NCBI RefSeq assembly: GCF_014395785.1
Contig: NZ_CP060713.1
Location: 214,501 to 278,500, forward strand
Reading direction: 5' to 3'
DNA: 64,000 nucleotides
Origin: Nocardioides mesophilus
Lineage (GTDB): Bacteria > Actinomycetota > Actinomycetes > Propionibacteriales > Nocardioidaceae
The notes under the pieces are model-generated. The model was not told the DNA's origin. It saw only the letters and a program-made list of their open reading frames with translations, and did not search any database. The translations under genes and the position numbers were made by a program. Positions 1 through 64,000 of this stretch are shown here, in pieces (positions within the stretch are counted from its first letter, which is position 1; each line of letters begins with the position of its first letter).

Positions 1-1211
1 CGGCCGACCCCGGCCCAGCTGGCCGAGGCCGCCCCGGCGCCGGCGACGGTGTTCGGTCCCTACACCGACTTCCCCGACACCGTGCCGGACCTGGTCCGCG
101 ACCTGGCGTTGAAGGTGACCGCCGGGACCCGGAACAAGTACGACGCGGCCAAGGCGCTGCAGCGGTGGTTCCGCGTCGACGGCGGCTTCCGCTACTCCAC
201 CGTCCGGGTCCCCTCGGGGAACGGGGTCAACGACCTCGAGGCCTTCCTGCGCACCGGCAAGGGCGGCCGGGTCGGCTACTGCGAGCAGTTCGCCGCCGCG
301 ATGGCCCTGATGGGTCGCACGATCGGCATCCCGTCCCGGGTGGCGGTCGGGTTCCTGCGGCCCGACCCCGTCGGCAACGACACCTACGTCTACAGCTCGC
401 GCGACCTGCACGCCTGGCCGGAGATGTACTTCGAGGGCACCGGCTGGGTCCGCTTCGAGCCGACGCCCGGAGTCCGCACCGGCGCCGCTCCGGCCTACAC
501 CCGGCAGACCGGTCCGCTCCCCCAGGACCCGGAGGTGTCCGCCTCCGCGGCGGCCCCGCGGCCCAGCCTGAACCGCTTCGACGAGCCGTCCGCCTCGACC
601 GACGCCGGGGCCGCCGGCGCGGGCGGGGACGGCAGCGGCCCGGCCGACTGGCTCGTCGGCCTCGGCGTGCTGGTGCTCGCCGCACTCCTGGCGGTCACCC
701 CGCGGCTGGCACGCTCGGCCGTACGCCGGCGCCGCTGGGCCGGCGTCGCCACGCCCCGGGAGCTGGCCGAGACCGCCTGGGCGGAGCTGCGGGCGACGGC
801 CCTGGACCTCGGCATCGCCTGGGACGACCGCGGCACGCTGCGCGCCCGGGCCCGGGACCTGGTCGCGTCGTTCGGCCGCCCCGGCCAGCAGGAGGACGCC
901 TTCACCCGGGCGCCCGCGCGGGGGCCGCGGCGAACCCGGAGGCCGCCCAGGCGCTCGAGCGGCTGGTGCACCAGCTGGAGCGCGCGCGCTACGCCCGGTC
1001 GGTGCCGGAGTCGACGTCCGCGCAGGAGCAGGTCCGCGAGGACCTCGACCTCTGCGCCGAGGCCATGGCTGCGGGCGCCAGCCGCCGGCAGCGGACCCGG
1101 GCGACCTGGTTGCCGGTCTCGCTGGTGCGCGGTGCCTCGACCGGTCGGCGCACCAGGGTGCCGCGGGGCGTCTCGCTGCTCGACGAGCCGGGCGTCGACC
1201 ACGCCGGCTGA
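1..1211 (+). CDS. TgpA-like membrane transglutaminase, C-terminal part (5' partial, frame disrupted)
   Basis: The frame is open from the first base, so the start and the expected N-terminal membrane block lie upstream. A transglutaminase-like core is visible: YCEQFA holds the likely catalytic Cys and DLHAWPE the His. A single transmembrane segment (DWLVGLGVLVLAALLAV) follows, then a basic cytoplasmic tail resembling DUF4129. This order matches the actinobacterial TgpA/DUF3488 family of cell-envelope proteins, whose exact substrate is unknown to me. After the residues EDAFTRA, at about 905-925, the natural protein continues in another frame (AAANPEAAQALERL to the stop at 1211), which needs one extra base. 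I read this as an indel. The family assignment is good; the product is intact only if the indel is an error. Confidence 0.75.
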   Translation, partial: ADPGPAGRGRPGAGDGVRSLHRLPRHRAGPGPRPGVEGDRRDPEQVRRGQGAAAVVPRRRRLPLLHRPGPLGERGQRPRGLPAHRQGRPGRLLRAVRRRDGPDGSHDRHPVPGGGRVPAARPRRQRHLRLQLARPARLAGDVLRGHRLGPLRADARSPHRRRSGLHPADRSAPPGPGGVRLRGGPAAQPEPLRRAVRLDRRRGRRRGRGRQRPGRLARRPRRAGARRTPGGHPAAGTLGRTPAPLGRRRHAPGAGRDRLGGAAGDGPGPRHRLGRPRHAARPGPGPGRVVRPPRPAGGRLHPGARAGAAANPEAAQALERLVHQLERARYARSVPESTSAQEQVREDLDLCAEAMAAGASRRQRTRATWLPVSLVRGASTGRRTRVPRGVSLLDEPGVDHAG

Positions 1212-1306
1212 CCGGACCGGCCCGGGCCGGGGCGACCGGTCCGCGACCGGGCGGCTGCCCGCCCGGGCCCACGACCGTCCGGGCGGTGATCACGCGGAGA
1301 CGGCGA

Positions 1307-1336
1307 ACGCACGCGGTCGGGGTCGACCGCGTGCGT
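1307..1336. terminator. bidirectional hairpin terminator
   Basis: A perfect 13-bp inverted repeat (ACGCACGCGGTCG and its complement) with a GGGT loop lies between two convergent genes. There is no long U-tract, as is common in actinobacteria. It probably ends both transcripts. Confidence 0.75.
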
Positions 1337-1355
1337 GAGGGCGGGAGATGCCGGC

Positions 1356-1802
1356 TCAGAGACCGTTCTGGTCGCGGCGCCGCCGCCAGCGCTCCTCGAA
1401 GCGCTCCATGAACGAGCCGCCCGAGGAGGCGGAGCGGCCACGCGGGCTGCGCCGGCGGGACCGGCTGCGGCCGCCGTCGATCAGCGTGAAGGGCGCGTGC
1501 GGGTCGGTGGCGTCCGGGGCGTCGGGGCCCGCGGCCTGGTGCCGCCACGAGCTCAGGGCGACGTACGCCGACCCGAGCATCAGCACGAACCCCACGATCC
1601 CGACGTAGGTGTTGCTGAGCACAGCGCCGGTCATCAGGACCGCCACGCCGACCACGAAGGCTCCGGCCGCGATGTAGGCGCGCCGACGGGCGTGCCGACG
1701 CAGCGTGGTTCCTCGCATCGTCGAGGCGAGCTTGGGATCCTCGGCGACCAGCGCCTTTTCCATCTGCTCGAGCAGACGCAGCTCTTCTTCGGACAGCGGC
1801 AC
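1356..1802 (-). CDS. DUF3040 family membrane protein
   Basis: A 148-residue protein starting MPLSEEELRLLEQMEKAL, the typical opening of DUF3040 proteins, where an acidic helix precedes two hydrophobic segments (about residues 42-62 and 66-86). The tail is rich in Arg and Ser, ending with FMERFEERWRRRRDQ. The GTG start is supported by a GGGAGG ribosome site. The function of the family is unknown; these are small envelope-associated proteins conserved in actinobacteria. It follows the sigma-factor gene on the same strand but is separated by 144 bp, and a TAGACT box at 1834-1839 could serve as its own promoter. Confidence 0.8.
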   Translation of the reverse strand: MPLSEEELRLLEQMEKALVAEDPKLASTMRGTTLRRHARRRAYIAAGAFVVGVAVLMTGAVLSNTYVGIVGFVLMLGSAYVALSSWRHQAAGPDAPDATDPHAPFTLIDGGRSRSRRRSPRGRSASSGGSFMERFEERWRRRRDQNGL

Positions 1803-1946
1803 TGTTTCCCTCCCGCCAGGGTTCGTGGTTTCAGTCTAGGCAGCCAGATCGAGAGGCGGTAGCGGAGCCCGGAAAATTCCTGGTCCCGGACGGTCCGGCT
1901 CTCTCGATGTATGACCGTTCCCGGGCCGGAGCAAACCGGTGTTCGC

Positions 1947-2681
1947 TCAGACGGTCTCCAGCGCGAGCAGCTTGGCGCGCATCGACGCGGTCGCCCGGCT
2001 GTGCACCTGGCTGATCCGGGACTCGGTGACGCCGAGCACCTGGCCGATCTCCGCGAGGGTCAGCCCCTCGTAGTAGTAGAGCGCGATCACCACCTGGTCA
2101 CGCTCGGAGAGCTGGTCGACGACCTTCATCAGCGAGACGTTGTCGTCGCCGGCTTCCACCCGGGACTCGCCGGCTGTGGACAGCTCGTCGGCGAGGTCGA
2201 AGTCGTCGACGTTGGCGTGGTTGCCGGACGCCTGGCGGAGCAGGTCGCGCACCTGCTGCAGCGGCAGCCCGGTCTCGCCGGCCACCTCGTGGTCCTCCGG
2301 GAGCCGGCCGAGCCGCGCCTCGAGGGCGGTCTGGGCCTGGGAGATCGCCCGGATCTTGTCGCGGACCGAGCGCGGCACGAAGTCCATCGCGCGCATGCCG
2401 TCGATGATCGCGCCGCGGATGCGGGGCACCGCGAAGGTCTGGAAGGTGAGTCCTCGGGCGGGCTCGAAGCGCTCGATGGCATCCATCAGGCCGAGCACCC
2501 CGTCGGAGACCAGGTCGTCCTGGTCGACCGACTCCGGCAGCCGGGCCCGCATCCGGCCGGCGACGTACTTCACCAGCGGGGCGTACTGCATGACCAGCCG
2601 GTTGCGCAGGGCGGCGTCCCGGGTCTGCTGGAACTCCTTCCAGACCAGGAGCACCGAGTCGTCGCGGTCCGGCGGGGTCAT
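1947..2681 (-). CDS. whiG: RNA polymerase sigma factor, WhiG/FliA (sigma-28) type
   Basis: A 244-residue sigma-70 family protein. Region 2 is seen at YAPLVKYVAGRM and QDDLVSDGVLGLMDAIERF, region 3 after FVPRSVRDKIR, and region 4 as LSERDQVVIALYYYEGLTLAEIG with the helix-turn-helix VTESRISQVHSRA. These closely resemble Streptomyces WhiG and bacterial FliA, which direct polymerase to motility or sporulation promoters. I chose the ATG at 2681 because a GGGAGGAG site precedes it and its ATGA overlaps the stop of the upstream anti-sigma gene. The overlap implies coupled translation. Which genes it controls cannot be told here; no flagellar or pilus gene lies in the window. Confidence 0.9.
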   Translation of the reverse strand: MTPPDRDDSVLLVWKEFQQTRDAALRNRLVMQYAPLVKYVAGRMRARLPESVDQDDLVSDGVLGLMDAIERFEPARGLTFQTFAVPRIRGAIIDGMRAMDFVPRSVRDKIRAISQAQTALEARLGRLPEDHEVAGETGLPLQQVRDLLRQASGNHANVDDFDLADELSTAGESRVEAGDDNVSLMKVVDQLSERDQVVIALYYYEGLTLAEIGQVLGVTESRISQVHSRATASMRAKLLALETV

Positions 2682-3217
2682 CGCACTCCTCCCGAGCGGG
2701 TGTGCGGCCGGGTGAACGCGACGAGGGCGGAGACCGGGTCCTGCCGGTAGCGGTCGATCAGCTCCTGGGTGGCCTGGTCGAGCCGCTCGTGCAGCGCGCG
2801 GCGGTAGTCGGTGAGCTGCTGCTCCGCGGTGCGCAGCCGGGTGACGGCCTCGGCCACCGCGTCCGCGTCGTGCGGGTCGAGCTCGGTCACCCACATCTCC
2901 TGGAGCACGGGGAGGTCGGGCAGCGGCTCCGCGGCCTGGACGCTCACGAGGGCGGTGCGGCCGTGGCCGGCCCCGGTGTCGCCGAGGACCCGGACCAGCT
3001 CCTCGATGGTCAGCGGACGCTCGTGGTGGGCCTCGGCCTCCAGCACGTCGATGCGGGCGTGCACCAGCCGCCGCCAGTAGGAGACCTTCTCCTCCTCGTC
3101 GGCGAGGGTGCGCCGGTAGGCGCGGAGCCCGTCGAGCGACAGCTCGGACCAGTGCCGGGGTGAGGTGTCGACGGCAGGCAGCGGGACCCGTTGGTCCCTC
3201 GCTCCGTGCAGTCCCAT
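2678..3217 (-). CDS. rsiG: RsiG-like c-di-GMP-binding anti-sigma factor
   Basis: A 179-residue helical protein without recognised enzymatic motifs. Two long helices each carry the same spaced motif: E42-S46-R49-H53-D57 and E132-T136-R139-H143-D147. The known RsiG signature in Streptomyces, E(X)3S(X)2R(X)3Q(X)3D on two antiparallel helices, binds a c-di-GMP dimer and holds WhiG inactive. Here the spacing is exact; Gln is His in both helices and Ser is Thr in the second. The gene overlaps the WhiG-type sigma gene by 4 nt, the context expected for a sigma/anti-sigma pair. The start at 3217 follows a GGGGAA site; an in-frame ATG at 3274 is possible. I infer c-di-GMP-dependent inhibition of the sigma factor. 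Confidence 0.8.
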   Translation of the reverse strand: MGLHGARDQRVPLPAVDTSPRHWSELSLDGLRAYRRTLADEEEKVSYWRRLVHARIDVLEAEAHHERPLTIEELVRVLGDTGAGHGRTALVSVQAAEPLPDLPVLQEMWVTELDPHDADAVAEAVTRLRTAEQQLTDYRRALHERLDQATQELIDRYRQDPVSALVAFTRPHTRSGGVR

Positions 3218-3535
3218 GCTCGGTTCCCCGGTCCTCGTGCTCGTGACGTCGGCGCTCGCGTCGAAAAATGTCATGTCAGTCCAGCATGACCGAACAGGTG
3301 GAACGATTCCACCATTTGGGGCGAGCGGGGATCGAACCGGCGTAGGTCCGTCCGGGTGGGTGAGGAAATAGTCCGTTCTGACTATAAAGCCGCCTTCGCC
3401 GGACGTCGATGCTTCGGGTGACTGATCGTCAGTGCGTCCTTCGGGGCAGCTGGACGACCCAGTACCCACCCCGCGGGAGGCAAGCCCCCCTGCTGAACGC
3501 GGAGCTGGCGCATCTGCCCCCCGATGCCCCGGCGC
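3218..3535. other. intergenic region upstream of rsiG
   Basis: About 320 bp with no convincing gene. It contains the inverted repeat at 3297-3313 and a second short dyad near 3367-3386 (ATAGTC, six bases, GACTAT). The rsiG-whiG promoter is presumably here, but I see no clear -35/-10 pair and no FliA-type promoter. Confidence 0.5.
3297..3313. promoter_or_regulatory. inverted repeat upstream of rsiG-whiG
   Basis: GGTGGAA-CGA-TTCCACC is a perfect 7-bp dyad 80 bp upstream of the chosen rsiG start. It could be an operator or a small RNA hairpin. No regulator is known. Confidence 0.35.
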
Positions 3536-3578
3536 GTACGGCCCCCAGTCCGATCTCGAGACGGACCGGGGGCCGTAC
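3536..3578 (-). terminator. terminator after dinB
   Basis: A 17-bp stem (GTACGGCCCCCAGTCCG with its complement, one G-T wobble) and a 9-nt loop begin 18 bp downstream of the dinB stop. It closes the leftward mutagenesis block. Confidence 0.75.
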
Positions 3579-3595
3579 CCATGTCTGTCCGTGAG

Positions 3596-4825
3596 TCAGG
3601 GACGTCCCCCGCCGAGCAGCGAGGCCGGCCGCACTGCCTGGGCCCCGAACCGCGAGGCGGCCTGGTCGACCGCCCGGTCGGCCTCGGACCAGCCGCGCTC
3701 CCGGGCGCCGAGCACCAGCTGGCGCTGCACCCGCTCGCGCGGCATCAACCCCTCGACGCGCACCCCGACCAGCCGGACCCGGGCCCGTTGCAGCCCCAGG
3801 GCGAGGAAGAGGTCGGCCGCGGTCTGGTAGATCTCCTGGGTCACGTCGGTGGCCTCGGCGGTGGTCTTGCTGCGGGTGATCGTGGTGAAGTCGGCGAACC
3901 GCACCTTGACCGTGACGGTGCGTCCGGCCACCCGGGCGGCCCGCATCCGGCCGGCGACCTTGGCCGAGAGCCGGAGCAGCTCTCGCAGGATCACCTCGCG
4001 GTCGTCGGTGTCGCGGCCGAAGGTCTCGTCGGCGCCGATGCTCTTGTCCGGCTCGTCGGGTCCCCGTCGCGGCGTGAGGGTACGGCGGTCCTGACCCCAG
4101 GCCAGGTGGTGCAGCTGGAGGCCCAACGCGTGGCCGACGGCGCGCTGGAGCGTCGGCAGCGGGGTGTGCGCGACGTCGCCGACGCTCATCAGTCCGAGCC
4201 GGTGCAGCATCTGGGCGGTCTTCTCCCCCACTCCCCACAGCTCGCCGACGTCGAGCGGGTGCAGGAAGGTCGTCACCGCCTCCGGCGGGACCACCAGGAT
4301 GCCGTCCGGCTTGGCCCGTCGCGAGGCGATCTTGGCCGTCGCCACGGTGGCGGCCGCCCCGACCGAGCAGGTGATCTGCTGCTCGTCGTGGATCCGGGCG
4401 CGCAGGTGCTCGGCGATGGAGTACGGCGAGCCCAGCCGGCGCACCGATCCCGAGACGTCGAGGAAGGCCTCGTCGAGCGAGATCACCTCGACCACCGGCG
4501 TGACCTGGCGGAAGGTCTCCATCACCGAGGCGGACACCGCGCTGAAGGTGTCGTAGTCGGGCTGCACGACCACGGCTCGCGGACAGAGCCGCCGGGCCCT
4601 AGTCATCGGCATGGCCGAGCGGACGCCGTGCTCGCGGGCCAGGTAGTTGGCCGAGAGCACGACCCCGCGGTGGCCGCCGCCGACGATGACCGGGACCTGC
4701 TGCAGGTCGGGACGGTCGCGGACCATCACCGAGGCGTAGAAGGCGTCCATGTCGACGTGCAGGATCGGGCACTCACGCGAGGCGTGCTCCCACGACCAGT
4801 CCGGCGAGGGCAGGGCGGCACTCAT
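3596..4825 (-). CDS. dinB: DNA polymerase IV (Y-family translesion polymerase)
   Basis: A 409-residue Y-family polymerase that copies damaged DNA with low fidelity. The palm motif ILHVDMDAFYASV carries D25 and D27, and ISLDEAFLDV carries D118 and E119, so all three metal ligands are present. The helix-hairpin-helix region (VGELWGVGEKTAQMLHRLG) and the little-finger domain follow. The tail ends in QAVRPASLLGGG, where a beta-clamp-binding motif would be expected. The start has a strong AGGGGGG site 5 nt upstream. It is the last gene of a block with dnaE2 and SOS-linked genes, which suggests use in damage-induced mutagenesis. Confidence 0.92.
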   Translation of the reverse strand: MSAALPSPDWSWEHASRECPILHVDMDAFYASVMVRDRPDLQQVPVIVGGGHRGVVLSANYLAREHGVRSAMPMTRARRLCPRAVVVQPDYDTFSAVSASVMETFRQVTPVVEVISLDEAFLDVSGSVRRLGSPYSIAEHLRARIHDEQQITCSVGAAATVATAKIASRRAKPDGILVVPPEAVTTFLHPLDVGELWGVGEKTAQMLHRLGLMSVGDVAHTPLPTLQRAVGHALGLQLHHLAWGQDRRTLTPRRGPDEPDKSIGADETFGRDTDDREVILRELLRLSAKVAGRMRAARVAGRTVTVKVRFADFTTITRSKTTAEATDVTQEIYQTAADLFLALGLQRARVRLVGVRVEGLMPRERVQRQLVLGARERGWSEADRAVDQAASRFGAQAVRPASLLGGGRP

Positions 4826-4838
4826 CGCACCCCCCTGA

Positions 4839-4874
4839 CGCTCGGGTCAGCGGTCGGGTCAGCGCTCGGGTCAG
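4839..4874. repeat. three 12-bp tandem repeats
   Basis: CGCTCGGGTCAG, CGGTCGGGTCAG and CGCTCGGGTCAG lie head to tail between dinB and the methyltransferase gene. The repeat nearest the methyltransferase supplies its TGA stop codon, and each further copy repeats TGA in the same frame because the unit is a multiple of three. Confidence 0.7.
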
Positions 4875-5653
4875 CGGCGTCGGGCGAGCGCGTGCACCTG
4901 GGTGCCGAGCGGGAGGTACTCCGGCCGGCTCGCCACGGCCTGCTCGAGCTCGACGAGCCGCTCGGCCGCCCCGGGCTCGAGATCGACCAGGGAGCTGGGC
5001 ACCAGGTCGACGAAGACCCGGACGGCGTGCAGCGCCACGGTGTCGTAGCCGGTGGCGTCCAGCACCGAGGTGAGCTCCTCGGCGGTGAACCGGTGCCGTC
5101 CGCTCCCGACCTCGGAGGTGCGGTCCCCGGCGCGGGGGCCCGGCTCCTCGAGGAGGGCCCGGGCCTGACCGAAGTGGCCGGCCATCGCCCGCGCCACCAC
5201 GGCGGCGTGCCGCTGGCTGACCAGCAGGCTGAGGAACCCACCGGGGCGCAGCACCCGGGCGATCGCCTCGAGCGCGACGGCCGGGTCCTCCACGAGCTCG
5301 AGCACCCCGTGGCACAGCACCACGTCGGCGCTGTCGGCCGGCAGCAGGTCGGCCAGGGTGCCGAGGTCGCCCTGCTGGCCGGTGACCAGGTCGGCCACGC
5401 CGCTCTCCTCGGCCCGGCGGCCCAGGATCGCCAGGGCGTCGGGGCTGGGGTCGACGACCGTGACCCGGTGCCCCAGAGCGGCCACCGGCACCGCGAAACC
5501 TCCGGTGCCGCCGCCGATGTCGACGACGGCGACCGGTCCGGCCGGCTCGCCGGACGCCAGCAGCTCCTGCACGGCGTCCCAGACGACGGCGGTGCGTGCG
5601 GCACTGCGCCGGTGGACCGGCTGCGATCGGCTGGGCGGCTGGTCTCCCGACAT
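4871..5653 (-). CDS. class I SAM-dependent methyltransferase
   Basis: A 260-residue Rossmann-fold methyltransferase. Motif I is VVDIGGGTGGFAVPVA, the acidic end of strand 2 is VTVVDPSPDAL, and the post-motif region VVLCHGVLELVEDP resembles the UbiE/BioC-like group. The substrate is not predictable. I chose the ATG at 5653 because a TAGGGT box ends 7 nt before it, a leaderless arrangement seen repeatedly here; a GTG at 5662 would sit inside that box. It lies between dnaE2 and dinB on the same strand, so it may be transcribed both from its own promoter and from the SOS promoter. Confidence 0.75.
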   Translation of the reverse strand: MSGDQPPSRSQPVHRRSAARTAVVWDAVQELLASGEPAGPVAVVDIGGGTGGFAVPVAALGHRVTVVDPSPDALAILGRRAEESGVADLVTGQQGDLGTLADLLPADSADVVLCHGVLELVEDPAVALEAIARVLRPGGFLSLLVSQRHAAVVARAMAGHFGQARALLEEPGPRAGDRTSEVGSGRHRFTAEELTSVLDATGYDTVALHAVRVFVDLVPSSLVDLEPGAAERLVELEQAVASRPEYLPLGTQVHALARRR

Positions 5654-5692
5654 GGCGCCCACCCTAGGGCACCACCCGCGCGCCCGGCCGGG

Positions 5693-8600
5693 CTAGGCAC
5701 CGGAGCTCCCCGGAGAGGAGTGCCACAGCTTGCGCGGCGCGTTGCGGGTGGCCTGCTTGGCGTCCTCGCCGGCCGGCTTGATGTCGGCGTAGGGCGACAT
5801 CCGGAAACCGCTGGAGTGCACGAGCACCCGGCGACGCCCCATCCCGCCGGCGTTTCCCGGGGACCGGTTGCCGGCGTCGGGCCTGGCCATCACCGGACGC
5901 GTCGACCGGCTCTCCGCCGCTCCCTGGACCGCCTCCTCGGTCCCGACCCCGGTGAAGCCCTCCGGCACCCGGTCGAGGAAGTCGCGCACCGCGCTGATCC
6001 CCTGCCCCGGCTCAGCCTGCTGCCACAGCTCGTGCAGCACCGGGAGCTCCCAGGCGCCGGTGGCCCGCAGCGAGACGCCGTGCCGGCCGGTGCGGCGCAG
6101 CACCCCGCGCACCACCAGCAACCAGGAGTGGAAGACCGTCGCGGCATAGGGGCCCTGGGCGTCCTCGAAGAAGGTGGCGTCGACCGGGCCGGTGCCGTCG
6201 TCCAGGGTGAGGAAGACGACCCGGCGTCCGGACCGGATCGGCGGGGTCTGGGTGGCCACCTTCACCCCGGCCACCAGCAGCTCGGAGGTGCTGCGCCGGT
6301 GCAGCAGGTCGGCCGAGCGGGTCACCCCGAGCTCGTCGAGGAAGCCGTCGTAGAAGTCGATCACGTGGCTGCTGACGTCGAGACCGAGCACCTCGAGCTC
6401 GGCCTGGACCCGCTCCGTCGCGTTCATCTCCGGCAGCCCGCTGACCTCCCCGTCGACCGGGCTGTCGCCCAGGTCGAAGGCGAGCTGGACGGAGGTGACC
6501 GGCGCCGCCGGCCGGGTCGCCCGTGACTGCCCGGTCGCCTGCGCCCACACACCGGTCCGGGCCCCGGGAACCGTCTCGTGCCCCGCCGCCTGAGGTCCGC
6601 TGTCGCGCCCCTCCGCCTGACGTGCGCTGTCGCGCCCCTCCGCCTGACGTGCGCTGTCGCGCACAAGAGGGTCGCTGCTGTTGCGCGCCGCGGCCTGCGC
6701 CGCCCGGGTCGCCGAGCCCGACCCGGTCGGAGCCGGTCCCCCCGCACCCCCGGGGCGCGAGGCGGCCGGGCCGCGCGAGGCTCCGGTCAGGCCCCGGCTG
6801 CGGCCCTTGCTCGCGCGGTCCACGGCCCGGGAGTGCCGGTCGAGGTCGGCCACCTGCAGCAGCAGGTCGCGGCGGGTCACCTTGCCGCGGCGCTGCACCC
6901 CCACGGCTCCGAGCCCGTGCAGCGCGGTGCCGATGCCGTAGACGGAGTCGAAGCCGCCGGCCAGCACCAGCCGCTCCACGACCGGCCGGGAGACCCGGGC
7001 GCGGTGCCAGAAGTCGGTGAGCGAGTGGTAGGGCCGGGCCGCCACGATCCGCATCACCTCGGCCTCGGAGATCCCCTTGACCTCCGAGAGCGCGAGCCGG
7101 ATGCCGTAGGCCCGGCCGTCCGGCAGGTCGGGCCCCGGCGCCTGCCGAGGGGCGAGCCCCAGCACCTCCGGCGGCGGCTCGTCGTACACGCCGACCTTCT
7201 CCACCACGAAGGTCTGCTCGCTGGCGTTGACGTCGAGGCCGAGCACGGCGATCCCGAGCTGGCGGGCGTCGTCGAGGATCAGCCGCTTGGGATACATGCC
7301 CGGGTCGTGGGTGAGCACCCCGGACAGGAAGTGCGCCGGCCAGTGCGCCTTGAGCCAGGCCGACTGGTAGGTGGGCAACGCGAACGCGGCCGCGTGCGCC
7401 TTGCAGAAGCCGAAGGACGCGAATGCCTCGAGCACCTTCCAGATCTCCTCGACCACCCGCCGGGAGTAGCCGCGCCCCATGGCCCGCGGGAAGAACCACA
7501 GCTTGGTCTCGGCCATCCCCTCGACGTCCCCGAGGGCGCGCCGGGCCTCGTCGGCCTCGGCGAGCGTGCAGCCGGTGAACAGCGCGATCATCTCGATGAC
7601 CTGCTCGTGGAAGACCACCACGCCGTGGGTCTGCCCCAGGATCGGGCGCAGGTCCTCGTGGAGGTACTGCGGCATCCGCCACCCCTGCTTGGCGTTGAGG
7701 TAGGGGGTGATCATGTCGCTCTTGACCGGGCCGGGCCGGAACAGGGAGATGTCGGTGATGATCTCCTCGAAGGTCTCGATGCCGGACTTCCCGACCAGCT
7801 CGCGCTGCCCCGGGGACTCGATCTGGAAGCAGCCCAGGGTCTTGCCGGTGGAGATCATCCGGTAGGTCGGCTCGTCGTCGAAGGGCACGTCGGTCTCGTC
7901 GTCGAGGTCGAGCGCGACGCCGTCGACCCGCTGGATCTCCTGCACCGCATGGGCCATCGAGGACTGCATGCGGATGCCGAGCACGTCGAGCTTGAGCAGC
8001 CCGAGGTCCTCGACGTCCTCCTTGTCGAACTGGCTCATCGGGAAGCCGGCGTAGGAGGCCTCCACCGGGGTCCGGTCCAGCAGGGTGGCGTCGGAGAGCA
8101 GCACGCCGCAGGGGTGCACCGCGATGTGCCGCGGCAGCCCGTCGAGCCGCTCCACCAGCCGGAACATCAGGTCGAGGCGCTCCTCGGCCAGACCCGAGGC
8201 CCGCAGCTCGGGCAGCTCCTGCAACGCCACCCGGGCGTCCCGGGCGCGGATGTGCGGGAACGCCTTGGCGATCGCGTCCACCTCCCCGGCCGGCATGCCG
8301 AGGGCCGCGCCGACGTCCCGCACGGCGTGCCGGACCCGGTAGGTGTCCATCATCGAGACGCAGACGCACCGCTCGCCGCCGTACCGGTCCAGGACCGCCT
8401 CGTAGACCTCCAACCGGCGCGCGGACTCGACGTCGACGTCGACGTCGGGCAGGGCCTGCCGCAGCGGGGAGAGGAACCGCTCCATCAGCAGGCCGTGGCG
8501 CAGCGGGTCCACCCCGGAGATCCCGATCAGGTAGTTGACCAGGCTGCCGGCCCCCGACCCGCGGGCGGCGCAGCGGACCCCCATCTGCTTGATCAGGTCG

Positions 8601-9807
8601 GTGACGTCGCCGACGGTGAGGAAGTAGGAGGCGTAGCCCAGCCCGGTGATCACCTGCAGCTCGTCGTCCAGGCGCTTCCAGATCCGCTGCCGGGGGGCGG
8701 TGCCGTAGCGCCGGCCGATGCCGGCCTCGCACCGTGCCCGCAGCAGCTGGTCGGCCGAGCGGGCCGCCGACCCGGGCCCCAGGTCGAACTCCGGGAAGTG
8801 CACCTCCCCCAGCCCCAGGTCGGTGCGCGGGTCGACGGCGCAGCGGTCGGCCACCAGGCGGGTCCGGGAGACCAGGTCGCGCGCCGCCCGCTCGCCCCCC
8901 TCGAGCCCCGCGAACCGGCAGATCTCCTCGGCGACCTCAGCCATCTCCTTGCCGGACTTCAAGAAGCCCTCGGCGTTGCGGCGGTCGACGTGGCGAAGGT
9001 CCAGCGGCACCAGCCGGCGGGCCGCGTCGAGCACGTCCACGGTGGGCGCGTCGGCCCGGTCGGCGTAGCGCACCGCGTTGGTGAGCACGGCGCCCAGCCG
9101 TTGCTCGTGGGCCAGCCCCAGCATCCGGGCCGCGTGCGGGGAGGACCCGGGACCCGAGCCGGGCAGCCGGTGCGAGACCGCCTCCACCAGCAGGTCGGCC
9201 GGATCGACCACGCTGCGCCAGCGCTGCAGCACGGCCCGGCCCAGGTCGGCACGTCGGAGCGTGGCCGCCCGGCCGAGCTCCGAGGCCGGGCCGAGCAGCA
9301 CCAGGACGTCGGCGTCCCGGCCGGCCTGCAGGTGCTCGGCGACGAGCTCGAGGGTGGTCACCGGCGTGCCCCGCTCCCCGGAGAGGTGGGTGGCCGAGAC
9401 CAACCGGCAGATCGTCGCCCACCCGCGCTTGCTGCCGGCCAGGAAGGTCACCCGCGGCAGCCGGGCGTCACGGAACGCCCCGCCCCGCACCGGGGTCCGG
9501 TCGGCCCCGCCGGCCCGCCCGGCCCCGCCGGCGCCGGGACGGCCGGTCCGGTCACCCGACCCCCGGACGCCGGGGGGACCAGGCCGGAGGGGGCGATCGC
9601 GAGGTCGACGCCGAGGACCGGACGGATCCCGCCCTCGAGACAGGCCTTGGCGAACTTGACCGCCCCGTAGGTGCCGTCGCGGTCGGTGAGCGCCAAGGTG
9701 TCCATCTCGTGCTCGACGGCCCGCTCGACCAGCGTGCGGGGGTGCGAGGCGCCGTACTGGAGGGAGTAGCCCGACGCCACGTGCAGATGGACGAACGGAT
9801 CAGGCAA
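5693..9807 (-). CDS. dnaE2: error-prone DNA polymerase DnaE2 (frame disrupted near the PHP domain)
   Basis: A C-family polymerase alpha homologue of about 1,371 residues once one frameshift is repaired. The PHP domain begins MPDPFVHLHVASGYSLQYGASHP. Catalytic Asp residues lie in PDVDVDVE, and the tail SSGFRMSPYADIKP to KLWHSSPG is typical of DnaE2. The TTG start has a GGGGAG site and overlaps the HEPN gene by 8 nt. The frame breaks between about 9490 and 9550, in a Gly/Pro-rich GC stretch, and continues as RGGAFRDARLPRVTFLA; one base seems to be missing. The protein is longer than usual because of a Gly/Arg/Ser-rich linker (coded around 6500-6830) containing 27-bp repeats. DnaE2 extends past lesions copied by a Y-family enzyme. 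Confidence 0.88.
6586..6666. repeat. three 27-bp tandem repeats within dnaE2
   Basis: Three near-identical 27-bp units encode repeats of about nine residues of the form RDSARQAEG in the disordered linker of DnaE2. The repeat length is a multiple of three, so the frame is kept. Confidence 0.8.
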
Positions 9808-10264
9808 CGGAGCTCCCCGGCGCGTAGGGCAGGTGCTCGGGGACGGGCAGGTGCCGGACGAGGCCGAGGGACTCCTCGACCACGGCCAGGAACCGGTCGG
9901 CGTCGCGGACCAGGTCGTCGGCCTCCCGCTCGGTGACGGCCCGGACCGAGCCGGCCTCGGCGGCCGCGCGCTTGGCCGCCCCGGCCGAGAAGAACGTCGC
10001 CCACTCGGCGAGCTCGGGGGCGACCTCGGCCAGCAGCAGCCAGGCGTTGCGCTGCACCGGCCGGCCCCGGGACGGACGACGGCTCGGCCGGGCCCGGGCG
10101 GCGAGCAGCGCGGCGGTGGCCCGCAGCGCCGCCACGTGGGCCGAGGCGTAGCGCAGCGGCACCTCGGTGGTGGTGATCGCCTCCCGGAGGGAGGCTGCGG
10201 AGAGCGCGAGGTAGGCGTGGCTGGCAGCCGGGACGTCGAAGGGGCGCAGCGTCGAGGTGGTCAT
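9800..10264 (-). CDS. SAV_6107-like HEPN domain protein
   Basis: A 154-residue, almost wholly helical, Ala-rich protein matching the HEPN family named after SAV_6107, which recurs beside dnaE2 in actinobacteria. I recognise it from the pattern HAYLALSAASLREA, LRYASAHVAALRATAALLAAR and the position. HEPN domains are often nucleotide-binding or RNase modules, but no RX4-6H catalytic motif is obvious, so activity is unknown. The ATG at 10264 is preferred over the adjacent GTG because its GAGGAG site is 6 nt upstream. The gene starts 10 bp after the DUF6504 gene and its end overlaps dnaE2, indicating one operon. Confidence 0.78.
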   Translation of the reverse strand: MTTSTLRPFDVPAASHAYLALSAASLREAITTTEVPLRYASAHVAALRATAALLAARARPSRRPSRGRPVQRNAWLLLAEVAPELAEWATFFSAGAAKRAAAEAGSVRAVTEREADDLVRDADRFLAVVEESLGLVRHLPVPEHLPYAPGSSVA

Positions 10265-10274
10265 CACGGTCTCC

Positions 10275-10751
10275 TCAGTCCGCGCACCGGGTCAGCAGCC
10301 AGCTGCCCGAGGCCCAGTCGAAGGTGAGGTCGAAGACGCCGCGACCTGCTCCCGCGGCGGCCAGGCCGCGGGCCGCCTCGACCCGCCAGATCTCCCGCTC
10401 CGCCGCCAGGTCACGAGCGGCCAGGTCACGGGCGGCCAGGTCACGGGCGGCCAGGTCACGGGCGGCCAGGTCACGCGACGGCCCCCCGCCCGGACCCGCG
10501 GACCCGGAGCCCGAGGCCGGACGCGACTCCGTGTGCATGTCCATGTCCATGTCCGTGTCCGTGTCAGAGCCGAGCACCGCACGGACCCCACCGGACTGCC
10601 ACCACGGGCCGGTCTCCACCCAGTGCGCCTCGATCTCGCAGACCTTCCACAGCCGTCCCTTCCAGAGGAACTGCTCGGGCCCCTCCTGCCGGCCGCCCGG
10701 CCCGGCCACCATGCCCCGGCGCACTTCCACGGGGTCGTCGTAACGTCGCAT
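10275..10751 (-). CDS. DUF6504 family protein, first gene of the SOS block
   Basis: A 158-residue protein. The N-terminal part (MRRYDDPVEVRRG, FLWKGRLWKVCEIEAHWVETG, WW) matches DUF6504, a small actinobacterial family found beside dnaE2. The middle is low complexity: alternating Asp-Thr and Asp-Met dipeptides, then five RDLAA repeats; the end is WRVEAARGLAAAGAGRGVFDLTFDWASGSWLLTR. The start follows GGAGGGTGCG. The LexA box 136 bp upstream makes this the lead gene of a damage-inducible operon. The function is unknown; position suggests an accessory to translesion synthesis. Confidence 0.75.
   Translation of the reverse strand: MRRYDDPVEVRRGMVAGPGGRQEGPEQFLWKGRLWKVCEIEAHWVETGPWWQSGGVRAVLGSDTDTDMDMDMHTESRPASGSGSAGPGGGPSRDLAARDLAARDLAARDLAARDLAAEREIWRVEAARGLAAAGAGRGVFDLTFDWASGSWLLTRCAD
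10405..10479. repeat. five 15-bp tandem repeats within the DUF6504 gene
   Basis: Five units of GCCAGGTCACGGGCG (first and last slightly altered) encode repeated RDLAA. A second slippage-prone tract of 6-bp units (CATGTC/CGTGTC) lies at about 10535-10566. Confidence 0.85.
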
Positions 10752-10886
10752 CGCACCCTCCGCTCGTCTCGGCTCGACCCCTCGACCCCGGCTGGACCAC
10801 CGCCCTGTGAAGCTGCTCTGCGCTGCCGCGGGAGCGGGCGGCCCCGGTGGAGGTGGGGGTCGAGGTCACCCCCACCGAGGCGGTGT

Positions 10887-10902
10887 TCGAACAGATGTTC
10901 GA
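10887..10902. promoter_or_regulatory. LexA-binding SOS box
   Basis: TCGAACAGATGTTCGA matches the actinobacterial LexA consensus TCGAAC-N4-GTTCGA perfectly. It is extended to GTTCGAAC on both sides (10885-10904). It lies 136 bp upstream of the DUF6504 gene on the minus strand and about 103 bp upstream of the divergent MFS gene. It most likely governs the mutagenesis operon. Confidence 0.9.
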
Positions 10903-10971
10903 ACGATCACCACGCTACACCGCCCTTCCGACAGGCCGTCAACCTTTGCTCGGAAATCCACAGTGGCACCA

Positions 10972-11015
10972 TTGCGGCGTCATCATGACGTCATTATGGT
11001 GTCGTCATGACGTCA
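10972..11015 (+). promoter_or_regulatory. leaderless promoter with paired operator-like repeats
   Basis: A -35 TTGCGG (10972-10977), a 17-bp spacer and a -10 TATGGT (10995-11000) place transcription start at the ATG at 11007. Identical 11-bp repeats TCATGACGTCA, each with the palindrome TGACGTCA, lie at 10983-10993 and 11005-11015, 22 bp apart, on both sides of the -10 box. This suggests repression of the exporter. Confidence 0.65.
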
Positions 11016-12293
11016 GCCTTCGACCTCCGCGCCCCGCTGCGGCTCCTGCGCACCCGCCGCGACCTGCGGCTGCTGCTCGGCGCCGGACTGGTCTCGCTCA
11101 CCGGCGACTGGATCCTCGGCGTCGGCCTGGCCTACGCCGTCTACGACCTCACCGGCTCGACCCTCGCCTCCGCCGCGACCCTGCTGGCGGCCTTCCTCCC
11201 CCAGCTCGCGATCGGGCCGGTCGCCGGCGTCTTCGCCGACCGCTGGGACCGCAAGCGCACGATGGTGGTCGCCAACCTGGTCATGGGCCTCGGCCTGGCA
11301 CCGTTGCTGTGGGTGACCGATCCGGGTGCCGTCTGGCTGGTCTACGCGGTGCTCGTCGTGCAGTCGGTGGCCGAGGTCTTCTTCGCCCCGGCCGAGCAGG
11401 CGCTGCTGCCCCGGCTGGTCGAGGACGCGGAGCTGGTCACCGCCAACGCCCTGAACGGGCAGGTGGCGCAGCTCGCCCGGCTCGTCGGCTCCGCGCTCGG
11501 CGGGGTCACCGCCGCGGTCGGCGGGATCCCCGCGGTCGCGGTCCTCGACGGCCTGACGTTCCTGCTCGCGGCCCTGCTGGTGGCGTCGGTGCGCACCAGC
11601 GGCCGGGTCTCCGCCCCCGACGTCGAGCCGGCCGAACGGGTGCTGCGGGAGCGGCTGCGGTCCTTCGGCCGGGACCTGCACGACGGCCTGCGGGCGGCAC
11701 GGCGCGAGCCGGCCGTCGTCACGATCATCGCCTTCACGGCCATCACCTGCGCCGGGGAGGGGGTCATGGGCACGCTGTTCGCCCCGTTCGTGCGCGACGT
11801 GCTGCACGGTGGCGGACAGGTCTACGGCGTCATCACCGCCGTGCAGGCGGTCGGCGGGATCGTCGGCGGGCTGGTCGCCGCCGGCATCGGGCACCGGTGG
11901 TCCCCCACCCTGCTCTTCGGCGCCGGCGCCGGGCTCTTCGGCCTCGTCGACCTCGCGATCTTCGTCTACCCGCTGGCCTACGACGCGGTGTGGCCGGCCG
12001 TCGTCGGCATGATGCTGGTCGGCGTCCCGGGCGCGGTCACCATGGCGGGCTACATGACGCTGTTCCAGCGCCACACCGTCGACGCCGAGCGCGGCCGGGT
12101 CTACAGCCTCGTGGGGCTCGCCCGCGCGCTGGCCGTCGTCGTCGGCACCACCACCGCCGGCTTCCTCGGCGAGACCGTGGGCATCGTGCCGATCCTGGCC
12201 CTGCAGGGCGTCGGGTACGTCGTCGCCGGCGCGATGGTGCTGGTGAGCCTGCGTGGCTACGTCCACGAGCAGCCCTCCGCGGTCGTGGTCTGA
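11007..12293 (+). CDS. MFS transporter, probable exporter
   Basis: A 428-residue polytopic membrane protein with about twelve hydrophobic segments. The major-facilitator motif A appears as GVFADRWDRKRTMV in the first loop. The N-terminal LGAGLVSLTGDWILGVGLAYAVYDLTGS and VVQSVAEVFFAPAEQALLPRLV resemble the MFS_3 group of drug and siderophore exporters. The substrate cannot be predicted. It is divergent from the SOS block and has its own leaderless promoter flanked by direct repeats, as expected for a regulated efflux gene. No regulator gene is adjacent. Confidence 0.85.
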   Translation: MTSAFDLRAPLRLLRTRRDLRLLLGAGLVSLTGDWILGVGLAYAVYDLTGSTLASAATLLAAFLPQLAIGPVAGVFADRWDRKRTMVVANLVMGLGLAPLLWVTDPGAVWLVYAVLVVQSVAEVFFAPAEQALLPRLVEDAELVTANALNGQVAQLARLVGSALGGVTAAVGGIPAVAVLDGLTFLLAALLVASVRTSGRVSAPDVEPAERVLRERLRSFGRDLHDGLRAARREPAVVTIIAFTAITCAGEGVMGTLFAPFVRDVLHGGGQVYGVITAVQAVGGIVGGLVAAGIGHRWSPTLLFGAGAGLFGLVDLAIFVYPLAYDAVWPAVVGMMLVGVPGAVTMAGYMTLFQRHTVDAERGRVYSLVGLARALAVVVGTTTAGFLGETVGIVPILALQGVGYVVAGAMVLVSLRGYVHEQPSAVVV

Positions 12294-12328
12294 GGCGGCC
12301 GCAGCCGGGAACCACTACAGTCCCGCGC

Positions 12329-12817
12329 ATGAGCGCCGAGCACGAGCCCGTCGAGCACCCCTCCATCACCCGCTTCCGCGCCGAGCTGGTCCGCCGCGGC
12401 GGCGCCGGGCGGATCGTCGTCCTCCCCGACTCCGTGCACACCGCCGCGCTGGCGGCGCAGGCGCTGGGTTGCGAGGTCGGGGCGATCGCGAACAGCCTCC
12501 TCTTCGACACCGACAGCTCTCCGCTGCTGATCCTCACCTCGGGAGCGCACCGGGTGGACACGGCCGCGGTGGCCGACCGGATCGGCACCGGGCCGCTGCG
12601 ACGTGCCCGACCGGAGTTCGTCCGCGAGCACACCGGCCAGGTGATCGGCGGCGTCTCCCCGTTCGACCACCCGGCGCCGGTGCCGACCTACATCGACCCG
12701 TGGCTGCGCCGCCACGAGGTGATCTGGGCCGCGGCCGGGCACCCGGCGGCCGTCTTCAGCACGACCTACGCCGAGCTGGTGGCGATGACCGGCGCGGCCG
12801 AGGTCGAGGTGGACTGA
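12329..12817 (+). CDS. YbaK/EbsC-type aminoacyl-tRNA deacylase
   Basis: A 162-residue protein of the YbaK/ProX editing fold, which hydrolyses mischarged aminoacyl-tRNA. Motifs include QALGCEVGAIANSLLF (family form GxxxxxIxKSL with Lys replaced by Asn), LILTSGAHRVD, TGQVIGGVSPFDHP and YIDPWL. The usual catalytic Lys is therefore not seen at its common position, so activity on Cys- or Ala-tRNA is uncertain. A TACAGT box ends 7 nt before the ATG, so the transcript is probably leaderless. It lies 35 bp after the MFS gene. Confidence 0.85.
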   Translation: MSAEHEPVEHPSITRFRAELVRRGGAGRIVVLPDSVHTAALAAQALGCEVGAIANSLLFDTDSSPLLILTSGAHRVDTAAVADRIGTGPLRRARPEFVREHTGQVIGGVSPFDHPAPVPTYIDPWLRRHEVIWAAAGHPAAVFSTTYAELVAMTGAAEVEVD

Positions 12818-12855
12818 GCCGACGGAGATCCGGGTCGACCCCGCGTGCAGCAGGT

Positions 12856-12879
12856 GGCGGGCCGGTTCGTCGGCCCGCC
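12856..12879. terminator. bidirectional hairpin between convergent genes
   Basis: GGCGGGCCG, a 6-nt loop, and CGGCCCGCC form a perfect 9-bp stem between the YbaK gene and the convergent EAL-GGDEF gene. Confidence 0.7.
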
Positions 12880-12883
12880 GTCC

Positions 12884-15127
12884 TCAGGGGCGCGGGTGCT
12901 TGAGCTGGTACATCCGCAGGTCCGCGGCGTGCAGCAGCCGGCCGAAGTCCTCGCCGTCCTGGGGGTAGGTGCTCAGGCCGATGCTGGCACTGACCACCAC
13001 CTCCTGGCCCGCGACCTGCAACGGCTCCCGGAGCGCGGCGGCGAGCCCGTCGGCGATCTCCTGGGCGCGCCCGCGGGCGCCGTCCGGGTCCAGCCCGGTG
13101 ACCACGACCAGGAACTCGTCGCCGCCGAAGCGGGCCAGCAGGTCCGAGCGCCGCACCCCGGCCTCGAGCCGGCGGGCCACCTGGACCAGCAGCTCGTCAC
13201 CGGCGGAGTGGCCGAGTGAGTCGTTGACCGTCTTGAAGCCGTCGAGGTCCATGAACAGCAGCGCCAGCGAGCTGTCGCCGGCGTGCGCCTCCCACAGCTC
13301 GGCCTCGACCCGCTCCTCGAAGCGGCGGCGGTTCATCAGCCCGGTGAGCGGGTCGGTGTAGGCCAGCTGCTCGATCCGGGTCAGGTAGCGGTGGGCGCGG
13401 TCGCGCTCCTGGACCAGGCCCTGCTCCGCCAGCACTCGTGCGCTCACGTCGGTCTGGACACCGATGTACTGCACCAGCCGGCCGCTGCGGTCGGTGACCG
13501 GCGCGAGGTGCAGCTCGTTCCACCACGGAAGCCGGTCCGGGCCGCGGTAGTTCAGCAGCGTCTCGCGGATCTCCACGCCCGCGTCGATCGCGGCGCGCAC
13601 CCGGGCCACCGCGGCGGGGTCGGTGTCCGGCCCCTGCAGGAAGCGGCAGTTGCCGCGCAGCAGGTCCTCCCGCCGGAAGCCGGCCAGCGCCTCGAAGGCG
13701 GCGTTGACGTAGATCAGCGGCTGGTCGGGGTGGGTCATGTCCGCGATGGTGACGCCGCTGGTGGCGGCGGCGAGCGCGCGGTCGATGAGGTTGTCCTCGA
13801 TCCGCACCAGCGTCACCCCCGCTGCGGCCGGGTCGGCCGGCACCTCCTCCGCGCTGACCCGGGCCAGCAGGTGGTGGGCCGCGTCCACGGCGACGTGGCG
13901 GTCGTAGGTCAGGGCGTACTCGAACATCCGGTCCATCTCCGGGCCGGTGTCGCCGAGGTCGCGGGCGAGCAGGGCGGTGCTGAAGTGCGGGCTGACCACG
14001 ACCACGTCCCACTCCCCCAGCACTGGGTCGTCGGCGGCCAGCGGCCCGCCGCGCAGGCCGGGCAGCAGCCCGTCGGGCAGGTCCTCACCGAGCGCGCAGA
14101 CGAAGCCGGTGCGCCGCACCAGCTCCCGGTACCGCTCGGCGGTCAGGGCGGTGAAGTGCCGGCGGTGCTGAAAGGTCGAGGCCAGGATCGCGGTCTCGCC
14201 GATCCGCATCGCCTCCCGCTCGATCTGCTTGCTGAGCTCGACCAGCAGCCGCTTCGGCGCCTGGCGCAGCGCGGTGCCGGGCGGCAGGCTGGCGAACGGC
14301 GAGCAGCCCTCCGGACGGTACGTCGTCGTGGCGACCGGGTCGAGCAGCCGGAGCGGGCGCGCGACCGGGCCGGGGTCGGGTGCCGCGGTGGGGCGGCCGA
14401 AGAGCCAGCCCTGGCCGAGGGTCGCGCCGAGCGCCAGCGCCATCATCAGGTGGTGCTCGGTCTCGATGCCCTCCGCGAGCACCAGCGCGCCGGCCCGCTG
14501 GGCGTAGGCGTTGACCGCGTTCATGATCTCCGCGATCCCCGCGGTCGGCCGCTGCTGCACCAGGCTCAGGTCGAGCTTGACCACGTCGGGCCGCAGCAGC
14601 GACATGAACGCCAGCGAGGCCGGGTCCGCGCCGACGTCGTCGAGCGCCACTCCCCAGCCGAGCTGGCGGACCCGTTCGACGGTGCGCAGCAGCTCGGCCG
14701 GCCGGGTCGCCAGTGCCCGCTCGGTGATCTCCAGCACCACGCGCAGGTGCCCGGGGGCGTTCTCGGCCAGCTCCAGCAGGTCCTCGAGCGGGGCCCGGTC
14801 CAGCACCTCCGGCTCCACGTTGACGAACAGGGTCAGCGGCGCCACCAGGCCGTGCTGGACGGCGCCGCGGAAGGCCGCGGCCCGGCAGGCCTCGTCGAGC
14901 CGGGCCAGCATCCCGCCGTGCCGGGCGGCCTCGAACAGGTCCGCGGGGCCGGCCAGCGGGCCCTCCGGTCCGCGGGCGAGCGCCTCGTAGGCGGCCACCC
15001 GGCCGGTGTCGAGCTCGACAATGGGCTGGTAGACGCTGCGGACCGCTCCGGCGTCGAGGATCGCCTTCAGCTCCTCGACGCGTGCGGTCTGCTCTGCGGT
15101 GGCGCTCCCGGCCGGGGCAGTGGTCAT
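12884..15127 (-). CDS. EAL-DICT-LOV-GGDEF bifunctional c-di-GMP protein
   Basis: A 747-residue signalling protein without clear membrane segments. Residues about 12-250 form an EAL phosphodiesterase with E48-A49-L50, N103, E133, D163-D164, K184, E219 and Q239 all present. Residues about 260-430 match a DICT sensor domain. Residues about 445-565 form a PAS domain with the LOV photoreceptor motif GNCRFLQGPDTD; the adduct Cys is C494, and N526, N537 and Q558 fit the flavin-contact positions. The C-terminal diguanylate cyclase has GGDEF at 668-672 and an inhibitory RxxD site at 659-662. Both opposing activities look intact, so blue light may switch the balance. The domain calls are by motif; which activity dominates is not known. 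Confidence 0.88.
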   Translation of the reverse strand: MTTAPAGSATAEQTARVEELKAILDAGAVRSVYQPIVELDTGRVAAYEALARGPEGPLAGPADLFEAARHGGMLARLDEACRAAAFRGAVQHGLVAPLTLFVNVEPEVLDRAPLEDLLELAENAPGHLRVVLEITERALATRPAELLRTVERVRQLGWGVALDDVGADPASLAFMSLLRPDVVKLDLSLVQQRPTAGIAEIMNAVNAYAQRAGALVLAEGIETEHHLMMALALGATLGQGWLFGRPTAAPDPGPVARPLRLLDPVATTTYRPEGCSPFASLPPGTALRQAPKRLLVELSKQIEREAMRIGETAILASTFQHRRHFTALTAERYRELVRRTGFVCALGEDLPDGLLPGLRGGPLAADDPVLGEWDVVVVSPHFSTALLARDLGDTGPEMDRMFEYALTYDRHVAVDAAHHLLARVSAEEVPADPAAAGVTLVRIEDNLIDRALAAATSGVTIADMTHPDQPLIYVNAAFEALAGFRREDLLRGNCRFLQGPDTDPAAVARVRAAIDAGVEIRETLLNYRGPDRLPWWNELHLAPVTDRSGRLVQYIGVQTDVSARVLAEQGLVQERDRAHRYLTRIEQLAYTDPLTGLMNRRRFEERVEAELWEAHAGDSSLALLFMDLDGFKTVNDSLGHSAGDELLVQVARRLEAGVRRSDLLARFGGDEFLVVVTGLDPDGARGRAQEIADGLAAALREPLQVAGQEVVVSASIGLSTYPQDGEDFGRLLHAADLRMYQLKHPRP

Positions 15128-15230
15128 GATTCGGTTCCTCCGTGGCCGACGGCACCCGTGGCCCGGCCGGACCAGGTTAGACGGCCGGTCTGCGGTTCGT
15201 CCCGATATCGGCTGCTTCGGCGCAGACGAC

Positions 15231-15266
15231 GGCGGGCCGCCCCGGAGCTTCCCGGGGCGGCCCGCC
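15231..15266 (-). terminator. strong hairpin terminator after the amidase gene
   Basis: A perfect 15-bp GC-rich stem (GGCGGGCCGCCCCGG and complement) with a 6-nt loop, 23 bp beyond the amidase stop codon. Confidence 0.8.
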
Positions 15267-15289
15267 GCCGTACTGCTGGGTGGTGCCGG

Positions 15290-17224
15290 TCAGCCGCGTG
15301 GGCTCTGGCCGAGCGGCACGACGCGCACGTCGTCGGCCTGGACGTAGGCGAACCGGTGACCGAACCAGATCTGGTAGTACTTCTGGTCGCCGCTGACCAC
15401 GGTGTGGTCGCCGGCCAGCGAGTCGTCGAACGTCTTGGCGTAGTAGTAGTCCGTCGAGACGGAGCGGTCACCGAGCGCGTAGGACTGGCCCGGCTTGATC
15501 GTGTACTGCAGCGGGAGCACCTTCTGGTAGGGGATCTCGGCGGGGTACGCCGACTCCTCCGGGTACGCCCGGCCGTAGACCGGCACCGGCTGGTCGCCGG
15601 CCGGGACCACGGTCTGGCCGCGGGTCGGCACGACGGTCGGGTCGTCGGCGGGGCTGTGCAGCCAGGCCTTCTCGCCCAGCCACCAGACCTGGAGCCAGTC
15701 ACCCTTCCGGTCCGCCACCGAGAACACCTGGCCGGCGGCTGCGCGGGCGCCGATGTCGGAGACCTGGGTGGTCGAGGGCGCACCGTTGGGCCGCAGCCCG
15801 ATGTCGCTGACCAGCGGGGAGTCCTCGCTCGGCGCGGTGTGCAGGTAGACGAAGTTGGTGCCCTGCGGGTCGCAGGTGCCGTCGGTGTTGCAGCCGGTCA
15901 CCTTCTGCTGGTTGTCGTCGAAGCCGGGCGCGACGGTGACCAGGTTGGTGCGTCCGCGGTCGGCGTCGAGCGGCTTGCGCACCAGCTCCATGTAGTGCTC
16001 CCAGTCCCAGAACGGGCCGGTGTCCCAGTGCATGCCGCGCACGTACGCGGCCGTGACGCCGGGGATCTGGTCGTGACCGATGATGTGCGCCCGGTCGCGC
16101 GGGATGTCGTACTCCTCGCTGAGGTGGCGCACCAGCCGCGCCGAGGTGCGGTACATCGACTCGGTGAACCAGGTCGCGCCCTGCGCCGCGATGCCCTCGT
16201 GCTCGAGGCCGATCGAGTGCATGTTGACGTACCAGTTGCCCGCGTGCCAGCCGACGTTCTTGTTGTCGAGGTGCTGGGCGATGTGCCCGTCGGAGGAGCG
16301 CAGCGTGTAGTGCCAGGCCAGGTAGGTCGGGTCGGTCACGAGGTCGAGCGCCCGCTCCCACACGCCCTCGGTGTTGTGGATGACGATGTAGTCGATCGAC
16401 AGGTCGTTCGGCCGGTCGGCGAGGTCGTGGTTGCCGTAGTCGTACGGGTCCGGCTTGCCGTACCACTCGTAGGGCGCCGGGATCGCCTCGCAGTCGAGGG
16501 AGGCCGGGCAGTCGACGGTCTCCTCGGTGACCGGGGCCGGGTCGAGCAGGCCGGCCTCGCGCACCGCGGCGGTGTCGACCCGGGCCTGCGGCTTCGCGCG
16601 CAGCACCACGGTCTCGCCGTCGTCGGTGGTGCGGCGCTCGCCCGAGCGCATCGTCGCGAAGACGTCCTTGGCGAAGCGCAGCCCGGTCTTCTCGTCGCCG
16701 CCGGTGGCGTAGAGCGCCACCGCCCTGCTCCAGTCGCTCGGGTCGCTCGAGGCGGTCCGCGGCTGGTACGCCGCCAGCACGGCCGCTCCGCCGCAGATGT
16801 TGGCCACCGCGTCGGAGCGGAGCCGCTGCTGGTCGAGGCCGGTCAGCTGCGCGGCCTGCACCAGGGTGCCGCTGGCGCCGGTCGGCTCCGCTCCGGCCTC
16901 GCCCTTCGCCCGGTCGCCCCGGCCGGCGGAGCCGCCGAGGTCCTCGCGGGTCAGGTGCATCGGGCCGTAGCCGCCCGAGGTGCTCATCTCGCCGTTGTGG
17001 TCCTCCCACCGCGACTCCATGAACGAGACGGCGAGCAGCACCGGGGCGGGCACGCCGCTGACCCGGGCCGCCCGCTCGAAGACCGCCTGGCGGTCGGCGG
17101 GTCCCTGGGTGCAGCGGGACCAGTCGGTCGCCGCGACGGCCTGTGGCGCGGAAGCGAGTCCGACCCCCGTCAGCACCAGCGGCACGGCTGCCGCGACTGC
17201 TCCGATTCTTCTTCTGCGCGCCAT
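15290..17224 (-). CDS. exported N-acetylmuramoyl-L-alanine amidase
   Basis: A 644-residue secreted protein. The start at 17224 gives a clear signal peptide (MARRRRIGAVAAAVPLVLTG to AVAA) after a GGGAAGGGG site. The first part (VPAPVLLAVSFMESRWEDHNG, GGYGPMHLT) resembles a lysozyme-like fold. The middle is an Amidase_2 domain: IDYIVIHNTEGVWE, a His in WHYTL, GLEHEG and HIIGHDQIPG provide likely zinc ligands. The C-terminal part looks like SH3-type or wall-binding repeats. It should cleave the amide bond between MurNAc and the stem peptide. It stands alone with a terminator behind it. Confidence 0.85.
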   Translation of the reverse strand: MARRRRIGAVAAAVPLVLTGVGLASAPQAVAATDWSRCTQGPADRQAVFERAARVSGVPAPVLLAVSFMESRWEDHNGEMSTSGGYGPMHLTREDLGGSAGRGDRAKGEAGAEPTGASGTLVQAAQLTGLDQQRLRSDAVANICGGAAVLAAYQPRTASSDPSDWSRAVALYATGGDEKTGLRFAKDVFATMRSGERRTTDDGETVVLRAKPQARVDTAAVREAGLLDPAPVTEETVDCPASLDCEAIPAPYEWYGKPDPYDYGNHDLADRPNDLSIDYIVIHNTEGVWERALDLVTDPTYLAWHYTLRSSDGHIAQHLDNKNVGWHAGNWYVNMHSIGLEHEGIAAQGATWFTESMYRTSARLVRHLSEEYDIPRDRAHIIGHDQIPGVTAAYVRGMHWDTGPFWDWEHYMELVRKPLDADRGRTNLVTVAPGFDDNQQKVTGCNTDGTCDPQGTNFVYLHTAPSEDSPLVSDIGLRPNGAPSTTQVSDIGARAAAGQVFSVADRKGDWLQVWWLGEKAWLHSPADDPTVVPTRGQTVVPAGDQPVPVYGRAYPEESAYPAEIPYQKVLPLQYTIKPGQSYALGDRSVSTDYYYAKTFDDSLAGDHTVVSGDQKYYQIWFGHRFAYVQADDVRVVPLGQSPRG

Positions 17225-17431
17225 CCGGCGGCCCCTTCCCGAGAGTGGTGCCGCGGCGGGCTCACCGTCGGCCCCCTCACCCAACCTGGCCCGGCGCGTT
17301 CTGTAAAGAGCGGCGCGCCGGTCCGGACCCTCCCCCGTGGAGGTCCGGAGCGGGCGCCGGAGCACCATTCCAGCAGCGCCGCGGTGTCCCGGTATCGGTG
17401 CAGATACTCAGATCCGTCCTAGGCTGCGGGC

Positions 17432-18028
17432 GTGGACCTCATGCCCCTGGTGATCTCGAGCGGCTGGGCCAGCGGCGTCAACGCCTACCTGGTGGTGCTG
17501 GTCTTCGGGCTCAGCGACCGGCTCGTCGGCCTCGAGCAGGTGCCCGACGTGCTGGGTCGCACCGACGTGCTCGTCGTCGCCGGCGCCCTGTTCGCCGTCG
17601 AGTTCGTCGCCGACAAGATCCCCTACCTCGACTCCTCCTGGGACGCGGTGTCGACGGCGATCCGGCCGACCGTGGGCGCGATCGTCGCGCTGCTGCTGGC
17701 CGGCGACGTCACCAGCCTCGAGCAGGCGGTCTACGCGGTGGCCGGCGGCGGCACCGCGCTGCTCTCGCACGCGGTCAAGGCGGGGCTGCGGCTGGCGATC
17801 AACACCTCCCCCGAGCCGGTCACCAACGTCGGCACCAGCCTGGCCGAGGACGTGACCGTGGCCGGCGTGGTGCTGCTCGCGATCGTGCACCCGTGGGTCG
17901 CGCTCGCGGTCGTGGTCGCGCTGCTGCTGGTCGGCACCACGCTGCTGTACGTCGTCGTCCGCCGGGTCCGGCAGGGGCTGCGCCGCCGCCGGGAGCGCCG
18001 CACGCGCCGGGCCGCGGACACGCCCTGA
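17432..18028 (+). CDS. DUF4126 family membrane protein
   Basis: A 198-residue protein with about five hydrophobic segments. SGWASGVNAYLVVLVFGL and VEFVADKIPYLDSSWDAV are hallmarks of DUF4126. The C-terminus is a basic cytoplasmic tail (RRVRQGLRRRRERRTRRA). Function unknown. The GTG start is supported by a TAGGCT box ending 6 nt upstream, giving a leaderless transcript. The next gene has its own similar box, so the two need not form an operon. Confidence 0.8.
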   Translation: MDLMPLVISSGWASGVNAYLVVLVFGLSDRLVGLEQVPDVLGRTDVLVVAGALFAVEFVADKIPYLDSSWDAVSTAIRPTVGAIVALLLAGDVTSLEQAVYAVAGGGTALLSHAVKAGLRLAINTSPEPVTNVGTSLAEDVTVAGVVLLAIVHPWVALAVVVALLLVGTTLLYVVVRRVRQGLRRRRERRTRRAADTP

Positions 18029-18070
18029 ACCCGATCGCGCGGACCGCGTGACTGCTTCTAGGGTGGCCCG

Positions 18071-19486
18071 ATGAACCCGGCGGACGAGACCGAGCGGAGC
18101 GCCTGGCGGGCCCGGCTGGGGGCGGTCTTCACCGGCCGCAAGGTGATCACCGGGCTGCTGCCGCTCGCGGGCCTGCCCTCCTGGGTCCGGCTGCTGGACG
18201 AGGCCGGGGCGCAGCGACCGCTGCTGCTCGGCACCGGCCGCGGCGCCGGACCGGTCCCCACCGAGGAGGACGCGGAGATCGTCCTGCTCGACCCGGGTCA
18301 CCACGAGTCGATGACCGCGGAGCTGCGCGCCCAGGACGCGCTGGCCCGCCAGCTGCCGGCGGAGGTGGTCGCCGCGATCGAGCGCTACGACCCCGACGGC
18401 GAGGCGGTGTGGCTGCTCGGCCCGTTCGTGGTGAACGAGCCGGTGCTCGGTCGCCCGGTGTACGGCGGCCGGCCGGCCGACTGGCTGGCGCTGGAGGACA
18501 AGCTGCTCGCCGAGGGCATCTGGCGGGCCGTCGGCGCGCCGCACGCGCCGGCCCGGGTGGTGCCGGTGGACGCCGTACCGCTCGAGGAGGCGTCGCGCGC
18601 GCTGGACCTCGGCGCGGGGGTGGTGTGGGCCGGGGACGCGCGCGACGGCTTCAACGGCGGCGGCGACTTCACCCGCTGGGTGGTCAGCGCCGGGGATCGG
18701 CTGGCCGCGTGGTCGTTCTTCGGCCCGCGCTGCGACCGGGTGCGGGTGATGCCGTTCCTCGACGGGGTGCCGTGCAGCGTGCACGGGATCGTGCTGCCCG
18801 ACGGCACCGCTGCCTTCCGGCCGGTCGAGCTGGCGATCATGCGCGGGCCCGGCCGCCGGTTCGTCTACGGCGGCCAGGGCACCAGCTGGGACCCGCCGGA
18901 GGCCGACCGCGAGCAGATGCGCGACCTGGTGCGCCGGGTCGGCGAGCACCTGCGCCGGCGCTGCGGCTACCGCGGCGCCTTCGGGATCGACGGGGTGCTG
19001 ACCCGCGACGGATTCCGCCCGACCGAGCTCAACACCCGGGCCGCCGGCGGGCTGGCCACCCTGGCCCAGGGCGTCGACCCGGCGGCGTTCACGCTGCTGC
19101 AGCTGGCCTGCCTGGCCGGCCACGACCCGGGGATCACCGTCGCGGAGCTGGAGGGGTGGGCGCTGCCGGCGATGGACGCGGACCGGGTGACCAAGGCGAT
19201 CGCGATGGTGCCGCGCCGGCTCACCGAGGAGAGCGTCGACCTGCCGGTGCTCTGGGACGGCGCAGACCTGCGGCCCTGCCCGGCGCTCGACGCAGAGGCC
19301 GCGGTGATGGTCGGCCCGAGCGCCGTCGGCAGCTTCACCAAGGTCACCGGCGTCTCGCTGGCGCGCGGCGAACGGCTCGGCGCCCTCAACGCGGCCCTGG
19401 TCCGGTTCCTCGACGCGGAGCTCGACGCCGGCGTCGGCCCGGTCGAGGCGGCCCCGGACCTGCGGGCGGTGTCGCCCACCGCGTAG
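18071..19486 (+). CDS. ATP-grasp-like protein of unknown function
   Basis: A 471-residue soluble protein. The centre and C-terminal half have the look of an ATP-grasp fold: a central region with DARDGFNGGGDFTRWV, then RVRVMPFLDGVPCSVHGIV and GYRGAFGIDGVLTRDGFRPTELNTRAAGG, where the acidic and Asn residues could bind Mg-ATP. ATP-grasp enzymes join a carboxylate to an amine or thiol. The substrate is unknown. A TAGGGT box ends 6 nt before the ATG. It precedes the FAD oxidoreductase gene, which also has its own -10 box. Confidence 0.6.
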   Translation: MNPADETERSAWRARLGAVFTGRKVITGLLPLAGLPSWVRLLDEAGAQRPLLLGTGRGAGPVPTEEDAEIVLLDPGHHESMTAELRAQDALARQLPAEVVAAIERYDPDGEAVWLLGPFVVNEPVLGRPVYGGRPADWLALEDKLLAEGIWRAVGAPHAPARVVPVDAVPLEEASRALDLGAGVVWAGDARDGFNGGGDFTRWVVSAGDRLAAWSFFGPRCDRVRVMPFLDGVPCSVHGIVLPDGTAAFRPVELAIMRGPGRRFVYGGQGTSWDPPEADREQMRDLVRRVGEHLRRRCGYRGAFGIDGVLTRDGFRPTELNTRAAGGLATLAQGVDPAAFTLLQLACLAGHDPGITVAELEGWALPAMDADRVTKAIAMVPRRLTEESVDLPVLWDGADLRPCPALDAEAAVMVGPSAVGSFTKVTGVSLARGERLGALNAALVRFLDAELDAGVGPVEAAPDLRAVSPTA

Positions 19487-19535
19487 CCCACCGGGCACCC
19501 AGCCGGGGCGGCGGCCACGGCTAGGCTCACGCCCC

Positions 19536-20883
19536 ATGGCGCGGGTGGTGGTGGTCGGGGCGGGTTCGGCGGCACCGCGGCCGCGGCCCGGCTCGCGAAG
19601 CTCGGCCACCAGGTGACGCTGCTCGAGCGGCTGGACCGGCTCGGCGGCGCGGTCGGCTCCCTGGAGCAGGACGGCTACCGCTGGGACACCGGCCCGACGT
19701 ACACCGCGCTGCCGGCGGTGCTGCGCGACCTGTTCCGTAAGTCCGGACGCCCGCTGGAGCGGGAGCTGGAGCTGGTGCCGGTCGAGCCGATGCGCCGGCA
19801 CCGCTTCGAGGACGGCGTCGTGCTCGACCTGCCGTCGGGCAGCCGGGCCGGGCAGCTCGACGCGGTCGACGCCGCGCTCGGCGGCGGCGCGGGCCGCGCC
19901 TGGGTCGACTACGTGCACTCGTTCGCCGACTCCTGGGACGTGCTGCGTCGCGGCTACCTGGAGCGGCCCTGGTCCCCCGAGCACGCCGACCGAGAGGTCC
20001 GCGACCTGCTCCGCTCGCGCGCCACCCAGCAGCGCACCGTCCGCAAGACCTTCCGCGACGAGCGGCTGCGGGCGCTGGCGCTGACCCACGCCGTGGTCGA
20101 CGGCCACGACCCGCGCAACGTGCCGGCGTGGATGGGGCTGGTCGACTACGTGGAGCAGAACTTCGGGACCTGGACGGTGCCCGGCGGCCTGGGGCAGCTG
20201 GCGGGGACGCTGACCCGCCGGCTCGCCGAGCGCCGCGTCGAGGTGCTGCTGGGCACGGCGGCCCGCGACCTCGTGCTGCGCGACGGCCGCGTGGTCGCGG
20301 TGGACACCGTCTCCGGTCCGGTGGACGCCGACGTGGTGGTCTGCGCGGTCGACCCGCGCGGGCTGCCGGCGCTGGCCGGCTTCGTCGGGCGGACCATGCC
20401 GGCGCTGCCGCCGACGATGTGCCACCTCGGCCTGGAGGGCGACCTCCCGGATCTGCCGCACGAAGTGGTGCTGCACGGGGACCCGACGCTGGTGGTCCGG
20501 ACCGCGGGCGCGACCGGCCCGACCGACCCGACCGACGCGGCCGGCCCGGCCGACGGCGCCGCCGGGGGTCGGGCCGCGTGGACGGTGCTGGCGCGCGGCC
20601 GGCTCGCCGAGGACGTGCTGGTCGCGCTGGCCCGCCGCGGCCTCGACGTCCGCGGCCAGGTCCGCACCCGGGTGGACCGGTCCCCCGCGAGCTGGCGGTC
20701 GCCTGGGGCGGCTCGCCGTACGGCGTGCTGTGGCAGGGCCGCGCCACGGTGGCCCAGCGGCTGGGCACCGAGACGCCGCTGCCCGGGGTGTACGCGGTCG
20801 GGGCGCACGTGGCCGGCGGCACCGGGCTGCCGTTCGTCGGCCTGACCGCCGCGGTGGTCGCCGAGCGGCTCGGCAGGGCCTGA
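19536..20883 (+). CDS. phytoene desaturase-like FAD oxidoreductase (two frame disruptions)
   Basis: The repaired protein is about 450 residues. It opens with a dinucleotide-binding motif (VVVVGAG, then GGTAAAARLAKLGHQVTLLERLDRLGG) and ends GVYAVGAHVAGGTGLPFVGLTAA, both typical of CrtI-type amine oxidase/desaturase flavoproteins. The frame is lost twice: at about 19565, where GGTTCGG should read GGTTTCGG, and at about 20682-20686, where a run of five C should be six. Both need one added base. A TAGGCT box lies 8 nt before the ATG. A prenyl synthase gene is nearby, so a role in polyisoprenoid or carotenoid oxidation is possible but unproven. Confidence 0.75.
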
Positions 20884-20887
20884 CCGC

Positions 20888-21811
20888 TCAGGCGCCGGCG
20901 GCGACGGTGGTGCGCAGCCCGGCGTAGATCTGGCGGGTCGCCTTGGACCGGTTCAGCGTGTAGAAGTGCAGGCCGGGCGCGCCGCCGGCGAGCAGGGTGT
21001 CGCAGAGCTCGGTGGCCAGCGCGATGCCCTCGGCCCGGACCGCGACCGGGTCGCCCTCGAACCGGCCGACCCGCTCGACGATCTCCGCGGGCAGCGCGGC
21101 GCCGGAGAGCTCGGCCATCCGGGTGATCTGGGCGAGGTTCGTGATCGGCATGATCCCGGGGATGATCGGGATGTCGACCCCGAGCGCCGAGACCCGGTCG
21201 ACGAGCCGGAAGTAGTCCTCGGGCCGGAAGAACAGCTGGGTGATCGCGAAGTCGGCGCCGGCCCTGGCCTTGGCCACCAGCACCCGGGCGTCGGCCTCCA
21301 GCGACTCCGCCGAGGGGTGCGCCTCGGGGAACGCCGCCACCCCGACGCAGAAGTCGCCGAGCGACTTGAGCATCTCGACCAGCTCGACGGCGTAGTGCAG
21401 CCCTTCGGGGTGCGGCTCGAACGGGGCGGTGGGACCGGCCGGCGGGTCGCCGCGCAGTGCGAGCACGTTGCGGACCCCGGCGCCGGCGTACGACCCGATC
21501 ACCGAGCGCAGCGTGTCGCGCGAGTGCCCGACGCAGGTCAGGTGCGCCAGCGGCGTCATCGAGGTGTCGTGGGCGATCCGCTCGGTGATGTCCACGGTGC
21601 GGTCCCGGGTGGTGCCGCCGGCGCCGTACGTCACCGAGACGAACGTCGGGTTCAGCGCCTCCAGCTCACGCAGCGCCCGCCACAGCTGCCGCTCGCCCTC
21701 GGTGTCCTTCGGCGGGAAGAACTCGAAGGAGAACGAGCGTTCGCCGGCCGCGATCAGGTCCCGGACGGTCTGTGCGCCGCCCGGCATCCGCGAGGGGAGT
21801 CCCAGAGCCAT
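20888..21811 (-). CDS. metF: methylenetetrahydrofolate reductase
   Basis: A 307-residue FAD-dependent TIM-barrel enzyme that makes 5-methyltetrahydrofolate for methionine synthesis. Key stretches are FSFEFFPPKDTEGE, VSVTYGAGGTTRDRT, HLTCVGHSRD, LALRGDPPAG, GADFAITQLFFRPEDYF and PIIPGIMPITN. Length is normal. A TATCCT box (21823-21818) ends 6 nt before the ATG, so the transcript is likely leaderless. The gene is convergent with the FAD oxidoreductase (4 bp apart) and divergent from the prenyl synthase, resembling the Rv2172c-Rv2173 arrangement. Confidence 0.93.
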   Translation of the reverse strand: MALGLPSRMPGGAQTVRDLIAAGERSFSFEFFPPKDTEGERQLWRALRELEALNPTFVSVTYGAGGTTRDRTVDITERIAHDTSMTPLAHLTCVGHSRDTLRSVIGSYAGAGVRNVLALRGDPPAGPTAPFEPHPEGLHYAVELVEMLKSLGDFCVGVAAFPEAHPSAESLEADARVLVAKARAGADFAITQLFFRPEDYFRLVDRVSALGVDIPIIPGIMPITNLAQITRMAELSGAALPAEIVERVGRFEGDPVAVRAEGIALATELCDTLLAGGAPGLHFYTLNRSKATRQIYAGLRTTVAAGA

Positions 21812-21884
21812 GGGTCCAGGATAGGTGGGCGGACCCCGTCGGCCCGCGACCGTCCACCGTCCCGGGCGCGGCTAGGCTCGCCGG

Positions 21885-22943
21885 GTGACCTGGGACCCGA
21901 CCGACTTCCGTGCCGCCGTCGGGGAGACCCTGGAGCGGTTCGTCGACGAGCAGGCGCTGCGGCTCGCCCCGCTCGGGGACGACGCGGCCCGCCTCGTGGA
22001 CGCAGCCCGGGCCTCGGTCCGCGGCGGCAAGCGGTTCCGGGCGGCGTTCTGCTACTGGGGCTACCGCGCGGTCCGCGAGCCCGAGGACGAGCAGGCCCTG
22101 GTGCGCGCGACCGCGGCGCTGGAGCTGCTGCACGCGAGCGCGCTGGTCCACGACGACTACATGGACGCCTCGGACACCCGCCGTGGCCGGCCGGCCACCC
22201 ACAAGGCGTTCGAGGCGCTGCACCGCGAGCAGGGCTGGTCCGGGCGTCCCGAGCAGTACGGCGCCGCCGCGGCGATCCTGCTGGGCGACCTGCTGCTGTC
22301 CTGGTCCGACGAGCTGCTGCGCCGCTGCGGGCTCCCCCACGACCTGGTCCGCGACGCGCTCACCTGGTTCGACACCACCCGCAGCGAGGTGATCGTCGGG
22401 CAGTTCCTCGACGTGTCGGTGCAGGCGCGCGGCGAGTCCGACGTCGAGCTGGCGATGCTGGTGCTGCGCTACAAGTCCGCGAAGTACTCCATCGAGCGGC
22501 CGCTCGACGTCGGCGCCGCGCTGGCCGGCGGCTCCCCCGAGGTGCTGGCCGCGCTGTCCGCGGTCGGGCTGCCGCTCGGCGAGGCCTTCCAGCTGCGCGA
22601 CGACGTCCTCGGCGTGTACGGCGACCCCGCGGTGACCGGCAAGCCCGCCGGCGACGACCTCTCGGAGGGCAAGCGGACCGTGCTGGTGGCGCTGGCGCTC
22701 GGCAGCGCGAGCCCGGAGCAGGCCCGCCGGCTCGACGCCCAGCTGGGCCGGGAGCTGTCCGCGGCCGAGGTCGAGGAGCTGCGCGAGGTGATCACCGCCT
22801 CGGGTGCGCAGGCCGAGGTGGAGCGGCGGATCCGTGCCCTCACCGACCAGGCGCTGTCCGCGCTCGGCACCGCTCCGATCCAGGAGGCGTCGCGGGTGGT
22901 GCTGCGCGAGCTCGCCGAGGCCGCCACCCAGCGGCTGGTCTGA
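21885..22943 (+). CDS. polyprenyl diphosphate synthase
   Basis: A 352-residue trans-isoprenyl diphosphate synthase. The first Asp-rich motif is LVHDDYMDASDTRRG and the second is LRDDVLGVYGD; GGKRFR near the N-terminus binds diphosphate. It condenses allylic diphosphates with isopentenyl diphosphate, probably to C15-C20 products as in IdsA-type enzymes, but chain length cannot be fixed by eye. The GTG start follows a TAGGCT box by 6 nt. It is the counterpart of Rv2173 (idsA2) in gene order. Confidence 0.9.
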   Translation: MTWDPTDFRAAVGETLERFVDEQALRLAPLGDDAARLVDAARASVRGGKRFRAAFCYWGYRAVREPEDEQALVRATAALELLHASALVHDDYMDASDTRRGRPATHKAFEALHREQGWSGRPEQYGAAAAILLGDLLLSWSDELLRRCGLPHDLVRDALTWFDTTRSEVIVGQFLDVSVQARGESDVELAMLVLRYKSAKYSIERPLDVGAALAGGSPEVLAALSAVGLPLGEAFQLRDDVLGVYGDPAVTGKPAGDDLSEGKRTVLVALALGSASPEQARRLDAQLGRELSAAEVEELREVITASGAQAEVERRIRALTDQALSALGTAPIQEASRVVLRELAEAATQRLV

Positions 22944-23012
22944 CCGGGCCCTCCCCGTCGTCCGGCCCGCCTCGGCCGGTCGGCGCGCCCACGCGCGCCC
23001 GACGCGGCCGGG

Positions 23013-23450
23013 TCAGTGCTTGACCGGGAGCTCCGGCAGGTCGAGGCCGGGTCCGTCGCCGCGCAGGATCACCGCGAACCGGCAGCCCCGGTCGGAGTGC
23101 ACGCGGCCGCCGAGGACCGTGAGCGCGACCCGGAAGGCCTGCTCGTCGTGGCGGCACAGCGGGCTCCAGCCGTCCCAGAGCAGCACCACGCCTTCGCGGT
23201 CGGGGGCGTCGACGTCGGCGAGCCGGTCGGAGAGCGTGTCGAAGTCGCCGACGTCGTCGCTCACCGACAGCGCGACGGTGGCGGCCTTGAGGAAGCTCTC
23301 CTTCTCCTCGATCGTCCAGCCGTCGAGGTGCGCGAAGGCCCAGCCGGCGTGCTCGACCGCGTGCTGCACGTCGGGGACCGACGCCGCGCTGTGCCACTGG
23401 TAGAGGTCGGGCGGAGTGTGACCCGCCAGGAGTGCTGCGAGACCGCTCAT
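23013..23450 (-). CDS. barstar-like protein
   Basis: A 145-residue protein whose core (AFAHLDGWTIEEKESFLKAATVAL, DVGDFDTLSDRLADV, GVVLLWDGWSPL) has the barstar pattern: an LDG-like strand, a helix, and an aromatic/Asp segment. Barstars inhibit secreted barnase-type RNases. No RNase gene lies nearby, so this is an orphan inhibitor or a structural relative with another job. The start has a GGAAGG site 6 nt upstream. Confidence 0.7.
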   Translation of the reverse strand: MSGLAALLAGHTPPDLYQWHSAASVPDVQHAVEHAGWAFAHLDGWTIEEKESFLKAATVALSVSDDVGDFDTLSDRLADVDAPDREGVVLLWDGWSPLCRHDEQAFRVALTVLGGRVHSDRGCRFAVILRGDGPGLDLPELPVKH

Positions 23451-23520
23451 CGCGAACCTTCCGGATCGAGGCGTCAGGGCGTTCCCGACCCTAGCCGCGC
23501 GGCCGCGCGGACAACAGGGG

Positions 23521-23934
23521 TCAGAAGGCCATCGCCTGGGCGCGGCGCTTGACCTCGGTGCCGCGGTTCTCGCGCAGCGCGTCGATTGGCCGGCCGGGCA
23601 GCGAGTCGTCCGGGGTGAACAGCCACATCAGGGCCTGCCGGTCGCTGTAGCCGCCGTCGTGCAGGACGACCAGGACACCGGGCACGCCCTTGACGATCTC
23701 GCCGTCCTGGATCAGGTCCGCCGGCACCTGCTGCCCGGCCCGCGGCCACGGGACGACGGCGGCGAGCTGGTGCTCCCGGATCAGCTGACGGATCTTGCTG
23801 ACGCTGACGCCGAGCCGGTCCGAGGCCTGGCTCCAGTCCAGCCAGTCGCCGACGAGGTCACCCAGGCCGGCGGTGGGGTCGATCTCCTCGGACGGGTCGA
23901 GGCTGGTCTGCGGGCTGTTGTCGGTGCTGTCCAC
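23521..23934 (-). CDS. Rv2175c-family DNA-binding protein
   Basis: A 137-residue protein with a winged helix-turn-helix (WLDWSQASDRLGVSVSKIRQLIREHQLAAVV) followed by VPADLIQDGEIVKGVPGVLVVLHDGGYSDRQALMWLFTPDDSL. This matches the Rv2175c family, whose mycobacterial member is phosphorylated by PknL. The divergent pknL-like kinase 1.4 kb away supports the same pairing. I chose the GTG at 23934, which fits the usual length and has a CACAGT box 6 nt upstream; an ATG at 24009 adds 25 poorly conserved residues. The N-terminus has several Ser and Thr residues that could be phosphorylated. Confidence 0.75.
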   Translation of the reverse strand: MDSTDNSPQTSLDPSEEIDPTAGLGDLVGDWLDWSQASDRLGVSVSKIRQLIREHQLAAVVPWPRAGQQVPADLIQDGEIVKGVPGVLVVLHDGGYSDRQALMWLFTPDDSLPGRPIDALRENRGTEVKRRAQAMAF

Positions 23935-24077
23935 GGGGCAACTGTGCCACGCCCCGTCGGGCGTGTCGGCGCTGGGCGAGCGGCCGCCCTTGACGGTTCG
24001 TTGTCTCATGAGTCACATTCGTTGCCAATTGTCGCACCAGCAACAGCCAGTCCTCGCGGGCTGGTGGAGGGATCCCC

Positions 24078-25160
24078 GTGACGCCGACCGCCGCCGCAGC
24101 CGCTCCGGCGTCGCCGCGCGCCCGCCGCTGGCGGCGGCTCCTGACGTCGGTCACCACCGGCACCGCCACGGCCGGGCTGGTGCTGGCGGTGGCGCCGCTG
24201 GCCCTGCAGGCGCCACCTTCCGCCGCCCCGAGGGACCACCGCTCCGACGTACGGCTCGGCACCGCCGGCGACCTACTCCCGGTCAGCCACCGCAAGCGGC
24301 ACCCGCACCGGGTCATCAAGAAGTACCGCGTCCGTCCCGGCGACACCGCGAGCTCGGTGGCGGTGCGCTACCACGCCTGGACCGACGAGCTGATCCGGAT
24401 CAACCACTCCTCGGTGCTGTACGTCGGCGACGTGATCCGGGTCCCGGTGGTCCGCAGCGCGCAGCGGGCCTGCACCCGGCACCGGAACCACCACACCAAC
24501 GTCGGTCGGCATGCCCGGGCCCACGTCGGCAGGCCGGGTCGCGCGCACCCCGGCCACGCCAAGAAGCACCACCCCAAGAAGCACCACGCGGCCAAGCACC
24601 ACAACAAGAAGCACCCCGCGAAGCACCGCCCGAAGAAGCCCCACCAACACAAGCACCACGTCAAGAAGCACAAGAAGCACCACACCAGCCGGCACCTGCA
24701 CGCCTGGAGCGGCCACCGCGGGCGGCACCCGCGCGGCTGGCACCACGCCGGCACCACCCGCGACGACGTCCGCCGGATCGTCACCGCGAAGGCGCGCCGC
24801 TACGGCGTCGACCCGTCCCTGGCACTGGCGATCGCCTGGCAGGAGTCGGGCTGGCAGCAGCGCCGGGTCTCCGCCTCCGGCGCGCTCGGCGTGATGCAGG
24901 TGCTGCCCGGCACCGCCCGGTGGATGTCGGACGTGGCCGGATACCGGCTGAACCCCCGCGACCTGCACCACAACACGATCGCCGGCGTCCGGCTGATCCG
25001 CTGGCTGCGCTCGGAGGCCGGCCTGCGGCACGCGGTCGGCGGCTACTACCAGGGACTCGGCGGGATCCGCGAGCACGGGATGTACCCCTCCACCAAGAGG
25101 TACGTCGACGACGTGCTCAGCCTGCGCCGCACCATCGCCGACGGCCGCCGGCCCTACTGA
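24078..25160 (+). CDS. LysM lytic transglycosylase with a His/Lys-rich linker
   Basis: A 360-residue secreted wall enzyme. An Arg-rich signal sequence (residues about 15-50) leads to a LysM domain (KKYRVRPGDTASSVAVRYHAW to YVGDVIRVPVV) that binds glycan. Residues about 135-235 are an extreme His/Lys/Arg linker with repeated KKHH and KHH units. The C-terminal SLT domain (RRYGVDPSLALAIAWQESGWQQ, SASGALGVMQVLPGTA) contains the catalytic Glu in QESGW. It should cleave peptidoglycan glycan strands. The GTG start has a GGAGGGAT site. The linker could bind metals or anionic wall polymers. It precedes the PASTA kinase gene. Confidence 0.85.
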   Translation: MTPTAAAAAPASPRARRWRRLLTSVTTGTATAGLVLAVAPLALQAPPSAAPRDHRSDVRLGTAGDLLPVSHRKRHPHRVIKKYRVRPGDTASSVAVRYHAWTDELIRINHSSVLYVGDVIRVPVVRSAQRACTRHRNHHTNVGRHARAHVGRPGRAHPGHAKKHHPKKHHAAKHHNKKHPAKHRPKKPHQHKHHVKKHKKHHTSRHLHAWSGHRGRHPRGWHHAGTTRDDVRRIVTAKARRYGVDPSLALAIAWQESGWQQRRVSASGALGVMQVLPGTARWMSDVAGYRLNPRDLHHNTIAGVRLIRWLRSEAGLRHAVGGYYQGLGGIREHGMYPSTKRYVDDVLSLRRTIADGRRPY

Positions 25161-25302
25161 GGCCGCCGAGACCCGCGCGACGCGGGCGCAGCGCCACGCC
25201 GAGCCACCGGTCTGGACCGCCACGCAGGCCCGAACGCGCCTAAAATCGACCCGGCGGCCCGGACTTCCCCCCTGCCCGGCCGTTCGTCTGGAGGATGTCG
25301 TC

Positions 25303-27309
25303 GTGGACAGGACCGTCGCGGACCCGCTGATCGGGCGCCTGCTCGACGGCCGCTACCGCATCGGTCCCCGGATCGCGCGCGGCGGGATGGCCACCGTCTA
25401 CGAGGCGGTCGACCTGCGCCTGGACCGGCCCTGCGCGGTCAAGGTGATGCACGCCGGCCTCGGTGACGACGACGACTTCGCCGCCCGCTTCGTCCGCGAG
25501 GCGCGCTCGGCGGCCCGGCTCTCGCACCCGAACGTGGTCTCCGTCTTCGACCAGGGCGACGACGACGGCACCCTGTTCCTGGCCATGGAGTACATCCCCG
25601 GGCACACCCTGCGCGACGTGATCCGCGCCGAGGCGCCGATGAAGCCGGCCCGGGCGCTGTCGCTGATCGAGCCGGTGCTGTCCGCCCTCGGGGCCGCGCA
25701 CGCCGCGGGCCTGATCCACCGCGACGTGAAGCCGGAGAACGTCCTGATCGCCGACGACGGCCGGGTCAAGGTCGCCGACTTCGGCCTGGCCCGCGCGGTC
25801 AGCGCCGAGACCCAGCACACCGCCACCGGCGGGGTCCTGATCGGCACCGTCTCCTACCTCGCCCCCGAGCTGGTGGTGGACGGCCGCTCCGACGCCCGCT
25901 CCGACGTGTACGCCGCCGGGGTGCTGCTCTACGAGCTGCTGACCGGCCGCAAGCCGCACGAGGGCGACTCCCCCATCCAGGTCGCCTACAAGCACGTGCA
26001 CGAGGACGTCCCGCCGCCCTCGGCCGCGGTCCCCGGGATCCCGCCGTACGTCGACGCGCTGGTCGCCCGCGCCACCGCCCGGGACCCGCAGCTGCGGCCC
26101 GCGGACGCCCGGGTGCTGATGCACCAGGTGCGCCGGGTCCGCGACGCGATCGCGCACGGGGTCGCCGACGACCCGGAGCTGACCGCGGACCTCACCCCGA
26201 CCCGGACGGTCGCGAGCGACGCCTACGACGACATCGACTACGTCAACGAGGACACCCCGACGATCCTGAGCACCGCCCAGGCCGCCGAGGTGGGCACCCC
26301 GGACTCCCGCGAGCACGACACCAGCGTGATCCCGGCGACGCCCCGCACGCCGCCGGGACCGGCCGGCCCGGGGGCGGCCTCGCCCCGCGGCGGCGCGACC
26401 GCGGTCCGCCCGCCCGCGCCGCGGCGCTCCCGGCGGGGTCCGGTCCTGCTGCTGGTCGTGCTGCTGCTCGCCGTGGGCGCCGGCGTCGGCGGCTGGTGGT
26501 TCGGCGCCGGCCGCTACACGACGGTCCCGGGCGTGATCAAGATGGACGCCGCGCAGGCCCGCGCCGCCCTCGACCAGAAGGGTCTCGGCTACGAGGCGGG
26601 CCCCCCGGCGTACTCCGAGACCGTCGAGAAGGGGCTGGTCCTCGACACCGACCCGGCCGGCGGCGAGCGGATCCTCGACGACGGCACCGTGACCGTGACG
26701 CTGTCGCTCGGCCCCGAGCGCTACGAGGTGCCGGTGCTGCGCGGGCTGACCGAGGACAAGGCCGGGGCGGCGCTGGAGAAGCAGCACCTGTCGCTGGGCG
26801 ACACGGTCCGCCGCTTCGACGAGAAGGTCGCCGAGGGCGTGGTGCTGCGCTCGGCGCCGCAGGCCGGCAGCGAGCAGAAGCCGGGCACCGCTGTGGACCT
26901 GGTCGTCAGCCGCGGGCCGAAGCCGATCGAGGTGCCGGACTTCACCGGCCGCGACGCCGCCCGCGCCGAGCAGCGGCTGAGCGCCCTAGGGCTCGAGGTG
27001 AGCACCAACGACGCGTTCTCCGAGACGGTCGCCGACGGCGACGTGATCACCCAGTCGCCGAGCAGCGGCACGCTGTACCGCGGCGACGCGGTCACGCTGA
27101 CCATCTCCAAGGGTCCCGAGCTGGTCGAGGTCCCGGACCTGCGCGCCGTCGGCATCCAGGCCGCCACCGAGCGGCTGGAGGCGCTCGGCTTCACCGTGAA
27201 GACCGCGGAGAGCGCGGCCTACCTCGGGCTCGGCTTCGTCTCCTCGGCCGACCCGGACTTCGGGACGATGGCCCCCAAGGGCAGCACGATCACCCTCTAC
27301 CTCGTCTGA
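25303..27309 (+). CDS. pknL: serine/threonine protein kinase with four PASTA domains (PknL-like)
   Basis: A 668-residue Hanks-type kinase. The Gly-rich loop IARGGMATVYEA, ATP Lys K47, catalytic D141 in HRDVKPEN and D159 in DFG are present. A membrane segment (VLLLVVLLLAVGAGVGGWWFG, about residues 380-400) separates the kinase from four extracellular PASTA repeats (about 405-668) that sense peptidoglycan or lipid II. A -10-like TAAAAT at 25251-25256 and a GGAGG site before the GTG set the start. Gene order with the Rv2175c-like protein and the type II DAHP synthase supports the PknL assignment, though M. tuberculosis PknL lacks PASTA repeats. Confidence 0.9.
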   Translation: MDRTVADPLIGRLLDGRYRIGPRIARGGMATVYEAVDLRLDRPCAVKVMHAGLGDDDDFAARFVREARSAARLSHPNVVSVFDQGDDDGTLFLAMEYIPGHTLRDVIRAEAPMKPARALSLIEPVLSALGAAHAAGLIHRDVKPENVLIADDGRVKVADFGLARAVSAETQHTATGGVLIGTVSYLAPELVVDGRSDARSDVYAAGVLLYELLTGRKPHEGDSPIQVAYKHVHEDVPPPSAAVPGIPPYVDALVARATARDPQLRPADARVLMHQVRRVRDAIAHGVADDPELTADLTPTRTVASDAYDDIDYVNEDTPTILSTAQAAEVGTPDSREHDTSVIPATPRTPPGPAGPGAASPRGGATAVRPPAPRRSRRGPVLLLVVLLLAVGAGVGGWWFGAGRYTTVPGVIKMDAAQARAALDQKGLGYEAGPPAYSETVEKGLVLDTDPAGGERILDDGTVTVTLSLGPERYEVPVLRGLTEDKAGAALEKQHLSLGDTVRRFDEKVAEGVVLRSAPQAGSEQKPGTAVDLVVSRGPKPIEVPDFTGRDAARAEQRLSALGLEVSTNDAFSETVADGDVITQSPSSGTLYRGDAVTLTISKGPELVEVPDLRAVGIQAATERLEALGFTVKTAESAAYLGLGFVSSADPDFGTMAPKGSTITLYLV

Positions 27310-27336
27310 CCCGTCCTCGCCCGTAGGCTTTCCGGC

Positions 27337-28215
27337 ATGCCCGCCACCTCGACGTACACCGGCCTGCGCAACCCCGTGGGCACGCACGTCCAGGTCGGCA
27401 AGGGGCTGGTCGCCGGGGCGCTGGTCGCCGCAGACGCGGTGGGCTGCGAGACCGTCCAGGTCTTCGCCGGCAACCCGCGCGGCTGGGCGCACTCCGCCGG
27501 TGACCCGGCGGTCGACGAGGCGTTCCGCGCAGGCTGCGCCGACCGCGGGCTGCGGGTGTTCGTGCACGCGCCGTACCTGGTGAACCTCGGCAGCCCGACC
27601 GCGACGACGTACGAACGCTCGGTGGCCTCGGTGGCGCACAACCTGGTCCGGGCCGCCGCGATCGGCGCCGAGGGCGTGGTGGTGCACACCGGCTCCTGCG
27701 TCGACGAGGGCGGCTACGACGCCGCGATGCGCCAGGTCCGGGAGGGCCTGCTGCCGGTGCTCGACGCGCTCGGCGACGACGGCCCGTGGCTGCTGCTGGA
27801 GCCGACCGCCGGTCAGGGCCGCTCGCTGTGCGCGGGGGTCGAGGACCTCGAGCCGTATCTCGGCGCGCTGGAGCGGCACCCGCGGGTCGGGATCTGCCTG
27901 GACACCTGCCACGTGTTCGCCGCCGGCGCGCCGCTCGACGAGCCGGGCGGGCCGACCGCGACCGTGGACCGGATCGTCGAGATCGGCGGCCCGGACCGGC
28001 TGCGGCTGGTGCACGCCAACGACTCCAAGGACGTCCGCGGCGCCTTCAAGGACCGCCACGAGAAGATCGGCGAGGGCCACATCGGCGTCGCCGCCTTCGA
28101 GGAGCTGCTCGCGCACCCGGAGCTGGCCGGGGTGCCGTTCGTCCTCGAGACGCCGGGCTCGCGCGACGTCGGCGACCCGCAGATCCCGCTGCTGAAGAGC
28201 CTCCGGCCGGCATGA
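27337..28215 (+). CDS. nfo: endonuclease IV (AP endonuclease)
   Basis: A 292-residue TIM-barrel enzyme of base-excision repair that cuts 5' to abasic sites. Zinc-binding segments are seen as VFVHAPYLVNL, GVVVHTGS, LLEPTAGQG, ICLDTCHVFAAG, LVHANDSKD and PFVLETPG. Length is normal. A TAGGCT box ends 7 nt before the ATG. Its TGA overlaps the start of the next gene by 4 nt, so translation of the transporter is coupled. Confidence 0.92.
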   Translation: MPATSTYTGLRNPVGTHVQVGKGLVAGALVAADAVGCETVQVFAGNPRGWAHSAGDPAVDEAFRAGCADRGLRVFVHAPYLVNLGSPTATTYERSVASVAHNLVRAAAIGAEGVVVHTGSCVDEGGYDAAMRQVREGLLPVLDALGDDGPWLLLEPTAGQGRSLCAGVEDLEPYLGALERHPRVGICLDTCHVFAAGAPLDEPGGPTATVDRIVEIGGPDRLRLVHANDSKDVRGAFKDRHEKIGEGHIGVAAFEELLAHPELAGVPFVLETPGSRDVGDPQIPLLKSLRPA

Positions 28216-29102
28216 GCGGGCGCCGTACCTCCCTGCTCGCCACCCTCGCCCTGCTCTCGGTCACCGCCGCCTGGGGCTCGACGTTCTTCCTGACCAAGGA
28301 CCTCGTGGAGCGGGTCCCGGTGCTGGACTACCTGGCGGTGCGGTTCACGATCGCGGCGCTGGCGGTCTTCGTGCTGGCGCCGCGCGCGGTCGGCCGGCTC
28401 TCGCCGGGCACCCGGCTCAGCGCGGTGGTGCTCGGCGCGTTGTACGGCGTCGCGCAGATCCTGCAGACCACCGGGCTGGCGCACACCGCGGCCAGCGTGT
28501 CCGGCTTCATCACCGGGCTGTACGTCGTCGCGACCCCCCTGTTCGCGGCGCTGCTGCTGCGCCAACGCATCGGCCCGCTGACATGGGGCGCGGTGGTGCT
28601 CGCCCTGCTCGGCCTCGGGGTGCTCACGCTGAGCGGGTTCAGCATCGGCTACGGCGAGGCGCTGACCTTCGTCTCGGCGCTGCTCTACGCGCTGCACATC
28701 GTCGGGCTGGGCGCCTGGAGCACCGCGCGGGACGCGATGGGCATGACGATCCTCCAGCTCGCGGTGATCGCGGTGGTCTGCTGGGTGGCCACCCTCCCCG
28801 ACGGCGTCCAGCTGCCGGCCTCGGCCGCGGACTGGACCTCGGTGCTCTACATGGCGCTGGTCGCCGGCGCATTGGCGATGGCCGCCCAGACCTGGGCGCA
28901 GGCGCACCTGCCGCCGACCCGGACCGCGATCGTGATGAGCATGGAGCCGGTGTTCGCCGCCTTCTTCGCGGTGCTCCTCGGCGGGGAGCACCTGACCGGC
29001 CGGATGCTCGTCGGCGGCGCGATGGTGCTGGCCGCGATGCTGGTCGCCGAGCTCGCGCCGCGGCGCCGGATCGAGGCCGAGGTGCAGCACATCGCGGTCT
29101 GA
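28212..29102 (+). CDS. EamA/DMT-family transporter
   Basis: A 296-residue membrane protein with ten hydrophobic segments in two EamA repeats. The first begins LLSVTAAWGSTFFLTKDLVERVP and the second ends TRTAIVMSMEPVFAAFFAVLLGGEHLTGRMLVGG, both typical of drug/metabolite exporters. The substrate is unknown. The ATG overlaps the nfo stop codon (ATGA). Confidence 0.85.
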   Translation: MSGRRTSLLATLALLSVTAAWGSTFFLTKDLVERVPVLDYLAVRFTIAALAVFVLAPRAVGRLSPGTRLSAVVLGALYGVAQILQTTGLAHTAASVSGFITGLYVVATPLFAALLLRQRIGPLTWGAVVLALLGLGVLTLSGFSIGYGEALTFVSALLYALHIVGLGAWSTARDAMGMTILQLAVIAVVCWVATLPDGVQLPASAADWTSVLYMALVAGALAMAAQTWAQAHLPPTRTAIVMSMEPVFAAFFAVLLGGEHLTGRMLVGGAMVLAAMLVAELAPRRRIEAEVQHIAV

Positions 29103-29167
29103 ACCGGCGGGCAAAGGAGCCGGAAAAGCGGTGTCGCCGCCGGACCGGATGCCGCACGATGGCGCTC

Positions 29168-30136
29168 ATGCGCGCAGAGATCCGAGAGCTCGACGAGTCC
29201 GACCTCGAGGCCGCCGGGCAGTTGCTCGCGCAGCGGCACCGCCGGCACCGGGAGCGGCAGCCGCTGCTGTCCCCGCGGTTCGAGGACCCGGAGACCGCCA
29301 CCGAGGAGCTGCGCGGCGTGTGGGCGTCCAAGGACGCCTCCGGGACGGTCGCCCTGGCCGGCGGCGAGCTGGTCGGCTACCTCCTCGGCGTCCCCAAGGA
29401 CAGCCCCGTGTGGGGCCCGAACGTCTGGGTCGAGCCGGCCGGGCAGGCGGTCACCGGCGACCCGGAGCTGATGCGCGACTTGTACGCCGCCGCGGCGACC
29501 CGCTGGGTGGAGGAGGGCCGCACCGCCCAGTACGTCCTGGTCCCGGCCACCGACCCCGGCCTCGTCGCCGCCTGGTTCCGGCTCGGCTTCGGGCACCAGC
29601 AGACCCACGCCGTACGCCGCCCGCTGGACCGGGAGCCGGCGGTGGCGCCGGGGGTGCGGCTCCGCCTCGCGGTCCGCGACGACATCCCGGTGCTGGCCCG
29701 CCTCGACGTGGCGCTCCCGGAGCACCAGGGCCTCGCCCCGTGCTTCTCCTCCGGCGAGACCGGCACCGTGGAGGAGGCGGCCCAGGAGTGGGAGGAGGAC
29801 TGGGAGAACCCCGACTTCACCACCTACGTCGCCGAGCTCGACGGCACCGTGGTCGGCTCCGCCGTGCTCTGCTCGATCAGCCAGTCCAGCGGCAACACCA
29901 GCCTGATCCGCCCCGACGACTGCGGCTACTTCGCGTTCGCGGCGGTGATGCCGGAGGCCCGCGGCCGCGGGGTCGGCCGCGCGCTCGGCGAGCTCGGGCT
30001 GTCCTGGGCCGGCCGGGAGGGGTACGCCGTGGTGGCGACCGACTGGCGGCAGACCAACCTGCTCTCCTCGCGGGCCTGGCCGGCGCTGGGCTACGAGGAC
30101 ACCTTCTGGCGGCTGCACCGCACCGTGGGCTACTGA
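29168..30136 (+). CDS. tandem GNAT acetyltransferase
   Basis: A 322-residue protein with two GNAT-fold halves. The N-terminal half (about 1-165) lacks a clear acetyl-CoA loop; the C-terminal half has the binding motif AAVMPEARGRGVGRALGELG. It should transfer an acyl group from CoA to an amine, with unknown substrate. The ATG at 29168 is chosen because a CACGAT -10-like box lies 7 nt upstream; an in-frame ATG at 29159 is possible. Confidence 0.8.
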   Translation: MRAEIRELDESDLEAAGQLLAQRHRRHRERQPLLSPRFEDPETATEELRGVWASKDASGTVALAGGELVGYLLGVPKDSPVWGPNVWVEPAGQAVTGDPELMRDLYAAAATRWVEEGRTAQYVLVPATDPGLVAAWFRLGFGHQQTHAVRRPLDREPAVAPGVRLRLAVRDDIPVLARLDVALPEHQGLAPCFSSGETGTVEEAAQEWEEDWENPDFTTYVAELDGTVVGSAVLCSISQSSGNTSLIRPDDCGYFAFAAVMPEARGRGVGRALGELGLSWAGREGYAVVATDWRQTNLLSSRAWPALGYEDTFWRLHRTVGY

Positions 30137-30228
30137 CCCCTCCCCCGGACCGCTCCCGCCAGCGGGCCGCTGTCCGGATCGTGGAAACCGTGACCACATC
30201 GCGGTCAACGGTCGCTACTGTTCTCCTC

Positions 30229-30291
30229 GTGCAGCAGCAGACCTATTTCTTCGGCTACCCGCCCGGGGCACCGGCGCCGGCAGCCTTCTAG
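30229..30291 (+). CDS. aromatic attenuator leader peptide of the DAHP synthase gene
   Basis: A 20-residue open frame, MQQQTYFFGYPPGAPAPAAF. Four aromatic codons (Tyr, Phe, Phe, Tyr) occur within five codons at 30244-30258, and a final Phe precedes TAG. It begins with GTG 7 nt after a TACTGT box, so it is probably the first codon of the transcript. A hairpin terminator follows 20 nt after the stop, then the DAHP synthase gene. This is the architecture of ribosome-mediated attenuation: scarce Tyr/Phe would stall the ribosome and prevent the terminator. CCGGGGC at 30263-30269 can pair with part of the terminator's left arm, a weak candidate antiterminator. The peptide itself probably has no other function. 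Confidence 0.75.
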   Translation: MQQQTYFFGYPPGAPAPAAF

Positions 30292-30310
30292 GCCTGCTCG
30301 CAGCTCGACC

Positions 30311-30339
30311 AACGCCCCTGGCCCGCACAGGGGCGTTTT
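30311..30339 (+). terminator. attenuator terminator upstream of aroF
   Basis: AACGCCCCTG, loop GCCCGCA, CAGGGGCGTT, then TT. A perfect 10-bp stem whose right arm merges into a T4 tract, an unusually classical intrinsic terminator for this genome, placed 20 bp after the leader peptide and about 90 bp before the enzyme gene. Confidence 0.85.
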
Positions 30340-30427
30340 GCATGTCCGCCCCCCTGACCCCGAGGTCGGCGGCGCCAGGTGGCACCACCCGACAGCACCA
30401 CGAGAAGCAGGAACGAGAGGGATCACC

Positions 30428-31477
30428 ATGGTCGTCGTCATGACACCGGAGGCCACCGACGAGGACGTCGCGCGCGTCGTGGAGCGGGTCGAGGGCGTGG
30501 GCGGTGAGGCGTTCGTGAGCACCGGCGTGGTCCGCACCATCGTCGGCCTGGTCGGCGACATCGACTCCTTCCACGGGCTGAACCTGCGCAGCCTGCCCGG
30601 CGTCGGCGCCGTGCACCGGATCTCCGACCCGTACAAGCTGGTCAGCCGTCAGCACCACCCGGACCGCAGCACCGTCTGGGTCGGCGGGGTGCCGATCGGC
30701 CCGGACACCTTCACGTTCATCGCCGGCCCGTGCGCGGTGGAGTCGGCGGCGCAGACCCTCGAGGCCGCCGAGATGGCGAAGGCCGCCGGCGCCACGCTGA
30801 TGAGGGGCGGCGCCTACAAGCCCCGCACCTCGCCGTACGCCTTCCAGGGTCTGGGGGTGGCCGGCCTGGAGATCCTGTCCTCGGTGCGCGAGGCGACCGG
30901 GCTGCCGGTGGTCACCGAGGTCGTGGACGCCCGCGACGTGCCGGTGGTCGCCGAGCACGCGGACATGCTGCAGGTCGGCACCCGCAACATGGCCAACTTC
31001 GGGCTGCTCCAGGCGGTCGGCGAGTCCGGCCGGCCGGTGCTGCTCAAGCGCGGGATGACCGCGACCATCGAGGAGTGGCTGATGGCGGCGGAGTACATCG
31101 CCCAGCGCGGCAACCTCGACGTGGTGCTGTGCGAGCGCGGCATCCGGACCTTCGAGCCGGCCACCCGCAACACCCTCGACATCTCCGCGGTCCCGGTGGT
31201 GCAGGCCACCAGCCACCTGCCGATCATCGTCGACCCCTCGCACGCCGCCGGCCGCAAGGACCTGGTGGTGCCGCTGTCCCGGGCGGCGATCGCGGTCGGT
31301 GCCGACGGCGTCATCGTCGACGTGCACCCCGACCCGGAGACCGCGCTCTGCGACGGGCCGCAGGCGCTGCTCGGCAACGAGCTGCGTCTGCTCGCCCAGG
31401 CGGTGCGGCAGCTGCCGCCGGCGGTGGGCCGCGTGGACGCCGGCACGGTGGCCCGCGAGGCGGCCGGCGTCCGCTGA
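30428..31477 (+). CDS. aroF: 3-deoxy-7-phosphoheptulonate synthase, type I-beta with N-terminal regulatory domain
   Basis: A 349-residue DAHP synthase, the first enzyme of the shikimate pathway, joining phosphoenolpyruvate and erythrose 4-phosphate. Residues about 1-90 form a small ferredoxin-like domain as in Thermotoga DAHP synthase, where Tyr and Phe bind. The catalytic barrel has FIAGPCAVES, GATLMRGGAYKPRTSPYAFQG, QVGTRNMANF, LLKRGM and IIVDPSHAAGRKD. The start has an AGAGGG site. Transcription is predicted to depend on the upstream aromatic leader peptide, so the enzyme would be controlled both by attenuation and by feedback. Confidence 0.93.
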   Translation: MVVVMTPEATDEDVARVVERVEGVGGEAFVSTGVVRTIVGLVGDIDSFHGLNLRSLPGVGAVHRISDPYKLVSRQHHPDRSTVWVGGVPIGPDTFTFIAGPCAVESAAQTLEAAEMAKAAGATLMRGGAYKPRTSPYAFQGLGVAGLEILSSVREATGLPVVTEVVDARDVPVVAEHADMLQVGTRNMANFGLLQAVGESGRPVLLKRGMTATIEEWLMAAEYIAQRGNLDVVLCERGIRTFEPATRNTLDISAVPVVQATSHLPIIVDPSHAAGRKDLVVPLSRAAIAVGADGVIVDVHPDPETALCDGPQALLGNELRLLAQAVRQLPPAVGRVDAGTVAREAAGVR

Positions 31478-31510
31478 CCACTCTGCGGGGGTCGCGACCG
31501 CAGCCGTGAC

Positions 31511-32518
31511 TCAGCCCGCGACGGACGCCTTCAGCACCGAGGCGGCCGTCTCAGCCTGCTCCCGGCTGACGTCGAGGTGGGTGACCAGCCGGACCGTGGT
31601 CGGGCCGAGCGCGGAGACCAGCACGCCCTGGTCGGCGGCGGCGCGCACCACCGCGGCGGCATCCGGTACGTCGACCACCACGATGTTCGTGTCCACGGCC
31701 GCCGGGTCCGCTCCACACGCCTCGGCGAGCAGCCGGGCGTGCTCGTGGTCCTCGGCCAGCCGGTCCAGGTGGTGCTCGAGGGCGTAGAGCCCGGCCGCGG
31801 CCAGCATCCCGACCTGGCGCATCCCGCCGCCGAGCCGCTTGCGCCAGACGACGGCCTCCTGCACCATCGCCCGGCTGCCGAGCACCAGCGAGCCGACCGG
31901 CGCGCCGAGGCCCTTGCTCAGGCAGACGGTGAGCACGTCGGCCGGGCGGCCGTAGTCGGCCAGCGGCACCCCGCTGGCGACGTGCGCGTTCCAGATCCGC
32001 GCCCCGTCGACGTGCAGGCCGATGCCGTGCGCGTCCACCAGCGGGCGCAGCGCCTCGATGTCCGCGAGCGGCTGCACGGTGCCGCCGCCGAAGTTGTGGG
32101 TGTTCTCGACCGAGATCGCCTTGGTGGCCACGAAGAACGGCGAGACGTCCGGGGCGAACATCGCGGCGATCGCGGCGTGGTCGATTCGGCCCCGCTCCCC
32201 TGTCCAGGTGCGCATCGTGACGCCGAAGAAGGCGCCGTGCGCGCCGAGCTCGGCGCGGGCGATGTGCGCCGAGGACTCGCAGAGCACCTCCTGGCCGGGT
32301 GCCACCAGCGAGCGCACCGCCAGCAGGTTCGCCATCGACCCGGTGGGCGTGAACAGCGCGGCCTCCATGCCGAACAGCCCGGCCACCGTCTCCTCGAGCC
32401 GGCGGACGGTCGGGTCCTCGCCGTACACGTCGTCGCCGACCTCGGCGCGCGCCATCGCGGCCCGCATCCCCTCGGTCGGCTTGGTGACGGTGTCGCTGCG
32501 CAGGTCGATGTGGCTCAC
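31511..32518 (-). CDS. L-threonine aldolase (PLP-dependent)
   Basis: A 335-residue fold-type I PLP enzyme that splits threonine or allo-threonine into glycine and acetaldehyde. Evidence: HIDLRSDTVTKPTEGM, GDDVYGEDPTVRRLE, FTPTGSMANLLA, LHVDGARIWNA, and the PLP Lys in CLSKGLGAPVGS. A TAGCAT box ends 7 nt before the GTG start. It is convergent with aroF and follows the type II DAHP synthase on the minus strand with its own promoter. Confidence 0.9.
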   Translation of the reverse strand: MSHIDLRSDTVTKPTEGMRAAMARAEVGDDVYGEDPTVRRLEETVAGLFGMEAALFTPTGSMANLLAVRSLVAPGQEVLCESSAHIARAELGAHGAFFGVTMRTWTGERGRIDHAAIAAMFAPDVSPFFVATKAISVENTHNFGGGTVQPLADIEALRPLVDAHGIGLHVDGARIWNAHVASGVPLADYGRPADVLTVCLSKGLGAPVGSLVLGSRAMVQEAVVWRKRLGGGMRQVGMLAAAGLYALEHHLDRLAEDHEHARLLAEACGADPAAVDTNIVVVDVPDAAAVVRAAADQGVLVSALGPTTVRLVTHLDVSREQAETAASVLKASVAG

Positions 32519-32549
32519 GGCGCCGATGCTACGGGGCCGCCCCGGACTG

Positions 32550-33923
32550 CTACGCCGAGGTGTGCGCGCTGCGGAGCATCTCGGCGACCAGGAACGCCAG
32601 CTCGAGTGACTGCACCCGATTGAGCCGCGGGTCGCAGACCGACTCGTAGCGGTTGTGCAGGTCGGCCTCGAGCAGGGCCTCGCCCCCGCCCACGCACTCG
32701 GTGACGTCGTCGCCGGTGAGCTCCACGTGGACGCCGCCGGGCCAGGTGCCCAGCGAGCGGTGCACGTCGAAGAAGCCCTGCACCTCGGCGATCACGTCGT
32801 CGAAGCGGCGGGTCTTGTAGCCCGAGGACGCCTCGAAGGTGTTGCCGTGCATGGGGTCGCACACCCAGGCCACCGAGATCCCGGCGGCGGTGACCTTCTC
32901 GACCAGGTTGGGCAGCGCGTCGCGGATCTTGCCCGCGCCCATCCGGGTGATGAAGGTCAGCCGACCCGGCTCGTTGTCGGGGTTGAGCTTGGCGGCCAGC
33001 GCCAGCGCGTCGTCGGGCGAGGTGGTCGGGCCGAGCTTCACGCCGATCGGGTTCCGGATCCGGGAGAGCAGCTCCACGTGGGCGCCGTCGAGCTGCCGGG
33101 TCCGCTCGCCGATCCACAGGAAGTGACTGGAGACGTCGTACGGCAGCTGGGTGCGCGAGTCGATCCGGGTCAGCGCGTGTTCGTACTCGAGGATCAGCGC
33201 TTCGTGGCTGGAGTGGAAGTCGACGCGGTGGAACTCGTCGGGGTCGGCCCCGATCGCCTGCATGAAGGTGAGCGCCCGGTCGATCTCGCCGGCGAGCTTC
33301 TCGTAGCGGCGTCCGACCGGCGACTCACGGACGAAGTCGGTGTTCCAGGTGTGCACCTGGCGCAGGTCGGCATAGCCGCCGGTGACGAACGCGCGCACCA
33401 GGTTGAGGGTCGCGGCCGAGGAGTTGTAGACGTCGACGAGCCGCTGCGGGTCCGGGATCCGCGACTCGGGGGTGAAGTCGAAGCCGTTGACCGCGTCGCC
33501 GCGGTAAGCCGGCAGCGTGACGCCGTCGCGGGTCTCGTCGTCGGAGGAGCGCGGTTTCGCGTACTGCCCGGCGAGCCGGCCCAGCTTCACCACCGGCACC
33601 GAGGCCGCGTAGGTCAGCACCACCGCCATCTGCAGCAGCACCCGGAGCTTGTTGCGGACGTTGTCGGCCGTGACGCCGTCGAAGGTCTCGGCGCAGTCCC
33701 CGCCCTGGAGCAGGAACGCCTCGCCGCGGGCGACCGCGGCCAGCTTGTCCTTGAGCTCGTCGCACTCGCCGGCGAAGACCAGCGGCGGGACCTTGCGGAG
33801 CTTGGCCACCGCGGTGTCCACCGCCGAGGTGTCGGGCCAGGTCGGCTGCTGCGCGGCCCCCATGGCGTGGAGGGTCGCCAGGTCCGGGACCTGGACGGCG
33901 GGCTGCGGACGCTGCTGACTCAC
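32550..33923 (-). CDS. 3-deoxy-7-phosphoheptulonate synthase, type II
   Basis: A 457-residue plant-like DAHP synthase equivalent to mycobacterial AroG. Motifs: PPLVFAGECDELKDKLA, FLLQGGDCAETFD, GRLAGQYAKPRSSD, HFLWIGERTRQLDGAHVE, NPIGVKLGP, WVCDPMHGNT. A TACCCT box ends 6 nt before the GTG at 33923, fixing the start. It catalyses the same reaction as the type I enzyme about 1.1 kb away, but no leader peptide is visible here, so the two isozymes are regulated differently. Confidence 0.92.
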   Translation of the reverse strand: MSQQRPQPAVQVPDLATLHAMGAAQQPTWPDTSAVDTAVAKLRKVPPLVFAGECDELKDKLAAVARGEAFLLQGGDCAETFDGVTADNVRNKLRVLLQMAVVLTYAASVPVVKLGRLAGQYAKPRSSDDETRDGVTLPAYRGDAVNGFDFTPESRIPDPQRLVDVYNSSAATLNLVRAFVTGGYADLRQVHTWNTDFVRESPVGRRYEKLAGEIDRALTFMQAIGADPDEFHRVDFHSSHEALILEYEHALTRIDSRTQLPYDVSSHFLWIGERTRQLDGAHVELLSRIRNPIGVKLGPTTSPDDALALAAKLNPDNEPGRLTFITRMGAGKIRDALPNLVEKVTAAGISVAWVCDPMHGNTFEASSGYKTRRFDDVIAEVQGFFDVHRSLGTWPGGVHVELTGDDVTECVGGGEALLEADLHNRYESVCDPRLNRVQSLELAFLVAEMLRSAHTSA

Positions 33924-34119
33924 CGTGCCAGGGTACGCCGGGGCGCGGCACCCCCTGCGCGGCGGCGGCTGCGCCGAGACGTCGCCGCCGGGACGCACAC
34001 TCCGGCGGAAGCGTCTACTCCGGCCCTCCGCGCAATCCCTGTTGGCATTCATCTCGCGCAGCAAAGCGGGCTGCCCATTCGACCCCACGTCTGCTGACCG
34101 CAGCAACGCGGCCCTCGTG

Positions 34120-35661
34120 CTAAGTCGACGGCTTGCGAACGATGCGCCATACCTCTTCAGCGTCGGTAGCCTCGAGCCCGTAACCAGACGGCAGGTAACC
34201 CACCGGCAAGGCGCCGGGAAGACACGAGGCGAGGTAGGCGAATCGCCCGGGGTTGTTGTCCGTCCAGGCGTCCGCACGCGCCTCGGGTCGGATCATCAGA
34301 CCAGTGCGATCGGCATTGAAGAGGACCCAAGGGCTCCAGCCACAATCGACGAGCACGATCTGATCGTGGGGTGACGTAAGCCGCCTCAGTTCGAGCGCGA
34401 GTCTGGGTACCGGAGGCGATGCCAGGTATTCACGCACGTCCGCGGCGCCCCTCGGTGTCGCCCAGGCCCCCGTCACGACGAGCAGCGCCAGCAGAGTGAC
34501 CATGGCGCGCCGCGCCCAGCCAGCAACTGTCAGACGCTGGGCGCAAGTAGCCGCACCCACCCCGACCAGGCTGACGGCCGCCGGGTAGACAGCGATCAAG
34601 TAGTAACTGTGCACGACGAAGAGGTTCCAGAAGACCAACGGCGACCCGAGCACTGCCAATAGGAGGCCGACCAGCAAGATCCGCTCCCGCGGTCGGCCGA
34701 GCACGATTCCTGCCAAGGCGAACACGATCCCCAGACCGAAGAGCCCGGTCACCTCGCCGGTGAAGCGTTCCAGCACCAGCTCGTACGTCGCCGGGTCGAG
34801 GCGCTGGGCCACGGTCCCGAAGTTCCACGTCTGCAGGTGCTGACTTGTTAACCAGTCCGTCAGCGGAGACTGCGCCTTCACATTGTCAGCGTGGCGTGTC
34901 CACAGAACAAGGGGCAGAAGCGCCGAAGCCGGCACAGCCAGCACGGCGACGAGGGCCCGCCTGCGTACCGCTTTCCAGCGATGATCGAGGAGTGCGAGGC
35001 AGACCCCGGTTAGCAACCAGATGCCTGCCGTGGGAGCTGAGGTTACCTTCACCAGCACCATTAACCACGCGCTGAGCAGGGCCACCCCACACGCGAGCCG
35101 CGACCCTGTCCGGACGAAGGTATCGAGCAAGAGCACCATGAGGAGCCCAAAGGTGACGCTGGAGAAGTCAACCAGCACAGCGGCTCCCCACAGAAGGCCG
35201 AACGGAAGGACCTGGTAGAGCCCGAGCGCTACCACAGCACTGGCCTGGCCGTGCCAGCGTCGTAGCAGGAGGTACATCACGACCGCCGCTGCCTCGAACA
35301 TTGCTAGGGCAAGGCCTCGGGACGCGGGAATGACGGGAACACCGAGGCGCACGATCTCCGCCGCCGCTGCCTGGAAGATCGGGAACTCGAAGGGAACGCT
35401 TCGTTGGGTACCGAAGATGGGAAGGGGGACGTTGAGCAGGTCTACCCCGTGACGTGCGAACTCCGAGACGGCGAAGGCAGTCTGGGTCTGGCGAAATGAG
35501 TGGCTACCAGTCAACGGGTGCCAGAGTTGCGGGATGCGCACCGTCAATCCAATTAGCACCAGGAGAAACGGTGTCCAGGCTTTCCGTCCCCGATTCGAGG
35601 CGCCACCTACGACTGTGACCGCGACGTTTTCGACCAGAACGTCGCGGTGCGAATCATCCAC
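34120..35661 (-). CDS. polytopic glycosyltransferase-like membrane protein
   Basis: A 513-residue protein with roughly ten to twelve hydrophobic segments. The first periplasmic loop has LTGSHSFRQTQTAFAVSEFARHG, a pattern seen in GT39/ArnT-like GT-C transferases that use polyprenyl-linked sugars. The C-terminal soluble part ends with SGYGLEATDAEEVWRIVRK. Donor and acceptor are unknown. Codon use is less GC-biased than the flanking housekeeping genes. It lies at the edge of a polysaccharide gene cluster on the same strand. Confidence 0.7.
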   Translation of the reverse strand: MDDSHRDVLVENVAVTVVGGASNRGRKAWTPFLLVLIGLTVRIPQLWHPLTGSHSFRQTQTAFAVSEFARHGVDLLNVPLPIFGTQRSVPFEFPIFQAAAAEIVRLGVPVIPASRGLALAMFEAAAVVMYLLLRRWHGQASAVVALGLYQVLPFGLLWGAAVLVDFSSVTFGLLMVLLLDTFVRTGSRLACGVALLSAWLMVLVKVTSAPTAGIWLLTGVCLALLDHRWKAVRRRALVAVLAVPASALLPLVLWTRHADNVKAQSPLTDWLTSQHLQTWNFGTVAQRLDPATYELVLERFTGEVTGLFGLGIVFALAGIVLGRPRERILLVGLLLAVLGSPLVFWNLFVVHSYYLIAVYPAAVSLVGVGAATCAQRLTVAGWARRAMVTLLALLVVTGAWATPRGAADVREYLASPPVPRLALELRRLTSPHDQIVLVDCGWSPWVLFNADRTGLMIRPEARADAWTDNNPGRFAYLASCLPGALPVGYLPSGYGLEATDAEEVWRIVRKPST

Positions 35662-35881
35662 TCTGCGCCCCGCTGTCGAAACCCGGAATCAAGACCTAAC
35701 AATGTTATGCGGCTGAGACCCGCTGTGAAGACCTTTTCGAGATTTTGCACAGGTCACAAACCCGCAGGGGGCTAAGCAACTTACGTCGCCATTCCCTAGT
35801 TTTCGGACGGTCAGTCAACTACGGCGTTGCTCAAGCAGGCCTGGCCGGACAGGCCGGTTGCCGTCCGGTGGTGGTATCAGC

Positions 35882-35907
35882 GAGGAGCCGCACTGATGCG
35901 GCACCTC
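35882..35907 (-). terminator. hairpin terminator behind a decayed gene
   Basis: GAGGAGCCGCA, CTGA loop, TGCGGCACCTC: an 11-bp stem with one A-A mismatch, one base beyond the stop codon of the gene remnant at 35909. Its presence suggests that the remnant was once a functional gene. Confidence 0.6.
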
Positions 35908-35908
35908 T

Positions 35909-36257
35909 TCACTGTTGTTCGAACACGGGGTTCTGCGCTCGGCGGAGAGCGGCGTTGTAGTCGTGCTCGTCCTCGGGGACAGATCTGGGACAGCTCAGCA
36001 TGCAGGCGGTGATGATTCGCCGGCCGACCAGGGCGGCGACCGTGTACTCGAGGTCGCCAGGGCTCTTTCGCCTGTACGTCAAGGACTTTTGTGGCGACCG
36101 CCTCGGTCTCGGGCTTACCGATGATGGATTCCCTCAGATCGGTGTCTCCCATGGTCCAGATGGAGAAGGTGATGCCCCCGGGTTGCGAGGTGATCGGTCT
36201 ACCGCAGCGGTCTACGAGCGACCCAACGTCCGACTGACATACCAGATACCGGCTCAA
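35909..36257 (-). pseudogene. remnant of an unidentified gene, frame disrupted
   Basis: On the minus strand one frame reads LVDRCGRPITSQPGG, then FSIWTMGDTDLRESIIGKPE and TEAVATKVL. Near 36070-36085 protein-like sequence moves to another frame, LTYRRKSPGDLEYTVAALVG then RRIITACMLSCPRSVPEDEH and ends ALRRAQNPVFEQQ before TGA. The shift equals one extra base or two missing bases, opposite in sign to the other frameshifts in the window. A hairpin follows the stop. I do not recognise the family. A decayed small gene of the island is the best explanation. Confidence 0.4.
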
Positions 36258-36675
36258 TGGGATCGCGGTGTCGGTCGCAGGCCCACATGGCGATCCAGCG
36301 ATGTCGGTACCAGGGCGGGGACCTTCAACGTCGCGGCGTGTCAGCCACGATTAGCTAGGTGTGAAGTTCAGGCACGTTGGTCGAGATCTTGCGACGAATC
36401 GATCTGATTCCGCGCCGGCGCCGGGGACCGTGCTCGGAGAACACCCATCAGGTGCCTCGAGATCGTGACCCTCTGGTCATGTACGTGCCAAAACACGACT
36501 GGCGTTGGGGGGTCGGATGCGCCTGCGAATCGGGGCCTTGCGCGTGATTTCGTCTTCCTCGCGCACCCTGCGGTAGCTTTCTGGTCGCAGCGCTCTCCTC
36601 GCTGGGGCCGAGGGCGGTCGCCGGCGTCGATTCGGTCTGGACCACCCACCGACGCACGGTCCCATTCCCGCACGG
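36258..36675. other. gene-free lower-GC stretch
   Basis: About 420 bp without a convincing gene, RNA or terminal inverted repeat. Short open frames occur on both strands but have no protein-like composition. It may be decayed DNA at an island junction. Confidence 0.5.
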
Positions 36676-37407
36676 CTAACGAGTGGAACTCGGCATCAGA
36701 CGCAGAAGTGTGTACCAGTACGGCACGATCAAGGTCTGGAAGCGGGCCTCGCTAGCGGCCGTCGCTGCCAGCCCCCGCAGCGGCAAACGCGCGAGCCGGT
36801 GAGCGCGGGGCATCAGTTCGGCGAGCCGGTCAACCCGACTCGTGTCAGGCAAATGTGCATTAAGGTCACCGCCCCGACGGATCCCGGCAAAATACAGATC
36901 AAAATGGGTCGGCAAGTACCAGAAGCGCCACACGCTGAACCATTCTGCAAGGGGCATTTCCAGAAAGTCCGCCTCGATGAGGTTGCGGTAGTAGTCCAAG
37001 CCGACGCTTTGGGTGCCCGGCGACAGCGTTTCGTCGGTACGGCGCGTGCCGTGTTCGGGACGGCCCCGTGAGGCACATGAGAACGCCACTAGGCCGCCTG
37101 GCCGGGCGAGCCGGGACATGTTGGCAAAAGTCGCGCGCCAGTGCGGGTCATGCTCGAAACACTCACCAGAAATCGTCAAGTCGAACGATCCGTCAGCGTC
37201 CGCGATCTCGTGGCCGAAGCCAACCACGTCGACGCCCGGCCCGTCGTCGAGATCGACGCCGACATACTCGCGGGCTGACTCGAAAAGGCTACGGATGCTG
37301 CCATTGACGTCATAGGACCCAATTTCGAGAACCCGGCCTCCACGAACGATAGCGGGGTTCGCGTCGGCGACTGCCAGGAAGAACCCGAGCTGCTCAGGGT
37401 GACTCAT
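36676..37407 (-). CDS. class I SAM-dependent methyltransferase of the polysaccharide cluster
   Basis: A 243-residue methyltransferase. Motif I is GGRVLEIGSYDVNGSIR, the strand 2 acidic position is YVGVDLDDGPGVDVVG, and SFDLTISGECFEHDPHW and RPGGLVAFSCASRG follow. It probably methylates a sugar or lipid-linked glycan, judging only from its neighbours. Its ATG overlaps the stop of the small upstream frame (ATGA). Confidence 0.75.
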   Translation of the reverse strand: MSHPEQLGFFLAVADANPAIVRGGRVLEIGSYDVNGSIRSLFESAREYVGVDLDDGPGVDVVGFGHEIADADGSFDLTISGECFEHDPHWRATFANMSRLARPGGLVAFSCASRGRPEHGTRRTDETLSPGTQSVGLDYYRNLIEADFLEMPLAEWFSVWRFWYLPTHFDLYFAGIRRGGDLNAHLPDTSRVDRLAELMPRAHRLARLPLRGLAATAASEARFQTLIVPYWYTLLRLMPSSTR

Positions 37408-37628
37408 AACAACAAGTGTTCCGGAAACAGAACGGGCGTGTCCGCCAAACGGGGAGGAATGCGCCCGACCTTGGGCTGCAACTTCATGCGCGGCGCGCCT
37501 ACAGCACTTTGAACAACATCCCTGAAAACACCGTTCATGCCCGGACGCTCCTGGAGCTTCGCCTTCGGCGGCGCGGTACAGAGGACCGTGGCGACCAGGA
37601 AAGCCACCCTGATCTGACGAACCGTCAT
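37404..37628 (-). CDS. small coupled protein of unknown function
   Basis: A 74-residue open frame beginning MTVRQIRVAFLVATVLCTAP and ending TPVLFPEHLLL. Its ATG shares one base with the epimerase stop (TGATG) and its own stop overlaps the methyltransferase start (ATGA), so it fills the gap between two coupled genes exactly. No family is recognised. The N-terminus could be a weak signal or membrane segment. It may be a true small gene or the relic of a larger one. Confidence 0.45.
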   Translation of the reverse strand: MTVRQIRVAFLVATVLCTAPPKAKLQERPGMNGVFRDVVQSAVGAPRMKLQPKVGRIPPRLADTPVLFPEHLLL

Positions 37629-38668
37629 CAGATGGTCCCCGCCTGGATCGCCTCGGCGATCCACGGAATCACCTCGTCCAGCGTCTTGTCCAGGCTTGTC
37701 GTCGCGTTGAAGCCGAGCACCTCGTGGGCCTTCCGAACATCGGGCTCCCGACGCTGCACGTCATGCGCGAACGGCTCGTCGTGAATGACTTCGAGCGGAT
37801 GTTGCTGACCGCACTTGCGCCAGATCATGTCGGCGAGCTCGAGCACGGTGGTGGACTGTGCGGTGGAGAGGTTGAAGTCCTCGTTGGTCGCACGCGAGGA
37901 CTCCATGGCGAGAACGATGCCTCGGGCCAGGTCACCCCCGTACGTGTAGTGCCGGACCTGCTGCCCGTCGCCGAGAATGTGCAGAGGGTCCTGCCCCTTC
38001 AGGACCTTCTGCACGAGGTCAGGTACGACGTGGCTCAGGGCCAACTTGATGTTGCCGCTCGGGATCTCCACATCGCTGAGCGCCCGCCCTTCCCCGATCC
38101 CGACGCAGTTGAAGGGGCGCACGATCGTGAACGGCAAGCGGTATTGGTCCCAGGCAGCTCTTGCGAAGTACTCAACGGCGAGCTTCTGGAAACCGTACGA
38201 CGACTCGGGCGGCGGCACACGCTGCTGATCGCCCTCGACCGATGGCCAGGAGTCAGTCGACTCGAAGACCATGGACGAGCTGAGATAGGTGACCTTCTTG
38301 AGCCTGCCCTGGCGGTGGGCAGCGATGGCGGCATCACAGGTGGCCGCGATGATGCGCTCGTTGGTCGCCAACAAGTCGTAGGCGAAGGTGTGGAAGTACG
38401 AGATGCCGCCGATCATCGCGGCACCGGCGACGAGGTGGTCACACTCGAGCAGTAGTCGCGTCATCAGATCGACGTCACGCGCGTCACCGACTACCAGGTC
38501 GTAGTCCGGGTGCTCGTCATAGGACTTTTGCACCGGGCCGTATTTCGAATAGTTGTCGAGTCCGGTCACCCGGTAACCGCGACTGAGCAGTTCTTCCACG
38601 ACATAACCGCCGATGAAGCCGGCCGACCCCGTGACCAGGACTCGCTCCCGGTGTGGCACCGCGTTCAT
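37628..38668 (-). CDS. NAD-dependent nucleotide-sugar epimerase/dehydratase
   Basis: A 346-residue extended SDR enzyme. The cofactor motif is VLVTGSAGFIGGYVVEELL, the catalytic triad region shows YLSSSMVFE and YGFQK (Tyr and Lys), and RPFNCVGIGEG and GDGQQVRHYTYGGDLARG fit sugar-nucleotide binding. It resembles GDP-mannose epimerases and related enzymes, but the exact sugar cannot be fixed. Its start overlaps the stop of the upstream glycosyltransferase by 4 nt. Confidence 0.85.
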   Translation of the reverse strand: MNAVPHRERVLVTGSAGFIGGYVVEELLSRGYRVTGLDNYSKYGPVQKSYDEHPDYDLVVGDARDVDLMTRLLLECDHLVAGAAMIGGISYFHTFAYDLLATNERIIAATCDAAIAAHRQGRLKKVTYLSSSMVFESTDSWPSVEGDQQRVPPPESSYGFQKLAVEYFARAAWDQYRLPFTIVRPFNCVGIGEGRALSDVEIPSGNIKLALSHVVPDLVQKVLKGQDPLHILGDGQQVRHYTYGGDLARGIVLAMESSRATNEDFNLSTAQSTTVLELADMIWRKCGQQHPLEVIHDEPFAHDVQRREPDVRKAHEVLGFNATTSLDKTLDEVIPWIAEAIQAGTI

Positions 38669-39438
38669 ACATTTGCTCCGCTTCGATCATCAGTGTTCTT
38701 GAGGGCGATCCGGTCTGCTGCCCGGGCAACTTCATCGCTGGTCAGTTGCGGCCCGAATGCAAAGAAATACCACCGGAGGTACTTGACCACCCACTTCTGC
38801 ATCTCGAAGTTGGAGTCGCCCAAGGTTCGGTCCAGCCAGATCGTCGGCAGCTCGGCGACGGGCAGTCGGAGCCGACGGGCCTTCGCGGTCAGTTCCAGAC
38901 CGATCTCGAAGCCGCTTCGGCTGTGGATTCCGACTGACCTAACGAACTCCGTGGAGTACGCCTTGAAGCTGTTGGTGGCGTCAAAGGTTCCGACGCGAGC
39001 AAACCGACCCAGGGAACGTCCGGCGCTGCGGGAGAGCACGCCCTTGACCATCGGGCCCCCGACCTGCTGGCCCCCAGCGGAGTACCTCGACGCCGCGGCA
39101 ACCACCACCCCGCGTTCCACGAGCCGCGCGAGTGCGTCGATCTGCCGAGGATCGTCACTCCCATCTGCCATTGTGATGACGCAGATGGGGTGGGACGCGC
39201 GTTCAATGCCGTAGCGGATCGCATTGGCGGGGCCGGGACCGAAGGTGTTCACCAGAAGTCGGATCCGCGGGTCTCGGCGTGCGTGATCCATCACCGTGGC
39301 CACGGTCGAGTCGTTCTCGAAGTCGACAACCACGAGAACTTCGAGGTCTGACTCCACCGCCTCGAGGATCCGAACGAGAACGGGAGAAATGGCGTCACCC
39401 TCCATATAGGCGGGGATCACCACTGAGACGGCAAGCAT
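38665..39438 (-). CDS. family 2 glycosyltransferase
   Basis: A 257-residue GT-A enzyme resembling polyprenyl-phosphate sugar synthases: VSVVIPAYMEGDAISPVL, LVVVDFENDSTV, and ITMADGSDDPRQID, where the Asp-rich segment would bind metal and nucleotide-sugar. A C-terminal WVVKYLRWYFFAFG is hydrophobic. It probably transfers a sugar to a lipid carrier. The ATG at 39438 overlaps the dehydrogenase stop (TGATG), which decides the start. Confidence 0.82.
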   Translation of the reverse strand: MLAVSVVIPAYMEGDAISPVLVRILEAVESDLEVLVVVDFENDSTVATVMDHARRDPRIRLLVNTFGPGPANAIRYGIERASHPICVITMADGSDDPRQIDALARLVERGVVVAAASRYSAGGQQVGGPMVKGVLSRSAGRSLGRFARVGTFDATNSFKAYSTEFVRSVGIHSRSGFEIGLELTAKARRLRLPVAELPTIWLDRTLGDSNFEMQKWVVKYLRWYFFAFGPQLTSDEVARAADRIALKNTDDRSGANV

Positions 39439-40646
39439 CAGACCCGGACACCCTCGCCGATGATGTTCCAGACGTCCACGATCGGAACGCCACATTCCCC
39501 CAGGCTTCGGTACTGACCGTGCGGGGCGGCGATCAAGAGCAGGTCTGCTCGCGCAAGGACGTCCTCCATCGGCACCAAGGTGTCGTCCGTGGTGACGAAA
39601 GGATCAGTCGTGAGAACTTCCAGCGTCCGGAAGCTCAGCAGTCGCTTGAGCTTGTACGCCAGGCTGGAGCGCGTGTCGTCGCTCTCCCCCTTGAAGGCCA
39701 TTCCCAGGATGCCGACGGTCATTGAACCCAGGTCGTAGGTCTTCTCCAACCGCGACACCAGGTAGCCGGGCAGGCCTTCATTGACCAGCATCGCTGACTG
39801 ACCGAGCGTGAACGTGTTCCCTGATACCGCCGCCAGCTGCATGGTGTCCTTGAAGAGACACGGTCCTGCGGCGAACCCAGGACCAGGCATGTCGGCCGCG
39901 CGGGGGTAGTCGTAGCTCAAGGCGCTACGGATCCGCTCGAAGTCGAGCCCCTGATCGTTGGCCATCATGAAGAACTGGTTGGCTGCGGCGAACTTGATGT
40001 AGCGCCAGGCATTGGTGAACAGCTTCGCGAGCTCGGCCTCCTCCGGAGAAAGCACGACGATGCTCGGAGTCAGCTTGCCGAACAGCGATGTGGCCCGTTG
40101 CACCGCGACCTCGGTTCGACCGGACACGATCTGCGGCAGCTCGAAGAGCTCGCTCATCGCTTTGCCCTCCGCAATGCGCTCGGGACAGAAAGCGATATCG
40201 ACCAATTCCGCGTCGCCGTTGAGCAGCTGCTCGATGCGCCGAGTCACGCCGGGGTACACCGTGCTCCGAAGCACCAGGAGCTGCCCCGGGCGAAGGTGCT
40301 GCTTCAGCTCACGGACGGCCAGCGGCACTGCCTCCGGGTGCGGACTCAAGTGCTCATCCACCGGCGTGCCCACCACGACGACGAGATGTTCAGCGGCAGA
40401 GATCGACGCTGCGTCGGCGCTCACGATCAGGGTCCCCGACTCGAGCGCCTGAGCCAGCAGAGGCTGCAGCCCCGGCTCGAGAAAGGGAGCGGTCCCGCCG
40501 GCGATGGCCTCGAGCGCGTTCACGTTGAGGTCGTAGATGCACGTGCGCAGGCCCCGGGAGGCGAACGCGACCGCGAGAGGAAAACCTACGTGCCCGGCAC
40601 CGCCCACCACCAGAACGTCATATTCGAAACGGTCCTGTTCCGACAT
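39438..40646 (-). CDS. UDP-sugar 6-dehydrogenase (UDP-glucose/UDP-ManNAc type)
   Basis: A 402-residue enzyme that oxidises a nucleotide sugar to the uronate. The NAD motif is VLVVGGAGHVGFPLAVAFA, followed by VGTPVDEHLSPHP, STVYPGVTRRIE and FCPERIAEGKA. The catalytic Cys is in GPGFAAGPCLFKDT. The central part resembles WecC/UDP-N-acetylmannosamine dehydrogenase more than plain Ugd, but the substrate is uncertain. The start has a GAGGGGG site. It is the first gene of a five-gene operon in which all four junctions overlap. Confidence 0.87.
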   Translation of the reverse strand: MSEQDRFEYDVLVVGGAGHVGFPLAVAFASRGLRTCIYDLNVNALEAIAGGTAPFLEPGLQPLLAQALESGTLIVSADAASISAAEHLVVVVGTPVDEHLSPHPEAVPLAVRELKQHLRPGQLLVLRSTVYPGVTRRIEQLLNGDAELVDIAFCPERIAEGKAMSELFELPQIVSGRTEVAVQRATSLFGKLTPSIVVLSPEEAELAKLFTNAWRYIKFAAANQFFMMANDQGLDFERIRSALSYDYPRAADMPGPGFAAGPCLFKDTMQLAAVSGNTFTLGQSAMLVNEGLPGYLVSRLEKTYDLGSMTVGILGMAFKGESDDTRSSLAYKLKRLLSFRTLEVLTTDPFVTTDDTLVPMEDVLARADLLLIAAPHGQYRSLGECGVPIVDVWNIIGEGVRV

Positions 40647-40814
40647 GATTCCCCCTCACCGACTTCGTCTCGCCGGAAAGCAGGCTATTTGTCAGGCTCA
40701 CCGATAGAGGGCGGAATCGGTGGGAATCCGCCACTGCGTCATATCCATGACCCATATGTACGGGTCCGCATGATCACTTCGGACTATCAAGTCGCTAAGA
40801 CGAAACTTCGTCGG

Positions 40815-42284
40815 TCACTTCGGCAGCTGGTCGACGTCGCCGAAGCCTGTCCTCTTCGCCCGGATGCCCCGGTTGGTGAACCAGGTCAGCGCCCACAGCA
40901 CCAGCCCGAGGGCGAGCAGGCCGCCGGCGATCTCGTACTGGAGGTAGTCCTCGGGGTCCCGCGCCCACGGCCCGACCAGGAACGCGCAGGCCACCGCCCC
41001 GATCAGCGGCACCGCGGTCGGGGCCCGGAAGCTCGGCGTCGCGGCCCGGTCGCGGCGCAGGACCAGACAGGCGACGTTGACCACCGAGAAGACCACGAGC
41101 AGCAGCAGCCCGGTGGTGCCGGCCAGCGCCTCCACGATCGAGCTCTCGGCCTGCAGCGTCACCACCGTGATCAGGCCGAGCGCGATCACGGTGGTGAACA
41201 CGATCCCCGACCACGGCGTACGGCGTCGGGGCAGCACCTTGCCGAGGGAGCGCGGCAGCACGTCCTGCCGGGCCATCCCGTAGATCATCCGACTCGCCAT
41301 CAGCATGTTGATCAGCGCCGTGTTGGCGACCGCGAAGACGGTCAGGAACGGAAACACGGTGTCGACCGGGAAACCGGGCACGCCGGTGCGGACGACCTCG
41401 ATCAGGATCCCAGTCTCCCCCTCGAAGCCCTGGATGTCCTCGAGCGGCAGCACCATCACCACCGAGACCGCGACCAGCATGTAGATCACCACCACGATGC
41501 CGAGGCCGGTGAACATGGTCCGCGGGAAGATCCGCTCCGGCTCCTTGGTCTCCTCGACCATGTTCACCGAGTCCTCGAAGCCGACCATCGAGAAGAACGC
41601 GATGGCAGTGGCAACCGTGACCGCGGCGAACATCCCCCGGTCGCCCGCGCTCTCGAAGGTGACCACCTGGCGGACGTCGACCCCTTGGGTCACCATCACG
41701 GAGAACCCGACGCCGATCACGATCGCCAGCGCGGTGATCTCCACGGCCGTGAGCACCACGTTGAACTTGACGCTCTCCCCCACCCCGCGCAGGTTGACCG
41801 CGGCCAGCACCAGCATGAACGCCAGCGCGACCAGCAGCACCGCGGTGGTGGAGGTGGGCACCCCACCGACGGTGGCGTCCAGGCCGGCCAGCAGGTTGGC
41901 CGCCAACAGGTTCGAGGACGTGGACGCGCTGGTGATCCCGGAGCAGACCACGGTGAACGCCACCAGGAAGGTCACCGGGTGCAGCCGGAACGCCTTGTGG
42001 GCGTAGAGCGCCGCCCCGGCCGCCTGCGGGTACTTCGTGACCAGCTCCAGGTAGGAGCAGGCGGTCAGGGTGGCCACCGTGAACGCGACCAGGAACGGCA
42101 ACCAGGCGACGCCGCCGACCTCGCCGGCGATGTTCCCGGTGACCGCGTAGACCCCCGCACCCAGGATGTCGCCGACGATGAACAGCAGCAGCAGCTTCGG
42201 CCCGAGCACCCGCTTCAGGCTCGGCTGGTCACCCGCGTCGGGCGGCGGCGCGCCGGGGACGTCGGCGGTCGAGTCGGTGCTCAC
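40815..42284 (-). CDS. APC-family amino acid permease
   Basis: A 489-residue protein with twelve or more membrane helices. LFIVGDILGAGVYAVTGNIAGEVGG and FFSMVGFEDSVNMVEETKEPERIFPR are the conserved first helix and the helix 6-7 region of amino acid/polyamine transporters. The substrate is unknown. The GTG start follows GAGGGGAGGG. High GC marks the return to core-like sequence after the polysaccharide cluster. Confidence 0.88.
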   Translation of the reverse strand: MSTDSTADVPGAPPPDAGDQPSLKRVLGPKLLLLFIVGDILGAGVYAVTGNIAGEVGGVAWLPFLVAFTVATLTACSYLELVTKYPQAAGAALYAHKAFRLHPVTFLVAFTVVCSGITSASTSSNLLAANLLAGLDATVGGVPTSTTAVLLVALAFMLVLAAVNLRGVGESVKFNVVLTAVEITALAIVIGVGFSVMVTQGVDVRQVVTFESAGDRGMFAAVTVATAIAFFSMVGFEDSVNMVEETKEPERIFPRTMFTGLGIVVVIYMLVAVSVVMVLPLEDIQGFEGETGILIEVVRTGVPGFPVDTVFPFLTVFAVANTALINMLMASRMIYGMARQDVLPRSLGKVLPRRRTPWSGIVFTTVIALGLITVVTLQAESSIVEALAGTTGLLLLVVFSVVNVACLVLRRDRAATPSFRAPTAVPLIGAVACAFLVGPWARDPEDYLQYEIAGGLLALGLVLWALTWFTNRGIRAKRTGFGDVDQLPK

Positions 42285-42396
42285 GGTGGCGCCCTCCCCT
42301 CGGCCCGCGGGCGCCTCCCGGCGTAGGCCCCGCCGCCACCTTCGTCGCGCCGGTCCCCCGCCGCAACCCCCGAGCCCGCGGCGTCGGGGCCGGGGC

Positions 42397-44523
42397 TCAG
42401 GGTCGGCGGTGGATCAGCATCGGGAGTACGGCGGCCGCACCGGCCCGCCGCAGCGCCGCCGCCGCCACCGTGATCGGCCACAGCGAGGAGGTGGCATCGA
42501 CCACCAGCAGCACCGAGGCGCCGGCCACCTCGGCGGGCGCGGAGCCGGGGGTGAACGCGTCGCGCCAGAAGGCCGCCTCATCGGCGGAGCTGAGCTCGCG
42601 CAGGTCCGGGAGCCGGTCGGGCACCGGCATCGAGGCCCGGCCCAGCTGGCCCACCGCGGCGATGTGATCGGCCACCGACGCGGTCAGCTGCCGCTGACCG
42701 GCCGCCGGCAGGTCCACGACCACCTCGGGTCGCCGCGACCACGAGCCCCGCCACCCGGACAGCAGCCGGACGGCGCCGTCACGGACCTCCTCCGGGGCCG
42801 GTGCGTCGGCGCCGAACATCGCCGCGACGCTCTCGCGCCACTCCGGGGCGTCGGCGTGGATCAGGGTGCGGCCGACCTCGTGGCCCTCCTCGGCGGGGAT
42901 CCGGCCGCGGGCCCCGAACGCGCCGCCGGGCCACATCTTGCGCGGCTCGAGCAGGTGCACCTGGCCGCGCAGCAGCCGGGTCACCGCCTGCACCGTCTCG
43001 GGCTCGGGCGCGCCGGACAGGTCCTCGGACAGCGCGCCGCGGCAGACCGAGCAGCGTCCGCAGGGCTCGGCGTGCGGGTCGTCGAGGGAGAGCTGCAGCA
43101 GCTGCATCAGGCAGCGCTCGCCGCGGGTGTAGGCGCGCATGATGTCGGCCTCGCGGCGGCGCACCGCGACCACGCCGTCGTAGTGCTCGGCGTCGTAGGA
43201 CCACGGCTTGCCGGTCGCGACCCAGCCGCCCTCGACCCGGTCGACCACCCCGTCCACGGCGAGCTGCTTGAGCATCAGCTCGACCCGCCCGCGGCGTACC
43301 CCGGACTGGGCCTCCACCGCGGCCACCGACACCGGCTCGCCCCCGGAGAGCACCGCGAGCACCCGCTCCACCTGCTCCGGCTTGGGGATCGTCGCGGTCG
43401 CGAAGTAGTCCCACACCCCGGCATCGGCGTCGGAGGGCAGCAGGACCGCGTGCGCGTGCTCGATCGCGCGCCCGGCGCGGCCGACCTGCTGGTAGTAGGA
43501 GACCGGCGACGGCGGCGCCCCGACGTGCACCACGAAGCCGAGGTCGGGCTTGTCGTAGCCCATCCCCAGCGCGGAGGTGGCGATCAGCGCCTTGAGCCGG
43601 TTGTCGCGCAGCGCGTCCTCGAGCTCCTCACGACGACCGGGCTCCAGCTGGCCGGTGTAGGCCGCGACCGGGACCGCGTCGCCGTGCACCTCGGCGACCG
43701 CGGCCGCGAGCCGCTCCGCGTCGGAGACGGTCAGGCAGTAGACGATGCCGGAGCCGGGCAGCCGCGGCAGGTGGTCCACCACCCAGGCATAGCGCTCCAG
43801 CGGCGAGAGCCGGTCCACCACGGACAGCTCGAGGCTCGCCCGGGCCAGCTGGCCGCGCAGCACCAGCGTCGCCTCCCCCTGGCCGCCGTCGTCGAGGTCG
43901 CGGCCGAGCTGGTGCGCGACGTCGTCGGTGACCCGGGCGTTGGCGGTGGCGGTGGTGGCCAGCACCGGGGTGTCCGGGTTGAGCCGCTGCAGCACGTCGG
44001 AGACCCGGCGATAGTCGGGCCGGAAGTCGTGGCCCCAGTCGGAGACCGCGTGCGCCTCGTCGATCACCACCAGGCCGAGCCGCCCGGCCAGCCCGTCGAG
44101 CACCCGCCGCCCGAACCCGGGGTTGGCCAGCCGCTCCGGGGAGACCAGCAGCACGTCGAGCTGGCCGCCGCGCAGGTCGGCCTCGATCGCGGACCAGGCG
44201 TCGATGTTGGAGGAATTCAGCGTCGCCGCCCGCAGCCCGGCCCGGCCGGCGGCGGCCACCTGGTCGCGCATCAGCGACAGCAGCGGCGAGACCACCAGCG
44301 TGGGTCCGGCGTTCTCGGCACGGCGGATCGCGGTGGCCGCCCAGTAGACCGCCGACTTGCCCCAGCCGGTGGCCTGCACGACCAGCACCCGGGCGCCAGG
44401 CTCGCAGAGCGCCGCGACCGCGGTGGCCTGGTCCTCGCGCAGCCGTGCGTCCGGACCGGCCATCGCGGTGATCACCCGGGTGGCGATCTCGTCGCGGGCC
44501 TCGGTCAGCGTGGTGGTGGTCAT
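42397..44523 (-). CDS. RecQ-like ATP-dependent DNA helicase
   Basis: A 708-residue superfamily 2 helicase. Walker A is seen as QATGWGKSAVYW, the DEAH box as LVVIDEAHAVSDWGHDFRPDY, motif III as LATTATAN, and motif VI as QQVGRAGRAIEHA. A Cys cluster (CLMQLLQ, CGRCSVCRG) is consistent with the RecQ zinc domain. The last about 150 residues look like a phosphoribosyltransferase-type fold (ASVLLVVDATSSLWP), as found in actinobacterial relatives. It unwinds DNA during recombination and repair. A TACGGT box ends 6 nt before the ATG. Confidence 0.88.
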   Translation of the reverse strand: MTTTTLTEARDEIATRVITAMAGPDARLREDQATAVAALCEPGARVLVVQATGWGKSAVYWAATAIRRAENAGPTLVVSPLLSLMRDQVAAAGRAGLRAATLNSSNIDAWSAIEADLRGGQLDVLLVSPERLANPGFGRRVLDGLAGRLGLVVIDEAHAVSDWGHDFRPDYRRVSDVLQRLNPDTPVLATTATANARVTDDVAHQLGRDLDDGGQGEATLVLRGQLARASLELSVVDRLSPLERYAWVVDHLPRLPGSGIVYCLTVSDAERLAAAVAEVHGDAVPVAAYTGQLEPGRREELEDALRDNRLKALIATSALGMGYDKPDLGFVVHVGAPPSPVSYYQQVGRAGRAIEHAHAVLLPSDADAGVWDYFATATIPKPEQVERVLAVLSGGEPVSVAAVEAQSGVRRGRVELMLKQLAVDGVVDRVEGGWVATGKPWSYDAEHYDGVVAVRRREADIMRAYTRGERCLMQLLQLSLDDPHAEPCGRCSVCRGALSEDLSGAPEPETVQAVTRLLRGQVHLLEPRKMWPGGAFGARGRIPAEEGHEVGRTLIHADAPEWRESVAAMFGADAPAPEEVRDGAVRLLSGWRGSWSRRPEVVVDLPAAGQRQLTASVADHIAAVGQLGRASMPVPDRLPDLRELSSADEAAFWRDAFTPGSAPAEVAGASVLLVVDATSSLWPITVAAAALRRAGAAAVLPMLIHRRP

Positions 44524-44586
44524 TCGGCCACCGTAGGCCGCGCCACCGTCAGGAACGGTGGCCGGGGGCTCGCCGGATGAGGTGGT

Positions 44587-45039
44587 TCAGTCCGCAGGCA
44601 GGTGCGCGCGCAGCGCCGGGACGCCGTACTCACGCAGAGCGTCGATCACCTCGTCGGCCAGCGCGTCGCTGTCGGTGTCGTCGAGCACGTGCCACCAGTG
44701 GTCGTGCGGCTCGGGCATCACGAACCCGATCCGCTGTCCCCAGACGGGCGGCGGGTACATCGCACCGACGATGGGTTTCTCCCCGTAGTAGGGCTTCGTC
44801 TGCGCCAGCGCGGCCCAGTCGGCGTGGGAGCAGGCCAGCAAGTTGATCGTGAACATAACGTCGTGGCGGGTGCCGAAGCGCGCCTTCTGGAAGCCGAGCA
44901 GGGCGAAGTGGCCGGGGACGGGCAGGTGGTAGTTCTGCCCGGACCCCTTGAAGCCCATCGCCCGGAGCTCCGGGGCCACCCGCTGCTTCAGAATCGCGGC
45001 GACCTTGTCCTTCGCGGTCGACGCCTCCCCCGTCGTCAT
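44587..45039 (-). CDS. DUF4304 family protein
   Basis: A 150-residue protein. LRAMGFKGSGQNYHLPVPGHFALLGFQKARFG and FTINLLACS fit DUF4304, which occurs in many bacteria with unknown function. A TAGGTT box at 45047-45052 (complement strand) ends 7 nt before the ATG. The box overlaps the stop codon of the pfkA remnant behind it. Confidence 0.75.
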   Translation of the reverse strand: MTTGEASTAKDKVAAILKQRVAPELRAMGFKGSGQNYHLPVPGHFALLGFQKARFGTRHDVMFTINLLACSHADWAALAQTKPYYGEKPIVGAMYPPPVWGQRIGFVMPEPHDHWWHVLDDTDSDALADEVIDALREYGVPALRAHLPAD

Positions 45040-45049
45040 GCGACCGAAC

Positions 45050-45133
45050 CTAGCCGAAGAAGACCTCGGCCTCGGCGTATTCCTCGGGCGAGACCAGCTT
45101 GAGCACCCCGGTGCCCTCGATCAGCGGCACCCG
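45050..45133 (-). pseudogene. 3' remnant of a second phosphofructokinase gene
   Basis: The minus strand encodes RVPLIEGTGVLKLV then SPEEYAEAEVFFG and TAG. The intact pfkA ends RVPLIEGTGELKLV then QPEQYAEAEVFFG, so 24 of 27 residues agree and even the stop position is conserved. Homology stops abruptly upstream at about 45134. It looks like the last 28 codons of a divergent paralogue whose body was deleted. Confidence 0.85.
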
Positions 45134-45317
45134 CCCGGCTCACCTCGCACGCCCGGCTCCCGAGGTCGTCGGCTCCCGATAGGACCGTGCGAAGACGCGT
45201 CACGCAAATTGCCGGGGGGACGTGAGGCGCGCATCACAGTAAAGAGCCCAGCGAACGGCCCGCCGGGGGTGAGTTCAGTTCCTACCCTGTCGCCGACACT
45301 CGACGACAGGGGGCATC

Positions 45318-45593
45318 GTGACCGATCCGCAGCAGCTTCCGGCAGGGCCGCAGTACAGCTCGGACGGCCAGTGGTGGTGGGACGGTCAGCAGTGGCTCCC
45401 GGCGAACCTCGCGGCGGCACCTCAGCCGCAGCATGCGCCGGGCAACCGGCGACTGCTCATCGTCCTCGCGCTGGTCGTGGTGGGAGTGGTCCTGCTCGGA
45501 TTCCTCGCGGTCCTGGGGACCCTCTCGATCGGGTCGCAGCACGACACCGACGAGGTCGACAACTACTGCCAGGTCTTCCCCGAGGACTGCTGA
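45318..45593 (+). CDS. small membrane protein with a WW-rich N-terminal motif
   Basis: A 91-residue protein. The N-terminal cytoplasmic part has SSDGQWWWDGQQWLP, a DUF2510-like Trp motif that often precedes a membrane anchor. One transmembrane helix (RLLIVLALVVVGVVLLGFLAVL) leads to a short outer tail with two Cys (NYCQVFPEDC) that could form a disulfide. Function unknown. It lies between the pfkA remnant and the intact pfkA. Confidence 0.65.
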   Translation: MTDPQQLPAGPQYSSDGQWWWDGQQWLPANLAAAPQPQHAPGNRRLLIVLALVVVGVVLLGFLAVLGTLSIGSQHDTDEVDNYCQVFPEDC

Positions 45594-45603
45594 CCGGCGA
45601 GGT

Positions 45604-45630
45604 CGGCGCCGGCAGTCGCGGCCGGCGCCG
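45604..45630. terminator. bidirectional hairpin between the small membrane protein and pfkA
   Basis: CGGCGCCGG, a 9-nt loop, CCGGCGCCG: a perfect 9-bp stem between two convergent genes. Confidence 0.65.
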
Positions 45631-45642
45631 TCCGCAGGGCGA

Positions 45643-46671
45643 TCAGCCGAAGAACACCTCGGCCTCGGCGTACTGCTCGGGCTGGACCAGCTTGAGCTCG
45701 CCGGTGCCCTCGATCAACGGCACCCGGACGATGTCGGTGCCGCGCAGCGCGACCATCGTGCCGTAGTCCTTCTCGTGCACCGCAGTGATCGCCTGCAGCC
45801 CGAACCGGGTGGCCAGCCACCGGTCGAACGCGGTCGGGGTGCCGCCGCGCTGGACGTGGCCCAGGACGACCGCCCGGGCCTCCTTGCCGGTCCGGTCTTC
45901 GATCTCCTTGGCCAGCCGGTCGCCGATGCCGCCGAGCCGGACGTGCCCGAACGCGTCAAGCTCGCCGCTCTGCACGGTCATGTCGCCGCCCTCCATCGGG
46001 ACGGCGCCCTCGGAGACGACCAGGATCGGGGAGTAGTTGGTCTGGAACCGGTGCTCGACGTACTCGCAGACCTTGGTGATGTCGAAGGGCATCTCCGGGA
46101 TCAGCACCACGTTGGCGCCGCCGGCGAGGCCGGCGTGCAGCGCGATCCAGCCGGCGTGCCGGCCCATCACCTCGACGACGAGCACCCGGTGGTGGGACTC
46201 GGCGGTGGTGTGCAGCCGGTCGATCGCCTCCATGGCGATGTTCACCGCGGTGTCGAAGCCGAAGGTGAAGTCGGTGCCGGAGAGGTCGTTGTCGATCGTC
46301 TTCGGGACGCCGACCACGTTCACGCCGAGGTCGGAGAGCTTGGTGGCGACGCCGAGGGTGTCCTCGCCGCCGATCGCGATCAGCGCGTCGACGCCGTTGG
46401 AGGCGAGGTTCTCCTTGATCCGCTCCACCCCGCCCTCGATCTTGAACGGGTTGGTGCGCGAGGACTTCAAGATGGTGCCGCCGCGCGGCAGGATCCCGCG
46501 CACGTCGTCGACGCCGAGCGGGACCGTGACGTTCTCCAGCGGGCCGCGCCAGCCGTCGCGGAAGCCGACGAACTCGTAGCCGTAGGTGGAGACCCCCTTG
46601 CGCACCACCGCGCGGATCACAGCGTTCAGACCGGGACAGTCCCCGCCTCCGGTCAGCACTCCAACGCGCAT
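45643..46671 (-). CDS. pfkA: 6-phosphofructokinase, predicted pyrophosphate-type
   Basis: A 342-residue phosphofructokinase that phosphorylates fructose 6-phosphate. GVLTGGGDCPGLNAVIR binds the phosphate donor, TIDNDL carries the catalytic Asp, and MGRHAGW and HVQRGGTPTAFDR bind substrate. Two donor-selecting positions read D104 (in GGEDT) and K124 (in PKTIDND). Established work associates Gly104 with ATP and Asp104 plus Lys124 with pyrophosphate, as in Amycolatopsis. I therefore predict pyrophosphate use. An AGGAGG site lies 6 nt before the ATG. A remnant of a second copy lies 500 bp away. Confidence 0.9.
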   Translation of the reverse strand: MRVGVLTGGGDCPGLNAVIRAVVRKGVSTYGYEFVGFRDGWRGPLENVTVPLGVDDVRGILPRGGTILKSSRTNPFKIEGGVERIKENLASNGVDALIAIGGEDTLGVATKLSDLGVNVVGVPKTIDNDLSGTDFTFGFDTAVNIAMEAIDRLHTTAESHHRVLVVEVMGRHAGWIALHAGLAGGANVVLIPEMPFDITKVCEYVEHRFQTNYSPILVVSEGAVPMEGGDMTVQSGELDAFGHVRLGGIGDRLAKEIEDRTGKEARAVVLGHVQRGGTPTAFDRWLATRFGLQAITAVHEKDYGTMVALRGTDIVRVPLIEGTGELKLVQPEQYAEAEVFFG

Positions 46672-46782
46672 GTCGTCCTCCTGTGTCGTTGCTCGCGGGC
46701 TTCAAGCAATCCGTCGTGCATGACCCTAGCGATGCGGTTTTGATCGATCCAGGCAGCCGTCGGGTCGTCTCGCGATGCGAGG

Positions 46783-47520
46783 ATGCCTGCCATGCCGTTC
46801 CTCGAGGTGCACGTCGCCGTGACCGACTCCACCTGCGAGGTCAGCGCCGGCCTGCTCGACGGCGACGGTCCCCGGTCGCCGGTACGCCGACCGGTCCCGG
46901 TGACCGCGCCCCGGCCCGGCTGGCAGGAGCTCGCCCCCGAGGACCTGTGGCGGGCCACGACGGAGGCGGTGCGCGAGCTGCTCGACCGGCCCGGCGTCGA
47001 CGCCGCCGAGGTGGAGGGCCTGGTGCTCACCGGGCCGCCGGAGACGCTGGTGGTCTGGGACCAGGAGACGCTCGGCTCCCCGCGCCCGGTGATCGGCCCC
47101 GCGGACCGCCGTACGGCGGAGCTCTGCACGTGGATGCGCTCGTCGGGATCCGAGAAGCTGGTCGGCACCCGCACCGGACGCGGCCTGGACCCGACCGGCA
47201 CCGGCCCGCGGCTGGCCTGGGTGCGCGCCCACGAGCCGAACACCTGGGCGCTCGTCGAGGACGGGAGGTACGTCGTCGGACCGGTCACGTCCTACCTGGT
47301 CGCCCGGATGACCCGCGGGGTGTGGCACCTGGTGGACACGGCGAGCGCCGCGGCGACGCTGCTGCTCGACACCACCGCCGGGACGTGGGACCCCGAGCTG
47401 TGCGCCCTGTTCGGCGTCCCGGCCGCCGCGCTGCCGCAGCTGGTGGAGCCGGGCAGGACACCGGCGGTCACCGATCCCAGCACCGTGGGTGGCCTGGCGG
47501 TCCCGATCGGGCTGCGCTAG
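46783..47520 (+). CDS. standalone FGGY-kinase N-terminal-like domain
   Basis: A 245-residue protein that resembles only the first half of FGGY sugar kinases: PGWQELAPEDLWRATTEAVRELL, EVEGLVLTGPPETLVVWD, a RRTAELCTWM segment, GPRLAWVRAHEPN and DGRYVVGPVTSYLVARMTR. The phosphate motif near the N-terminus (DxGTxxxR in kinases) is degraded to VTDSTCEVSAG, and the ATP-binding C-terminal half is absent. It is unlikely to be an active kinase; a sugar-binding or regulatory role is conceivable. No frameshift continuation exists downstream, where a convergent gene begins. Confidence 0.55.
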   Translation: MPAMPFLEVHVAVTDSTCEVSAGLLDGDGPRSPVRRPVPVTAPRPGWQELAPEDLWRATTEAVRELLDRPGVDAAEVEGLVLTGPPETLVVWDQETLGSPRPVIGPADRRTAELCTWMRSSGSEKLVGTRTGRGLDPTGTGPRLAWVRAHEPNTWALVEDGRYVVGPVTSYLVARMTRGVWHLVDTASAAATLLLDTTAGTWDPELCALFGVPAAALPQLVEPGRTPAVTDPSTVGGLAVPIGLR

Positions 47521-48497
47521 TCGCCCCCGAGCTCCTCGACCCGGGCCCGCGCGTCGGCCAGCTCCGCCTCGGCCGCGGCCACTCCCCCGGCCGCCTCCTC
47601 GCGCGCCTCGGCCGCGTCCTCGGCCTTGGCGTCCAGCCGCTCGAGCCGGTCCTCGAGCTCGTCGATGCGGCGCCGCAGCTCGTCGAGCTCACCGTTGACC
47701 TGGAGGGTCCGCGCCTGCAGGTCGGAGACCTTCCGCTCCCGGGAGGCGAGCTCCTCCTGCGCCTCGGCCAGCGTCTCCTCGGCCTCCCGCACCGCGCGCA
47801 GTGCGGCCTCGCGAGCCCGCCGGCGCTCCTCGCGGCGCCGCTCCTCCGGGTCCGGCTCCGGCACCGACCGCAACCGTCCGGTCCCACCCGAGCCGGTGCC
47901 CGCCCCCGCGGCCTTCCCGGCACCGCCACCCCGGCCCGCTCCCCCGCCCGACCGCTTCGCCGCCGGCGCGAGCGTCGGCCCGCGCCCGCCGAGCGCGGTG
48001 TGGTCGGCGACCGCAGTGGCTGCCTTGATCGTGCCGACCCCGGTCGCGGACAGCGGCTCGACCAGCAGCCCGGTGCGCACCGCGGCCGCGGCGTCGGTGT
48101 CGATCATCGCGGCGTGCAGGATCTCCTCGACCTGCCGCATCACCGACTCGCTGACCTTCTGCCCGAGCTCGAGCGCCACCCCGCGGCCCTTGCCGGCGAC
48201 CGCGGCGATCAGCCGGCGCCGCTGCTTGTTCAGCTCCCGCAGCGCGTCCCCGTCCAGGTCCGCCTGCGCCTGCCGCAGCGACTCCCCCAGATCGAGCACC
48301 TGGGTCATCTCCGCGGCGTCGTGGCGCACCAGCATGTTCACCACCCAGGCCGCGGCGGCCGGCTTGCGGAGCGCCTTGACCCGCTCGGAGAGCTCCCGGT
48401 CCTCGGCCTTCAGCTGCTTGGCGAGCTCGTTGCGGGCCGGCGTGAACTCCGTCGGCGTCAGCGCGAACAGCTCGTCGGCGGCCTGCTGGAGGTCCAT
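47517..48497 (-). CDS. coiled-coil protein of unknown function
   Basis: A 326-residue protein. Residues about 1-165 are helical with a hydrophobic core (RKPAAAAWVVNMLVRHDAAEMTQVL, GLLVEPLSATGVGTIKAAT). A Gly-rich linker (about 180-205) leads to a long charged coiled coil (ERRREERRRAREAALRA to DELRRRIDELEDRLERLDA). Similar proteins are common in actinobacteria but have no assigned role that I know. The start has a GGAAGGAG site; the gene begins 6 bp after the phosphoesterase stop, so the two are probably co-transcribed. Confidence 0.7.
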   Translation of the reverse strand: MDLQQAADELFALTPTEFTPARNELAKQLKAEDRELSERVKALRKPAAAAWVVNMLVRHDAAEMTQVLDLGESLRQAQADLDGDALRELNKQRRRLIAAVAGKGRGVALELGQKVSESVMRQVEEILHAAMIDTDAAAAVRTGLLVEPLSATGVGTIKAATAVADHTALGGRGPTLAPAAKRSGGGAGRGGGAGKAAGAGTGSGGTGRLRSVPEPDPEERRREERRRAREAALRAVREAEETLAEAQEELASRERKVSDLQARTLQVNGELDELRRRIDELEDRLERLDAKAEDAAEAREEAAGGVAAAEAELADARARVEELGGD

Positions 48498-48502
48498 CGC
48501 GC

Positions 48503-49030
48503 TCACTCCTTCCGGCGCGGCGCGCGCGGTGGCAGCCGGTGCAGCTCGACGTCGCTGATCCGGCCGTCGCCGACCCGGCAGGTCAGGTAGGTGCAGTACG
48601 GCTGCCGGCGCCGGTCGGTCGGCGAGCCCGGGTTCAGCAACCGCAGCCCGGTGGCCGCGGTGGTGTCCCAGGGGATGTGGCTGTGCCCGAAGACCAGCAC
48701 GTCGGCATCGGCGTACGTCGTCGCGCAGCGCGCCTCGCGGCCCGCAGCCGGGCCGGTCTCGTGGACCACGGCGAACCGGACCCCGCCGAGGGTCGCGGTC
48801 GCCACCTCCGGCAGCCGCTCGCGCAGCGCGCCGTGGTCGTTGTTGCCGTAGACGCCGACCAGCCGCCGCGACCGCGCCTCGAGCTCGTCGAGCAGCGCGA
48901 CGTCGACCCAGTCCCCGGCATGCATCACGACGTCCGCGGCGTCGACCTCGTCCCACACCTGGTCCGGCAGCCGGCGGGCGCGCTTGGGCACGTGCGTGTC
49001 CGCGATCAGGAGGAGCCGCTGGTCTGCCAC
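48503..49030 (-). CDS. metallophosphoesterase, YfcE/MJ0936 type
   Basis: A 175-residue calcineurin-like phosphoesterase. The metal motifs are LLIADTHVPKRA, VVMHAGDWVD, GVYGNNDHGALR, FAVVHE and VLVFGHSHIPW. It hydrolyses phosphodiesters, substrate unknown. A TAGGGT box ends 7 nt before the GTG at 49030, which I prefer over an upstream frame opening at 49051. It is divergent from the histidine kinase gene. Confidence 0.85.
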   Translation of the reverse strand: MADQRLLLIADTHVPKRARRLPDQVWDEVDAADVVMHAGDWVDVALLDELEARSRRLVGVYGNNDHGALRERLPEVATATLGGVRFAVVHETGPAAGREARCATTYADADVLVFGHSHIPWDTTAATGLRLLNPGSPTDRRRQPYCTYLTCRVGDGRISDVELHRLPPRAPRRKE

Positions 49031-49112
49031 GGTTCCGACCCTACTGAGCACGGTCCGGGTTTCTTGCCGCTATTCGGCACCGGCGTCCGAAAATCCGATT
49101 TACCCTTCAAGG

Positions 49113-50537
49113 ATGCAGCCGGGGGTGGCGGTGCAACGGGGGGCGCGTGCGCGCACCGCCCCTCCTGCCCCTGCCCTCACCGCGGCGGCCTGGGCGGCCG
49201 GCCTGGTGGTCACAGCGCTGATCCTCGGCACGCCATACCTCGTCTTCGGCTATCGGAGCCCCGCCCTGCACCTGATCCTGGACTCGGTCGACGGCTGCGT
49301 CGCCTTCCTGCTGGCCTACCTGCTGTGGGGCCGGTTCGTGCGCAGCCGGCGGCTCCAGGACCTGCTGCTCGCCCAGGGGTTGTTCCTGCTCGGCCTGGCC
49401 GGCCTCGGCGTCACCCTGCTCGTGACCCACGTCGACGGGCTCCGTCCCGGCACCATCGAGGTGTGGTTGCCGCTGGCGCTGCGCCTTCTCGGCGCGCTGC
49501 TGCTGCTCGTCGCGGCGTTGGTCGATGACCGGTTGGTGCGCGGCCACCTCGCGGCGCGCGCCCGGGTGGTGCCCTGGCTGCTGGTGGCCGCGACGTTCAC
49601 CGCGCTGTGGTCGGTCCGCGACCGGCTGCCCGTCGCGCTGGACCAGAACCCGCCGGCGTCCGCGCAGCAGCCGGTGCTGGACGGGCACCCGTTGCTGCTG
49701 GTCGCCCAGGGCGCGACCGCGCTGTGCTTCCTGGCCGCCTCGGTGTGGTTCACCCAGCAGGCGGTACGCCGCCGCGACGAGCTGCTGCGCTGGCTCGGCC
49801 CGGCCTGCGCGCTGGGCGGGTTCGCCCGGGTGAACTACGTGCTGTTCCCCTCGCTCTACAGCGACTGGGTCTACACCGGCGACCTGCTCCGCACCGGCTG
49901 CTACGTGCTGCTGCTGGTCGGCGCCGCCCGGGAGATCAGCCAGTACTGGTCTGCTTTCGCCCGGGTCGCGGTCCTCGACGACCGTCGCCGGCTGGCCCGC
50001 GAGCTGCACGACGGCGTGGTCCAGGAGCTCGGCTACATCCGCGCCGAGGCCCACTCGATCGATGCCGACGGCGGCCTCCGGAGCCGGATCATGACCTCCT
50101 GCGACCGTGCCCTCGACGAGGCCCGGGCCGCGGTCGACGCGCTCGGCCGCAGCCCCGACGAGCCGCTCGGCCTGGTGCTGCACCGGGCCGCGCGGCAGGT
50201 CGCGGAGCGGTACGGCGGGCGGGTGGTCGTGGACCTCGACGACTCCGTCGACGCCGACGCCGAGCAGCGCCACGCGCTGGTCCGGATCACCCGGGAGGCG
50301 GTGTCGAACGCGCTCCGGCACGGGCGGGCGGACTGCGTGGTGGTCCGGCTGGCGCGGGACCCTTCGGGACGGCGGCTCGTCGTGGAGGACGACGGGCAGG
50401 GCTTCGACACCGGAGCGAGCACGAGCAGCACCGGCTACGGCCTGACCAGCATGGGCGAGCGGGCGGCGGGGCTCCCGGGCGCGTTCGAGCTGCGGTCGGT
50501 GCCGGGGAAGGGCACGACGGTGGTGGTGACGTGGTGA
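49113..50537 (+). CDS. sensor histidine kinase, NarX/DesK-like
   Basis: A 474-residue membrane kinase. The N-terminal half has about eight hydrophobic segments forming an uncharacterised sensor. The HisKA_3 domain carries the phospho-His in RRRLARELHDGVVQELG, and the ATPase domain has ITREAVSNALRHG and EDDGQGFDTG and ends GKGTTVVVTW. A TACCCT box 6 nt before the ATG gives a leaderless start. Its TGA overlaps the GTG of the response regulator (GTGA), so they are a coupled pair. The signal is unknown. Confidence 0.87.
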   Translation: MQPGVAVQRGARARTAPPAPALTAAAWAAGLVVTALILGTPYLVFGYRSPALHLILDSVDGCVAFLLAYLLWGRFVRSRRLQDLLLAQGLFLLGLAGLGVTLLVTHVDGLRPGTIEVWLPLALRLLGALLLLVAALVDDRLVRGHLAARARVVPWLLVAATFTALWSVRDRLPVALDQNPPASAQQPVLDGHPLLLVAQGATALCFLAASVWFTQQAVRRRDELLRWLGPACALGGFARVNYVLFPSLYSDWVYTGDLLRTGCYVLLLVGAAREISQYWSAFARVAVLDDRRRLARELHDGVVQELGYIRAEAHSIDADGGLRSRIMTSCDRALDEARAAVDALGRSPDEPLGLVLHRAARQVAERYGGRVVVDLDDSVDADAEQRHALVRITREAVSNALRHGRADCVVVRLARDPSGRRLVVEDDGQGFDTGASTSSTGYGLTSMGERAAGLPGAFELRSVPGKGTTVVVTW

Positions 50538-51217
50538 GCCCGGAGGGCACGGAGGACACGGCGGGCAGCACGCCGCCGACCCCGCCGATCCGGGTGGTGA
50601 TGGCCGACGACCATGCCCGGATCCGCGGTGTCATCCGGCAGGCGCTCGAACGGGCCGGCTGCGAGGTGGTCGGCGAGGGCGCGAGCGCCGACGACGCCGT
50701 ACGCCTCACCCTCGAGCACCGCCCCGACGTCGCGCTGCTCGACATTCACATGCCGGGCAGCGGCATCGCGGCGGCACGGCAGATCAGCCGGGCGCAGCCG
50801 GAGGTCGCCGTCGTGATGCTCACCCAGTCCGCCGAGGAGGACGACGTCTTCGACTCGCTGCGCGCCGGCGCCTCGGGCTACCTGCTGAAGGACACCGACC
50901 CGGCACGACTCGGCTTCGCGTTGCGCGGGGTGCTGGCCGGTGAGGCGGCGATGCCGCGGCGGCTGGTCGCCCGGATCCTCGACGAGTTCCGGGCGCCGGC
51001 CAAGCGCCGCTTCACCCGCAAGTCGCCGGCGGCCGCCAAGCTGAGCGAGCGCGAGTGGGAGGTGATGGAGATGCTGGGCGAGGGCCTCTCCACCGAGGAG
51101 GTCGCCGGGCGGCTGTTCCTCTCCCCCACCACCGTGCGGGTGCACGTGTCGTCGGTGCTGAAGAAGCTACGCGTCAAAGACCGGCAGAGCGCGTTCGACC
51201 TGCTCCGGGATCAGTGA
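50534..51217 (+). CDS. NarL/FixJ-family response regulator
   Basis: A 227-residue regulator. The receiver domain shows VVMADDHARIR, the phospho-acceptor Asp in VALLDIHMPGSG, and GYLLKDTDP. The C-terminal LuxR helix-turn-helix is LSEREWEVMEMLGEGLSTEEVAGRLFLSPTTVRVHVSSVLKKL. It is translated in coupling with the kinase gene. Targets are unknown; the exporter- and adhesin-type genes nearby are candidates only by position. Confidence 0.9.
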   Translation: MSPEGTEDTAGSTPPTPPIRVVMADDHARIRGVIRQALERAGCEVVGEGASADDAVRLTLEHRPDVALLDIHMPGSGIAAARQISRAQPEVAVVMLTQSAEEDDVFDSLRAGASGYLLKDTDPARLGFALRGVLAGEAAMPRRLVARILDEFRAPAKRRFTRKSPAAAKLSEREWEVMEMLGEGLSTEEVAGRLFLSPTTVRVHVSSVLKKLRVKDRQSAFDLLRDQ

Positions 51218-51520
51218 CGCCGCCGGCGCCGTGGCCTCGGCCGGCAGCGGTCGTACGCCGCCCGCCTGGTCGGCCAGCTGGGTCAGCGCGGCGATGAGCA
51301 CCTCCGCCTCGTGCAGCGTGTACTCCTCGTCGCCGACCAGCACGTAGGGGCCGTCCTGGGCCCGTGTTCCCGGGTCGATCGTCGTGCAGAGCCGGAGGAC
51401 GGTACGGCGTACGAGCAGCGCGCCGCTCACGTGCACGGTGTCGTCCTCGCCGGCCTGCCCGTGCCGGAGCACGCACCAGGTCGGGCACGACGGCGTACGC
51501 CGTCTGCTGCTGGGCCTCAT
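51167..51520 (-). CDS. small protein with a CPTWC motif (DUF6907-like)
   Basis: A 117-residue protein. CPTWCVLRHGQAGEDDTVHVSG followed by two strands and EAEVLIAALTQLADQAGG resembles a family of small actinobacterial proteins (DUF6907-like). The Cys pair may bind metal. The ATG at 51520 has a GGGGG site. Its last 51 bp overlap the 3' end of the response regulator on the opposite strand. Confidence 0.5.
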   Translation of the reverse strand: MRPSSRRRTPSCPTWCVLRHGQAGEDDTVHVSGALLVRRTVLRLCTTIDPGTRAQDGPYVLVGDEEYTLHEAEVLIAALTQLADQAGGVRPLPAEATAPAASLIPEQVERALPVFDA

Positions 51521-51555
51521 GCGCTGGTCCCCCTTTCCGTCGTGCCTGTCGAACA

Positions 51556-51591
51556 CGGGGGCCCCGCGTCGGTGTCGACGCGGGGCCCCCG
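51556..51591 (-). terminator. strong hairpin terminator after the repeat-protein gene
   Basis: A perfect 16-bp stem (CGGGGGCCCCGCGTCG and complement) with a GTGT loop, 36 bp beyond the stop codon of the large repeat protein. Confidence 0.85.
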
Positions 51592-51627
51592 TTCACCGCT
51601 GCTCCCGGTCGGGAGCCGCGAGGTCGA

Positions 51628-54600
51628 TCAACGAAGGCCGATGTTGACGTAGTACGTCTGGCCGTCGTCGAACCTCACGCCGATCCGGTAGTAGTTGCCT
51701 CCGGTGCTCGGCGTCTTCCAGTTGTAGATGTACTGCTGGGCCGTGGCGTCGTAGCGGTAGCTGCTGCCGCTGTCGACCGAGACGGTGTAGACCGTCTCGT
51801 CCACCGGGACGCTCATCGCGCTGCCCTTGAGCGGGGTCAGCCAGACCGGTGCGACCGTCGCCTGGACGACGCTGCCGTCTGCCCGCTTCAGCTGGAACTT
51901 CGCGGGGACCGTGCTGCCTGCCTTGAACACGCTGGTCGAGGTGCCGACCTGGTGCGCGGTGTCGTTGATCGGCTGGAGGAACCCGTCGAAGCGGTAGATC
52001 ACCGTGTAGCTGCCGGTGATCGTGGTCGTGTTGCCGGCTTTGTCCTTCGCGGTGGCGGTCCAGCTGAAGGTGCCCACCCCGTTGGCGGTGCCCCCGGTGA
52101 CCGTCACCGTGCAGGAGTCGATTCCGGACACCTCGTCCCGGGCCGTGCAGGTCGCCTTCGGCACGGACCCGAGGGTGAACTTGCCGTCCGCGACGTTCAC
52201 GTTTGCGGCGGTCAGCGTCGGCTTCTCCTGGTCGATGTTGATGCCCGACACCGTGGCCGACGCAGTGTTGCCGGCCTGGTCGGTGACCGTGCCCGAGGCG
52301 GAGTTGGCCCCGTTGTCGGAGAGCACCACCGGGTCGGGGCAGGTCGCCACGCCGGAGAGGCCGTCGGTGCAGGTGAAGGTGACCGTGACCGGGCCGGTGT
52401 ACCAGCCGTTGTCACCCTTGGCTCCGGTGGTGACCGCCCCGGTGATGGTCGGTGCGGTCCGGTCGAGCTTGACCGTCACCTTGTCAGTGCCGGTGTTGCC
52501 TGCCCCGTCCGTCGCGGAGCCGGTGATCGTGCGACCGGCCGTCTCGTCGCGCACCGTGACGTCCGGGGTGACCGTCGTCGCGTCGACGCCGGAGCCCTTG
52601 TCGTCGTCCGTGGCGGCGAAGTGGACCGTGGTGTCGCCGCTGTTCCAGCCGCCCGCGTTGGCCGCCGGGGTGAGGGTGTGGGTGACCGCCGGAGCGATGT
52701 TGTCCCACTTCAGCGCCGAGGAGTTCGCCTTCTCGACGTTGCCCGCGTTGTCCACCGCCCAGTAGGTGACCGTGCCGGCCCCGCTGCCGGACAGCGGGAC
52801 GCTGACCGTCGTGCTGGCACCCGGCGCGACCTGCTCGGCGCCACCGTCAACCTGGTAGTGGATCTCCTTGACCCCGGAGAGACCTGCCTGGTCGGTGGCG
52901 GTGATCACCACACTGGCCGTGGAGCCCGTGCACCACCCGTTCACCTTGGTGCACGTGTTGTTTACCGTGGTGCTGGGGGCGGTGCCGTCGATGTCGATGC
53001 CACCGACGGTCTTGCCCGCACCGCTGTTGCCGGCGAGGTCGGCTGCCGGGCCGCTGTCCACGCTCTGGCCGGCACCGTCGCCGTCCAGCAGCTCAGAGGT
53101 CGGGCAGGTTGCCACGCCGGAGCCCGCCGTGCCGTCAGCGAGCTGCGGGTCGGTGCACGTGAAGTCCACCTTGACCGAGCTCTTGTACCAACCGGCACCG
53201 TTGGGCTTCGTGGTCGGAGCGCCCGTCACGATGGGCCCCTGGCGGTCGATCTTCAGACCGCTGACCGTCGCGGCCAGGCTCTCGTTGCCGGCCTTGTCGT
53301 TGATGGTGACCGGACCGGCACCGAGGTTGCGGCCCTCCCCTCGACCGTGCTGGGTGCGGGCTGCGTAGCCGGGTCAATGCCGGACCCGGCGTCGTCACCG
53401 ACCCACGTCACCGTGACGTCGTCGTTGTACCAACCGGCGCCGTTCGCCCGACTGGGCACACCGGCAAGGGCCGGGAGGGTCTTGTCGATCTTGATGCCGG
53501 TCACGCTTGCGGAGGAGCGGTTGCCCGCCACGTCGACGGCGTCACCGTTGGCGAACTGACCCTCGCCCTCGTTGCCGAGCGTGGTGTCGCCGGAGCAACC
53601 TGCCACCCCCGTCTGCAGGCCGGAGCCTTCGTCGGTGCAGGTGAAGGTGACGGCGACGTCGGTGTTGTTCCAGCCGAAGCCGTTGGCCGCCGGGCTCGCC
53701 TTGCCGTTGATGGTCGGCGGGACGGTGTCCACGTTGACGGGGACCGTGCGCGACGCCTCGGCGTTGCCGGCGAGGTCGACGCTCCAGTAGGTCACCGTGT
53801 GCTGACCGTCGTTCAGGTCCTGGGTGAACGGCTCGCCGTACTTGACGGCGGTGCCGCCGTCGATCTTGAAGTACGTCCCGGCGATCCCAGACCCACCGTC
53901 GATGGCGCTGAAGGCGAACGGGATCCCGCTGACGACGAACCAGCTGGTCTGGGAGAGCGGGTTGATGATCGTGGTCACCGGCTTGGTGGTGTCGATCTTG
54001 ACGGTCCTCGGGGCGCCCGCCTCCTCGACGTTGCCGGCGATGTCGCGGCTCCAGAAGGTGAAGGTGTGCTCACCCTCGGTGCCGTAGTCGAACGGACCGT
54101 CGTAGGTGATCGGGTCGCCGCCGTCCACGGTGTAGAAGGTCGCGGCGATGCCGGACAGGTCGGTGCCCGGAGTGAGCGTGACGTGCACCGGGCCGCCGTA
54201 CCAGCCGTTGCTGACGTCGCCGTCGAGCTCGGCGCCCGTGACAGGCGCGGTCCGGTCGATCTTGATGCCGTCGACCGTCGTGGAGACAGCGTTGCCGGCC
54301 AGGTCTGCGCAGTCGGCGGTGGCGGTGAGGTTGTCCCCCTCGCCGCCCACGATCGTGCTCTTCGGCTGGCTTGCAGGGCCCGAGAGCTTGTCGGTGCAGC
54401 TCCAGTCGACGGTCACGTCGCCGCGGTTCCAGCCGGTGGAGAACTTGCCGGCGAGCTCCGGGTCGGTCAGGTCGATGTCGATGTCGCTGGCCGTGGCGCT
54501 CGCCGGGTTGCCGGCGGCGTCGGTGGCGGTGCCGGTCACCGACTGGTTCTCGCCCTCGCCGAGCACCTTGTTGGCGGTCTTGCTCGCGACCCCCGAGAGC

Positions 54601-56366
54601 GTGTCGTCGGCGGTGAAGCTGACCGTGACCGGGGTGTTGTACCAGCCGGCCTCGTTGACCACGCCGGACTTGTGCGCGGCGATGGTCGGCGGTGTCTTGT
54701 CGATGCTGACCGTCGCCGTGTTCTTCGTCGAGCTGCCGGCGTTGTCGGTGGCGGTGCCCTCGACCTTCTGGCTGCCCCCCTCGGTGCTCACGGTCACCGG
54801 GCTGGTGCACGAGGCAAGCCCGGATCCACCCTCGTCGGTGCAGGTGAAGGTGACGGTCACGTTCTTGTTGGTCCAGGCGCCGTCGGTGTAGGTGTCCGGC
54901 GCGAAGCTGTGCCCGATGCTGGGCGCGGTCTTGTCGATCTTCACCTCAGCGGTGCGGGTGCTCTCGACGTTGCCGGCGGCGTCGGTGCTGGAGTAGGTGA
55001 TGGTGTGCACGCCCTGGTCCGTGAGCGAGAAGCTCGTGCCCCGCTGCGGGCTGCCACCGTCGACGGTGAAGGTGGTCGAGCGGACGCCGGACAGGTTGTC
55101 GGTCGGAGACAGGACGACGTTCACCGCGCCGTTGGTCCAGGCGTTCGAGACGCCACTGATGCCGGTCACCGGTGCCGTGCGGTCGATCTTGACCGCCGGG
55201 CTGCTGGTGGCGGTGGTGCTCAGGCCAACGCCGTTGCTGACGGTCGTGGAGCTGGTGAGGTTCTCGCCCTGGCCGGTGATCGTGGTGTCGGCGGGCGCGG
55301 TCGGGATCCCGGACTCGGGGTCCGTTGCCGTCCAGTGCACCGTGACGTCGTCGCGGTACCAGCCGTTGCCGTTCGGGTTGGTGGTGGGCGCGCCCGACAG
55401 GGTCGGCGCGGTGGTGTCGACGTTCTGGACCTCGACCGCCAGAGTCTTGGTGTTGCCGGCGGCGTCGGTGGCGGTGCCGGTCACGGTGCCGTTCTTGCCG
55501 ACCGTCACCGAGTTGGTCGTCGACCCGCTCGCGAGGCAGCTGACGACCCCGGAGGGGGCCACGCCGGTGGCACCGGTGTCGGTGCAGGTGAAGGTGACCG
55601 TGGTGGGCTGTCCGTAACCGGCACTGGTCTGGGTGGCGGTGATGCCCGGGGCGACCTTGTCGATCCGGACCGTCTTGGAGCCCGCCGGTCCGAGGTTGCC
55701 GAGCCGGTCCTTCTGAGCCGGCGCGGTGGCGGTGAGGATCCCGCTGGCAGTGAGCGTCTCGGTCTTGAACGGCTGGGGAGCGGCGATTCCGGAACCGGTG
55801 TCGGTTGCCGTCCACGCGACGGTGACGTCGGTGTTGTTCCAGCCGGCGGTGTTCGGGGCCGGGGTGGCCACGCCGCTCAGCGTCGGGCCGGTGTTGTCGA
55901 CCGTGTAGGTCGCGCTGCCGGTGACCGCAGTGCCGGTGCAGTTGTTGCCGTTGCCGTTGTTGGTGTTGTAGCTGTCAGTCACGCCCACGGTGACCGACTG
56001 CGCACCCTCCGTCGCTCCAGCCGGCGGCGCGGTGAACGTCCAGGACGTCCGGCTCGTCGGCGAGACCTGGGTGTCGGTGAAGGCGCCGTCGACCTTGACA
56101 CAGCGCGCGTCACCGGACGTGTTCACGGTGAGGGTCAGGGCGGTGCCCGACTTGGCGTACACCGTGCCTCCGACCGTCGCTGTCCCGGCGCCGGAGAAGG
56201 CGGCGCCGGTGACGGCAGGCGGCGTTCCTTGCGCGGCCAGAGCCGGTGCTGCATTGACGGCTCCCAGGACCATCAATGCAGAAGCCAGGCCGGCCAGCGT
56301 CCGGCGATCTCCACCGGCTTGCTGGGCGCGCCCCCCGCGGTGCGCAGCGTGATGACGAGTAAGCAT
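51628..56366 (-). CDS. large secreted Ig/OmpL47-like repeat protein with PxKF C-terminus (frame disrupted)
   Basis: The repaired protein is about 1,579 residues. A signal peptide (LAGLASALMVLGAVNAAPALAA) follows the basic N-terminus; a GAGGGG site precedes the ATG. The body is built from many modules of about 50-90 residues with the signature GWNNTDVTVTFTCTD..SG followed by TATDAAGN and DKTAP, mixed with OmpL47-like units (GQHTVTYWSVDLAGN). The last about 100 residues are a PxKF-type domain ending YYVNIGLR. No LPXTG anchor is seen, so it is probably secreted or bound non-covalently. The frame is lost at 53337-53340, where four C should be five. An adhesin-like or matrix role is likely from architecture only. 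Confidence 0.82.
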
Positions 56367-56468
56367 GTGTTGATTCCCCTCGTGGGTCCGTCGATCCGAG
56401 ACGTGCGCCCCCCTGGCGCCACGAGTACGACGTTAGGAACGACTTCTCCCCATCGGGAGGGGGTTGTC

Positions 56469-56530
56469 CGTTCAAACCCCTAAACGGCGTTCAGGCCCAC
56501 GCTCAGACGTGCGTTCAAATCCCTAAACGG
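56469..56530 (-). promoter_or_regulatory. paired 19-bp direct repeats upstream of the repeat-protein gene
   Basis: CGTTCAAACCCCTAAACGG (56469-56487) and CGTTCAAATCCCTAAACGG (56512-56530) differ at one base and are 43 bp apart, about four helical turns. Each has near-dyad ends (GTTYA and TRAAC, minus strand). They lie 103-164 bp upstream of the repeat-protein start, suggesting a dimeric activator or repressor site. Confidence 0.6.
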
Positions 56531-56575
56531 TCGAAACTCCAGGCCTGGGACGACCGCGGCTCCGCCGGCGCATCA

Positions 56576-57049
56576 CTACGCGTCGACTGCCTCAGAACGG
56601 CCCTCCCGACGCACGGTGGCGATGCCGCACTGCCGCACCGGTTCCTCCCCGACGCAGATCCTCGTCTCGCCGCACGGGTGCAGCTCGGTGACGCCGTACT
56701 CGAGCCGGGACGACGCCGGCCACGGACCGGAGTCGACGAACTTCCGCTGTTGCCCCGGCCCGAACGTCACCTCAGCGACACGGGACCACCGGCCGGCGCC
56801 GCCGGCGCGCCGGTAGACCCGGAACGAACGGTCTTCGAGCGCTACGAAGGCCTCCTGCCACATGACGATCACCCGGTGGTCGCGCGCCCGCGCGGTGATG
56901 TTCGAGATCACCGGTCGTCCTATCGCGCAGTGCTCCTCGAACGAGAGCTCGGGGTCTGGCGTCGACCCGCAGCCGGCGGACACGCCGAGGAGAAGCAGCA
57001 CAGGCAGCCAGACGCGCACCGGCAACCGGGCGGCAGGGATGCGGTTCAC
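56576..57049 (-). CDS. lipoprotein with a fibronectin III-like domain
   Basis: A 157-residue exported lipoprotein. The GTG at 57049 gives an ideal lipoprotein signal (MNRIPAARLPVRVWLPVLLL ending LGVSAG before Cys). An upstream open frame of 46 codons is unlikely to be translated. The rest (VISNITARARDHRVIVMWQEA, SFRVYRRAGG, WSRVAEV, KFVDSGPWPASSRLEYGVTEL) has fibronectin III character, with four more Cys that could form disulfides. No function is known. It sits upstream of the repeat-protein gene on the same strand. Confidence 0.65.
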   Translation of the reverse strand: MNRIPAARLPVRVWLPVLLLLGVSAGCGSTPDPELSFEEHCAIGRPVISNITARARDHRVIVMWQEAFVALEDRSFRVYRRAGGAGRWSRVAEVTFGPGQQRKFVDSGPWPASSRLEYGVTELHPCGETRICVGEEPVRQCGIATVRREGRSEAVDA

Positions 57050-57217
57050 CTCGCTGGGACGGCCCGCCAGCGGCTGCGGTTCCCTTGGGGACCTGAGAAG
57101 GCCCCCCGGCGCCGTGCTCACTTGCCAAGCGCTGTCGAGACTTCTTCGGGTCGTCTCCGTCCTCGGGATGCCGGAAGTGTCGGACATGCCGTCCCCTGAG
57201 ACCTAGACTCGCCGGTC

Positions 57218-59467
57218 ATGCAGGGCGTACTCGGGCGAATGATCCTGCGCACCGTTTGGCCACCAGCTGCACTGCTTGCCGCCGCCACTTCAGCGTTGCT
57301 GCTCATGTCGGGGCTCGCCGCCACAGACCTTCTCAGATTCAGCACCTACGCGGTGCTGGCGTTGGTCCTCCCCGGGACTTTGCTGTGGCGGCTGGCTCGT
57401 CCCTGCTCGTCGCGGCTCTGGCTCGAGGACATCGTCTTCGGCGCGATCCTGGGCTATGCCATGGAGATCGTCTGCTACATCCCGGCTCGCGCTGTGGGGG
57501 CACCCCTTCTGGTCCTGGCGTGGCCCGCCGCCACCTATCTGGTCTGTCTGGTGACGCGGGCCGGTCGGGCATGCTGGCGACCGGAAGGGGCTACGCGTCT
57601 TCCACCGTCGTGGAGCTGGTCCATCGCTGCGGTGATGACGTATCTCATCCTCTTCGTCGCGCGCGCGAACTGGTGGGAAGCAGGGCTCGACGTCAATGGG
57701 CTCCGCATGATCGGCCCTGATGCCACGTTCCAGCTCGCTCTCACAGGCGAGCTGCGTCACCACATGCCGGCTGCGATCCCCTGGGTGACCGGGGAACCGC
57801 TGCACTACCACTGGCTGACCTATGTGCACACCGCCTCAGCCTCTTGGATCAGCGGCGTCGAACCGATCGTCCTGCTGCGGCGTTTGTCCCCCCTGCTCAT
57901 GGTCGTGCTCACCGTGCTGGCGACGGCATTGATCGCTGCAAAGCTGACGGGTCGTCTCGCCATCGGACCGTTGGCCGCCGGGCTCCTGGTGCTGGTCCAC
58001 TCCCCCGCCTTCGCCGCAGCGGAGGCGGATCTCTTCCAGCGGCAGGAATTCACCTCGCAGGCGATCTTCGGCAGCCCCACGATGACCTTCGGCGCGTTGC
58101 TGTTCTGCGGGGTGCTGTTTCTGCTCGTCGAGGTGCTCGACGGTCGATCGACCTGGTCCTCGTGGCCGCTGCTGGTGCTGTTTCTCGGCGCCGCATCCGG
58201 TGCGAAGGCGACGTTCGCCCCTTTGATGGTCGCGGGAGTGCTGACCGTGCTCATGGTCGGACTGCTCACCCGGACCGTGAGAAGGGCGCATGTCGGGCTG
58301 TTACTCGTCGCGGTGAGCAGCTGGCTGGCGTTCCAGTTCGGCTTCTACGGGGGCGAGGGGACGGGCGTTCGGCTCGACGCCACCGGCACCCTCGACTTCG
58401 CGGCGGCATCGATCGGCGCGATCACCCCGGCACCCCTCTCGGTCGCGGGGCTCCTCCTCGCCGGATTGATCGTGACGCTCTGGTCCGTGCACATGGCGGG
58501 GATGATCGGGCTGCTGGTCCGCGGCGGCTGGCGCGTCCCCTTCACGGCTTTCGCGTTCGGCATCACGGCGGCTGCCATCGGAGCCTCGCTGCTGCTGGAT
58601 CTGGGGCTGTTCTCCCAGCAGTGGTTCGTCTGCTCGACCCAGGTCGTGGTCGCGATCGCAGCAGCCGCGGGCTTCTCCCGCCTACTGCCCGAAGGGAGCC
58701 CGCGGGAGCTTCGGTCGGTCGCGATCCTCGGTGTGGTGCTTGCCGCCGCCGGCATGGCCGTGAGCTGGGCCTCGAGCATCACGTCCGTCCCGCCGCTCGG
58801 GCCGACGTTGAGCAGGACGTGGGACTACGCGGACGGCTTCCTCATGGTGCTCGCCGTTATCGTCGTCGCAGGCGTCGCCGTCAGCCGGCTTCCAGTGGCC
58901 GGCTCGCGCGGAATCACCACCCTGGTGTTTCTGTGCGCGGCGCTGACCGGACTCGGCGTCTATCGCACGGCACAGCTCTCCCTGTCCCTGGCTGCCGCCC
59001 CGTGGGCGCGGCCCTCGATGACGCGGGCTGCGGACACCACCGTCGGGGTGGGCGGTGTCGAAGCGGCCCGGTGGGTTCGAGCCCACACCAGCCCAGACGA
59101 TGTGCTCGCCACGAACGCGCACACGCTGACGCCGGCGTCGAAGCTGATCGCTGTCTTCTGGCTGGCTGGGTATGCCGAACGGCGCGTATTCATCGAAGGT
59201 TGGGGCTACACCCCCCATCACGCAAGGCTGATGGCCGAGACCGGAGCAGAGTTCGACGACGTACCGTTCTGGGATGCCGCGGCTCTGACGGCGAACGACA
59301 AGGCCTTCACCGATCCCAGCCGGGGCGATCTGGACCGGCTCAGGGAGTACGGCGTCAGCTGGCTCGTCCTCGACCGGCGGTTCCCCGCCGACGAGCAGGC
59401 GCTCACGACCCTGGTCGAGCCGTCTTTCGAGAACGGCGACTACGCGGTCTACTCCCTCAGAGGATGA
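57218..59467 (+). CDS. large polytopic membrane protein, GT-C-like
   Basis: A 749-residue protein with about fourteen hydrophobic segments and a soluble C-terminal portion from about residue 605. A loop after the early helices has IGPDATFQLALTGELRHHMP and GEPLHYHWLTYVHTASASWI, resembling the first extracytoplasmic loop of GT-C glycosyltransferases; the C-terminal part (AARWVRAHTSPDDVLATNAH) is also common in such membrane transferases. Donor and acceptor are unknown. A TAGACT box ends 8 nt before the ATG. Its 3' end is convergent with the MacR-type regulator. Confidence 0.65.
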   Translation: MQGVLGRMILRTVWPPAALLAAATSALLLMSGLAATDLLRFSTYAVLALVLPGTLLWRLARPCSSRLWLEDIVFGAILGYAMEIVCYIPARAVGAPLLVLAWPAATYLVCLVTRAGRACWRPEGATRLPPSWSWSIAAVMTYLILFVARANWWEAGLDVNGLRMIGPDATFQLALTGELRHHMPAAIPWVTGEPLHYHWLTYVHTASASWISGVEPIVLLRRLSPLLMVVLTVLATALIAAKLTGRLAIGPLAAGLLVLVHSPAFAAAEADLFQRQEFTSQAIFGSPTMTFGALLFCGVLFLLVEVLDGRSTWSSWPLLVLFLGAASGAKATFAPLMVAGVLTVLMVGLLTRTVRRAHVGLLLVAVSSWLAFQFGFYGGEGTGVRLDATGTLDFAAASIGAITPAPLSVAGLLLAGLIVTLWSVHMAGMIGLLVRGGWRVPFTAFAFGITAAAIGASLLLDLGLFSQQWFVCSTQVVVAIAAAAGFSRLLPEGSPRELRSVAILGVVLAAAGMAVSWASSITSVPPLGPTLSRTWDYADGFLMVLAVIVVAGVAVSRLPVAGSRGITTLVFLCAALTGLGVYRTAQLSLSLAAAPWARPSMTRAADTTVGVGGVEAARWVRAHTSPDDVLATNAHTLTPASKLIAVFWLAGYAERRVFIEGWGYTPHHARLMAETGAEFDDVPFWDAAALTANDKAFTDPSRGDLDRLREYGVSWLVLDRRFPADEQALTTLVEPSFENGDYAVYSLRG

Positions 59468-59480
59468 CGCGTCGCAGGGC

Positions 59481-60149
59481 TCAGCGCTCGCCGAGCTCCT
59501 CGTCGAGACCCTGCTCGATCGCGTAGCGCACGAGCTGCACCCGGTTGTGCAGCTGCAGCTTGCGCAGCGTGTTCTGCACGTGGTTCTGCACGGTCCGGTG
59601 CGAGAGGAACAGCCGCTCGGCGATCTGCTTGTAGGACAACCCCTTGGCCACCAGCCGCAGCACCTCGGTCTCCCGCTCGGTGAGCCGGGGCGCGTCCGGG
59701 TCCGAGGACGCGGCGGCCGGGGTGTCGGAGAGCCGGCGATACTCCCCCAGCACCAGGCCGGCCAGCCCAGGGGTGAACACGGTGTCGCCCTCGGCGACCC
59801 GGCGGACCGCAGTCAGCAGCTCCGCCCGTGAGGCCGACTTCACCAGGTAACCGGTGGCGCCGGCCTTCACCGCCTCGAGCACGTCCTCCTGCTCGCCGGA
59901 CGCAGAGAGGATCAGCACCCGGACCGTCGGGTCCTCGCGGACCAGCTGCGCGGTGACCGCGACGCCGTTCGGCTCGGGGATCTGCAGGTCGAGCACCACC
60001 ACCTGGGGCCGGGTGGCGGCCGCGCGGGTCAGCGCCTCGGTGCCGGTGGAAGCGGTGGCGACCACCTGGAGGCCGGCCTCGGTGAGGTCGCGGGCCACGC
60101 TGTCGCGCCACATCGGGTGGTCGTCGACCACCATCACCGTGAGCGACAT
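59481..60149 (-). CDS. NarL-family response regulator, MacR-like
   Basis: A 222-residue regulator: VMVVDDHPMWRDSV and VVVLDLQIPEPNG (phospho-acceptor Asp) form the receiver, and LTERETEVLRLVAKGLSYKQIAERLFLSHRTVQNHVQNTLRKL is the LuxR-type DNA-binding domain. A GGAGG site precedes the ATG. The MacS-type kinase gene lies 1.2 kb upstream on the same strand and is its probable partner. Confidence 0.85.
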   Translation of the reverse strand: MSLTVMVVDDHPMWRDSVARDLTEAGLQVVATASTGTEALTRAAATRPQVVVLDLQIPEPNGVAVTAQLVREDPTVRVLILSASGEQEDVLEAVKAGATGYLVKSASRAELLTAVRRVAEGDTVFTPGLAGLVLGEYRRLSDTPAAASSDPDAPRLTERETEVLRLVAKGLSYKQIAERLFLSHRTVQNHVQNTLRKLQLHNRVQLVRYAIEQGLDEELGER

Positions 60150-60201
60150 CCCGACCTCCGTCCAGGCCCGCCCGGCGCGGGACCGCGCTCAGGCTACGGC
60201 G

Positions 60202-60725
60202 TCAGGCCGGCCGGACGTACCGTCCACGCCGGTGCACCAGCGGCTGCCCCTCCTCGGCGACCTCCACGTGCTCCAGGGTCCCGTCGAGCAGCAGCGACCA
60301 GCCCACCTCGCCCGGCTCCCCCGCCAGCACGAAGCCAGCCCAGGCCGTGGCCCCGGCCAGCACCGGCCCCCACGCCGTCGGCTCCCACCGCGCCATCTTG
60401 AACGGTCCCCCCGGCGCCGGCGCGGTCCCGGCGAAGGCCTCGGCAAGGTCCCGGTGCTCCCAGGACAGCAGCTGCACGACGCCGCGCCCGGTGCGCCGTA
60501 CGACGTCCGCGAGGTCGGAGTCCGGGTCGACCAGGGCCAGCAGGTGCGCAGGGTCGCCGTGCGCGAGCAGCAGCGACGAGACCGTCAACCCCACCCGGTC
60601 CCCGGATCCTCCGGGGCCCCGGCGGTCAGCAGTGCGACCGCTCCGCCCAACCGCCCGCGCATCCGGCGGACCGGATCGCGGCTCCCCTCCGGCTCGAGGA
60701 ACGGATGTTCGGAGTGGATGGTCAT
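60202..60725 (-). CDS. flavin reductase-like FMN-binding protein (frame disrupted)
   Basis: The repaired protein has about 174 residues. The first 40 (MTIHSEHPFLEPEGSRDPVR to LGGAVALLTAG) are in one frame and the rest (RVGLTVSSLLLAHGDPAHLLALVDPDSDL to the end) in another; a run of four C at 60600-60603 should be five. The second part has the split-barrel pattern of flavin reductases (VGLTVSSLLL, DLADVVRRTGRGVVQLLSW, GWSLLLDGTLEHVEV). A TAGGCT box ends 6 nt before the ATG at 60725. It sits between the response-regulator and kinase genes. Confidence 0.7.
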
Positions 60726-60795
60726 GGCCGCAGCCTAGGCTGTGCTCAAGACCTGCGCCCGACCTGCCGATTCTCAGTCCAGGGGGGTACTACGC

Positions 60796-61356
60796 ATGAT
60801 GCTGGGACGGTTCGCGAACGTGCGACCGGCGCTCGACGAGGACGACACGTTTCTCTTCGAGGTGTTCTGCACGCTCTGGGAGCGTGAGACCGCGCTGATG
60901 CCGAACCCCCAGCTGGTGCAGCACTTCCTCCGCATCCAGTACATCACCGCGGAACGCCGCTTCCAGGTCCGCTACCCGCAGCTCGAGCGCTTCGTGGTGC
61001 TCAGCGACGGCGAGGCCGCGGGCCGGATCTACCTGCACCGGACCCCGGCCATGCTGCAGATCGTGGAGCTGACCCTGCTGCCGGCGTACCGCTCCCGCGG
61101 ACTCGCGACCGCGCTGATCCGCGACGTGATGGCCAAGGCGCACCAGACCGGGCAGCTGGTCAGCATCCGCGCCGAGCGGCGCAGCGAGCTGGCCGCCGCG
61201 ATCTGCGAGCGGCTGGGCTTCCGGATGGTGGTCGTCGACGACCAGGACCGGTTCTTCGAGTGGTCGCCCCCGAGCGACCGGAGCAAGGACTCGGCAGGAC
61301 CGGTCACCGAGGGCCCTCAGGACCGCGGCACGCTCAGCTCCCACTCCGTGCCCTGA
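60796..61356 (+). CDS. GNAT-family acetyltransferase
   Basis: A 186-residue N-acetyltransferase. The acetyl-CoA loop is LLPAYRSRGLATALIRDVMAKA, and the last core strand is ERLGFRMVVVDD. The substrate is unknown. A GGGGGG site 8 nt before the ATG supports this start. It runs opposite to its neighbours and its 3' end overlaps the MacS-type gene by 40 bp. Confidence 0.8.
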   Translation: MMLGRFANVRPALDEDDTFLFEVFCTLWERETALMPNPQLVQHFLRIQYITAERRFQVRYPQLERFVVLSDGEAAGRIYLHRTPAMLQIVELTLLPAYRSRGLATALIRDVMAKAHQTGQLVSIRAERRSELAAAICERLGFRMVVVDDQDRFFEWSPPSDRSKDSAGPVTEGPQDRGTLSSHSVP

Positions 61357-62477
61357 CCCGGCCCGGTGACCAGGACCGCCTGCCCGCTCAGGTCGGCGAT
61401 CCGGCCGCGCACCGACTGGCTGACCCCGAGCCGGCCCTCGGCGCACGCCTGGTCCAGCCGGTCGGCCGGGATCCCCGGGCCCTCGTCGCGCACCGTGACC
61501 ACGACCCGGTCCCCGAGGTCCTCGACCAGCACCCACGCCGGCGCGTCCGGGCCTACGTGCCGGTGCACGTTGTCCAGGCAGGCGCCGACCACCGAGACCA
61601 GCTCGGTCGCGGCCCTGTCGCGCAGCGGCACCGGTCTCCCGGGCCCGGAGACCGTCACCGACGGCGAGCCGTAGCGGGACAGCGCGGTCACCAGGTCGGT
61701 CTCCCCGGACGAGGCGGCCTCCACGGTCCGGGCCACGTCGGTCTGGACGAACGCGCGCAGCGCCACCTCCTGCTCGCCGGCGAGCCGGCCCAGCTCGGCG
61801 GCGTCACCGCCCAGCTCGGCGCCGCGGCGCTGCACCAACGCGAGCACCTGCAGCACCCCGTCGTGCACCACCCGGGCGAGCCGGGCGCGCTCCTCCATCG
61901 CGGCGGCCACCCTCTCGGCCTGGGCCCGGGCCTCGGCGGCCTCCTGGACGAGGCTGGTGGCGTAGCCGACGACCCCGGCGGCCAGCAGCAGCAGGAAGAT
62001 GTTGCCCCAGGTGGTGCCGGTGACCTCGACCCGCACCGAGAGGTCGCACAGCGAGACCGCGGCGGCCGCGATCACGCCGCCCAGCCAGCCCCGGGCGACC
62101 GCCCAGGCGAGCACCGCGGCCATCACCCAGAACGACGGAAGCGTCGAGGCGTGCCGCTCGAGCATCGCCTCGCTCTCCACCAGCGGGGTGGCCAGCAGCG
62201 CCAGGCAGGTCACCACCAGGTCGGCGACGAGCAACGACGTACGCCGGCGCCGGGGCTCGTCGTAGGCCCAGGTGACCACCGCGGACCAGAGCACCATCGC
62301 GGCCACCACCGCCCAGGCGAGCAGGGGCCGGGAGAACTCCGAGGAGCGCGCGGCGTTGAGCGCGACGGCGTAGACGAGGACCACGACCCGGACGACCGCC
62401 ACCGCCCGGAACAGCGAGGTCTGGACCTGGACGCCCGAGGTCGCGGCGCCCCGGGTCAGGGACGTCAGGGCGCTCAC
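61317..62477 (-). CDS. MacS-family sensor histidine kinase
   Basis: A 386-residue kinase. Five or six membrane helices form the N-terminal half. The HisKA_3-like segment ARLARVVHDGVLQVLALVQRRG holds the phospho-His, and VVGACLDNVHRHVG and DEGPGIPADRL form the ATPase. It resembles MacS of Streptomyces. The GTG start lies one base after the PlsC stop codon, so the two are probably co-transcribed. Its partner is likely the regulator at 59481-60149. Confidence 0.83.
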   Translation of the reverse strand: MSALTSLTRGAATSGVQVQTSLFRAVAVVRVVVLVYAVALNAARSSEFSRPLLAWAVVAAMVLWSAVVTWAYDEPRRRRTSLLVADLVVTCLALLATPLVESEAMLERHASTLPSFWVMAAVLAWAVARGWLGGVIAAAAVSLCDLSVRVEVTGTTWGNIFLLLLAAGVVGYATSLVQEAAEARAQAERVAAAMEERARLARVVHDGVLQVLALVQRRGAELGGDAAELGRLAGEQEVALRAFVQTDVARTVEAASSGETDLVTALSRYGSPSVTVSGPGRPVPLRDRAATELVSVVGACLDNVHRHVGPDAPAWVLVEDLGDRVVVTVRDEGPGIPADRLDQACAEGRLGVSQSVRGRIADLSGQAVLVTGPGQGTEWELSVPRS

Positions 62478-62478
62478 C

Positions 62479-63213
62479 TCAGGAGGCTTTGAGCGCGGTG
62501 CCGTCGGTGCCGTCGGTGCCGTCGGCCCGCTTGGCCTCCTTGTCGAGCGCCTTGGCCTGGGTGGCGTAGAGGTCGACGTACTCCTGGCCGCCGAGCCGCA
62601 TGATCTCGTACATGATCTCGTCGGTGATCGAGCGCAGGATGAACCGGTCGTTCTCCAGCCCCTCGTAGCGCGAGAAGTCCAGCGGCTTGCCGAAGCGGAC
62701 CAGCGGCCGGGTGACGGCGCCGAACTTCCGGCCCGGCGGGGCGACCACGTCGGTGCCGATCACGGCCACCGGGATCACCGGCACCTTGCTCTCCAGCGCC
62801 AGCCGCGCCACCCCGGTGCGGCCGCGGTAGAGCTTGCCGTCGTGGGAGCGGGTGCCCTCGGGGTAGATACCGAACAGCTCGCCGCGGCCGAGGATCTTCA
62901 TCGCCGAGGTCAGCGCCCCCTCGGCGGCGTCGGCGCCGGAGCGGTCGATCGGCACCTGCCCGGCGCCGGAGAAGAACTTCTTCTGGAACCAGCCCTTGAG
63001 GCCCGGGGTGGTGAAGTACTCCGCCTTCGCCACGAACGTCACCCGGCGCGGCAGCGTCAGCGGCATGAACAGCCAGTCGGCGTAGGAGAGGTGGTTGCTG
63101 GCCAGGATCGCCGGCCCCTCCAACGGCACGTTCTCCGCCCCCTCGGTGCGCGGTCGGAAGACGAGCTTGAGCAGCGGGCCCACCAGGACCCACTTCAGCA
63201 GCCAGTAGAACAC
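62479..63213 (-). CDS. plsC: 1-acyl-sn-glycerol-3-phosphate acyltransferase
   Basis: A 244-residue PlsC-type enzyme that acylates lysophosphatidic acid in phospholipid synthesis. The catalytic NHX4D motif is NHLSYAD (residues 40-46), followed by FVAKAEYF, and FGIYPEGTRS for glycerol-phosphate binding. A hydrophobic N-terminus anchors it to the membrane. The end has a DGT triplet repeated three times from 9-bp tandem units. The GTG start has a GGAGGAG site. Confidence 0.9.
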   Translation of the reverse strand: MFYWLLKWVLVGPLLKLVFRPRTEGAENVPLEGPAILASNHLSYADWLFMPLTLPRRVTFVAKAEYFTTPGLKGWFQKKFFSGAGQVPIDRSGADAAEGALTSAMKILGRGELFGIYPEGTRSHDGKLYRGRTGVARLALESKVPVIPVAVIGTDVVAPPGRKFGAVTRPLVRFGKPLDFSRYEGLENDRFILRSITDEIMYEIMRLGGQEYVDLYATQAKALDKEAKRADGTDGTDGTALKAS

Positions 63214-63338
63214 CCGCGTCTCCTCCGTCTTCCCCGTCCGCGGAAACCCTAGCCCGCCGCCCGCCCGCGTGCGACGATTCAGGCGTCGTCCCGATCAGGC
63301 GGCTGCCTCCGGCGGCCGTCACGCCCAGGAGTCCCACC

Positions 63339-64000
63339 GTGCCGCTCGCGTCCCACGCCGAACCGTTCTTCGCCGAGCCCACGCCGCGTGAGCCCGACGG
63401 TCAGCGGGTCGGGGTGCTGCTCAGCCACGGGTTCACCGGCTCCCCCGCCTCGATGGTCCCGTGGGGCCGGCACCTCGCCGCCCTCGGCTACGGCGTCGCG
63501 GTCCCGCGGCTGCCGGGGCACGGGACCACCTGGCAGGAGCTGAACCGCACCGAGTGGGCCGACTGGTACGCCGAGGTCGAGCGCTCCTTCGACAAGCTGC
63601 TCGCCGACTGCGACCAGGTAGTCGTCGGCGGGCTGTCGATGGGCGGCGGCCTGGTGCTGGCGCTGGCCGCGGCCCGACCCCGCGACGTCGCCGGCGTGGT
63701 GCTGGTGAACCCGGCGGTCAACACGGTCCGCAAGGACGTGCTCGCGCTGCCGGTGCTCAAGCACGTGGTGGCCTCCTTCCCCGGGATCATCAACGACATC
63801 AAGAAGCCCGGAATGGACGAGCACGGCTACACCCGCACCCCGCTGAAGGCGGCCCACTCGATGATGAGCACCTGGAGGCGGGTCCGTGAGGAGCTGCCCA
63901 AGGTGACCGCGCCGCTGCTGCTGTTCCGCTCCGCCGAGGACCACGTCGTCGACCCGTCGTCGGGGCGGATCATCGTCAGCCGGGTCTCCTCGCGCGACGT
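63339..64000 (+). CDS. carboxylesterase/alpha-beta hydrolase, 3' partial
   Basis: The frame runs off the window after about 220 residues. GVLLSHGFTGSPASMVPWGRHLA is the oxyanion region, and VVVGGLSMGGGLVLALAA holds the nucleophile Ser. It resembles Est30-like carboxylesterases and monoacylglycerol lipases. The Asp of the triad is probably in FRSAEDHVVDP; the His lies beyond the end. The GTG start follows an AGGAG site. It is divergent from plsC. Confidence 0.85.
   Translation, partial: MPLASHAEPFFAEPTPREPDGQRVGVLLSHGFTGSPASMVPWGRHLAALGYGVAVPRLPGHGTTWQELNRTEWADWYAEVERSFDKLLADCDQVVVGGLSMGGGLVLALAAARPRDVAGVVLVNPAVNTVRKDVLALPVLKHVVASFPGIINDIKKPGMDEHGYTRTPLKAAHSMMSTWRRVREELPKVTAPLLLFRSAEDHVVDPSSGRIIVSRVSSRD

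Follow-up and report, generated by a model that had tools for sequence, protein, structure and literature searches.

The aroF gene of Nocardioides mesophilus, a member of the Nocardioidaceae with a genome of 4.49 Mb, codes for a type I-beta DAHP synthase and is preceded by what is very probably a ribosome-mediated transcription attenuator, tuning the enzyme to the supply of charged aromatic tRNAs. This is a conserved attenuator built on a known principle: its parts recur in relatives, two opposing stems (P1 and H2) covary, and the RNA switches folds in silico when a ribosome is modelled on the leader. Response to amino acids is what the arrangement predicts. Coordinates refer to the window, that is, the whole stretch of 64,000 nucleotides that was analysed, and all parts of the unit lie on its plus strand.

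The aroF leader and its RNA elements

The gene runs from an ATG at 30428 to 31477, after a hairpin, as the initial annotation had placed it. Its product matches the NCBIfam models NF006421/PRK08673 (465 bits) and TIGR01361 (383.7 bits), both above cut-off, models that we take to describe the type I-beta kind of DAHP synthase. The likely ribosome-binding site, to judge from its letters, is GAGAGGGA (30415–30422). A class II DAHP synthase (TIGR01358) is encoded 1.1 kb downstream of aroF on the other strand (32550–33935, minus strand); it looks leaderless, with TACCCT 6 nt before its GTG.

Upstream of aroF, a GTG at 30229 opens a frame of 20 codons and a TAG (63 nt, 30229–30291) for the peptide VQQQTYFFGYPPGAPAPAAF, in which codons 6 to 8 (TAT TTC TTC, 30244–30252) read Tyr-Phe-Phe. 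This start stands 7 nt after TACTGT (30216–30221), the -10 element of a probable leaderless promoter, with no Shine-Dalgarno-like sequence in between. The frame, its distance from the -10 box and its apparently leaderless character had all been pointed out beforehand, and the sequence agrees on each point. Judging from the -10 box, transcription would start at or beside the GTG. A -35-like gTGACc (30190–30195) sits 20 nt upstream of the -10 element, which is rather far, and a sigma-70 scan of 29800–30600 gave no match because of this poor -35 box. Four aromatics within six residues of a 20-residue peptide have a chance probability of 0.0014 when simulated with the aromatic codon frequency of the window; conservation among the sequences of relatives is the stronger argument for a leader.

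Of 245 Nocardioidaceae genomes, 102 gave an aroF match; removal of six weak partial matches left 96 upstream regions, one of which (L073) has only 5 nt before the contig end. These regions fall into 39 with a leader frame and a hairpin, 38 in which aroF itself looks leaderless and has no leader (TANNNT 4–9 nt before the aroF start, loci within L014–L098), and 19 others. The comparison of orthologous upstream regions suggested by the initial annotation finds Tyr and Phe codons, terminator and complementarity of CCGGGGC with GCCCC again in 39 of 96 cases. A lack of conservation of the leader codons, named there as refuting, is not what these relatives show. Ahead of the leader start, TANNNT is present at 6–7 nt in 38 of the 39 leaders by script, and in L041 by eye.

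The promoter carries a further element, the palindrome-like TCCGGATCGTG (30173–30183), a probable transcription-factor site that lies 56 nt ahead of the leader's GTG. The motif TCC[AG][CG]AT..TG occurs in 24 of the 96 regions, against 0.25 expected in shuffles. A looser pattern, sought in the last 120 nt, was found in 19 of 77 promoters, in each case at position -54 to -56 relative to the leaderless start, whether this start is that of a leader (9/39) or of aroF itself (10/38). It is probably an operator shared by both kinds of promoter, and it resembles only loosely the 15-bp palindrome of NdgR as given in the excerpted text of PMC4340878.

Between leader and gene lies the putative terminator (30311–30339), a hairpin at 30311–30337 with a T run at 30336–30339. 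Its stem, AACGCCCCTG at 30311–30320 against CAGGGGCGTT at 30328–30337, has 10 perfect pairs and a loop of 7, exactly the stem first described; the T-tract into which it was said to merge shrinks to TTTT. The hairpin folds in each of the 39 leaders, and the 8 nt following the last GGGC or GGGT contain 2–5 T. Such a short T run, of 4 in the window, explains why a stricter scan of 29800–30600, requiring 5 T in 8, found no terminator, and it leaves intrinsic termination uncertain. In a published scan, no more than 30 intrinsic terminators were predicted for a Nocardioides genome (PMC2965389, in the portion concerned).

The antiterminator would join GCCCGGGGC (30261–30269), within the leader frame, to GCCCCTGGC (30314–30322), which overlaps the 5' arm of the terminator. 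It contains the pairing noted earlier, between CCGGGGC (30263–30269) and GCCCC of the terminator arm, which can indeed form and recurs in relatives. The duplex is strong in all 39 leaders and differs between clades; its complementarity exceeds that of shuffles (mean z -2.7, with 32 of 35 below -1.64). Aligned columns of the antiterminator and P1 core showed no antiterminator covariation, and there was no effect of swapping partners within clades (982 of 5000). Scored jointly with the P1 core, the antiterminator pairs best in register, with 75% of cells paired against at most 45% when slid. The support for this duplex, drawn from sequence comparison, is conserved complementarity and difference between clades, not covariation.

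The remaining fold of the leader RNA opposes this duplex. P1 pairs the 5' end, from the start codon to the first aromatic codon (30229–30245), with the stop codon and the bases that follow it (30289–30306); H2 (30253–30285) is a hairpin that hides the antiterminator strand; the terminator completes the structure. P1 varies in sequence among species while its pairing is kept. In 35 of the 39 leaders, after removal of duplicates and short spacers, its own pairing reaches -13.9 kcal/mol against -11.5 (sd 0.42) for partners swapped within clades, with 0 of 5000 swaps as good, and the difference persists without the ACCTA:TAGGT core (-9.8 against -8.1; 0/5000). The swap test was needed because P1 is not alignable column by column: RNAalifold, run on the whole alignment, recovers H2 and the terminator and misses P1, and the aligned P1 core alone is 52–85% paired. 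For P1 core, H2 and terminator together, 19 two-sided compensatory cells (17 in the outer helix of H2, one in P1, one in the terminator) stand against a shuffle mean of 6.9 (0/500 shuffles), a test that favours H2 and the terminator, since their pairs were defined by the RNAalifold consensus on that very alignment. In register, 90% of cells are paired, a share that drops to 50% or less on sliding. Counting instead the pairs with two-sided change gives five, a less striking result (17/500 shuffles; 2–6 when slid).

Proposed stalling, sensor codons and alternative readings

The proposed sequence of events is as follows. Transcription would begin at or next to the GTG. With charged Tyr- and Phe-tRNA at hand, the ribosome would pass through the leader; P1 could then form between the 5' end and the stop region, and H2 within the stretch that codes for Pro-Gly. 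With both stems formed, the terminator would form too, switching aroF off. A ribosome stalled at the Tyr-Phe-Phe codons, 6 to 8, would instead cover the 5' strand of P1; GCCCGGGGC, left unpaired, could then bind the first terminator arm, letting transcription run into aroF.

The switch was modelled by masking the first 22–34 nt of the nascent RNA, as would a ribosome on the first aromatic codon. Masked, the RNA forms 6.1–9.9 antiterminator pairs (mean 8.0) in 39 of 39 leaders, against a mean of 2.1 unmasked. The gain is at least 2 pairs in 31 leaders; in the other eight, the unmasked nascent RNA already forms at least 5.6 antiterminator pairs and the gain is below 2. For the leader of the window, a scan of footprints allows the antiterminator with the ribosome on codons 2–8, nearly abolishes it at codon 9 and excludes it at codons 10–19. 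The same footprint model lets the antiterminator form once more when the ribosome rests on the stop codon, so that fast ribosome release must be assumed. In such modelling, antiterminator and terminator would exclude each other, and a ribosome on the sensor codons would favour the former.

The aromatic codons are placed accordingly in relatives: Tyr stands 16–18 nt before the antiterminator strand in 36 of the 39 leaders, and Phe 10–12 nt before it in 37. Since modelled footprints beyond codon 8–9 forbid the antiterminator, the conservation of aromatics ends where stalling would no longer help. For the 34 leaders that share the main register, the middle residue lies 14 nt ahead of the antiterminator and is Phe in 19, Leu in 6 and Trp in 3; the residue at 5 nt is His in 18 and Tyr in only 8. 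As in the trp/phe class, we have here a short frame, predicted to be translated, with codons for products of the pathway, Tyr and Phe being fixed in position.

Codon choice also depends on position. TAT had been singled out as rare, and it is: 37 long, high-GC3 frames of the window use TAT and TAC in a ratio of 9:269, and TTT and TTC in a ratio of 3:368. Among the leaders, the first sensor position has TAT in 27 against TAC in 4, the second TTC in 18 against TTT in 1, the third TTT in 23 against TTC in 9, and the fourth TAC in 8 of 8. Fisher tests on such choices count related leaders as independent and so overstate significance, as in part do the swap tests and column shuffles. In the rest of the leader codons, the third position is G or C in 84%. 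Rare-codon use therefore extends in relatives to TTT at the third position; in the leader of the window, both Phe codons are TTC. The TA of TAT may be kept in part by the pairing of P1 with the stop codon. To the trp/phe-type attenuation first proposed, which the relatives support at the level of sequence, the present analysis adds an anti-antiterminator made of two covarying stems, and rare codons placed at two particular positions of the sensor and not all along the leader.

Stalling might also be the work of the peptide, much as TnaC arrests the ribosome with tryptophan: a nascent Tyr-Phe-Phe followed by Pro-Gly would jam the ribosome when free aromatic amino acid is present. The leaders do share a short conserved peptide core with a Pro-Gly motif, and either route of stalling would have the same effect on the RNA. 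Yet the stretch after the aromatic residues is read in different frames while the RNA is kept (L019, L038 and L044 as compared with L010; also L034 and L055). Nearly the same RNA is read as PGAPEQ in L010 and, in another frame, as PGLPSS in L019; in L034 and L055, PAG replaces PG. An RNA that is kept despite the shift of frame speaks against a peptide acting by its own sequence. In other families, the aromatic clusters have different neighbours (FWFWYGDGP, WFGYFTGSG, YYWFTDG), which the sensing of codons fits better, and we consider peptide arrest improbable. Control of the terminator by a bound protein or ligand, in the way of a riboswitch, with leader translation merely adjusting it, would account for two conserved covarying stems and for a long P1 that closes the whole leader. 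We give it little credence: a search of 29800–30700 in Rfam (Trp leader, Phe leader, T-box and riboswitches) returned 0 matches at E up to 1, and a ligand pocket would not need the conserved aromatic codons or their conserved distance from the antiterminator.

Finally, the hairpin could belong to the GNAT-like gene upstream (29165–30136), which is co-directional and ends about 175 nt before it, and the short frame would then be an accident. This is hardly believable, as a GNAT-like homologue is the nearest recognised neighbour in 3 of the 39 leaders, the window included, while the place is taken elsewhere by an EamA-type transporter in 20 leaders, endonuclease IV in five and a PASTA-type kinase in three, the last eight having none of these four neighbours. 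Whatever the neighbour, aroF keeps its leader, stems and hairpin; the aromatic codons are conserved, and the RNA covaries. Attenuation through the sensing of aromatic codons is the reading retained below.

Distribution in the Nocardioidaceae and beyond

A covariance model made from the 39 leaders was run on the genome of the window and gave a single convincing copy (E 2e-18); the next best match has E 0.17, and matches from there on were taken as chance. In 240 genomes of the family it gives 38 hits below E 1e-6, of which 37 are leaders used to build it (the remaining two belong to genomes G241 and G242, outside these 240), and 29 weaker hits at E 1.7e-4 to 0.01. The sole new hit, in G016 (E 1.5e-7; L298, 320–1859), stands before a class II DAHP synthase, with a leader, VRMTRGFFFAYYRPGAPGSAV and a stop codon, and a hairpin of its own. 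To judge from the letters, it is as if the attenuator had moved there between unrelated enzymes of the same step. Upstream regions of class II DAHP synthase genes from other genomes, 53 in all, contain 0 with a leaderless aromatic leader. Five frames flagged in class II upstream regions were rejected: they lack a suitably spaced -10 box and resemble the ends of preceding genes.

The attenuator and the leaderless aroF are both found within genera g5 and g7. Among the 19 other regions of the family, L023 and L078 show, by eye, a hairpin near the same place with neither frame nor T run, as if the T run had been lost in the absence of a leader, in these two cases only. In G006, of the same genus as the window, aroF was matched in three pieces with no leader (L007–L009, L100), possibly a decaying gene or a poor assembly.

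In a class-wide sample, aroF was recognised at E up to 1e-60 in 110 of 344 genomes, 96 of them outside the Nocardioidaceae. From these, 93 upstream regions were fetched, three being omitted (two weak matches, one at a contig start); L198 (28 nt) and L239 (82 nt), cut by contig ends, are among the 93 and unable to show a leader. The comparison extends to these families: a leaderless frame with an aromatic cluster of another mix, such as FWFWY or WFGYF, is present in 57 of the 93 regions, across nine families (L194, L212 and L247, with fewer than three aromatics in six residues, were included by eye), and a terminator is detectable in 55 of the 57. Tyr, Phe and Trp are all present in 52 of these 57 leaders against 6 of 38 in the Nocardioidaceae, L041 being excluded from peptide counts for want of an in-frame stop near the usual place. 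Family f16 has the leader in 35 of 35 regions, with peptides such as MRTAFWFWYGDGP; it is probably Streptosporangiaceae, since genera of that family (L169, L177 and L179: Spongiactinospora, Thermocatellispora) show leaders of the same type, with related forms in L176 and L180. Family f19 has a leaderless aromatic leader in 0 of 20.

The folding contrast is weak outside the Nocardioidaceae: the gain reaches at least 2 pairs in 22 of 55 leaders, with on average 7.8 pairs in the free RNA, 9.7 in the stalled one and 7.5 in the stalled one with a shuffled spacer. In f16 the swap test of the antiterminator gives 0/3000, but a mean z of only -0.84, and P1 is absent at the post-stop position (2453 of 3000 swaps). 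There, the 5' end pairs with the last codons of the leader (z below -1.64 in 17 of 27; 242/5000 swaps), an exploratory result whose pairing partner was chosen post hoc. In the other outside families, the antiterminator swap gives 405/3000 and the post-stop P1 75/3000, with a mean z of -1.06. In the class-wide sample (families f15 and f16), 8 of 148 genomes gave no match to class II DAHP synthase when searched at E up to 1e-100; as all eight have aroF with its leader, the attenuated enzyme may be the sole DAHP synthase that they possess.

Taken together, these data allow a wider reading, which we offer tentatively, as possible rather than probable. An old actinobacterial OR gate for three aromatic tRNAs would act on DAHP synthase; P1 would bury the leaderless start, imposing a single reading so that no second ribosome reopens the decision; rare TAT and TTT codons, at the two positions where the footprint distance is right, would set the sensitivity; and the unit could be transferred whole to the class II enzyme, which is unrelated. 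DAHP synthase controls entry to the pathways of all aromatic amino acids and of many natural products of Actinobacteria, and a widespread Tyr, Phe and often Trp leader on this entry enzyme would add a layer of control that metabolic engineers could remove. Removal of aroR has already been carried out in Corynebacterium glutamicum (PMC7356990, in its excerpted text). The natural variants could also serve to test how an attenuator is set by codon choice and by where the ribosome stands.

Relation to known attenuators

Enterobacterial trpL and pheL have regulatory codons, competing hairpins and a terminator before a biosynthetic gene, and the aroF leader is like them in each of these respects. 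It differs in that the antiterminator strand lies inside the leader frame, before the stop codon, and in that the leader is apparently leaderless, its 5' end with the start codon being part of the opposing stem. In C. glutamicum, AroR is likewise an aromatic leader peptide gene before a DAHP synthase gene; the primary paper on AroR-aroF is that of Neshat et al. (2014). According to the portions of PMC11802643 that treat it, the AroR leader before aroF (cg1129) contains Phe-Tyr-Phe and acts by ribosome-mediated attenuation, and aroF transcription rises under Phe limitation and not under Tyr limitation; detection of AroR is reported in part of PMC4046766. Compared by description only, AroR is reported to respond to Phe and not Tyr, whereas here Tyr and Phe would be the most regular sensors, joined by Trp in other families. 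The enzymes would differ in kind as well, AroF of C. glutamicum being probably of type I-alpha and the one here of type I-beta.

Leaderless leaders are common in Actinobacteria (PMC8079986 and PMC9031893, as excerpted). Examples given there are trpL1, trpL2, leuL1, leuL2, ilvL, metL and thrL of Streptomyces lividans (PMC8079986) and the leaderless polycysteine frames of mycobacteria (Canestrari et al. 2020, as cited in passages of PMC9031893 and PMC9094748), which, as the aroF leader appears to do, start at the 5' end of the transcript before amino-acid genes. In the same portion of PMC8079986, eight S. lividans leaders are listed, none termed Tyr- or Phe-dependent and none before a DAHP synthase gene. 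The extract of a comparative study of Actinobacteria presents leader structures for Trp, Cys and Leu genes together with ileS T-boxes, and no other amino-acid pathways (PMC1262725), while that of PMC2965389 mentions Nocardioides solely for its few predicted terminators. A search of the open-licence literature yielded no description of the unit in Nocardioidaceae or Streptosporangiaceae. The principle, then, is known from AroR; mixed aromatic codons, an RNA architecture whose opposing stem takes in the apparently leaderless start, and a broad distribution seem to mark a variant of it, and these features look new.
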